The position numbers were made by a program, and so were the translations under genes. The notes under the pieces are model-generated. The model was given only the letters and a program-made list of their open reading frames with translations, did not search any database and had not been told where the DNA came from. From contig JAUZOQ010000028.1 of the NCBI GenBank assembly GCA_030706385.1, forward strand, positions 1 through 35,141: a DNA stretch of 35,141 nucleotides, given 5' to 3'. Every line of letters begins with the position of its first letter. Positions within the stretch are counted from its first letter, which is position 1. Of this stretch, positions 1 through 35,141 are shown piece by piece. The stretch is from Bacteroidota bacterium. Lineage in GTDB: Bacteria; Bacteroidota; Ignavibacteria; Palsa-1295.

Positions 1-660
1 CGAGTCGATCTTATAGTACTTGAACATCCATTCGCACATCTGCTTTGCCATGCCGAAGCCATCTATTCCGAAATGGGCCAGATACGGCTCGGCCGTTGTA
101 TAGGTCAGAGAAACCTTCTTAGCAAGGTGGTGCTTGGCGAGTTGATACCTGGTATTGAACAAGAATTCGTAGGCTGCGCCAAAACATGCTGCGCCCTGAG
201 CTGCACCGATAACAACCGGTCCCGGATCGGTCAGGAATTGTTTCCATGCCTGACGGGTCTTTTCCGCCACTTTCACGCCGATGATTGAATGGGCGTTCTC
301 TTTTAGTCCGGGTATGTAGTCATAATCCACTTTCGGACCGGTAGCGATGATCGTATAGTCATATTTGATCGGCTCGCCTTTTTTAGTGTGAATCTGATTC
401 TTTTCAAGATCGAAGTGCGTCACTTCATCTTCGATAAATTTAATATTATGCTGCTCGTACATCGGGCGGACATCGAATGTGATGTCCTTTTCATCGCGGA
501 TGCCGAATGGATACCAGATCAGCGATGGGAAAAAGATGAAGTTATGCGTATTGGCGACAACGGTAATATCATGATCTTCTCCGACCAACTCCTTAAGTTC
601 GAGAGCCGCCGTATATCCTCCGAAATTTGTACCGACGATTGCTATATGTTTGCGAGCCAT
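1..660 (-). CDS. Sulfide:quinone oxidoreductase-like FAD flavoprotein (C-terminus cut by window edge)
   Basis: The first 220 residues of a two-dinucleotide-domain flavoprotein are present; the rest lies beyond base 1. An N-terminal FAD-binding fold starts with IVGTNFGG (residues 8-15), and ATGPK (106-110) is the conserved strand after the FAD domain. GPVVIGAAQGAACFGAAYEF (147-166) matches the sulfide:quinone oxidoreductase (SQR) signature, with Cys159 aligned from memory to Cys160 of Acidithiobacillus SQR. The residue matching its Cys128 appears to be Ile/Gly (HSIIGVK, 124-130). The third redox cysteine would lie outside the window. SQR passes electrons from sulfide to membrane quinone; an NDH-2-like or flavocytochrome-type role is the alternative. 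The ATG start has a good Shine-Dalgarno (AAAGGAAAA). It lies 171 bases downstream of the OYE-like gene on the same strand, so the two may be cotranscribed. Confidence 0.75.
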   Translation of the reverse strand, partial: MARKHIAIVGTNFGGYTAALELKELVGEDHDITVVANTHNFIFFPSLIWYPFGIRDEKDITFDVRPMYEQHNIKFIEDEVTHFDLEKNQIHTKKGEPIKYDYTIIATGPKVDYDYIPGLKENAHSIIGVKVAEKTRQAWKQFLTDPGPVVIGAAQGAACFGAAYEFLFNTRYQLAKHHLAKKVSLTYTTAEPYLAHFGIDGFGMAKQMCEWMFKYYKIDS

Positions 661-831
661 AGTATTTTCCTTTCAATATGTTCGTGCCGCTTGGGCTTTG
701 TGGATTGTAGGGGCAAGTACTATGCCATTGAATGCATGCCCGAATCATACACAAAAAAAGAGGGATTTAGAGGGTTGGAGAAAACCGAAAGGCAACGAAC
801 TTTAACAAGTATCAAAATTCCTTACGGAGGT

Positions 832-2283
832 TCAGGGGACTTCTACAAGGTCAATCTTCATTGGCACTTCCGTCTTGATAATATTGGAGGGTTCGCTCTT
901 ATTGCCGGCCAGATCATAGGCTCGGATGTAGTATTGGTACGTTCTGCCGCTTGTGGTGACGTTATCGGTGTACATCGTTACCGTAACCGAATAGTAGTGC
1001 TCAAAATGCTTGCCGCCATCGGTGGAGCGCCAGATCTCGTAGCCGGCAACTTCTTCATTATCCGTCGCCTTTTCCCAGTTCAGACGGATCTGATTGGTGC
1101 GCGCCAGGAATTTCAGAGGTTCACGACTCTGCCAGCGTGGAGCTTCCGTATCATCGGAATACGGAGCCTGTAAATATTCCTTCGGCCAGAGGCCGCAGAC
1201 AACTTTATGGAAGGTTTCATCGAGTGCTTTGCAGACATTCCAATAGATGCACTTAACGATCTTCTCCTGGTTACCCTCTTTGATCTTCTTGATAATATCA
1301 GGATCGGCAAGCAAACCGCGCGCCATTCCGATCAGATCGGCTCGGTCGCTTTGCAAAACTTCTTCTGCGAGCAGCGGAGTGGCGATCTTCCCTGTTGCGA
1401 TGACGGGCGTATCGTATCCGTGCTTGCGAAGATTCTTTCTCGCTGCTTCGGCCATGTGAAGATTGTATCCATCGGGATATTCGGCAGGCGGCATGCAGCG
1501 ATCGCCGGAATAGCCGGTGTACGGATAGAGCACTTCGCCTTCTTTATGAATGGCATCTTCGAATTTTCCGCCGGCTGAAAGAGAAATGTAATCGACACCT
1601 GCTTCGGCCATACGCAGTGCGATCTCGGCAGATTCTTTAGATGTATAGCCGCCCTTAATACATTCCTCACCGAGGAATCGAACGCCGATCGGAAAATCAT
1701 CGCCGACCATTTTGCGAACTTGCTTGATAGCATTCAGCGGAACACGTAACCTGTTCTCCAATGATTTGCCGCCGAATTCATCGGGCCGCTTATTCCGCTT
1801 GGAGAGAAAGCTTGACATTGTATAGGCATGCGCCATGTGCAGCTCGACTCCGTCGTAGCCGCATTCCCTGGCACGCAGAGCTGCCTGGCCGTATTGTTCG
1901 ATAATGAGTTTTATGTCGGCCGGAGAGAGATCTTCGATCTTCTGTCGCCAGCCCGATCGGGCGATCTTGAGGAAATGAATGATCTGCGGAATAACTTTCG
2001 AGTCGCTCGTTGCATGCACTTCTTTGGCAAGTTGCGTAAGGCCCGGCTTATACTCCTCACCACAAATTCGCAATAGCGGGCCTGATTTAGCAGAGTGAAC
2101 GGCCATCGCTTCAACGACGATCAATCCCGTTCCACCTTTTGCGAAACGGACATATCGATCAGTGATATCCTGATTGACGAAGCCATCTTCGCCCGAAAGA
2201 CGTGTTACCATAGCAGGCACGACAAGCCTGTTCGGCAAGGTCAGCCCATTGATCGTATATGGGGATAAGAGTTTCTCGAACAT
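832..2283 (-). CDS. NADH:flavin oxidoreductase (old yellow enzyme family) with C-terminal fibronectin type III domain
   Basis: Residues 1-340 form an FMN TIM barrel of the OYE / 2,4-dienoyl-CoA reductase type: PNRLVVPAMVT (17-27), GVELHMAHAY (145-154) with the two active-site histidines, SKRNKRPDEFGG..ENR (161-178), and the phosphate-binding end IATGK..IGMARGLLADP (295-328). A cysteine cluster follows: Cys345, Trp348, Cys351, Cys363. In TMADH/FadH-type enzymes four cysteines there hold a 4Fe-4S cluster; here the second is Trp. The FAD/NAD(P)-binding domains of those enzymes are absent. Residues 380-475 instead form a clear Fn3 fold (LNWEKATDNEEVAGYEIWRS, YTD, YQYYIRAYDLAGNKSEPS). There is no signal peptide, so it is probably cytoplasmic. 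The substrate is unknown; enoate or enoyl reduction is the family-level guess. The start gives the canonical family N-terminus (MFEKLLSPYTINGL). Confidence 0.85.
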   Translation of the reverse strand: MFEKLLSPYTINGLTLPNRLVVPAMVTRLSGEDGFVNQDITDRYVRFAKGGTGLIVVEAMAVHSAKSGPLLRICGEEYKPGLTQLAKEVHATSDSKVIPQIIHFLKIARSGWRQKIEDLSPADIKLIIEQYGQAALRARECGYDGVELHMAHAYTMSSFLSKRNKRPDEFGGKSLENRLRVPLNAIKQVRKMVGDDFPIGVRFLGEECIKGGYTSKESAEIALRMAEAGVDYISLSAGGKFEDAIHKEGEVLYPYTGYSGDRCMPPAEYPDGYNLHMAEAARKNLRKHGYDTPVIATGKIATPLLAEEVLQSDRADLIGMARGLLADPDIIKKIKEGNQEKIVKCIYWNVCKALDETFHKVVCGLWPKEYLQAPYSDDTEAPRWQSREPLKFLARTNQIRLNWEKATDNEEVAGYEIWRSTDGGKHFEHYYSVTVTMYTDNVTTSGRTYQYYIRAYDLAGNKSEPSNIIKTEVPMKIDLVEVP

Positions 2284-2286
2284 AGG

Positions 2287-2297
2287 GTTACTGTAAC
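2287..2297. promoter_or_regulatory. 11-bp palindrome between divergent genes (possible operator)
   Basis: GTTAC-T-GTAAC is a perfect inverted repeat lying 3 bases upstream of the start codon of the OYE-Fn3 gene and near the start of the divergent small membrane protein gene. Its position would suit an operator, but it is short and could be chance. Confidence 0.25.
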
Positions 2298-2311
2298 ACT
2301 TTTTCGGGAGT

Positions 2312-2319
2312 TATGTTTG
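2312..2319 (+). promoter_or_regulatory. Possible Bacteroidota -7 element for the small membrane protein gene
   Basis: TATGTTTG matches TAnnTTTG. It would start transcription about 30 bases before the ATG at 2355 and overlaps the alternative upstream ATG at 2313, which argues for the downstream start. No TTTG is seen 19 bases upstream, so support is partial. Confidence 0.3.
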
Positions 2320-2354
2320 CAAGAGCAGCAGATTTTACCTTCTCTAAACGCACG

Positions 2355-2666
2355 ATGAACCTATTCAACCGGTATTCCAAGGAAGAAAGAAAAGAGAACG
2401 ATACGCTTCGGATTCGCTTGTTGCAAGTATTCGCGCTGATCTTCGTAACGGTAGTCGGAGTAAGTCTCGGATTTTCGGCATTATTTGGCCAAACTCCGAA
2501 TAAGGCTCTATCGCGGGATGATTTCTATGTTCCCTGCCTCATTGTGCTCTTTAATATGGTCCCAGCGGTGATGAGAAAATTCTCGTGGAAAGTGATCATT
2601 CCACAGACTATCGTCCAGACCGTGCTTGTCACGATATTTGTACTTGCAATCCAGCGGATTTGGTAA
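2355..2666 (+). CDS. Small hypothetical membrane protein
   Basis: This encodes 103 residues with a charged N-terminal stretch (YSKEERKENDTLRIR) and two or three hydrophobic segments at about residues 20-45, 57-72 and 80-100. The last segment runs nearly to the C-terminus (LAIQRIW). No family is recognised. An in-frame ATG at 2313 would add 14 residues (MFARAADFTFSKRT). The later ATG is preferred because a TAnnTTTG-type -7 element overlaps the upstream one and GGGAG sits only 2 bases before it. It is divergent from the OYE-Fn3 gene, with a very short shared leader. Downstream it converges on the terminator of the CADD gene. Confidence 0.55.
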   Translation: MNLFNRYSKEERKENDTLRIRLLQVFALIFVTVVGVSLGFSALFGQTPNKALSRDDFYVPCLIVLFNMVPAVMRKFSWKVIIPQTIVQTVLVTIFVLAIQRIW

Positions 2667-2696
2667 ATTTGGATCTGAGAAATAGGTACATAATTT

Positions 2697-2727
2697 AAAA
2701 AAAAAGCCCCGTTCAAAGAACAGGGCC
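2697..2727 (-). terminator. Rho-independent terminator of the CADD-family gene
   Basis: Read on the minus strand, a GC-rich hairpin (GCCCTGTTC, loop TTT, GAACGGGGC, with one mismatch) is followed by nine T residues. It lies 23 bases past the stop codon of the CADD-family gene. Confidence 0.85.
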
Positions 2728-2750
2728 GGATTCTCTAGGATTGGAGAATC

Positions 2751-3434
2751 TTACATTGTACATTCGATCGCATTCTCTCGCACGACTCCTGTAAGCATAT
2801 GATAATATGCTTTGGCAGCAGCAGCAGCGGCGGCGATGGCCGTTTCTTCATCGGCGGGTGAAGTAATGAGCGATGCTAACATGTCGCGCTCAGCTTGGCG
2901 ATGAATTTGATCGGCCTCTTCATGGACGCGGAAGAAGGCAAGGCCCTTATCGGAATTGACTCCGTAATATTTTGTCAATCCTTCGATCTTCGTGCGCGAA
3001 ACTTCGGGGATTTGCGATTCATATCCATAGAGCGCAGCAACGCCTTGAAGAGTGGAGCCGTGACGCGTAAGCTCGACAAATGTATCTTCCATGGCAGCCG
3101 TTTCTTTGTATGGGCTGGCATGGGTAACATCGGTACGATCGCAGCCAAGAGCTTCGGAAAAACGAAGCCAAAGCTCGGGATGATTCGCTTCACCCTGTTC
3201 CTCTTCCTGCAGATTCAGAAGAAGCTGCTGGCGGATAGCAATGTCAGTTGTATTGGCGTGCACGTTCGAAACGTAGCGGGGGAAGTTACGCTCGAAATGA
3301 TAATACTGCTTCGCATAATCCTGAAGCTGCGGATTGGTCAGCGTCCCGGCATTCCAGGCCTGGTAAAACGGATGATCCAAAACAGCATACTGCGCGATGG
3401 CAGCATCAAGACGGGCAAGAAAATTGGTTGTCAT
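2751..3434 (-). CDS. CADD-family di-metal oxygenase-like protein (putative p-aminobenzoate/folate route)
   Basis: This 227-residue all-helical TenA/PqqC-fold protein resembles Chlamydia CADD, a self-sacrificing dinuclear oxygenase proposed to make p-aminobenzoate for folate. With the ATG at 3434, family residues fall at a constant offset of 3 from my memory of CADD: Glu78, His85, Glu139, His171, Asp175 and His178 as metal ligands (LQEEEQGEANH, YGYE, FFRVHEEADQIHRQ). Tyr24 (HPFY) and Lys149 (SRTK) match the Tyr27 and Lys152 proposed to donate the ring and the amine. An upstream in-frame start at 3518 would add 28 residues lying within an intergenic stem-loop and promoter, so it is rejected. 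AAGAAG sits a few bases before the chosen ATG. TenA or PqqC itself is less likely. Confidence 0.85.
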   Translation of the reverse strand: MTTNFLARLDAAIAQYAVLDHPFYQAWNAGTLTNPQLQDYAKQYYHFERNFPRYVSNVHANTTDIAIRQQLLLNLQEEEQGEANHPELWLRFSEALGCDRTDVTHASPYKETAAMEDTFVELTRHGSTLQGVAALYGYESQIPEVSRTKIEGLTKYYGVNSDKGLAFFRVHEEADQIHRQAERDMLASLITSPADEETAIAAAAAAAKAYYHMLTGVVRENAIECTM

Positions 3435-3470
3435 GTGTTCTTCTTTTGAGAGTGGATAAAATTCTGAATG

Positions 3471-3478
3471 CAAATATA
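3471..3478 (-). promoter_or_regulatory. Putative -7 promoter element for the CADD gene
   Basis: TATATTTG matches the Bacteroidota TAnnTTTG exactly and would give a leader of about 30 bases. The -33 position falls inside the adjacent stem-loop and does not read TTTG. Confidence 0.5.
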
Positions 3479-3483
3479 CGAGG

Positions 3484-3537
3484 GAATTGAGAATGCTGAA
3501 TTGAGAATCCGTATTCACAATTCAGCATTCACAATTC
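3484..3537. repeat. Long inverted repeat (25-bp arms, 4-base loop) between the S9 peptidase and CADD genes
   Basis: The left arm 3484-3508 and right arm 3513-3537 are complementary at 23 of 25 positions, around the loop CCGT. The arms are built from the units AATTGAGAAT / AATTGTGAAT and GCTGAATTG, and a further AATTC copy overlaps the end of the S9 gene. On the minus strand the hairpin starts immediately after the S9 stop codon and ends just before the CADD promoter. It could be a transcript-end stabiliser or terminator, or a dispersed palindromic repeat. There is no T-tract. Confidence 0.75.
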
Positions 3538-5415
3538 TCAATTCAAGTGTTTTGCCAAAAAGGTCTCCATCGCTTCGTAGGCTTCGAATCGGTTCTCTTC
3601 ATTGTGGAAGCCATGACCTTCGTTCTCTTTTACGAGATAGGGTACGTCGATACCCCGCTTTTTCAAAGCTTCGACGATTTGATTGGATTCATCGATATTG
3701 ACTCGCGGATCTTTCGCTCCCTGAATAACGAGAAGCGGAGATTTGATCTGATCGACATGAAAAACGGGTGATGCCGATGTGAGCAAATCTTTATCCTTCA
3801 CCGGATCGCCAACCATTTCATACATCATTTCCAGAAATGGCTTCCAATACGGAGGAATCGTTTTCATGAAAGTGAAGAGATTCGAAACGCCGACATAGTC
3901 AATTCCACAAGCATAAAGATCAGGCGTGAACGTCATTCCGGCAAGGGTACAGTAACCTCCATAGCTTCCGCCATAAATGGCAACCTTCTTCGGATCGGCA
4001 ATGCCTTCGCCGATGATCCATTTAACACCATCTGAAATGTCATTCTGCATCGTCTTTCCCCATTGCTTGAAAGACGCTTCCCAGAACTTTCGTCCATATC
4101 CCGTCGAGCCACGAAAATTCACTTGCAGAACTGCATAACCTCTGTTGGCGAAAAGTTGTACTTCAGGATTATAGGTCCATTGATCGCGATACCATGGCCC
4201 GCCGTGAGGATTGACGATGACAGGAAGGTTCTTCGGATCTTTGCCCTTGGGAAGAGTTAAGTAGCCATGCAATGTGAATCCATCCCGAGAGGTAAATGTG
4301 ATCGGCTTCATTTCGCTGAGATCGCTTTCCTTCAGCCATGGGCTGACATCGGTAAGTTTCGTCAACTTATCGCCGCTCACTTCATATACATAGAATGCTC
4401 CGAGCGAGCGATCGCTAAAAGTGCGAACAATAAAGATATCTTCATTCTTATTCTCGCTTGTCAAAGTGATCTCATAATTTGGAAGCTTTGACTCAATGCT
4501 CTTAAAAATATCTTCGATCTGCTTATCCAGAAATTTCCGTTCACGCTTCCATGTCGTGTAGTTGATCGTCGTCAGGACCTTTCGTTTCTTCGAGAAATTA
4601 AGATCGGTCACGTCGACTTCTGGATGCTCGAAAATCGTTTCCAGCTCTTTTCCGTTTGCAATGTCGAATTTCACGATCGCTTGCTTATCGCGATTGAGAT
4701 TACTCGCGGCATATACGTACTTATTGTCGAAAGTAAAAAAGAGCGGGCTCACGGATTCTTTGAAGTTTGTCGTAATAATCTCTTTGAATTTATCCTTTTC
4801 ATTTTCGCGATACAGAAGGGTCGTGTTGACTCCATCAGTCGTCGATGCTGCACGGATCTTGCCGTCATGATCGGTAACCCAACCGGTAATATTGCCGGGA
4901 TTCTCTGCAGCAAGATCCATCGCTCCCGTTTTCACGTTTATGCGGTAGACATCAAAGATCTCTTTGTTGCGTTTATTGAGGCCAATGAGCATTTCATCGG
5001 GATGCTCTTCGAGCACATCGACCATCTGAACGGTCACGCTATCGAATGGAGTAAGATCCTTTAGATTTTCTCCACTGAGATCAACGGAATAGAGGTGAAA
5101 ATTTTCATCACCGCCGTTATCTTTGAGATATATGATCCTGTCGTTGGATTTCCAGGAATATCCGGCAAGATCGCGCGATGTTTCGCCGGTTACGCGTTTC
5201 GATTCGCCGCCCAAGCGAGGCATAACGAAGACATTCATCCGCCGTTCGTACGGAGCAAGGTAGGATATCCATTTGCCGTCCGGCGAGATCTGGTATCCGG
5301 TCTTTTCAGGATTCTTGAAGAAATCGCGTAGCGGAATTTTCGGTACTGAAGCCATCAATAAAGTCGTTTGCAAAATTAAAGAGAATGTGAGCGCCGTAGG
5401 TAACACCGTTTTCAT
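3538..5415 (-). CDS. S9 family prolyl oligopeptidase, exported
   Basis: This 625-residue serine peptidase has a signal-like N-terminus (residues 1-22, MKTVLPTALTFSLILQTTLL). A beta-propeller of about 330 residues (30-365) precedes an alpha/beta-hydrolase domain (372-625). The catalytic triad is Ser484 in GGSYGG, Asp569 in GAKDPRV and His601 in NEGHGF; HGGPWYRDQW (404-413) forms the oxyanion region. Such enzymes trim short peptides, here probably in the periplasm. The reading frame is open up to 5574, but the ATG at 5415 is chosen because it begins the signal peptide and has GGAG about 10 bases upstream. A TAnnTTTG element at 5475-5482 lies inside the longer version. It is the last gene before the stem-loop at 3484-3537. 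Confidence 0.93.
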   Translation of the reverse strand: MKTVLPTALTFSLILQTTLLMASVPKIPLRDFFKNPEKTGYQISPDGKWISYLAPYERRMNVFVMPRLGGESKRVTGETSRDLAGYSWKSNDRIIYLKDNGGDENFHLYSVDLSGENLKDLTPFDSVTVQMVDVLEEHPDEMLIGLNKRNKEIFDVYRINVKTGAMDLAAENPGNITGWVTDHDGKIRAASTTDGVNTTLLYRENEKDKFKEIITTNFKESVSPLFFTFDNKYVYAASNLNRDKQAIVKFDIANGKELETIFEHPEVDVTDLNFSKKRKVLTTINYTTWKRERKFLDKQIEDIFKSIESKLPNYEITLTSENKNEDIFIVRTFSDRSLGAFYVYEVSGDKLTKLTDVSPWLKESDLSEMKPITFTSRDGFTLHGYLTLPKGKDPKNLPVIVNPHGGPWYRDQWTYNPEVQLFANRGYAVLQVNFRGSTGYGRKFWEASFKQWGKTMQNDISDGVKWIIGEGIADPKKVAIYGGSYGGYCTLAGMTFTPDLYACGIDYVGVSNLFTFMKTIPPYWKPFLEMMYEMVGDPVKDKDLLTSASPVFHVDQIKSPLLVIQGAKDPRVNIDESNQIVEALKKRGIDVPYLVKENEGHGFHNEENRFEAYEAMETFLAKHLN

Positions 5416-5474
5416 AGATTTTGGTCTCCGGGATGATGAATGAAGGTTGATTCGCAGAAAATGGAGAATTGTTT

Positions 5475-5482
5475 CAAAATTA
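5475..5482 (-). promoter_or_regulatory. Putative -7 promoter element for the S9 peptidase gene
   Basis: TAATTTTG matches TAnnTTTG and lies about 60 bases upstream of the chosen ATG at 5415. No clear -33 TTTG is seen. Confidence 0.4.
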
Positions 5483-5530
5483 TGCGGACTTAAACTGAAG
5501 AATAAATAGTTCCAGAACCACATTATTATT

Positions 5531-7156
5531 ATGCGTGCATTCATTATACTTGTCCTTGCCTTCGCCTCGTCCACTGCCGTGGGACAGGATCATTCAGACT
5601 TAAAATCCCAGTATCATAATTTTCCAATGTCGGGGACAACAGGGGGGTGGGTAAAAAGTATGTCCGGTAACCAATATGCACTAGGTATTGCTTTAGACTC
5701 TTCTGGAAATGTATATGTTACTGGCTCATTCAGAGGGACTACAACTGTTGATACTTTCACTATAACAACTACTGGCCGATATGGAATTTTTTTAGCCAAA
5801 TATGATCGTGATGGTCACTTGGATTGGGTAAAAAGTGCAACGGGAAACAATGATGACGAAGCTCAAAAAATTGCCACTGATGCTTCTGGAAATGTTTATA
5901 TAGTCGGAAGTTTTCAAGACACAATAAATTTTGACAATATAAAATTGATAACAGAGGATGGTGCAGATGAGTATTACATAGCTAAATACCATCAGGATGG
6001 GGCCGTTGAGTGGGTAAAAAGTATCGGCCAGAATGGTAGTGGAGGTTACGGATTGAGCATTGACCAAAATAGCAATATCTATATTACGGGTTCCTTCGAA
6101 CATACTGCACAAATTGGTAATTTTAAACTGGTAGATGAACAGGGTATTGATGGCGATATTTTCATAGCTAAGTTACACTCAGATGGTAGTGTTGTGTGGG
6201 CGAAAAGAGCTGGCGGAAAACGAACCGACGCCGGGCATGCAATTGTCGTCGATCCCTTTGGCAATATTAATACAACTGGGTACTTTGAAGACACTGCATA
6301 TTTTGATAGTTCTAGAGTCATTACAAATTATAGTGATTCAGAACGTGCAAATCAGTTTTATATCGCAAAATATCAATCAAATGGTGATCTTATCTATGCA
6401 AACGTTATGGATAAAAATCCAAGCGTTGGAGTTGGCATTGCGAATGATGGGTTAGGAAATACATACGTAATAGGTGGTAGTCAAAATATCTTTATCGCAA
6501 AATACAATTCACAAGGGACAATCGAATGGAGAAAAGAGATAGAAGGGAATCACATAGGTATATCGAATATTGTGTTGGATGCATTGAGTAATCTATATTT
6601 CACGGGTTTCTTTAGTGATACAGCAACTTTCGGTAATATTGGGCTCAGTGGTATCGAAGATAATTTATTTATTGCAAAATATCAACCTGATGGAAATGTT
6701 GAGTGGGTAAAAAAGCCTGACGGTGTTAATAGATGTTACGGAACAGATATAGCGCTTGACAATTTCGGGAACATCTATATAACAGGGTATTATCAAGGAC
6801 AACTAGTATTGGATAGAGACACATTACGAAGCGATTTTGCTAGTATGTTTGTATGGAAAATTGGAAGTAACACTTCAGCGGTTCAAAGAAATAGTTACAA
6901 TTCGAGTTTCTCTCTTAATCCCAATCCTACCAATAATACGATTCACATTAATATTGAGACTATTGAATCTGGCAAAACCCAACTAACTCTATTAAATCTC
7001 CTCGGCGCAAGAGTTGCAACAATATGGGATGCAGAGCTAGCAATAGGAACGCATTCATTCGATCTTAACACCAACACACTTTCTGAAGGTAGCTATTTCC
7101 TTATGTTGCAAACTCCAACGATGAGAAAACTTGAGAAGCTTATTATTGAGAAATAA
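5531..7156 (+). CDS. T9SS-exported SBBP (beta-propeller) repeat protein
   Basis: The 541 residues begin with a signal peptide (MRAFIILVLAFASSTAVGQ). About seven degenerate SBBP-type repeats of roughly 50-60 residues follow (about 35-440), each with W-V/A-K near the start, then D-x-x-G-N-x-Y-x-T-G-x-F and FIAKY. Residues 458-541 are a type A T9SS sorting domain: LNPNPT, then LLGARV, then SEGSYFLMLQT, ending in KLIIEK. It should therefore be exported across the outer membrane and be surface-attached or released after C-terminal cleavage. The function is unknown. The gene is strikingly AT-rich compared with its neighbours (17 G/C in the 60 bases from 5881) and uses AT-ending codons, suggesting recent acquisition or relaxed selection. 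It stands alone, divergent from the S9 peptidase and convergent with cinA. No clear Shine-Dalgarno precedes the ATG. Confidence 0.9.
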   Translation: MRAFIILVLAFASSTAVGQDHSDLKSQYHNFPMSGTTGGWVKSMSGNQYALGIALDSSGNVYVTGSFRGTTTVDTFTITTTGRYGIFLAKYDRDGHLDWVKSATGNNDDEAQKIATDASGNVYIVGSFQDTINFDNIKLITEDGADEYYIAKYHQDGAVEWVKSIGQNGSGGYGLSIDQNSNIYITGSFEHTAQIGNFKLVDEQGIDGDIFIAKLHSDGSVVWAKRAGGKRTDAGHAIVVDPFGNINTTGYFEDTAYFDSSRVITNYSDSERANQFYIAKYQSNGDLIYANVMDKNPSVGVGIANDGLGNTYVIGGSQNIFIAKYNSQGTIEWRKEIEGNHIGISNIVLDALSNLYFTGFFSDTATFGNIGLSGIEDNLFIAKYQPDGNVEWVKKPDGVNRCYGTDIALDNFGNIYITGYYQGQLVLDRDTLRSDFASMFVWKIGSNTSAVQRNSYNSSFSLNPNPTNNTIHINIETIESGKTQLTLLNLLGARVATIWDAELAIGTHSFDLNTNTLSEGSYFLMLQTPTMRKLEKLIIEK

Positions 7157-7217
7157 CAACTATTATTTTCCGGAGATCTCTTCGGCAGCTAACGCACATC
7201 TCGCAATGATATAGTTA

Positions 7218-8468
7218 CTATAACAGTCTTCTCCTCAGCATCTCCATTGCCGAGTCTGCACTTCGCTCACGGATGATTGAGCGATCTCCGGCGAATTTAT
7301 AGGATCGTGCAAGTGTGGGATGGCCAGCTTCAGCAAGTGCGATCCAAATCGTACCAACCGGTTTGTCCTTTGTACCCCCGCCGGGACCTGCGATCCCAGT
7401 AATCGCCAGCGAAAATGTTGTTCCGAATTTCTTGCATGCCCCTTCTGCCATTGCAAGTGCGCATTCTTTGCTCACAGCTCCGAATGAATCGATCAGTTTT
7501 TTTGAAATTCCAAGCTCCTTGATCTTTACTGAATTGCTATAGCTGATAATACCGCCTGCAAATACTTTCGATGAGCCGGGAATGTTGGTCATTCTCATGG
7601 AAAGCATTCCGCCCGTACAGCTTTCGGCCACCGATAATGTTGCTTTACGTTTTTTTAGCAACTGAAAGAGCATTCCCTCAAGGGTATCGCTATCGGTGCC
7701 ATAGATGTAATTGCCGGCACGGTCGCGAATATGCTTTTCGATTCGAGCAACTTTGGATTTCGCTTTTGTTGCAGATTCGGCACGAACCGATATTCTCACC
7801 CTTACTCCTGAAGTCTTGGGCAAGAATGCAAGCGTTGCTCCGGCATCTAAGAAATCATGAACATTCCCAATCCTCGCAGCCAGTGTCGACTCGCCAATTC
7901 CTACGGTAAGCAGAGTCCGATGCAGGATCGCAGAGCCAAGCTTCTTACGGTAGAACGTGCGGAGCCCCGGGATCACCCATTTCTCCATGAGAAATGTCAT
8001 TTCGTGTGGGACACCCGGAAGGATTATGAATGTCTGCTGCCTTTGATGAAACAGCAAGCCCGGTGCCGTCCCCGTATCATTTCGAAGGGCCTTGAAGCCC
8101 TGCGGCACCATTGCCTGGCCGATGTTGATCTCCGGCATCTTGCTTATCCCGAAAGAGCGGAAGCGCGCACGAACATGTGCAAGAGTCTTCAGATCCAAAA
8201 GGAGTCTCTTTTTGAAAAACTTCGCAACGACATTCTTGGAAATGTCATCATGTGTCGGGCCCAACCCTCCGGTAGCGATGACGATGTCATTGTGTTGCCA
8301 TGCCGTTTTCATCGCTTCGAGAATCTCCTCTTCGTTGTCACCGATCGTGGTTACCCGTGAGACCTCGATGCCCATCTCATTCAGCTTTCGGGAAATATAT
8401 GCTGCATTGGAGTTGACGATCTGTCCGATCAGAAGCTCATCGCCGATTGAAAGAAGTTCTGCCTGCAC
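7218..8468 (-). CDS. cinA: CinA: competence/damage-inducible protein with nicotinamide-nucleotide amidase domain
   Basis: This is the full two-domain 416-residue CinA. Residues 1-165 are the MoCF-like domain (LLSIGDELLIGQIVNSNAAY at 5-24; TGGLGPTHDD at 66-75), linked in CinA proteins to ADP-ribose or NAD-derivative pyrophosphatase activity. Residues 270-416 are the PncC-type domain (SVAESCTGG at 279-287; ITGIAGPGGGT, KPVGTIWIAL), which deamidates nicotinamide mononucleotide back to NaMN in pyridine-nucleotide salvage. The start codon is GTG, placed to give the usual MxAELLSIG N-terminus. It is the last gene of the pgsA-pgpA-cinA operon, 23 bases after pgpA. Confidence 0.96.
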   Translation of the reverse strand: MQAELLSIGDELLIGQIVNSNAAYISRKLNEMGIEVSRVTTIGDNEEEILEAMKTAWQHNDIVIATGGLGPTHDDISKNVVAKFFKKRLLLDLKTLAHVRARFRSFGISKMPEINIGQAMVPQGFKALRNDTGTAPGLLFHQRQQTFIILPGVPHEMTFLMEKWVIPGLRTFYRKKLGSAILHRTLLTVGIGESTLAARIGNVHDFLDAGATLAFLPKTSGVRVRISVRAESATKAKSKVARIEKHIRDRAGNYIYGTDSDTLEGMLFQLLKKRKATLSVAESCTGGMLSMRMTNIPGSSKVFAGGIISYSNSVKIKELGISKKLIDSFGAVSKECALAMAEGACKKFGTTFSLAITGIAGPGGGTKDKPVGTIWIALAEAGHPTLARSYKFAGDRSIIRERSADSAMEMLRRRLL

Positions 8469-8491
8469 AGTGTTTGATTGCTACGATTCGA

Positions 8492-9034
8492 TCAGGTTCC
8501 GAAAAAAGACTTGATTATCCACGTTGCCAGATGAGCACAGATATTTGCATAAACACCTGCAACGACATCATCGAGCATTACACTCGTGCCACCAAAGCGG
8601 CTCTCGAATACCGAGGCCGGATAGAGTTTTATGATGTCGAAGAAGCGAAAGAAGAGAAATGCCACGACAACAAAAAGTGGATCGCCGATATACCAGACCG
8701 AGAAGAGAGCCACCCACTGTCCAAGCACTTCATCAATCACGACGATTCCCGGATCGTGCTCACCCATCTTGAGTTCGATCACATCGGTGGCAACTGTTCC
8801 AGCGATGAAGATCAGAAGAGAACTTGCCAGCAATATCCAATTATTTTGGAGAAACGGTAGGTAATAATATAGCAATGCTCCTGCTGCACTACCGACTGTT
8901 CCTGAAGCAACCGGAGAAAGGCCGATAAATCCGAATGTTCCGATGGCGATTGCCCAAGTCGGGACATGCTTGAATGTCACCGTCGGAATTGCCCATAACC
9001 GCGACCGTGCTTTTGCAATGGGATCGAATGACAT
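8492..9034 (-). CDS. pgpA: Phosphatidylglycerophosphatase A
   Basis: This 180-residue integral membrane phosphatase converts phosphatidylglycerol phosphate to phosphatidylglycerol. PgpA hallmarks are present: GLSPVASGTVGS (38-49), DPGIVVIDEVLGQW (about 94-107), FRFFDIIKLYP (about 129-139) and MLDDVVAG (about 152-159), with acidic metal-binding residues in the second and last. About four membrane segments are visible. It lies 9 bases after pgsA, whose product makes its substrate. Confidence 0.95.
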   Translation of the reverse strand: MSFDPIAKARSRLWAIPTVTFKHVPTWAIAIGTFGFIGLSPVASGTVGSAAGALLYYYLPFLQNNWILLASSLLIFIAGTVATDVIELKMGEHDPGIVVIDEVLGQWVALFSVWYIGDPLFVVVAFLFFRFFDIIKLYPASVFESRFGGTSVMLDDVVAGVYANICAHLATWIIKSFFGT

Positions 9035-9043
9035 AGGAAAGAC

Positions 9044-9664
9044 TCAGGAAAGTTCTTGCGGGGAGCGTTTGAAGACGTACCGACGGAATACCGAGCGGAA
9101 TACTTGTGCATTCTCATAGGTATATTGAACGGCCGTCATAAGCGTCAGTATAGTAATTCCGAATACTGCCCAATAAAGGATCGACTCGGTGTTCATGGCA
9201 ATTCCAAAACTCACTGCAGAGAGGCCGAATGTTCCGCTTGCCATCATGACACCGATCAGGACGTAACAGATATACGTCATCTGGAAAAACGTTTTATATT
9301 TCGCAAGCGAACTTGTCTTGATCGGCTGATCGATAGAACTGGAGAGAACGCGAAACAATGTTACGTAGACGTCACGCGCAATAATGATCAGTACCGTCCA
9401 TTCGGGTATTATTCCTTTAGAGGCAAAGGCGATGAAGGCAGCGCTGGTGAGCAACTTATCGGCAAGAGGATCGAGGAATGCGCCAAGTGGAGTCGTGAGC
9501 TTCCAGAGCCGGGCGAAGTATCCGTCATACCAATCCGAAAGTGCTCCGAGGGCAAATGCCAGTGCCGCCCACACATAGGGAGTAGGTTCAACGACTGCAA
9601 AGAGCACGAAAAACACGGGCGCAAGCAGTATTCGCAAAACGGTCAATTGTGTTGGAAAGCTCAT
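9044..9664 (-). CDS. pgsA: CDP-diacylglycerol--glycerol-3-phosphate 3-phosphatidyltransferase
   Basis: This 206-residue inner-membrane CDP-alcohol phosphatidyltransferase carries the complete signature D-x2-D-G-x2-A-R-x8-G-x3-D-x3-D: Asp44, Asp47, Gly48, Ala51, Arg52, Gly61, Asp65, Asp69. It makes phosphatidylglycerol phosphate, the substrate of the adjacent PgpA. The start at 9664 gives the typical short N-terminus (MSFPTQLTVLRILLAP). Five or six hydrophobic segments are seen. It is first in the pgsA-pgpA-cinA operon; TATATTCG at 9695-9702 (minus strand), one base off the -7 consensus, is a possible promoter. Confidence 0.95.
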   Translation of the reverse strand: MSFPTQLTVLRILLAPVFFVLFAVVEPTPYVWAALAFALGALSDWYDGYFARLWKLTTPLGAFLDPLADKLLTSAAFIAFASKGIIPEWTVLIIIARDVYVTLFRVLSSSIDQPIKTSSLAKYKTFFQMTYICYVLIGVMMASGTFGLSAVSFGIAMNTESILYWAVFGITILTLMTAVQYTYENAQVFRSVFRRYVFKRSPQELS

Positions 9665-9765
9665 GTCTTGCTTTTGGTGACGAGTATTCTCCTACGAATA
9701 TAGCACTTGAATGCGGCAATGAGTTCACTCTCGCGCTCATCGTCTCAGAGCCGAGAAGTTCTATG

Positions 9766-9795
9766 AAAAAAAAAGACAGGCATATTGCCTGTCTT
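9766..9795 (-). terminator. Rho-independent terminator of the desaturase gene
   Basis: A perfect 9-bp stem (AGACAGGCA / TGCCTGTCT) with a 3-base loop is followed, on the minus strand, by about eight T residues. It lies about 20 bases past the desaturase stop codon. Confidence 0.85.
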
Positions 9796-9813
9796 TCTTC
9801 ACATAATAATTTT

Positions 9814-10554
9814 TTAGACGGTTCGAAGCTTTGCCAGATGCAGGAATCTCAATACGGAGATATAGAACCATCCCATATCGAACTCATACCACTTAACCGA
9901 GAACTTCGCGCTTGAAGGCAGTTTGTGGTGGTTGTTATGAAGTTCTTCTCCGGAAAGAAGAATTCCGAACGGCAGTATGTTTGTGCTGGCGTCTTCGACC
10001 TGAAAATTTCTGTATCCGACGGTATGCCCGAGTCCATTAACAACTCCTGCAGCCCAGAACGGCACCCAAAGCACAAGACCGGTCCAGACAAATAATCCTG
10101 GCAAATAACCGAATATCTGAGCGACGATGAAATAGAGCAGCACCGGGCCACCGTATTTCAGGGGTACAAAGATGTATTTCTCGAAGAAATCATCCTTGAT
10201 TCCTTTTGCATATTTCGCGATCGTCTCGGAATCGCCATATGCACGGCGATAGTATACGACTCCCAAAAAGAGTATACGAGCCCAGCCTTCAATAACCGGA
10301 GAATGAGGATCATTCGCCGTATCGACGAATGCATGATGTTTGCGGTGAACGGCAACCCATTGTTTTGCCGACATTCCTGTAAAAAGCCAAAGCCAGACGC
10401 GCATGGGGAATGCAGCGATCGGAGAGAAAACGACACTTCCGTGAGTGAGTGAACGGTGAAGATAAAGCGAAGTACACATGATCGTGATATGCCCTGCGAT
10501 CACGATAACGATGAGTGAGCCCCACCAGGTGTGAGTCAAAAATGATAAATCCAT
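9814..10554 (-). CDS. Membrane fatty acid desaturase (acyl-CoA/acyl-lipid delta-9 type)
   Basis: This 246-residue integral membrane di-iron desaturase has the three histidine boxes of the family: HRSLTH (33-38), HRKHH (70-74) and HNNHH (206-210), plus the extra histidine in NGLGHTVGYRNF. It would introduce a cis double bond into acyl chains, tuning membrane fluidity. The ATG at 10554 is preferred over the in-frame one at 10587, because AAAGGG sits about 11 bases before it and the longer form overlaps a predicted -10 element. It is a single-gene unit with its own terminator. Confidence 0.92.
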   Translation of the reverse strand: MDLSFLTHTWWGSLIVIVIAGHITIMCTSLYLHRSLTHGSVVFSPIAAFPMRVWLWLFTGMSAKQWVAVHRKHHAFVDTANDPHSPVIEGWARILFLGVVYYRRAYGDSETIAKYAKGIKDDFFEKYIFVPLKYGGPVLLYFIVAQIFGYLPGLFVWTGLVLWVPFWAAGVVNGLGHTVGYRNFQVEDASTNILPFGILLSGEELHNNHHKLPSSAKFSVKWYEFDMGWFYISVLRFLHLAKLRTV

Positions 10555-10578
10555 GTTAAAAAAGTCCCTTTGAGAGAT

Positions 10579-10608
10579 ATAATACAAACAGCCTTGTTAT
10601 TACGTAAA
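10579..10608 (-). promoter_or_regulatory. Possible promoter of the desaturase gene
   Basis: On the minus strand, TTTACG and TATTAT are separated by 18 bases, a fair sigma-70-type match ending 24 bases before the start codon. It does not fit TAnnTTTG. Confidence 0.3.
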
Positions 10609-10774
10609 AATCGGCCAAATAGTTACATATTTCTCACGATAATCTTCGGATAGGAGCTATAGCTGCATAGAGAGTCCGAAAAGGGGCTTTGCGAAGGAAT
10701 GAGGCGAACTTGTTGCTATATAGTGTCCGATAACACTTGAAATCGCCGCGCAAGGCTTTGGGGAGTGGAAGACT

Positions 10775-11941
10775 TCACATTGCTCCGAAGACCAAAGAAA
10801 AGAGAATACCTCCGTATGCCACTTGCGAGTGATCGCTTACAAATCCCGTTAATTCAGTACCAACATATTTGTTGAACCGATAGCCGAACGAAACCTGGGC
10901 CGAGGCCCCAAGTCCTTTCCATTGGTAGGACGAACTAATTCTCTGGCCAATTTGAGAATCGTAGCTGCTTGTACTTGCGTTTGAATTAGTATAGTTCGGG
11001 CCACCGGAAAATGTCGCCCAGAAATCTCCTTGTTTCAAAGTTGCTCCGAACTGAAGGGTATATTCCAATATATTCTGGCTATACTGGTAGTAAAAAGGAT
11101 ATCCATCCGGGATCTTCCGAAACAACTCTGACGAATTCCCTTTTGTGCCGAACGTACTTGAATACCGGAACCCGACATGCTGCCAGTCATGGTCGAAGCT
11201 GACGGCAATACCGCCGCCAGAAGAGTTCAGCGAACTGATAATCACACCGGCCTGTGGCCCGGCAAAGACTCTGATCCGAGTTGCGTTATCATCGTCCCTG
11301 GACCTGATGGAGATTATGGAATTGTCAGTCCTATCAGAAGCCGGCTTTTCCTGCCGTGAGGTATCGATCATGGCAGAACGATCACTTCTAGACTGGTTGT
11401 GATTTACCTCCTGATCCTTAACCTTTTTTTCAGCAGAATTATCTGTCTGGGAATTCACACTTTTGACGGTTGCATTTTCATTCATCACGATTTTCTGATC
11501 TATCGACTCACTGCTCTGCGAAATACGCTGGGTGCCCTTTTCATCCGTGGAAACAGCTACAGGAGAACTTGGGCCTGCATTCAATAAAGATCCATGCGAT
11601 CGAATAGCACTCTTTTCCGTAGCATCCAATGATTCTGAAAGCTTACTCGCGCTGGAATTCGATAGTACGTTTGTTTCCCTTTGGAAAAGTATATCTTTGT
11701 GCGCATCTGCGATATGAGCAATTCCTGCCGGAAGCTGTGCCTGATCCTGATTTTCGTTTGCCAGATAATATCCTCCGCCGACAACCGCTATACCGGCAAC
11801 AACTAACGCAGTGATCCGAAAACTTGACGAACGCCCAATATGCGCAGATTTAACATGGAGCTGTAGCTCTTCGAGTGTGACTGTCGGCTCTTCGTTATGA
11901 AGCGCAGAAAAAAGTTTGCTATGGTAAAGTTCTTCCTTCAT
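10775..11941 (-). CDS. Putative transmembrane anti-sigma-like regulator with C-terminal beta-barrel-like domain
   Basis: The 388 residues show four parts. Residues 1-42 are a charged cytoplasmic-type head. One transmembrane helix follows at 43-60 (ITALVVAGIAVVGGGYYL). A linker of about 160 residues (61-220) is polar and low-complexity, rich in S, N, D, K and Q. The end (221-388) is a run of about eight amphipathic strands (for example TRIRVFAGPQAGVII and QVAYGGILFSLVFG), as in small outer-membrane barrels. There is no cleavable signal peptide. Its start lies 14 bases after the ECF sigma factor stop codon, the usual place for a cognate anti-sigma factor; no zinc-binding HxxxCxxC motif is seen. 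The regulatory role is inferred from position and topology. An alternative is an inner-membrane-anchored periplasmic beta-sandwich protein. Confidence 0.6.
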   Translation of the reverse strand: MKEELYHSKLFSALHNEEPTVTLEELQLHVKSAHIGRSSSFRITALVVAGIAVVGGGYYLANENQDQAQLPAGIAHIADAHKDILFQRETNVLSNSSASKLSESLDATEKSAIRSHGSLLNAGPSSPVAVSTDEKGTQRISQSSESIDQKIVMNENATVKSVNSQTDNSAEKKVKDQEVNHNQSRSDRSAMIDTSRQEKPASDRTDNSIISIRSRDDDNATRIRVFAGPQAGVIISSLNSSGGGIAVSFDHDWQHVGFRYSSTFGTKGNSSELFRKIPDGYPFYYQYSQNILEYTLQFGATLKQGDFWATFSGGPNYTNSNASTSSYDSQIGQRISSSYQWKGLGASAQVSFGYRFNKYVGTELTGFVSDHSQVAYGGILFSLVFGAM

Positions 11942-11955
11942 AATATCATTCCTCG

Positions 11956-12501
11956 TTAATAGAGAGTCATAGATGGCGTCACGAACTCATAGTATTGTGA
12001 AGAGAGCCTAACCTGCTCGGAGCGATCAGCGAGCAAGCGTTGAAGTTGTTCGCGCCCTCGCTTCACGCGGGACTTCACGCCCGATAAGGTGCCACCTTGC
12101 ACTTCGCGAATCTCTTCAAGCGAAAGTCCTGAAATTTCAAAAAGCAACACCGCTTCCTTTTGTTTGGGCGGCAGAAGGTCCAATGCTTTCATCAGTAGTT
12201 CAAGATCATGAGAAGACTCTCTCATTTCCTGGCTTTCAAGATGAGCTGCCGTTTCAACGGAAGCAAATATCCGGTGCCTCCATGCCTTTCGCTTATGCGT
12301 ACGACTGGCGATCGTGTAGAGATATTTCCTGAATCCCGCAATCTCTCGCAGTTTGGGAAAGTTCGTATAGGCAGCCAGAACTGTTTCACTGACAAGATCC
12401 TTGGCATCATACCTTGAACGCGTCAATCCCAAGGCAAATCTCCAAAGTGGCGCCCTGTTTTCCTCTATAAGATTCCAGAATAGATTCGTATCCTTCTGCA
12501 T
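11956..12501 (-). CDS. ECF-type RNA polymerase sigma factor
   Basis: This is a 181-residue sigma-70 family protein with only regions 2 and 4. Region 2 spans about residues 8-75, with DLVSETVLAAYTNFPKL as the core-binding helix and FRKYLYTIASRTHKR leading into the -10 recognition part. Region 4 spans about 103-160: LLPPKQKEAVLLFEISGLSL, then a helix-turn-helix ending GVKSRVKRGREQLQRLL. It would redirect RNA polymerase in response to an envelope signal. The start codon follows a very short leader after an A-rich stretch. The next gene, 14 bases downstream, encodes a single-TM protein that is its likely regulator. Confidence 0.93.
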   Translation of the reverse strand: MQKDTNLFWNLIEENRAPLWRFALGLTRSRYDAKDLVSETVLAAYTNFPKLREIAGFRKYLYTIASRTHKRKAWRHRIFASVETAAHLESQEMRESSHDLELLMKALDLLPPKQKEAVLLFEISGLSLEEIREVQGGTLSGVKSRVKRGREQLQRLLADRSEQVRLSSQYYEFVTPSMTLY

Positions 12502-12568
12502 ATAATCCTAAAGTGACGCAAGAGGAAAAAAAGTTGCAGAAGTCCAAAATGAGACGATCGGTTTAGCC

Positions 12569-13576
12569 CTATTCTCTCTCGTTCTTATTACTTCGTTGAA
12601 TCATCCTCTCTTGTTCGGCCTCCGAATGTGAGAAATAATGGCCTCCGGACCCATCTCCTCGCGCAACGAAGTAAATTTTATCGTGATGGGCAGGATTGAG
12701 TGCGGCGATTATAGCGGGTTTACCGGGATTGCAAATCGGCCCGGGAGGCAGGCCGACATTAAGATAGGTATTATATGGATTTTCTTTGAATAAATCATTA
12801 TGTGTAATTGGCCGGGAAAGCCCCAAGCCATACTGCACTGTAGGATCTGCATCGAGCTTCATCCCGATCTTCAGCCGATTCCAATAGACTCCGGCAATGG
12901 TATCGCGTTCTTCAGGCAATCGAGCTTCAGCTTCGACGACAGATGCAAGGGTCATCAATTCATGAACGGAAAGATTTAATGCCTTTCGCCTTTGTAGAAG
13001 AGAATCGGGTATCACCTCTTTCCACCTGGCGATCATCCGCTTCACAAGCTCCTGAGGAGTCATCATCAAATAGAACCGGTAAGTGTCGGGAAATAGGTAT
13101 CCCTCTGCGGTCTTCGCTTCGCGCGGCACTCCAAGCGAATGAATGAATGCCGTATCGCTGGCTACTTTCACGAAGAGTGCAGAATCAAGTCCGAGTTTAT
13201 CTTTGGCAATCGAGGCAATACGGCGGATGTGACTTCCTTCGGGAAAAGTCGCCTCGAAAAGGATAGAGAATTCTGTTCCGGTCAATCTAGTGATGATATC
13301 AGTATTCGAAAGGCCATAGGCAATTCGGTAACTTCCGGGTTGAAGGCGTGAGCCTGTTCCGAGGATCCTGGCTGCAAATTTGAATGTAAGCTTAGAGCGA
13401 ATAAGATCATACTTTGCAAGCGAATCACCTACCGATGCCGCTGAAGCACCTTTGGGAACAATGATGAAGATCTCTTTCGCATTTTCCTTCGCGGGATTTT
13501 TGAGAAAGAAAACCAGATACACAATGGATAAGAGAAAGATTGCCAGAAAGGCAGCAAATTTAAAAAATTTCGACAT
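12569..13576 (-). CDS. mltG: Endolytic murein transglycosylase MltG
   Basis: This 335-residue YceG/MltG protein is anchored by an N-terminal transmembrane helix (residues 5-25) and acts on nascent peptidoglycan in the periplasm. A LysM-like region (about 36-100) precedes the catalytic domain: AEGYLFPDTYRF (157-168), ASVVEAEA with probable catalytic Glu215 (the Glu218 equivalent of E. coli), YWNRLKIGMKLDADPTVQYG (231-250) and NVGLPPGPICNPG (273-285). The length is normal for the family. A consensus Bacteroidota promoter ends only 5 bases before the ATG, so the mRNA may have no leader. Confidence 0.95.
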   Translation of the reverse strand: MSKFFKFAAFLAIFLLSIVYLVFFLKNPAKENAKEIFIIVPKGASAASVGDSLAKYDLIRSKLTFKFAARILGTGSRLQPGSYRIAYGLSNTDIITRLTGTEFSILFEATFPEGSHIRRIASIAKDKLGLDSALFVKVASDTAFIHSLGVPREAKTAEGYLFPDTYRFYLMMTPQELVKRMIARWKEVIPDSLLQRRKALNLSVHELMTLASVVEAEARLPEERDTIAGVYWNRLKIGMKLDADPTVQYGLGLSRPITHNDLFKENPYNTYLNVGLPPGPICNPGKPAIIAALNPAHHDKIYFVARGDGSGGHYFSHSEAEQERMIQRSNKNERE

Positions 13577-13581
13577 GGATG

Positions 13582-13612
13582 CAAATATAGAAGGTATTCC
13601 GTGATGGTCAAA
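13582..13612 (-). promoter_or_regulatory. Consensus Bacteroidota promoter of mltG, apparently leaderless
   Basis: On the minus strand, TTTG (13612-13609), a 19-base spacer and TATATTTG (13589-13582) match TTTG-N19-TAnnTTTG exactly. Five bases (CATCC) separate the -7 element from the mltG ATG, so transcription is expected to start at or within a base or two of the start codon. Confidence 0.75.
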
Positions 13613-13689
13613 GCAATCCGTGGTTTCTTGTGCAATTCTTGATCGAATCGAAGCAGTAGGGATTCATGAATCAAGAGGTATTCACAGGC

Positions 13690-13717
13690 AAAAAAAGAGC
13701 GACCAGCGGTCGCTCTT
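13690..13717 (-). terminator. Rho-independent terminator of the OmpA-family gene
   Basis: A perfect 10-bp stem (AAGAGCGACC / GGTCGCTCTT) with loop AGC is followed on the minus strand by a run of T. It lies about 25 bases past the OmpA-family stop codon and separates that gene from the mltG promoter. Confidence 0.9.
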
Positions 13718-13739
13718 GTGCATTCGAAAACTCTATTAC

Positions 13740-15668
13740 TTATTTATTCGACTTCGAAATATCAACTTCCACTCTGCGATTAAGCATTCTGCCTTCGGGA
13801 AGTTCGTTAACGAATTTCGGATCGCGTTTGCCGTGGGCATTCACATTTGTGTTTGCCGGTAGACGGGTTGCGCTGCGAAGAGCGGCAACAGCCGATTGGG
13901 CGCGCGCTTCACTAAGTGCCTGATTGTATTCGTCAGTACCCGTATTATCGCAGAAGCCACTCACATTGAGTCCGTTGGCATCCATGGTGACGCTTTCGCC
14001 AATCAGATTGATCATCTTCTGAGCACGCTCGTTGACTTCGGATCTATCGAAATCAAAGCTGAGCATTGCGTACTTCTCCAAATTCGCATGCTCAACAGTT
14101 TTCTTCACAACGCGCGTCATTCCATCTGCAGTGTATTTCTTTCCGTTCACATCAGTAACCTCGATCTGATAATGAACCGGCTGCCCTTCATAGCGCATGG
14201 CATCCGGTATCTTCGAAGAAAGTACTTTCGGCGGTGCCCCCGGTCCGCTTTCAGCTGAACCGATCGGCGTCCCATTTTGGTCGAGCGATATTTTCCATCC
14301 GGAGATCGCAATGTTATCGGGGTTCATCATCGTCGTCTCGTAGCGTATCTGTGTTTCGCCGACGGACTCGGATTTCTTGTTCTCGATCTTTACCGGGTCG
14401 GTAATTCGAGGATCGGTCGAAGAGATCTCCACACGGCGATTTTCCTCCATTCCCGCTTTTGTCACAGGGTTTGTCGGAAGTTCGGGGAGGTTGCGCTGAT
14501 CAACCGTAATTCGGGATCCGGCAATACCCCATGTTTTCACAAGGTAATCGCGGACAGCCATGGCGCGCTGCTTCGAGAGATCGATCTTTCCGCGTTCGGC
14601 ACCGGAGTTCGAATTCGTACCGGTGACCGTGATCTTGATCTCCGGATTTTGCTTCATTCTCGAGCCGATGACATCGAGAATCTCGTGATTTACTTCCATG
14701 GCATCTTTGCCTTCGAGCTGCATTTCCGTAAATCCCGTTGCGCCGTTGCGCGAATACCTTGCCGGAATCTCCGCACTTCCGTTATCAAAGAAAATATATG
14801 GAAGTAGCGGAACAGAGGATCTTGTACGAGAAGCTTGTTCCGGAATCACCGGCTCGTTCGACACATCGCCGTTCGGCAGTATTCCTCGGGCAGATACGGT
14901 CATTGTAATAGGATGCGCAGGCGGCGGAGGTGGCGGCGGCTCAGGGCTGATATCGAACTTGACAGATACTGCCACTCTAAGTGTCGAAACCTTCAGATCA
15001 GACGATCCATCACCCAGATTGGTGAGAGGATAACTGTAAAATGCCTCAGGTGAAAGCCAGACGCTATTCTTCTTATTTATTGGAATATCATAGCCAACTC
15101 CGGCTCCAATAGCGGCGAATACACTATGAGAGCCCGGCAGATCCGTGCCTGATGCCGATGCATCATTTGATGTTCCATGCGCATACGTCTTGGTTACGAT
15201 CGTGGCGATCGATGGTCCAAAAAGAATCTGGAAATTACTGATAGCATATTTGCCGAGAACGTCGAGACCGACATTCTGGACGTCATAGGCGAACTTGTCG
15301 AAATTGGCAACTGTGGCTCCCGTCGTCGTTCCATCGGTAAATGCTCCGCTAATGTTACTATAATGGATCCGTGGCACCAGCATCCATTTTCCGCCAAGTG
15401 GTATCTCGAGCAATCCGAAAAAAGTCGGCGCTACTCCGAATCCGCTTGAGTAGGAATAATTATCGAGCACATATGTTCCTTTCGGGAAGTTCAGATTAAC
15501 TCCGCCGCCCAGACCTAAGGTCAGGTGATGAGGCCAACTGACTTCTTCCTGTTGAGTCTCGTCGCCTGTCGCGGGCTGCGCTTGCGCAGTCAGAGATAAT
15601 GCGAAGAAAGCAAGAAGAAATACCATTAGCCTGCTAAGGTATGAATAGTGGTTTTGTCGTTTGATCAT
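13740..15668 (-). CDS. Outer-membrane beta-barrel protein with two OmpA peptidoglycan-binding domains
   Basis: The 642 residues begin with a signal peptide (residues 1-30, ending AQA). An N-terminal beta-barrel (about 45-240) follows, with short girdle strands ending VAVSVKFDI. A poly-proline hinge lies at 242-250. A first OmpA-like domain (about 288-416) ends in ENRRVEI, a beta-sandwich-like linker covers about 430-525, and a second OmpA-like domain (534-638, LSFDFDRSEVNE to NRRVEVDI) ends the protein. It probably anchors the outer membrane to peptidoglycan. Two OmpA domains in one chain are unusual. The gene is monocistronic with its own terminator, and its 250-base upstream region carries a MraZ-box-like triple repeat. 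Confidence 0.9.
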   Translation of the reverse strand: MIKRQNHYSYLSRLMVFLLAFFALSLTAQAQPATGDETQQEEVSWPHHLTLGLGGGVNLNFPKGTYVLDNYSYSSGFGVAPTFFGLLEIPLGGKWMLVPRIHYSNISGAFTDGTTTGATVANFDKFAYDVQNVGLDVLGKYAISNFQILFGPSIATIVTKTYAHGTSNDASASGTDLPGSHSVFAAIGAGVGYDIPINKKNSVWLSPEAFYSYPLTNLGDGSSDLKVSTLRVAVSVKFDISPEPPPPPPPAHPITMTVSARGILPNGDVSNEPVIPEQASRTRSSVPLLPYIFFDNGSAEIPARYSRNGATGFTEMQLEGKDAMEVNHEILDVIGSRMKQNPEIKITVTGTNSNSGAERGKIDLSKQRAMAVRDYLVKTWGIAGSRITVDQRNLPELPTNPVTKAGMEENRRVEISSTDPRITDPVKIENKKSESVGETQIRYETTMMNPDNIAISGWKISLDQNGTPIGSAESGPGAPPKVLSSKIPDAMRYEGQPVHYQIEVTDVNGKKYTADGMTRVVKKTVEHANLEKYAMLSFDFDRSEVNERAQKMINLIGESVTMDANGLNVSGFCDNTGTDEYNQALSEARAQSAVAALRSATRLPANTNVNAHGKRDPKFVNELPEGRMLNRRVEVDISKSNK

Positions 15669-15835
15669 TTTTTATTCTATTGAAGTGAGGAAAAAACAAT
15701 TCACTCTACGCTGCATGAACTGTTCTGTAACGGCCGAATTTATTTTTTGCAACAAAATATCCGGCAGAAACAGAGGTTATGCCTGGGGGCGTGCGCACAA
15801 GCTTTAGTAGAAATGAAGAAAGCACAAAGAAAATT

Positions 15836-15862
15836 CCACTTTTCTCCACTTTTCTCCATTGA
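15836..15862 (-). promoter_or_regulatory. MraZ-box-like triple direct repeat upstream of the OmpA gene
   Basis: On the minus strand TGGAG, TGGAG and TGGAA begin at exactly 10-base intervals, separated by AAAAG or its equivalent. The two right-hand units read AAAGTGG-N3-AAAGTGG. This is the form of the operator bound by the MraZ repressor in front of division/cell-wall (dcw) clusters, but no mraZ gene follows. The next gene is the OmpA-family gene, about 167 bases downstream. Confidence 0.5.
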
Positions 15863-15918
15863 AGTCGGGGTGAGGGTCTAGTCTCGGATATTATTATCGG
15901 GGAGGCGGAAGAATATTA

Positions 15919-17295
15919 TTACAATCCTCGGATGTCGTTAAACACCATGAAGGCCATAAGCAGTAAGAGTATCGTAACTCCGACTTTCTGAAATCCCATC
16001 TTGAAGCCTTGAGACAGTTCTCTGCCAAGGACTGCTTCAATGAGGATGATGACTAAGTGTCCGCCATCGAGAGCGGGTATGGGAAGAATATTCAGGAATG
16101 CAAGCGACAGAGAGAGAATTGCCATGAAGCCAAAAAATGCATTCGCTCCACCTTCAGCTGCACGCCCCGCAAATTGCGCGATCTTGATCGGACCTCCGAT
16201 ATTCTTCGCAACATCGACCTTCCCACTGAAGAGCATCGTAATGCTCTTAAGGTAAAGCCTTGTCTGCCGGAATAGCTCTTCAATGCCAACAGGTACTGCC
16301 TGGAAAATCGAATAATTTACGATCCTGACCTTGCCCTGGAAAGGCTCGGGAACAGGGTTGACTCCGATATGTCCGCTGGCATCGGGAGTTACTTTGCTTG
16401 ACATTTCCACGGCATTGCGTTTCCAAGTGATCGTGATCTCCTGATTTGGATGTGCGCTGACATTGTCGATCAACGCCGTCTCACTTTCGATCGGAACATC
16501 GTTGACTTTCGTGATCACATCACCTTTTTGCAGATGGATCCGATCTGCCGGTGTAGAAGCAATAACGGCCGCTAACCGTGTTCCGCCATAACCTTCAGGG
16601 ACAAGTCCGAATTTCTTATGAGGATCATCCGTGCCAAGATCTCTTGCATTGTAATGGAAATCGACAAGCTTTCCATCGCGTTCAACCGTCATCGTAAAAT
16701 CGCGATCGAGCTGTTCAAGGAGCGCCTCTTCTTCGAGATCCTGCCAATTCGTGATGGGCTTGTTGTTGATCGAAACTACTTTATCGTGAGCCTGAACTCC
16801 GAGTTTTGCAGATACCGAAGTCTGGCCAACATAACCGATAGTCGTCGTCTCATAAATCTCCCGACCTTCTGAGAATTTGATTCCGATAAAGATCGCACCT
16901 GCAAGGATGAAATTCATGATGACTCCTGCGGAGATCACAATGGATTTTTTCCACCAGCTTTTCGAGCGGAACTCCCATGGTTGTGCTTGGGGAGGAAGGG
17001 CTTCCGTCTGTGTCTCATCGATCATTCCGGCGATCTTCGCATATCCTCCGATCGGAAGCAACGAAAGCCTGTAATCGGTATGGGCACCGAGTTTCGCTTC
17101 CATATCCTCGGAAAGCGGTCCTATGGTGAAGCCATTATGCTTATTCCAGCCGAAAAGCCTGCGTCCCATGCCGATGGAGTAGATCGGCACGTGCATACCA
17201 AATATGCGTGCAGCAATGAAATGTCCGAATTCGTGTACCGATACCAGTACAAAAATCGTGATTATGAAGTAAAAAAGCGTTGTTAGAGTTGTCAT
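15919..17295 (-). CDS. rseP: RseP-type site-2 intramembrane zinc metalloprotease
   Basis: This 458-residue polytopic inner-membrane protease has HEFGH at residues 21-25 (zinc ligands His21 and His25, catalytic Glu22) in the first membrane helix. The third-ligand motif NILPIPALDGGH (402-413) contains Asp410. Two PDZ domains sit between them (about 150-225 and 235-310). Such enzymes cut transmembrane anti-sigma factors or leftover signal peptides inside the membrane. It lies downstream of dxr and a small secreted protein gene on the same strand; dxr-rseP adjacency is common in bacteria. The membrane-anchored sigma-linked protein at 10775-11941 is a conceivable substrate, but that is inference. 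Confidence 0.95.
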   Translation of the reverse strand: MTTLTTLFYFIITIFVLVSVHEFGHFIAARIFGMHVPIYSIGMGRRLFGWNKHNGFTIGPLSEDMEAKLGAHTDYRLSLLPIGGYAKIAGMIDETQTEALPPQAQPWEFRSKSWWKKSIVISAGVIMNFILAGAIFIGIKFSEGREIYETTTIGYVGQTSVSAKLGVQAHDKVVSINNKPITNWQDLEEEALLEQLDRDFTMTVERDGKLVDFHYNARDLGTDDPHKKFGLVPEGYGGTRLAAVIASTPADRIHLQKGDVITKVNDVPIESETALIDNVSAHPNQEITITWKRNAVEMSSKVTPDASGHIGVNPVPEPFQGKVRIVNYSIFQAVPVGIEELFRQTRLYLKSITMLFSGKVDVAKNIGGPIKIAQFAGRAAEGGANAFFGFMAILSLSLAFLNILPIPALDGGHLVIILIEAVLGRELSQGFKMGFQKVGVTILLLLMAFMVFNDIRGL

Positions 17296-17553
17296 GACTG
17301 CCTTTAAATGCTTATTTGGCGAATTGCGTTCGCTGTTAATTACTGAGCCGAGGTAAGAATGGATTGTTGGTCAGGAATTGTTGAATGATCGAGGGGATTT
17401 ACCTCACTATATATAGCTAGATATCCTTGGATTCTGGATCAATACGAAGTGTATATTAGTTCACGACTATGAATTTGCCGATGTAATACATTCTTTCCTT
17501 AGGAATACGACACGCCTTTCGTGACTGTTTCAAATAAGAGTCGAATTCCGGAC

Positions 17554-18024
17554 TCAATACTTCCTTTTTGGCGCAGTTGCGAACTCCGAAGCAGGCCATA
17601 TCTTCTTCCAATCGTCAATTCCGCCCGTTTTTGATTGCTTCAGGTCGTAGAAAAGAATCTCTTGATAGTCTTTTCGAACGAAAAAGGCAAACCATCTTGA
17701 GGTCTGATTGGCAGAATCTGAGACTACGACCACTTCATAATAATTTTTCATTAATGAATCCTGAGCCTTTTCGTCGGGCTCACGATCAACAAACATTTTG
17801 GCCTGAACGCTATCATTGCCAAAGCGTCTGTTATACCTTCTAATCGTCGCCGCAACTTCCGGAATTTTATTCATTGCCTTCAGAGCTTTTCGTGTGCCTT
17901 CATTATCTATAGCCGAGCCGACGGTGAGGTTTATCTGTTTCGTCTTATCCCTGATCTTCGTCACAGGATTCTGCGCGAACGAAATCGTGATGAGTACCAA
18001 GAGAAGGAAAATTTGTTGAGTCAC
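17554..18024 (-). CDS. Small exported protein of unknown function between dxr and rseP
   Basis: Using the GTG at 18024, the product is 156 residues starting with a good signal peptide (VTQQIFLLLVLITISFAQ, V being the start). A basic, mixed alpha/beta region follows, with YYEVVVVSDSANQTSRWFAF and ending KRKY. The frame is open to 18111, but that form would overlap the dxr end by 59 bases and bury the signal peptide, so the GTG is chosen; no clear Shine-Dalgarno is seen. I recognise no family. It starts 28 bases after dxr and is probably in its operon. A weak hairpin (GAGTC/GACTC) overlaps the stop codon. Confidence 0.6.
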   Translation of the reverse strand: MTQQIFLLLVLITISFAQNPVTKIRDKTKQINLTVGSAIDNEGTRKALKAMNKIPEVAATIRRYNRRFGNDSVQAKMFVDREPDEKAQDSLMKNYYEVVVVSDSANQTSRWFAFFVRKDYQEILFYDLKQSKTGGIDDWKKIWPASEFATAPKRKY

Positions 18025-18052
18025 TATATTAATAACACAGGCGAAAGTTCTC

Positions 18053-19255
18053 TTACATAATTGATTCGGCAATGAATTGCCTCGCATGTTCTCTTGATCT
18101 ATTATCTGCATGAAATATCCTTTCTAGGTCTTCATTAATCCTATCAAGGGGAGTCACGATTAAGGGACGAGCTGCATCTTCCTCAGCGTGGGAGATCGCT
18201 GACTGGATAATCTGGGGGATCTCTTCAAAACTTATGCTCTCATCGAGAAATGCTTCAACAGCAATCTCATTAGCCGCGTTCAGGATCGCCGGATAGAGCC
18301 CTCCAAGTTCGGATGCATTCCTAGCGAGCCGTAAGCAGAGAAATTTCTCCAGGTCAGGCTCTTCAAAATCAAGTCTGTTATTCTTCAATAGATCGAGCGT
18401 CTCGTATGCAACCGGAAGCCGATCGGGATATCCGAGCGCATACTGAATAGCGAGCCGCATATCCGGCGCACCCAATTGTGCTTTCACGCTTCCGTCGCAA
18501 AACTCGACCATCGAATGAATGATCGACTGCGGATGAATAACAACATCGATCTTCTCCAGAGGCAGATCGAAAAGCCATCGCGCTTCAATAATTTCCAAGC
18601 CCTTGTTCATGAGCGTGGCAGAATCTATTGTTATTTTACGTCCCATTATCCAATTCGGATGTCTCAAAGCCTCACTTAGAGTGATAGAAGCAAAAGTGTC
18701 CTTCGACCGGGTGCGGAATGGGCCTCCGCTTGCAGTGAGAATGATACGCGTAACGCTCTCGCGGGACTCTCCGACAAGGCATTGCGTGATCGCCGAATGC
18801 TCTGAATCGATCGGGATAATCTCAGCGCCCGTGATCTTCGCAAGTGCCGTCATAAGCTCTCCGGCAACTACGAGCGTCTCTTTATTAGCGATCGTAACCC
18901 GCTTGCCTGCGCGAATCGCTTCAAGCGTTGGTCGCAATCCGGCAGATCCGACCATTGCAGCAACAACAATGTCGATCCCTTCGCGACTACAGATCTCATT
19001 CAAGGCATCTTCTCCGGTCCGGATCAGCGAACCGAATTCTTTTTGAAGTATCGTGAATGCATCGGAATTAGTCATCACTACGGTCTCGGGATGAAATTCC
19101 GCAATCTGCGAACGCACTTCGTCCACGGAGGTATTGGCACTAATGGCCTTAACGGAAAATCGATGGGAATTGCGACGAACAACATCGAGCGTATTTCGCC
19201 CGATGCTTCCGGTAGAGCCGAGAATGGTCAATGATTTCGATGCCGATTCGCTCAT
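18053..19255 (-). CDS. dxr: 1-deoxy-D-xylulose 5-phosphate reductoisomerase
   Basis: This 400-residue enzyme catalyses the second step of the MEP isoprenoid pathway, converting DXP to MEP with NADPH. The NADPH-binding LGSTGSIG (12-19) is followed by IANKETLVVAGE (about 122-133), the metal-binding IDSEHSA, SGGPFR, and HPNWIMGRKITIDSATLMNK in the substrate-binding loop. Length and N-terminus are normal. A strong hairpin and a TAnnTTTG promoter element lie in its leader. The small secreted protein and rseP follow downstream. Confidence 0.97.
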   Translation of the reverse strand: MSESASKSLTILGSTGSIGRNTLDVVRRNSHRFSVKAISANTSVDEVRSQIAEFHPETVVMTNSDAFTILQKEFGSLIRTGEDALNEICSREGIDIVVAAMVGSAGLRPTLEAIRAGKRVTIANKETLVVAGELMTALAKITGAEIIPIDSEHSAITQCLVGESRESVTRIILTASGGPFRTRSKDTFASITLSEALRHPNWIMGRKITIDSATLMNKGLEIIEARWLFDLPLEKIDVVIHPQSIIHSMVEFCDGSVKAQLGAPDMRLAIQYALGYPDRLPVAYETLDLLKNNRLDFEEPDLEKFLCLRLARNASELGGLYPAILNAANEIAVEAFLDESISFEEIPQIIQSAISHAEEDAARPLIVTPLDRINEDLERIFHADNRSREHARQFIAESIM

Positions 19256-19280
19256 TCTGTATTTTGGTGTGCTAACGGGT

Positions 19281-19314
19281 GCATATTCAATTCATTCGAA
19301 AATGAATTGGATGC
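19281..19314. promoter_or_regulatory. Perfect 9-bp stem-loop in the dxr leader / divergent region
   Basis: CAATTCATT (19288-19296), tetraloop CGAA and AATGAATTG (19301-19309) form a perfect stem, extended by outer GCAT/ATGC. It lies between dxr and the divergent outer-membrane gene, just downstream of a dxr -7 element. It would therefore be at the 5' end of the dxr mRNA or act as an operator at the start site. It has no T-tract and is not a typical terminator. Confidence 0.55.
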
Positions 19315-19322
19315 AACAATTT

Positions 19323-19330
19323 CAAAAATA
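19323..19330 (-). promoter_or_regulatory. Putative -7 promoter element of dxr
   Basis: TATTTTTG matches TAnnTTTG and lies about 68 bases upstream of the dxr ATG. The nearest TTG is 24 bases further upstream, longer than the 19-base spacer of the mltG promoter. Confidence 0.45.
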
Positions 19331-19423
19331 TCGCGTTAATCGCTATAATAATTAACAACTAAGCAGCTGAAACAGTACCGGCACAATATATTCGTTCCAA
19401 GTCGCGAGTGGCGATTCACCAAG

Positions 19424-21598
19424 GTGGAACCAGCAAGCAATTCAGCAACCCTCCGACTTCTTTTGTATCGGTGCATCGGATTCATCCTGTTCTTCCATGT
19501 ATTATCAGCTCAAAGTTTTGCCCAGCCTGCCCTCGACTCGCTCAAGAAAAAATCCGCAGCCGTTACCAAGGATGATTCGGTCAAAGTAAATAAGGATACC
19601 ATATTCAAAAAAGAGGATATTGCATTCCAGGGTCATGATACGATCATTCGTAAACGCGACTCTATCTATCGCCGGGCGCTTGCAGAGTTCGATGCTTCCT
19701 CGATCAAGATCACAAATGAGGCTGTCCGCGCCTATACATCTCCGATGACTTTTTCGCAGCTCGTTCAGGAGATGAACGGAGCCTACCCGCTCATTCAAAC
19801 CGATCAAGGTTACGAGCGCGAATCCTTTGAATTTACCAATCGAACAAGCGAACCCCTCGCATCTTCATTTCTCGAAGGCGTACTACCTCTGAACGATCCT
19901 CTTACCGGCAATACTGCGCTGAATTATTTTCCGCTCGAGATTGCCGGCATGACAAGTATTGAGAATGGCGGATTGCTTACTTCAGCCGATCATGCGAGTA
20001 GCGATGCTGCAAATTTTACTCTCGAACGATTCCGAGCGCCGATCGCCTACACCCGATTTCATTATACGCAAGAACTTGGGAATGCGCTTTCGAATTTCGA
20101 GGGAGTCTTTAGCATAAATCCGTCTGAGCCGATGAATATCGGATTAGCAGTCTACCATCGCTCGGCCGGCCGAGCCCAGAATGCTCAGGATTTTACCTTC
20201 GATCCCAGAGTCGAAGAATGGTGGCTCCGAGGACAAAGCACATACGATACGAAAGTATTGCATGCTCTTCTCTTCATGCTTTACACTTCTGCTTTCAGTG
20301 GAATGAATGGAGGCATTATTTCGCGCGATTCGGTGACCGATATTTTCGATGACCAACTTGCCTCTATCAAGGATCCCGTTCCATTCGATCACCGGACTCG
20401 TTTCGATGCTCTAGGCCAACTCGGCATTTCTCTTTTTTCCGATAAAGAGCGTACATTGCTCAGCGCTTATGGAACGACGGCCGCTCGGAGGATGCTCGGC
20501 GTAGATTCGACCTTCCCCTTTTACTACCAGCCGCTTTCACAGGCACAACGATATGGTTTCTCGCTGCTGCAGCCGGCGGAGTTGCAGATCGGTTCGTTCA
20601 TCACCAGGGCCACTATTCGCGGTGATGCACAGTATCTCACGCGCCAAAGCCTCGGTACCGTTTATATTCCAAATGTATCTGAAACGCGTTTCTCTGCTCT
20701 CGGAAGCGACTCGATCTCGCTATCCGGGCTATTCGGAATAAGTATCAGCGGATATTTCAGGGAAACACTTTCAAGGCTCAGCGTTTCCGGCATTAGTCAG
20801 CCTGAGCTGCTCTTCACAAATTTCGGAGTCGAAGCATCGGCAAAAATTACAGAGGCACTAAAGTTTACTGCCCAAGCAACGTATGCACGAGACCGGGCGA
20901 CTCTCTCGCCGACTCCGACTGCCACCTACGAGCTGAAAAATATCGGAGCATTCGTGAACATGAACGTCCCGTTTGGCGGCCGAGAGCGACTAGCTCTCGC
21001 ACTGGGCTATCTTGACCGACATGAACCGGAAGGAGTCTATTTGCAATCGGTCTCAGGCGATAGCATCGTGACTCCCGTATTCTCATCGGCCGATATTCAT
21101 ACTCGGGGCATCCGAGCGAATATGGATCTCTGGTTCTCCTATTTCCGTTATTCCCTGCAGACAACATTTTTCCCTGCAACAGTACCGCTTGCCGAGTATA
21201 CTACGAATCCTATTCTTCATTCAGATCTGTCCCAGCGCATACAAAGCGCAATGGGCTTATATTATGAGAATGAGATCGCAGAAGGGAATTTAAGGATCAG
21301 TGCCGGGCTGAGAGTCCGGTATATGAATTTGCTCAGTCCATCGCTGACCTACGATCAATATGCAGATTATTATCTCTACCGAGGACTCGATCCGCGCGGG
21401 AAAGGGTTGCTTGACGATCCCCGCCTCACACAACCCAAATATATCTTCGATGTACTGATCTCAACGGTTATTGACCAACGCGCGACGGTGAATGCTTCCT
21501 TTCTCAATGTCACCAGCACTCCATACTATAACGTTGCAATCTATCCAAGAGGCGGCTTCCAATTTAAGCTGGACGTAACTTGGGCGTTTTTGGATTAA
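19424..21598 (+). CDS. Large outer-membrane beta-barrel protein (porin/TonB-receptor-like), function unknown
   Basis: The 724 residues begin with a signal peptide (hydrophobic 13-33, ending SFAQ). A charged, lysine-rich periplasmic segment (35-100) follows. A short plug-like region (about 108-185) contains DPLTGNTALNYFPLE (158-172), reminiscent of TonB-dependent receptor plugs. About 500 residues of alternating amphipathic strands end in LDVTWAFLD. No TonB box or complete plug is recognised, so a porin-type or receptor-like role is only suggested. The open frame starts at GTG (19424); a TTG at 19466 would give a more compact signal peptide. TATATTCG (19387-19394), one base off TAnnTTTG, may be its promoter. 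It precedes dnaX by 71 bases. Confidence 0.7.
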   Translation: MEPASNSATLRLLLYRCIGFILFFHVLSAQSFAQPALDSLKKKSAAVTKDDSVKVNKDTIFKKEDIAFQGHDTIIRKRDSIYRRALAEFDASSIKITNEAVRAYTSPMTFSQLVQEMNGAYPLIQTDQGYERESFEFTNRTSEPLASSFLEGVLPLNDPLTGNTALNYFPLEIAGMTSIENGGLLTSADHASSDAANFTLERFRAPIAYTRFHYTQELGNALSNFEGVFSINPSEPMNIGLAVYHRSAGRAQNAQDFTFDPRVEEWWLRGQSTYDTKVLHALLFMLYTSAFSGMNGGIISRDSVTDIFDDQLASIKDPVPFDHRTRFDALGQLGISLFSDKERTLLSAYGTTAARRMLGVDSTFPFYYQPLSQAQRYGFSLLQPAELQIGSFITRATIRGDAQYLTRQSLGTVYIPNVSETRFSALGSDSISLSGLFGISISGYFRETLSRLSVSGISQPELLFTNFGVEASAKITEALKFTAQATYARDRATLSPTPTATYELKNIGAFVNMNVPFGGRERLALALGYLDRHEPEGVYLQSVSGDSIVTPVFSSADIHTRGIRANMDLWFSYFRYSLQTTFFPATVPLAEYTTNPILHSDLSQRIQSAMGLYYENEIAEGNLRISAGLRVRYMNLLSPSLTYDQYADYYLYRGLDPRGKGLLDDPRLTQPKYIFDVLISTVIDQRATVNASFLNVTSTPYYNVAIYPRGGFQFKLDVTWAFLD

Positions 21599-21669
21599 CT
21601 CGCTTCTTGATCTTGCACTCTTGTGAATTTCTGCAGGCACTTAGCTGTTAGCTTTTCCTTACAAAACCC

Positions 21670-23424
21670 ATGTCAGAAAATTACCAGGTAACAGCACGGA
21701 AGTGGCGGTCGCAGAGGTTCGACGAAGTGGTCGGGCAGGATCATGTGACGCGCACACTGAAGAATGCGATCCGCGAAGGGCGGTTAGCTCATGCCTATCT
21801 TTTCACCGGCCAGCGTGGCTGCGGAAAGACGACGGTTGCGCGCCTTCTGGCGAAAGCGATCAATTGCCCGAATGCCGAGGCGAATGGTTATGAACCGTGC
21901 AACGCATGCGAGATATGTACATCGATCACTAATGGCTCTTCGATGGATGTTGCCGAGATTGACGGCGCCTCGAATAATGGAGTCGATGATGTCCGCTCCA
22001 TGCGCGAGAATGTGAAGTATCCACCTCTACAGGGAAAGTACCGAGTCATTATCATCGATGAAGTCCATATGCTCTCGGCAAGCGCATTCAACGCTCTGCT
22101 GAAGACCTTGGAGGAGCCACCCCGACACCTCATTTTTGTTTTTGCAACTACGGAAGCACAAAAACTTCCGGCAACGATACTTTCCCGCACTCAGCGATAC
22201 GATTTCCGTCGTATCCAGATCGAAGAGATCGTCTCTCATCTGAAGCACATAGCACAGACCGATGGAATTTCGATCGATGACGATGCTCTCTTGCTTATTG
22301 CCAAGAAAGCGGATGGCTCGATGCGCGATGCGCAGTCGATCTACGATCAGGCCATCGCTTATTGCGGCACGACGGTCGAGACGAGCCGCCTGCGCGAAGC
22401 CCTCAATCTTATTGATGCCGATTTCTACTTTGAGGTCTCCGATGCAATTCGTGAGCAGGCGACGAATAAAGCATTCTCTTTGGCGTTCGAAGTTGTCTCC
22501 CGCGGGTATGATATCGAAGAATTCCTGCAAGGTCTGCTCGAGCATTTCAGAAATTTTCTGACGATCGTCGTGACTGGCAAAAAAGAACTTCTTGAAGTTG
22601 TCAAATATCATCAAGAACGATATGCCGCCGATGCGAAGGGTTTCACCGAAAGTGACATTTTGCGCCTTGTGAGGTTGGGTTTCAATGCGCTTGAGAGATT
22701 GAAGTCATCTCAATCACATCGGATTGTTCTTGAACTTGCTCTGGTCGAGATGACGATGATGGAGCGCTCAATAGAGATCACGTCCCTTCTCGAAGAATTA
22801 AAAGGATTGAAGGGCGGTGCCAATCCTTTGCCGGCATCAGGCATAGGAATTCGTAGTTCAGCTATGGGAGCAGCACAGGCGAATTCCGAACCAGGCATTC
22901 CAAAACCGGCGATTCGCGCCAGTGCACCTCGCCCCGCTACTGAAGTCGCTTCGGGCGTTCAGCCCGAAACTCGATCCCCGAAACCCGAAATCCCATCCGA
23001 GCGATCTCACGACTCAACTCCTATTCCCGATGCCGCCTCACGTTGGGGCGAATTCCTCGATTTTGTTTCTGCCAAAAGCATCCCATTCCGTTTAGTCTGT
23101 GAAGATATCGAGCATGTCGGATCGAGCGGAGCGATGATCGTGATCGGCGTCTCGAAAAAACATACGGAAGAGACATTCGCCCGCAATAAGGATCTCTTTA
23201 CAAAATTCCTTCGCGAGTTCTTTGCCCATGATTCTCTGACGTATGAAATGAAACGCGTGGAAAAGAAGTCTGCTCCGGCCGTGATCTCAGCAGCAGCGCC
23301 TGCACCACGATCGAACGGTCTTAATCAGTCTCCGGCTGTGCAAGCAGTGACGATCGATGATAATGTCGAACGGTCGGGACTCGAAATCGCTCTTATCCAG
23401 GAAATGGGTGCAATACCAATCTAA
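21670..23424 (+). CDS. dnaX: DNA polymerase III subunit gamma/tau
   Basis: This 584-residue AAA+ clamp-loader subunit has TGQRGCGKTT Walker A (46-55), the zinc-binding cysteines Cys66, Cys77, Cys80 and Cys83, Walker B IIIDEVH (127-133), sensor-1 FVFATTE (156-162) and SRTQR (172-176). A proline/alanine-rich linker (about 380-440) leads to a tau-type C-terminal domain (about 445-540) and a variable tail. Length and tail suggest the full tau form; no convincing slippery site for a short gamma form is seen. It loads the sliding clamp at replication forks. It stands between an outer-membrane protein gene and a lipoprotein gene on the same strand. Confidence 0.97.
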   Translation: MSENYQVTARKWRSQRFDEVVGQDHVTRTLKNAIREGRLAHAYLFTGQRGCGKTTVARLLAKAINCPNAEANGYEPCNACEICTSITNGSSMDVAEIDGASNNGVDDVRSMRENVKYPPLQGKYRVIIIDEVHMLSASAFNALLKTLEEPPRHLIFVFATTEAQKLPATILSRTQRYDFRRIQIEEIVSHLKHIAQTDGISIDDDALLLIAKKADGSMRDAQSIYDQAIAYCGTTVETSRLREALNLIDADFYFEVSDAIREQATNKAFSLAFEVVSRGYDIEEFLQGLLEHFRNFLTIVVTGKKELLEVVKYHQERYAADAKGFTESDILRLVRLGFNALERLKSSQSHRIVLELALVEMTMMERSIEITSLLEELKGLKGGANPLPASGIGIRSSAMGAAQANSEPGIPKPAIRASAPRPATEVASGVQPETRSPKPEIPSERSHDSTPIPDAASRWGEFLDFVSAKSIPFRLVCEDIEHVGSSGAMIVIGVSKKHTEETFARNKDLFTKFLREFFAHDSLTYEMKRVEKKSAPAVISAAAPAPRSNGLNQSPAVQAVTIDDNVERSGLEIALIQEMGAIPI

Positions 23425-23445
23425 TTCAATTCTATCCCCGAACCA

Positions 23446-23835
23446 ATGAAATATTTTATTACCACCTTCGTTCTCGTTTTGATTATCGGATGCAAAAAGA
23501 CTGAGGAGCCTAAACAGCAATCCGGCCAACCGGCGCACGATACCACCACTCATATCCAGCCGCGATCACCGCAAATGGAAGAGGCCTTTCAACATCTCGA
23601 TAGACAGAAAATGAAATCTCCGGATGGCGCACTCGATATTTTCGTCAACCTCCCTCCCGGGGGACCAATTCCTCCGCACCTATTGCCGGCACAAAACATC
23701 AAACGCATTGGGAAAACCGATAGCACTGTAACTTATTCCTTTGTTTCGGGAACAACGAAGACCGATGTCAAAGTGACTCTAAAAAAGATCTATGTTGATC
23801 GAGATACGTTGTGGGATGTGATGCTCGTGCAGTAA
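23446..23835 (+). CDS. Small predicted lipoprotein, function unknown
   Basis: The 129 residues begin with a lipoprotein signal peptide, with a lipobox-like LIIGC (Cys16) followed by KKTEEPKQQ. The mature part is rich in Pro, Thr and Lys, with LPPGGPIPPHLLPAQ near residues 69-83 and a beta-rich end (VTYSFVSGTTKTDVKVTL). I recognise no family. It starts 21 bases after dnaX and its stop codon is 7 bases from that of the convergent rlmD. Confidence 0.7.
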   Translation: MKYFITTFVLVLIIGCKKTEEPKQQSGQPAHDTTTHIQPRSPQMEEAFQHLDRQKMKSPDGALDIFVNLPPGGPIPPHLLPAQNIKRIGKTDSTVTYSFVSGTTKTDVKVTLKKIYVDRDTLWDVMLVQ

Positions 23836-23842
23836 ACCAAAA

Positions 23843-25309
23843 CTACGCAAGTTCTTTGCGTCGAAGTTTTGCAACGCATTCGATGTGCCAGGTTTGCGGA
23901 AACATATCGACAGGCTGTAAAGCCTCGACTGAGTATTTTTCCGACATCAATTCGATATCACGCGCCTGAGTTGCCGGATTACAGCTAATATAGGAGATTC
24001 GCTCAGGTGCCAGTTCAAGAATTTCCCTGACAACATCTGCATGCATTCCGCTTCGGGGCGGATCGATGATCAAAACGTCGGGTTTTCCATATTTCGAAAG
24101 CAGATCGGGTGAAAGCAAGGCCTTACGCAGATCGCTCGAAACAAAATCAACATTCGAAAACCCATTGCGTTCGGCATTTGCATGAGCATCGGCGATCGCA
24201 GATTCCGAGAGCTCGATACCCAGTACCGATGTCACACGCGGTGCTGCGAAGAGTGTGATCGTCCCAGCTCCACAATAGAGATCCCAGAGAGTGTCCTCTG
24301 TCTGAAGATCAGCAAAGTCAGCTCCGACCTTGTACAGGACCTCTGCTTGACGAGTATTGGTCTGAAAAAATGAGTTCGCCGAGATCCGGTACTCTGCATT
24401 GCCGATCTTATCGGATATAACTCCCGATCCGAAAATCACATACTCCTTTTCTCCGACTGCGATCTGCGCCCGTTTGGAATTGATATTATTGATAAGCGTC
24501 GTGACTTCGGGAATTTCTTTCCGGAGCAGCCTAGCGTATGCCTCCATCACGTGCTCATCATAATGCGAGGTAACGAAGTTTACCATGACCTCGCCGGTCG
24601 AATGACTGTTGCGAATCACAAGAAAACGAAGTAATCCCTCAGGCCGCTTATCGGCATCGAAGACTCGAAGCTTGTGGTCACCTGAGAAAGTCCGGGTTAG
24701 TTCGAGAATGCGGTTAGCAAGTGGATACGATATATGGCAGAATGCGGTATCGATAACACGGTCATATCTTCCACGAACATGCAGGCCGAGTGCAAAACGA
24801 TCGGCAACATCGCCACTTGCGATCTCTTCAGGCAGAAGCCATCGCTCTTCTGAGAAAGAGAACTCCATCTTATTGCGATAATGGTATTCATGCCCTGGTG
24901 CACCGATCGTATCAAGGATAGGTGGATCGTGAAGCTTCCCTATTCTCTCGAATATCTCCTTTACCTGCTGCTTCTTCCAAAAAAGCTGGGCGTCGTAGTT
25001 CATATGAAGGAGCGAACATCCTCCACATACACCAAAATCAACGCAGATTGGTTTTCGCCGATCGGCAGATGGTTCTAACACTTTGAGAAGTCTTGCATCG
25101 GCAAAATTCCCTTTTGCCTTCACGATTTCCACCGTGATCTTCTCATTTGCCAAAGCGCCTTCGACAAAAATGACGTATCCATCCTCCCGTCGTGCCACTG
25201 CCTTACCTTCGAAGGCAAAAGTCTCCGTCACTAGTTCAAGCTGCGTGCCACGTTCGGGTTTGGGGAGGCGGGCATGATTTTGTTCAGGATTATCCGTCAT
25301 TACTTCCAT
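23843..25309 (-). CDS. rlmD: 23S rRNA (uracil-C5)-methyltransferase, RumA/RlmD type
   Basis: This 488-residue protein begins with a TRAM RNA-binding domain (about 21-78). The 4Fe-4S cysteines follow: Cys89, Cys95 and Cys98 (CVDFGVCGGC), then Cys191. The class I methyltransferase domain has LYCGAGT (344-350), DPPRSG (416-421) and nucleophile Cys443 in ISCNP. It uses S-adenosylmethionine to make 5-methyluridine in 23S rRNA. U1939 is the E. coli target, but RlmC/RlmCD or a tRNA m5U54 specificity cannot be excluded from sequence alone. ATG at 25309 or the in-frame ATG at 25300 may start it. It is convergent with the lipoprotein gene. Confidence 0.9.
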   Translation of the reverse strand: MEVMTDNPEQNHARLPKPERGTQLELVTETFAFEGKAVARREDGYVIFVEGALANEKITVEIVKAKGNFADARLLKVLEPSADRRKPICVDFGVCGGCSLLHMNYDAQLFWKKQQVKEIFERIGKLHDPPILDTIGAPGHEYHYRNKMEFSFSEERWLLPEEIASGDVADRFALGLHVRGRYDRVIDTAFCHISYPLANRILELTRTFSGDHKLRVFDADKRPEGLLRFLVIRNSHSTGEVMVNFVTSHYDEHVMEAYARLLRKEIPEVTTLINNINSKRAQIAVGEKEYVIFGSGVISDKIGNAEYRISANSFFQTNTRQAEVLYKVGADFADLQTEDTLWDLYCGAGTITLFAAPRVTSVLGIELSESAIADAHANAERNGFSNVDFVSSDLRKALLSPDLLSKYGKPDVLIIDPPRSGMHADVVREILELAPERISYISCNPATQARDIELMSEKYSVEALQPVDMFPQTWHIECVAKLRRKELA

Positions 25310-25324
25310 CGAATTGAATTGCCG

Positions 25325-25332
25325 TAATTTTG
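25325..25332 (+). promoter_or_regulatory. Putative -7 promoter element for the outer-membrane protein / purC / psd / pssA unit
   Basis: TAATTTTG matches TAnnTTTG, about 72 bases upstream of the ATG at 25404. No TTTG is found 19 bases further upstream. Confidence 0.35.
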
Positions 25333-25349
25333 TTGTATCAAGTTGTCAT

Positions 25350-25375
25350 TCCGAGCAATACTTGCTTGGCTCGGA
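25350..25375. repeat. Inverted repeat TCCGAGC...GCTCGGA
   Basis: Seven-base arms surround a 12-base loop, with a nested alternative stem AGCAA/TTGCT. It lies in the leader of the gene at 25404. Its form (TGTCATTCCGAGC...) resembles palindromic repeats dispersed in many genomes, but only one copy was noticed here. Confidence 0.45.
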
Positions 25376-25403
25376 GAAATACTGCGTTTTTTACTATTAA
25401 CTC

Positions 25404-26219
25404 ATGCACTACGAAATGAATAGATATAAGCGTTCCCTTGTCGTTGCAGTCATTCTCCAATGCTGGGCGATCGCCGCATCTGCACAACCCAACATCTCCC
25501 GTGATACGACACATTATAATGATGAAGAGCTTTATAGTGACGATGCCATGAGCAGCGCACCGGCTTATTCCTGGCTCGGCGCTGGTGTTCTTGTCGGTTT
25601 GCACCTTCCTTCCCTGACCGATCTCAATTCTTCCATCGCGATGCCATTCATTCATCAGAATCTCAAAGAACAAGCATTCATGATCGGCGGACAGGTCTTC
25701 ATGCCATTTCCATTTGTCAAGAATCTGCGAATCGGCGGAATAGGTATGAGCGGAACCAGCAGTGTCTGCTGTGTACCTGACTCAGTTCAGGGTCAGCCTG
25801 TTATGCGTTCTTTAACCTATCACTTCGGATACGGAGCGCTGACCTTCGATTATGCGATCTTTAATTCCAACAAGGTACATGTTCTTCTCGGCTCGGAATT
25901 CGGCCTAGGCTCAGTCGAACTCACAGCCCAGCAAGCTTTGAATCGCCAGAAATTCGATATCACTTCGGAATTCAGCACTACGACTTTCAATATTACTCAT
26001 ACCTATCATGCGCCGATGTTCGTCATCAAACCGGAAGCGGAATTCGAGTATGCGCCTGTAAGATGGCTCATGCTCAGGCTTACAGCCGGATATCAGATAA
26101 GCGCAATGGGCACATGGGTGGCAGATGATGATGTCTCCCTTGGCGATGTCGGAGCCTTGGCTAAAGTTAATGCCAACGGGCCGGTCGTTCAATTCGGAGT
26201 ATTTCTGGGATTTTTTTAA
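25404..26219 (+). CDS. Predicted outer-membrane beta-barrel protein, function unknown
   Basis: The 271 residues begin with a signal peptide (to about residue 27, AIAASA before QPN). Residues 28-55 are acidic (HYNDEELYSDD) and may be flexible. From about 56 on, alternating strands with glycine- and aromatic-rich turns (GVLVGLHLP, GYGALTFDYAIF, VHVLLGSEFGLGSVEL) end in VVQFGVFLGFF, a typical barrel end with a C-terminal Phe. The in-frame ATG at 25416 (MNRYKRSLVV) is an equally good start. It is 18 bases upstream of purC and may share its transcript, though no functional link is evident. Confidence 0.7.
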   Translation: MHYEMNRYKRSLVVAVILQCWAIAASAQPNISRDTTHYNDEELYSDDAMSSAPAYSWLGAGVLVGLHLPSLTDLNSSIAMPFIHQNLKEQAFMIGGQVFMPFPFVKNLRIGGIGMSGTSSVCCVPDSVQGQPVMRSLTYHFGYGALTFDYAIFNSNKVHVLLGSEFGLGSVELTAQQALNRQKFDITSEFSTTTFNITHTYHAPMFVIKPEAEFEYAPVRWLMLRLTAGYQISAMGTWVADDDVSLGDVGALAKVNANGPVVQFGVFLGFF

Positions 26220-26237
26220 ATTTATTCAATAACAATC

Positions 26238-26954
26238 ATGGCAGATTATAAGAAGGAAACATTACTTTACGAAGGCAAAGCGAAGAAAGTTTGGTCTGTA
26301 GCAGGCAATCCCGATCTCGTCATTCAGGAATTCAAGAATGATGCTACGGCCTTCAATGGAGAGAAGCGCGGCTCATGGGAAGCAAAAGGAACGACGAATA
26401 ATACCGTCGCTTCTGCTCTCTTCCGGTATCTCGAATCCAAAGGGATAAAGACCCATTTCGTCGAACAGCTTTCACCGAATGAGATGCTGATCAAGAAGCT
26501 CGCCATCGTTCCACTCGAAGTTATCGTTCGGAATCGTGCTGCCGGTTCGTTTGTCAAGCGATATGCGGCAAAAGAGGGGATGATCTTCAAAGTGCCGACA
26601 TTCGAATTTTCGTACAAACGCGATGACCTCGGTGATCCCCTTATCAATGAAAGTCACGCCATCGCAATGGAACTTGCAACGGAGGCGGAGATCGCACAGA
26701 TCCGTACAGCTGCCTTGCGCGTCAACGATCTTTTGAGAGAATTCTTTGCTGAGCGAGGAATAACCCTTGTCGATTTCAAGTTGGAATTCGGAAAACATAA
26801 AGGCGAGATTCTTTTGGGAGATGAGATCAGCCCCGATACGTGCCGTTTCTGGGACGCCAAAACGGGGGAAAAACTCGACAAAGACCGTTTCCGCTTCGAT
26901 CTTGGCGGAGTTGAAGAGGCGTATGCGAAAATGCTCGAAAAAGTAACGGCATGA
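26238..26954 (+). CDS. purC: Phosphoribosylaminoimidazole-succinocarboxamide synthase (SAICAR synthetase)
   Basis: This 238-residue enzyme ligates aspartate to CAIR using ATP in de novo purine synthesis. It has the short-family N-terminus LLYEGKAKKVW (9-19), FKNDATAFNGEKR (about 32-44), the substrate loop VRNRAAGSFVKRY (about 97-109), LVDFKLEFGK (about 176-185) and DEISPDTCRFWD (about 194-205). The length is normal. The psd reading frame begins 12 bases after its stop codon, in the same frame. Confidence 0.97.
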   Translation: MADYKKETLLYEGKAKKVWSVAGNPDLVIQEFKNDATAFNGEKRGSWEAKGTTNNTVASALFRYLESKGIKTHFVEQLSPNEMLIKKLAIVPLEVIVRNRAAGSFVKRYAAKEGMIFKVPTFEFSYKRDDLGDPLINESHAIAMELATEAEIAQIRTAALRVNDLLREFFAERGITLVDFKLEFGKHKGEILLGDEISPDTCRFWDAKTGEKLDKDRFRFDLGGVEEAYAKMLEKVTA

Positions 26955-26966
26955 CCTTGATCGGCC

Positions 26967-27713
26967 TTGGCTCTGGAGGAACCGCTACCCCGATATGGCT
27001 CGCTTGCAGAACCAGGGCATTACACTACAATTGAACACAAACCATTGCTGACTCGCTACGGAACAGACGTTCTCATCGGCGTTGCCATCACCACCATCGT
27101 TCTTGTTGCACTTGCAATTTGGACGGACGAGCTGTGGGCGCGTATAGTACTTCTTGCCGTTGCAGGTTTCCTGACGGTTTTTTCGCTCAATTTTTTTCGC
27201 GACCCGGACCGGACTCCCAATACGAATGGCAAATCGCCGGAGGATCTCATTATTGCCCCGGCCGATGGAAAAGTCGTCTTGATCAAAGAAGTTGACGAAC
27301 CGGAATACCTGAGATCTTCAGCAAGGCTTATTTCGATTTTCATGTCACCTCTTGATGTTCACGTGAACCGCATTCCGATTTCAGGCCGTGTCGATCATCT
27401 CCGGTATGTTAAGGGAAAATTCCTCGTAGCGAGTACTCCCGAATCCGTGAGCGAGAACGAACGCATGATGATCGGCATTTCATCAGGGACACGGAAACTA
27501 CTTTTCAATCAGGTAACCGGTTATGTTGCCCGCCGAATTGTCTGCGAACTTAAGGTTGGCGACACTGTGAAAGCAGGCGAGCGATTCGGCATGATCAAAT
27601 TCGGTTCGAGAGTTGATATCTATCTCCCCCTTGACGCTGAACTCCTCATAAAAGAAGGTGATATTGCAAAAGCCGGTGAAACCGTAGTAGCACAATGGAA
27701 AAACGCTCAGTAA
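26967..27713 (+). CDS. psd: Phosphatidylserine decarboxylase (short, self-processing type)
   Basis: With the TTG at 26967 the product is 248 residues. There is a membrane segment pair (about 35-76), FFRDP (76-80), APADGKV (97-103), the active-site region ISIFMSPLDVHVNR (122-135) and the autocleavage site GMIKFGSRVD, where Ser214 would become the pyruvoyl group. The enzyme makes phosphatidylethanolamine from phosphatidylserine in the inner membrane. The start is uncertain: no in-frame ATG exists before the membrane segment, and a strong GGAGG at 26975-26979 points to a start inside the proposed N-terminus, perhaps the TTG near 27045. The 3' end overlaps pssA by 19 bases, suggesting translational coupling. 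Confidence 0.93.
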   Translation: MALEEPLPRYGSLAEPGHYTTIEHKPLLTRYGTDVLIGVAITTIVLVALAIWTDELWARIVLLAVAGFLTVFSLNFFRDPDRTPNTNGKSPEDLIIAPADGKVVLIKEVDEPEYLRSSARLISIFMSPLDVHVNRIPISGRVDHLRYVKGKFLVASTPESVSENERMMIGISSGTRKLLFNQVTGYVARRIVCELKVGDTVKAGERFGMIKFGSRVDIYLPLDAELLIKEGDIAKAGETVVAQWKNAQ

Positions 27714-28507
27714 TTACGGTCACCCGATCCGTTATTCCATCACTATTTACAGTGATGAATCTGTTTAGTGGGTTCATCGCGATCAAGACGGCGTTCATGG
27801 ATGCTGATTTTGAAAAGGCTGGTTGGTTCATCGTTCTCGGAGCACTGTTCGATACTCTCGATGGATTCATGGCTCGTTTGACACATTCTGCCAGCGAATT
27901 TGGAGTCGAGCTCGATTCACTCGCTGATGTCGTTACCTTCGGCGTGGCACCAAGTGCCATTATTTACAAGCTTTATTTTTACCAATTCGAAACCATTGGG
28001 ATTCTGATTGCAGCACTTCCCACGATTTGCGGTGCCTTGCGTTTAGCACGGTTCAATGTTCAACTTGTCGGATTCGACAAGGACTATTTCAAAGGATTGC
28101 CTATTCCTTCTGCAGCGATACTGATCGTTTCCTTCGTCACATTTTATTTCCTTCGTGGTGAGCCGGCCTTTTTATCTCCGGCAGGGATGGAAGGGGCAAT
28201 GTTCACCGTCGTCATCGGAGCATCACTAATGATGGTCAGCACCGTCAAATACGAAACCCTACCCAAACCCTCGCTTCGTGCAATTAAGGCAGAACCGGCA
28301 AAATTTGTCGTTGTTATTTCCGCCATCGTCGCAAGTATCATCACGAAAGGGTCTGCGATCTTCCCTTTCTTTCTCGCATTCATTATCTTCGGGCTTATCC
28401 GTGCGATCGTCGTGAGATTGAAGCGTGTGTTGCGCGAACGCCGTGCTGCCGCCCTCTTCGACGAGGAAGAGTTGGACCGCGAAGAAAAATCTACATTCGG
28501 TCTTTAG
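27695..28507 (+). CDS. pssA: CDP-diacylglycerol--serine O-phosphatidyltransferase
   Basis: This 270-residue polytopic membrane enzyme carries the CDP-alcohol phosphatidyltransferase signature: Asp53, Asp56, Gly57, Ala60, Arg61, Gly70, Asp74, Asp78 (LFDTLDGFMARLTHSASEFG, then LDSLAD). LRLARFNVQ and KGLPIPSAA (about 112-120 and 132-140) are typical of PssA type II. It makes phosphatidylserine, the substrate of the overlapping upstream psd product. The charged C-terminal tail (EEEELDREEK-like) is cytoplasmic. It converges with the metallopeptidase gene, leaving 6 bases between the stop codons. Confidence 0.96.
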   Translation: MEKRSVITVTRSVIPSLFTVMNLFSGFIAIKTAFMDADFEKAGWFIVLGALFDTLDGFMARLTHSASEFGVELDSLADVVTFGVAPSAIIYKLYFYQFETIGILIAALPTICGALRLARFNVQLVGFDKDYFKGLPIPSAAILIVSFVTFYFLRGEPAFLSPAGMEGAMFTVVIGASLMMVSTVKYETLPKPSLRAIKAEPAKFVVVISAIVASIITKGSAIFPFFLAFIIFGLIRAIVVRLKRVLRERRAAALFDEEELDREEKSTFGL

Positions 28508-28513
28508 TCTGAG

Positions 28514-29152
28514 TCAATCCCAATAGAGGAATTTCCCGAAGCGTTTAAGCCATTTCTTGGCATCGGAATACTCAGGGCAACACTCTGCAACCCTTGTCCA
28601 GAATAGCTTCGAATGGTTGAAGACGACTGTATGTACGAGTTCATGGAGTATGACATAGTCAATAATGTGCGGAGGCGCCTTCATCAATCTCCAGTTGAGA
28701 GAGATGTTTTTCTTTATTGAACAACTTCCCCACCGCGTCTTCGCATCTCTTATCGATACCCTGTTATATCGATATCCATGTATGGCAGATAGAATTTCAA
28801 TTCGGGTGAATAGATATTCTTTCGCTGCCTTTCTGTACCATTGTTCCAATACCCGTTTATCTGTGATTTCGAACCCCGGATTTATGGCCTCGCCAAGGAA
28901 TGGGATTTCCCCTGCGCCGAGAGAAAGATAAAGATCGCTATCTCTGCCAAAATTTGAAACATGTTTCTCTATCCAATTGGCTTGTTCGGCGAGGAAGAGG
29001 AGAAGATCGGAATCAGTATAGCGCAGAGGAATAGTGACCTTAACCCGGCAATCATGATGGACGGTGATCCTTGCATACTTTACTTTTTTTCGCTCGACGA
29101 TATACTTACTGATCTTAGGATTCACGCGCGATTCTACAATTATTCTTAGCAA
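28514..29152 (-). CDS. YgjP/WLM-type (M48-like) zinc metallopeptidase
   Basis: This 212-residue DUF45/YgjP-family protein has HELVH at 170-174 and a third ligand at His180 in HTVVFNHSKLFW. It is preceded by the family motif TRWGSCS (139-145) and NISLNWRLMKAP (149-160). The N-terminal part (about 1-90) is the usual beta-rich YgjP region. Substrates are not known for most members. The start is uncertain: TTG at 29152 or GTG at 29125 (giving MNPKISKYIVERKKV). It is divergent from purS. Confidence 0.88.
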   Translation of the reverse strand: MLRIIVESRVNPKISKYIVERKKVKYARITVHHDCRVKVTIPLRYTDSDLLLFLAEQANWIEKHVSNFGRDSDLYLSLGAGEIPFLGEAINPGFEITDKRVLEQWYRKAAKEYLFTRIEILSAIHGYRYNRVSIRDAKTRWGSCSIKKNISLNWRLMKAPPHIIDYVILHELVHTVVFNHSKLFWTRVAECCPEYSDAKKWLKRFGKFLYWD

Positions 29153-29250
29153 TAGGATAGTAACTATTCTCTTTCGGAGAACATTTCACCCGATTTGCTC
29201 TCGACTATTTTTTCTGCGACGGAGAAGACGATTTTATTGTTGTCTTACTC

Positions 29251-29526
29251 ATGCACTATCATGTCTATATCGCCACTGAGCGAAAAGAAGCGATCCTTGA
29301 TCCGCAGGGAAAGGCCACTCATCATGCACTCGATTCATTAGGACTTCCACAAGTCGAGGATGTCCGCATCGGGAAATTCATCAGGCTTGGTGTCAATGCC
29401 GAGTCAAAGGAAAAGGCTCAGGCCATTGCCGAAGAATCGAGCAAGAAACTTTTAGCCAATCCTATTATGGAGACCTTTCGCATCATCGAAATTAAAGAGA
29501 ATGCCAATAAAGGAGCGCATTCATGA
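29251..29526 (+). CDS. purS: Phosphoribosylformylglycinamidine synthase subunit PurS
   Basis: This 91-residue alpha/beta protein bridges PurL and PurQ in the three-part FGAM synthase of purine synthesis. Family features include YHVYIATERKEAILDPQGKA (3-22), DVRIGKFIRL (37-46), and LLANPIMETFRI (67-78). Its end overlaps purQ by 4 bases (ATGA), typical of translational coupling. purL is not in this window. Confidence 0.95.
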   Translation: MHYHVYIATERKEAILDPQGKATHHALDSLGLPQVEDVRIGKFIRLGVNAESKEKAQAIAEESSKKLLANPIMETFRIIEIKENANKGAHS

Positions 29527-30248
29527 AGACTCGCATCATTGTATTCCCCGGCTCTAATTGCGATCACGATGCGATGCATGCAGTTGCTAACGTCATGAAG
29601 AATTCCGATACGGAATTTGTCTGGCACAAGCAGGACTCTATTGGCAAAGGAATTGATCTCGTGATCTTGCCGGGAGGATTTTCCTACGGTGATTATCTCC
29701 GAACGGGCGCAATTGCCCGATTCTCACCTGTGATGAAAGATGTGATTCGATTTGCCAACGAAGGCGGAACGGTCATAGGAATCTGCAATGGATTTCAAGT
29801 CCTTTGCGAAAGCGGTTTGTTGCCGGGAGTCTTGATCCGTAACCAAGCATTGAAATTCCGCTGCAAATGGGTTAATCTTCGTGGGGAGAATACGGATACG
29901 AGATTTACCAACGCACTACTTCCCGGTGAGATCATCAAGGTCCCAATTGCTCACGGAGAAGGTTTATATATGGCCGAGACAGAGGTTCTTCGGGAGCTTG
30001 AGGCCAATAAGCAAGTTGTTTTCCGATATGTTTCGGAAAAAGGCGAAGTTGTCTCCGAGGCAAATCCGAACGGCTCGATCAATAATATTGCCGGAATTAT
30101 CAATAAGGAAGGGAATGTCATGGGTATGATGCCGCATCCGGAGAGGGCATGCGAGGCGATCTTGGGAAGTGCAGATGGGAAGAAGATCTTTTCTTCACTC
30201 GCTCGTCATTTCGAGTTCTCTCGATCATTAAATGAAGCGCAGATCTGA
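29523..30248 (+). CDS. purQ: Phosphoribosylformylglycinamidine synthase glutaminase subunit PurQ
   Basis: This 241-residue class I glutamine amidotransferase supplies ammonia to PurL. FPGSNCDHDA (8-17) is at the N-terminus and LPGGFSYGDYLRTGAIA (about 48-64) forms the oxyanion strand. The nucleophile cysteine is in GICNGFQ (about 85-91), and the His and Glu of the triad are in MPHPERA (about 198-204). It overlaps purS by 4 bases. Confidence 0.97.
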   Translation: MKTRIIVFPGSNCDHDAMHAVANVMKNSDTEFVWHKQDSIGKGIDLVILPGGFSYGDYLRTGAIARFSPVMKDVIRFANEGGTVIGICNGFQVLCESGLLPGVLIRNQALKFRCKWVNLRGENTDTRFTNALLPGEIIKVPIAHGEGLYMAETEVLRELEANKQVVFRYVSEKGEVVSEANPNGSINNIAGIINKEGNVMGMMPHPERACEAILGSADGKKIFSSLARHFEFSRSLNEAQI

Positions 30249-30290
30249 TCTCTGCTCTCCAATCTCACAAAAGTTTACTATATCCATTCA

Positions 30291-30422
30291 ATGTTGTATC
30301 TTCAGGCAGGATTGTTACTTATAGCGATGATTGCTCTGGGAGCAGTTCTCATGGGAATAATAAAGAATGCGCACGGGCCTCGCAAAGGCAAATACAAGAC
30401 TTCCTGGTTTGAACGGAAGTGA
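30291..30422 (+). CDS. 43-residue predicted membrane protein
   Basis: An ATG-initiated frame encodes one hydrophobic helix (residues 2-24, LYLQAGLLLIAMIALGAVLM) and a basic tail (KNAHGPRKGKYKTSWFERK), a clean N-out/C-in single-pass topology by the positive-inside rule. It lies 42 bases after purQ and 85 before tatA. No family is recognised and no Shine-Dalgarno is evident. The coherent TM-plus-basic-tail composition argues for a real gene, but conservation must decide. Confidence 0.45.
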   Translation: MLYLQAGLLLIAMIALGAVLMGIIKNAHGPRKGKYKTSWFERK

Positions 30423-30507
30423 ACAGTTTTTAACGAACCTTCTTGGATTTAATGAAGTTTTGCACTTAGCCGCGAAATAGTGGCACGCTATTAAAAGGAG
30501 AATATAA

Positions 30508-30696
30508 ATGTTCAAAAATTTAGGGGCTTTCGAATTACTTATCATTGTCGCAATCGTACTGCTATTATTTGGCGGCAAGAAGATCCCGGAGCTCATGCGC
30601 GGTTTGGGTAAGGGAATGCATGAATTCAAGAAGGCATCCGAAGGCCATCATGACGATGAGCCCGCTGCTCCGAATCAGACAACTCAACCTAAGTAA
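30508..30696 (+). CDS. tatA: Twin-arginine translocase subunit TatA/TatE
   Basis: This 62-residue protein has the TatA build: a short N-terminal helix ([20 protein letters not shown], about 9-28), an FG hinge and Lys-Lys-Ile-Pro-Glu, then an amphipathic helix ([15 protein letters not shown]) and a short acidic tail. TatA multimers form the pore for folded proteins carrying RR signal peptides. A strong Shine-Dalgarno (AAAAGGAG) precedes the ATG. A second TatA-like gene follows 15 bases later. Confidence 0.93.
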
Positions 30697-30711
30697 GATA
30701 ACGGGTTAGCT

Positions 30712-31047
30712 ATGTTCGAGAATTTAGGCGGAGGAGAAGTTCTCCTCATATTCCTGGTGATCCTGATCTTCTTCGGACCGAAGAAGATCCCGGAGCTTGC
30801 AACAAGCTTTGGGAAGGGATTGCGGAAATTCCGTGACGCCAAGGAAGGCCTGGAAGACCAACTCAAGACTGTGCTCAAAGAGCCAGTCGAGGCATTGCAA
30901 GCAGCAAAATCAAATTTCGATATGCACATGAATGCTGCTGCTCAACAGGTGCAGGAGACCTCAAAATCTTTAGAGGCAAACCTGCCGGCCGCTTCACCTC
31001 TTCCTGCTCCTGCACAGCCTCCCACCGAAACAACGCCAAATCCATAA
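30712..31047 (+). CDS. Second TatA/TatB-like translocase protein
   Basis: The 111 residues have the TatA/B N-terminus (EVLLIFLVILIFFGPKKIPE, about 9-28, with the FGPKKIPEL hinge) and an amphipathic helix (FGKGLRKFRDAKEGL). A longer, partly helical extension (about 45-90) and a proline/alanine-rich end (AASPLPAPAQPP) follow. Its length and extended second helix could make it the TatB-like partner of the preceding shorter TatA, but sequence alone does not separate TatA from TatB here. No tatC is nearby. A strong bidirectional terminator follows. Confidence 0.88.
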   Translation: MFENLGGGEVLLIFLVILIFFGPKKIPELATSFGKGLRKFRDAKEGLEDQLKTVLKEPVEALQAAKSNFDMHMNAAAQQVQETSKSLEANLPAASPLPAPAQPPTETTPNP

Positions 31048-31069
31048 TCCGAAGAATAAAATTGTAAAT

Positions 31070-31098
31070 AAAAAGGCAAGCTTAAGCTTGCCTTTTTT
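31070..31098. terminator. Bidirectional terminator between the tat pair and the 51-aa gene
   Basis: AAAAAGGCAAGCTT and AAGCTTGCCTTTTT form a perfect 28-base palindrome centred at 31083/31084, with T-tracts on both strands. It serves the tat genes on the plus strand and the convergent 51-aa gene on the minus strand. Confidence 0.9.
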
Positions 31099-31119
31099 AA
31101 TGCCTTCTTTTTTGTTCGC

Positions 31120-31275
31120 CTAGGACTTCTTCCCTTTGGCACCTGCTGCTTTATGCTTGAAGAATTCAACCTGGCGAAGTCGCTCTTTAGCTTCCTCTTT
31201 CGTTTTGTAGGTTCCCATGTTTCTTCCTGAACGTTCGGAAACAACACGATAACCTTCCTTTACTTTCTTGATCAT
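31120..31275 (-). CDS. 51-residue basic protein of unknown function
   Basis: This short frame encodes a lysine/arginine-rich protein: MIKKVKEGYRVVSERSGRN (1-19) looks like a beta-hairpin, followed by a helix (TKEEAKERLRQVEFFKHK, 25-42) and a GAKGKKS tail. Small basic proteins with the pattern YRVVSE...G.YKTKEEAK.RLRQVEFFKH occur in many bacteria, without a function known to me; nucleic-acid binding is a guess from charge. The ATG follows a strong Shine-Dalgarno (AAAGGAG), and a terminator lies 22 bases past its stop codon. An imperfect 12-13-base inverted repeat lies immediately upstream of the Shine-Dalgarno. Confidence 0.8.
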   Translation of the reverse strand: MIKKVKEGYRVVSERSGRNMGTYKTKEEAKERLRQVEFFKHKAAGAKGKKS

Positions 31276-31291
31276 AGCTTTGGTCTCCTTT

Positions 31292-31325
31292 CATGAATTT
31301 GATCATATGTGCATCAAATTTCATG
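31292..31325. promoter_or_regulatory. Imperfect inverted repeat upstream of the 51-aa gene
   Basis: CATGAATTTGAT (31292-31303) and ATCAAATTTCATG (31313-31325) are complementary except for one extra base, with a 9-base centre containing CATATG. It abuts the Shine-Dalgarno of the 51-aa gene and could be an operator or an RNA hairpin controlling translation. A separate GC-rich hairpin (AGGCG/CGCCT, 31329-31342) lies next to it, just after the DUF1697 gene. Confidence 0.5.
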
Positions 31326-31343
31326 CCAGGCGCAACCGCCTAG

Positions 31344-31868
31344 TTACGCTATTTTAACCAGAGTATTCCAATTCCGAGTGGTAATATTCTTTCCAAATTG
31401 CTTCTCAAGGATCTTCATAGCTTCTGGCGTTCCATTCTTACTCAAATCGAGAACACTGAATACCATACAATCGCTAAGAGCAAGTACGGAGAATGAGTTG
31501 TCGGGGGTATGGTAAGGTAATCTCGGAACCTGCAGAGGTTCTTCAGGAAGAAACGTGATATACAAGCGCATATCCTTCGTAACGGAATTTCCGGCAAATG
31601 GATCGGCTTTCACGATCCTTGTGATATCTGCCCTTGGTCTCACAATTACAGGTATTGAAAAACCAAAACTATCCTGGAGTTGATTGGTGATTATTCTTGC
31701 AAGCTTCACAATTGTATCCTTCGCTTCAAAGATAATATTACCGCTGGCAAGTATTGTGCGGACATTGGCGAATCCGAGATCTTCGAATATTTGCTTCGCT
31801 TTGACCATCGGGACACTCTTGTGCCCGCCCACATTGATACCGCGAAGAAAAGCGACGAATTCTGCCAT
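31344..31868 (-). CDS. DUF1697 family protein
   Basis: This 174-residue protein shows the DUF1697 N-terminus: AEFVAFLRGINVGGHKSVPM (2-21), LGFANVRTILASGNIIFEA (31-49), and later IPVIVRPRADI (72-82) and the conserved end TRNWNTLVKIA (164-174). The family is widespread, small and soluble, with no established biochemical role. It is a single gene between tRNA-Ser and the 51-aa gene, all on the minus strand. Confidence 0.88.
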   Translation of the reverse strand: MAEFVAFLRGINVGGHKSVPMVKAKQIFEDLGFANVRTILASGNIIFEAKDTIVKLARIITNQLQDSFGFSIPVIVRPRADITRIVKADPFAGNSVTKDMRLYITFLPEEPLQVPRLPYHTPDNSFSVLALSDCMVFSVLDLSKNGTPEAMKILEKQFGKNITTRNWNTLVKIA

Positions 31869-31926
31869 TAAGAATGTAATTAGATGGACGTAGTCCTATA
31901 AGCAGGCAAGGCAAGGAAGTTGTTGC

Positions 31927-32008
31927 GGAGGGCGAGGGATTCGAACTCTCATAGCCTTGCGGCTGGCAGTTTTCAAGACTGCTGCAATACCATTATGCGA
32001 GCCCTCCG
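31927..32008 (-). tRNA. tRNA-Ser (anticodon UGA)
   Basis: The acceptor arms GGAGGGC / GCCCTCC pair perfectly, and the discriminator base is G, as usual for tRNA-Ser. The anticodon stem GCAGT/ACTGC holds the loop CTTGAAA, giving anticodon TGA, which reads UCA. The variable arm AGCC-GCAA-GGCT marks it as class II. The T-loop is TTCGAAT. One A-C mismatch is seen in the T-stem (GAGAG against CCCTC). The 3' CCA is not encoded. Confidence 0.93.
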
Positions 32009-32147
32009 TGGATTCGCGAACTCCATAACTCTTTGACGCGAAACGTTGTTCCAAAAAACTGAAATTATGTCTGTTACCGGCGATCGTCGCGAATCGACAT
32101 AGATAAAACTTGAGAACCTACAGAATATTATTTTTATCTGAATTCCC

Positions 32148-33305
32148 ATGTCGCAATTTGGAAAAGAAATTCGCAAACGCTGGCTGCTCGATGAAGATGT
32201 GGCATTCATGAATCATGGTTCGTTCGGAGCATGTCCGCGAGACGTGCTCGTCGCCCAGAGCGAGTGGAGGAACAAGATGGAACGCCAACTGGTCAAGTTC
32301 ATTACTGTCGAAGCCCCTCCTGCGACCACAGATGCGTTGACAAGACTTGGAGAATTCATCGGGGCAAAAGAGAAGGATATTGTTTTTGTCGATAATGCCA
32401 CAACGGCTGTTAATGCTGTTGTCCGCTCGCTCATGCCGAAGTTCAAACCGGGCGATGAGCTATTCACGACTACCCACGTGTACGGCGCAATGCGTAAGAC
32501 ACTGCATTACGCAGCCGATGTTACAGGGGCAAAAGTTGTCGAGGGCGTTGTCCCCTTTCCGATCGAAAGCCCTGATCAAGTAGTGGAAGTGGTGAAGAAA
32601 GGGATCACCGATAAAACGAAATTCGCGATCATCGACCACATTACCTCCCCGACTGCCCTTGTGTATCCGATCGAGAAGATCATACCTCTTTTCAAAGAAC
32701 GCGGTATCCCTGTTATGATCGATGGCGCCCATGCACTCGGAATGCTGGATATTAACATGACGAAATATGGTGCCGACTTCTATACCGGTAATTGCCACAA
32801 ATGGCTTTATGCACCGAAAGGATCGGCATTTCTTTACGTTGACCCCAAACATCAGAAAGATATTCATCCGACGAATATTTCCCACAACTACATGACGGGA
32901 TTCAAACCGGAGTTCGAATGGGTGGGGACGCATGATCCGACGGCATGGCTTTCCGTTTCAGCTGCACTGGCATTCATCAAAGAAATTGGTGTCGATGAGA
33001 TGCGGAGATACGGGCACACCTTGGCAATTGAAGCCAGAAACATGCTGGCGCGCTCATGGGGCACGAAACTCCTCGCTCCGGAGAATATGATCGGAATGCT
33101 TGCCACAGTCGCACTGCCGGGTAACCCAACAGATACAGATAAACACACTGCAACACTACATGACAGACTTCGCGATGAATTTCACTGTGAACTCCCTGTG
33201 ATCGTCATGGATGGACATACCTATGTTCGTATCTCCTGTCAGGTCTATAACGATATGTCGGACTATGAACGCCTTGATGCGGCCATAAAGAGAATATACG
33301 CATGA
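32148..33305 (+). CDS. PLP-dependent class V aminotransferase (isopenicillin-N-epimerase-like)
   Basis: This 385-residue fold-type I PLP enzyme has a probable Schiff-base Lys218 in GNCHKWLYAPKG (214-225), Asp192 and His195 in MIDGAHALG (190-198) and ATTAVNAV (84-91) for cofactor phosphate contact. Its N-terminus (FMNHGSFGACPR) is that of the isopenicillin N epimerase / CefD-like branch. These are mostly cysteine-desulfurase-like or amino-acid-processing enzymes of unknown substrate; there is no beta-lactam gene cluster here, so that name should not be taken literally. mtnN starts 28 bases downstream. Confidence 0.88.
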   Translation: MSQFGKEIRKRWLLDEDVAFMNHGSFGACPRDVLVAQSEWRNKMERQLVKFITVEAPPATTDALTRLGEFIGAKEKDIVFVDNATTAVNAVVRSLMPKFKPGDELFTTTHVYGAMRKTLHYAADVTGAKVVEGVVPFPIESPDQVVEVVKKGITDKTKFAIIDHITSPTALVYPIEKIIPLFKERGIPVMIDGAHALGMLDINMTKYGADFYTGNCHKWLYAPKGSAFLYVDPKHQKDIHPTNISHNYMTGFKPEFEWVGTHDPTAWLSVSAALAFIKEIGVDEMRRYGHTLAIEARNMLARSWGTKLLAPENMIGMLATVALPGNPTDTDKHTATLHDRLRDEFHCELPVIVMDGHTYVRISCQVYNDMSDYERLDAAIKRIYA

Positions 33306-33333
33306 GCATCCTTGTGAACCTTGCTTCTGCCAA

Positions 33334-34104
33334 ATGATCATCGGAATCCTCAGTGCAATGCCTGAAGAGATAGATCTGCTTTCCTCAAATATTGAGGATG
33401 CAGAAGTATTGACGTTCGGTGGACGAGAGTATATTACAGGGAAACTCGAAGGTCAGGAAGTCGTTGCTGTCTTCTCCAGATGGGGAAAGGTCGCCGCAGC
33501 TCAAACTGCAACAACTCTGATTACAAAATTTGGAGCAAAGAAGATCATTTTCACAGGAGTTGCCGGAGCAGCCGCACCCGACCTCCGAATCGGAGATGTT
33601 GTGATCGGTGAAGAGTTACTTCAGCACGATATGGATGCAAGCTTGATACCTGCGTTCGTACGATTTGAAATTCCACTGCTCGGGATTACCCATTTCAAAT
33701 CCGACCGTGAGCTGACGCTGCTTGCGTTCAACGCTGCGCAGGAGTATCTTTCAGCAATTCGTTCATCAAGCCTCAGTTCGGAACTTCAGTCCACAACTCT
33801 TGACGATCACGGAATCGGGATTCCAACCGCACGGTTCGGCATAATTGCAAGTGGTGATCAATTCATTGGAGATTCGGCAAAGATCACCGAGCTGCGCGAG
33901 GCCATCAACGGCTTGCTCTGCATCGAAATGGAGGGCGCGGCCGTAGCACAGGTATGCCATGAACATCAAATCCCCTTCGCCGTCATCCGTGCGATCTCGG
34001 ACAAAGCCGATTCGAACGCTGTTCATGACTTTCCTGGATTCGTCAAGAATATCGTTAGCCATTACTCTAATGGTATAGTCAGATCCATGTTGAAGAATTT
34101 ATAG
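33334..34104 (+). CDS. mtnN: 5'-methylthioadenosine/S-adenosylhomocysteine nucleosidase
   Basis: This 256-residue nucleoside phosphorylase-fold enzyme cleaves adenine from MTA and SAH, recycling products of S-adenosylmethionine chemistry. Active-site residues align with the E. coli enzyme: Glu12 in AMPEE, Glu200 in IEMEGAAVAQV and Asp223 in RAISDKAD. FTGVAGAA (73-80) and IGDVVIGEEL (86-95) are typical. A slightly longer insertion (about 138-165) accounts for its size over the usual 230 residues. It follows the class V aminotransferase gene and precedes kbl on the same strand. Confidence 0.93.
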   Translation: MIIGILSAMPEEIDLLSSNIEDAEVLTFGGREYITGKLEGQEVVAVFSRWGKVAAAQTATTLITKFGAKKIIFTGVAGAAAPDLRIGDVVIGEELLQHDMDASLIPAFVRFEIPLLGITHFKSDRELTLLAFNAAQEYLSAIRSSSLSSELQSTTLDDHGIGIPTARFGIIASGDQFIGDSAKITELREAINGLLCIEMEGAAVAQVCHEHQIPFAVIRAISDKADSNAVHDFPGFVKNIVSHYSNGIVRSMLKNL

Positions 34105-34153
34105 CGCTGAGCTATCTGTTTGAAGGAATTCAGAATTATCTATATAACTCTCT

Positions 34154-35141
34154 ATGTACGGCAAAATAAAAGAAGAACTTCAGAAAGAACTGCAAGAGAT
34201 CAAGAATTCAGGTCTGTATAAGGAGGAACGCATTATCACGACTCCGCAGGGAGTGGAGATCAAAGTTGAAGGAAAGCCAGGTACCTACTTGAATTTTTGC
34301 GCCAACAATTATCTCGGCCTATCATCTCATCCAAGGGTAATTAAAGCTGCTCATGAAGCGCTCGATAAACATGGCTATGGAATGTCAAGCGTTCGCTTTA
34401 TTTGCGGCACAGAAGATCTACACAAAGATCTCGAGCGTGAGGTCTCACAATTCCTAAAGACAGATGATACCATTCTCTATGTTGCTTGCTTTGACGCCAA
34501 TGGCGGAGTCTTCGAGCCCTTCTTCCAGGAGAATGACGGGATCATCAGTGATGAGTTAAATCACGCATCGATCATTGATGGCGTAAGGCTTTCGAAGGCA
34601 CAGCGTTTTCGCTACAAGAACTCCAATATGGAGGAGTTGGAAAATATTCTTAAGGGAACCCAGAACCTGCGTCGCCGAATCATCGTGACTGATGGAGTTT
34701 TCTCGATGGATGGCTTTATTGCAAAACTTGACGAGATCTGTGACCTTGCTGAAAAATATGAGGCTCTCGTTATGGTTGACGATAGCCATGCAACGGGATT
34801 TATCGGAAAGACGGGGCGCGGATCTATTGAGTACAGAGATGTAATGGGACGCGTCGATATTATCACCTCTACCCTCGGTAAAGCCCTGGGTGGTGCTGCC
34901 GGTGGTTTCACGTCAGGACGCAAGGAGATCATCGATATGCTTCGACAGCGCTCGAGACCCTATCTCTTCAGCAATTCTCTGCCCCCGGCCATTGCCGGAG
35001 CCGCCCTGGAGGTGATCCGAATGCTCGAAGCCACTACGGAGTTACGCGATAAGCTTGAAGCGAACACAAAATATTTCCGCGAGAAGATGACAGCAGCCGG
35101 ATTTGACATTAAGCCCGGCGTTCATCCGATCACTCCGATCA
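34154..35141 (+). CDS. kbl: Glycine C-acetyltransferase (2-amino-3-ketobutyrate CoA ligase), cut by window end
   Basis: The first 329 residues are present; a full enzyme is near 395. This alpha-oxoamine synthase uses PLP on Lys243 in [10 protein letters not shown] (238-247; Lys244 in E. coli Kbl). Other family features are [14 protein letters not shown] (47-60), [17 protein letters not shown] (78-94), [11 protein letters not shown] (133-143), [10 protein letters not shown] (178-187) and [12 protein letters not shown] (207-218). It interconverts 2-amino-3-ketobutyrate plus CoA with glycine plus acetyl-CoA, in threonine degradation; tdh would be the expected partner and is not seen here. TTTGAA and TATATA, about 16 bases apart just upstream, could be its promoter. 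Confidence 0.93.

Follow-up and report, generated by a model that had tools for sequence, protein, structure and literature searches.

Two members of the CADD family have been proven biochemically as self-sacrificing p-aminobenzoate (pABA) synthases, CtCADD (CT610) of Chlamydia trachomatis and NePabS (NE1434) of Nitrosomonas europaea (PMC11965152). In both, a dimetal site activates O2, a tyrosine loses its side chain and is left as glycine, and a lysine serves as the amine donor (PMC11965152; PMC13108848). The donor lysine of NePabS ends as aminoadipate, and both carboxylate oxygens come from O2 (PMC11965152; PMC13108848). NePabS was shown in vitro to use its own Tyr25 and Lys159 (PMC11965152), and its gene rescues an Escherichia coli pabABC deletion (Satoh et al. 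2014, as cited in PMC11965152). That Chlamydia lacks pabABC and that CT610 is linked to folate were both noted in 2007 (PMC1971073). Further environmental carriers are found in Chloroflexi and Sphingomonas (PMC11965152). Other heme-oxygenase-like oxidases, such as PqqC and BesC, share the superfamily and the fold, but their substrates are separate molecules.

The window analyzed here, a whole stretch of 35,141 nucleotides from a Bacteroidota bacterium, encodes a 227-aa protein of this family (Table 1). The protein scored 270.7 bits in a profile search against TIGR04305 (E = 8e-81), above the curated cut-off of 200 bits for the CADD family, and matched the C. trachomatis structure 1RCW with 40% identity (E = 1.1e-44). 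These E-values exclude a chance resemblance. A longer frame of 255 aa, starting at GTG 3518, was ruled out, since the homologues begin at the methionine of the 227-aa protein. The nearest solved structures were those of CT610/CADD (1RCW and 8VA9), together with the 4-aminobenzoate synthase 9PJ4. The AlphaFold model (pLDDT of 94.4) superposed on CADD structures with an rmsd of 1.3 to 1.4 Å (1.3 Å for 1RCW and 8VA9) and a TM score of 0.90 to 0.95, and its best four PDB superpositions were all CADD, with the heme-oxygenase-like helical fold. Judged from its sequence, the protein is a member of the heme-oxygenase-like dimetal oxidase superfamily and, within it, of the CADD family, as expected from the original prediction of a CADD homologue outside Chlamydia. 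Its closest named relatives by CADD are in an Ignavibacteriae MAG (82% identical), a Bacteroidetes MAG (72%), and a Candidatus Kapaibacterium MAG (70%). On plasmids, only distant homologues (~30% identity) were found.

The alignment to 1RCW was free of gaps across all the named residues and showed a constant offset of 3. The six dimetal ligands, three histidines and three carboxylates, coincide (CADD to window protein: Glu81 to Glu78, His88 to His85, Glu142 to Glu139, His174 to His171, Asp178 to Asp175, and His181 to His178), and the sacrificial pair, Tyr27 and Lys152 of CADD, falls exactly on Tyr24 and Lys149. Ligands and pair had been predicted at this offset, and no misalignment was found. 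Also kept are the essential second tyrosine (Tyr43 to Tyr40; Tyr41 in NePabS), the relay residues (Tyr47 to Tyr44 and Trp92 to Trp89), and Tyr141, matched by Tyr138. The sole key position changed is Tyr170 of CADD, replaced by Phe167. Here the window protein resembles NePabS, which has Phe177 at this position, whereas its Tyr138 stands where NePabS has Phe148. The equivalents of Tyr25 and Lys159 of NePabS are present, and a loop of ~10 residues found in NePabS is missing in both CADD and the window protein.

Table 1. Features of the CADD locus in the window
Feature	Position	Strand	Details and basis
CADD-type (TIGR04305) gene, predicted self-sacrificing p-aminobenzoate synthase	2751..3434	minus	227 aa, ATG at 3434, stop at 2751; TIGR04305 score, 1RCW identity, AlphaFold model
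Tyr24 codon, predicted sacrificial Tyr (CADD Tyr27, NePabS Tyr25)	3363..3365	minus	alignment; invariant in homologues
Lys149 codon, predicted amine donor (CADD Lys152, NePabS Lys159)	2988..2990	minus	alignment; invariant in homologues
Codons Glu78 to His85, including metal ligands Glu78 and His85	3180..3203	minus	alignment
Codons Tyr138 (CADD Tyr141 position) and Glu139 (metal ligand)	3018..3023	minus	alignment
Codons Phe167 (CADD Tyr170 position) to His178, including ligands His171, Asp175, and His178	2901..2936	minus	alignment, conservation
Inverted repeat, 25 nt, 92% complementary, 4-nt loop	3484..3537		separates the CADD gene from the S9 peptidase gene upstream

In 297 genomes of the phylum, a profile search gave 24 homologues above the cut-off, the window protein included. 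The sacrificial tyrosine and lysine, the six ligands, Tyr40, Tyr44, Trp89, and Tyr138 were invariant in all of them, and each of the 24 carries Phe where CADD has Tyr170. When 80 named loci from many phyla were added, Tyr24, Lys149, and the six ligands were present in 104 of 104 proteins; since the patterns used to find these loci were built around HPFY and YE, the counts for Tyr24 and Tyr138 are partly selected while that for Lys149 is not, and the 24 phylum homologues are the cleaner set for invariance. This conservation bears on the reading that the protein is a CADD-family oxidase whose substrate is a separate small molecule, as for PqqC, BesC, and UndA, with pABA or folate being imported. 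The superfamily holds many such enzymes, the PqqC and BesC models match the protein weakly (only ~51 bits, far under their curated cut-offs), and PqqC structures superpose on its model, although at lower identity. An ordinary catalyst would have no obvious need for an invariant sacrificial tyrosine and lysine, and we consider such an oxidase unlikely, also in view of the folate genes and of the distribution described below.

The window genome is a 3.52-Mb Kapaibacterium/Ignavibacteria-like draft of 161 contigs, 96% complete. We found folP, folK, and, adjoining folK, folB (named from reading its sequence), as well as chorismate synthase. Profile searches, on which the gene absences in this genome rest, detected neither chorismate-binding enzymes (PF00425, found in 14 of 14 control genomes) nor class-IV aminotransferases (PF01063, found in 13 of 14). 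The genome therefore lacks PabB, TrpE, and isochorismate synthase by the first absence and PabC by the second. The genome thus keeps a folate pathway, and no pABA source other than CADD was found in it. It had been proposed that the self-consuming enzyme makes pABA rather than, or as well as, PabABC; with no PabB or PabC candidate in the genome, the first alternative is favored and the second is not. The novelty this implied for a free-living user does not hold, since NePabS of N. europaea was already proven (PMC11965152). The lack of PabB and PabC might instead reflect a gap in the fragmented and incomplete assembly, with CADD being redundant with PabABC. This is extremely improbable, as the PF00425 and PF01063 families are missing in their entirety, two other members of the same family listed as 100% complete (G164 and G208) carry CADD and also lack PF00425, and PabB was the best match in no CADD genome tested.

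The same searches show a chorismate synthase with no chorismate-binding enzyme to follow it, and no IlvE-type class-IV aminotransferase. The missing PF00425 and PF01063 families suggest auxotrophy for tryptophan and perhaps for branched-chain amino acids, or unusual routes. We found no publication on folate in Kapabacteria.

The distribution of CADD was complementary to that of PabB. In the phylum sample, PF00425 was lacking in 22 of 24 CADD genomes and in 5 of the 273 without CADD, a count in which seven of the 297 genomes were identified by deduction from the listed positives (Fisher test; P ~2e-26, uncorrected for kinship). The PF00425 proteins of the two exceptions were TrpE (G281) and TrpE plus isochorismate synthase (G276, judged the same as L095/G336), with no PabB. 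Among 50 named CADD genomes from many phyla, whose completeness was not given, 24 lacked PF00425. In the remaining 26, the best match of each PF00425 protein was TrpE, isochorismate synthase, or salicylate synthase. This classification is weaker for G303 and G339, where there are fragments, for G312, whose isochorismate-synthase-like match is weak, and for G343, where TrpE leads PabB by just 64 bits. With the overlap removed, the two sets comprise 73 CADD genomes (46 without PF00425 and 27 with it), and PabB was the best match in none of them. By comparison, PabB is present in at least 10 of 19 genomes of the same class that have no CADD (G004, G014, G019, G055, G093, G172, G196, G216, G228, and G268).

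Other CADD-less genomes of the class appear to lack both PabB and CADD. Another source of pABA or folate, by import or some other route, must therefore exist in the class, and the loss of PabB alone is no proof of CADD use. To this extent the genomes lend support to import. For the carriers of CADD, both import and a separate substrate are opposed by the complementarity with PabB and by the retention of folB, folK, and folP.

Filamentous cyanobacteria also carry CADD (Spirulina, Lyngbya, Okeania, Microcoleus, Tychonema, and Trichodesmium; L054, L056, L062, L082, L086, L109, and others). In those tested, PabB was never the best match, and the PF00425 genes were TrpE, isochorismate synthase, or salicylate synthase.

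Taken together, the gene very probably encodes a self-sacrificing pABA synthase that replaces PabABC in this organism; we give this reading a probability of about 0.88. Every residue shown to be necessary in CtCADD and NePabS is present, so the same reaction is most likely. We infer the chemistry from these two enzymes, and the physiological role is likewise inferred. The dimetal site (Glu78, His85, Glu139, His171, Asp175, and His178) would activate O2, and the oxidizing equivalent would pass to Tyr24 through aromatic residues, for which Tyr138, Tyr40, Tyr44, and Trp89 are candidates. The side chain of Tyr24 would be cut off the backbone, leaving a glycine, and would become the ring of pABA, with Lys149 supplying the amine and O2 the carboxylate oxygens. 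Each protein molecule would thus yield one pABA at most, which FolP would couple to the pterin product of the FolB and FolK steps.

The protein might have a second role, such as binding of a partner protein, besides pABA synthesis or in its place. The first description of C. trachomatis CADD gave it a role in host-cell apoptosis (earlier work, as cited in PMC11965152), but CADD belongs to an intracellular pathogen and the window protein to a free-living bacterium of the FCB group, a lineage that offers no such host target. No evidence supports a death-domain role for the window protein, and moonlighting as the sole role would leave the link to PabB loss unexplained. We regard such a role as very unlikely.

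For the pABA synthase reading, the residues at positions 141 and 170 (CADD numbering) are predicted to bear on metal use. In the 104 homologues, the pair was Tyr/Phe in 89, Tyr/Tyr in 14, and Phe/Phe in 1. The window protein, with Tyr138/Phe167, belongs neither to the Tyr/Tyr type (the CtCADD-like Mn/Fe subtype) nor to the Phe/Phe type of NePabS, which prefers Fe/Fe. In NePabS, the F177Y variant switched to Mn/Fe, while F148Y gave a metal-flexible enzyme (PMC11965152). Since the latter has the same pair as the window protein, we predict by analogy a metal-flexible preference (Fe/Fe or Mn/Fe), or an Fe-tolerant enzyme. With the natural Tyr/Phe pair, the two-residue rule for Mn/Fe versus Fe/Fe use can be tested directly.

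A divergent branch of the family was found in two genomes of one family (G109 and G160) that lack PF00425. Each encodes a 185-aa relative of CADD (L027, 1501-2037, and L028, 410-892) with a score of about 74 to 75 bits, under the family cut-off. In window numbering, these proteins keep the HPFY motif with the sacrificial tyrosine, the sacrificial lysine, Tyr40, Tyr44, and Trp89; Asp175 is replaced by Glu, and the Tyr/Phe pair is reversed. Another genome of this family, G196, has PabB and no listed CADD match. The 185-aa branch may represent a second, more compact form of the enzyme.

The gene neighborhood gave no link to folate. The window gene lies outside any folate cluster and is flanked by an S9 peptidase gene upstream and by a flavin oxidoreductase gene, with no folate gene adjoining. 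The close relatives share the S9 peptidase and other genes with no obvious folate role, which agrees with the contig belonging to their lineage, and clustering of the neighbors at the 80 named loci revealed no widely common gene family (at most 7 loci, from one lineage). The adjoining oxidoreductase (window positions 832-2283) is of the old-yellow-enzyme type with a weak C-terminal fibronectin-III-like match, an unusual combination. The inverted repeat is a possible terminator or hairpin. The genome carries related AATTCTCAATTC repeats at a few further sites. An Rfam search revealed no riboswitch or other RNA element near the CADD gene, the only match being a tRNA at 31926-32007.

The window protein is a well-supported new member of a family whose use by a free-living bacterium was already known from N. 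europaea. Three points go beyond the literature that we found: CADD and PabB are widely complementary (perhaps partly covered by Adams et al. 2014 and Satoh et al. 2014), Tyr/Phe is the common pair, and a short divergent branch exists. A broader proposal, to which we give even odds, joins three parts. The self-consuming enzyme would be the regular source of pABA in a wide range of free-living bacteria (Kapaibacteria, Ignavibacteria, filamentous cyanobacteria, Armatimonadetes, Verrucomicrobia, Acidobacteria, and others), replacing PabB in all of them; its usual Tyr141/Phe170 form, not yet studied in a natural enzyme, would be metal-flexible; and the 185-aa branch (L027 and L028), with Glu for Asp175, would be a second, compact self-sacrificing synthase.

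It is extraordinary for a cell to spend a whole protein on each vitamin molecule, and in the literature that we found only two such enzymes have been assayed. That PabB was the best match in none of the 73 CADD genomes suggests that, in many free-living lineages, the costly route has stably taken the place of the classic pathway and is not a parasite oddity. Why a single-turnover enzyme is kept becomes a comparative question, because sister genomes in the class have PabB instead.
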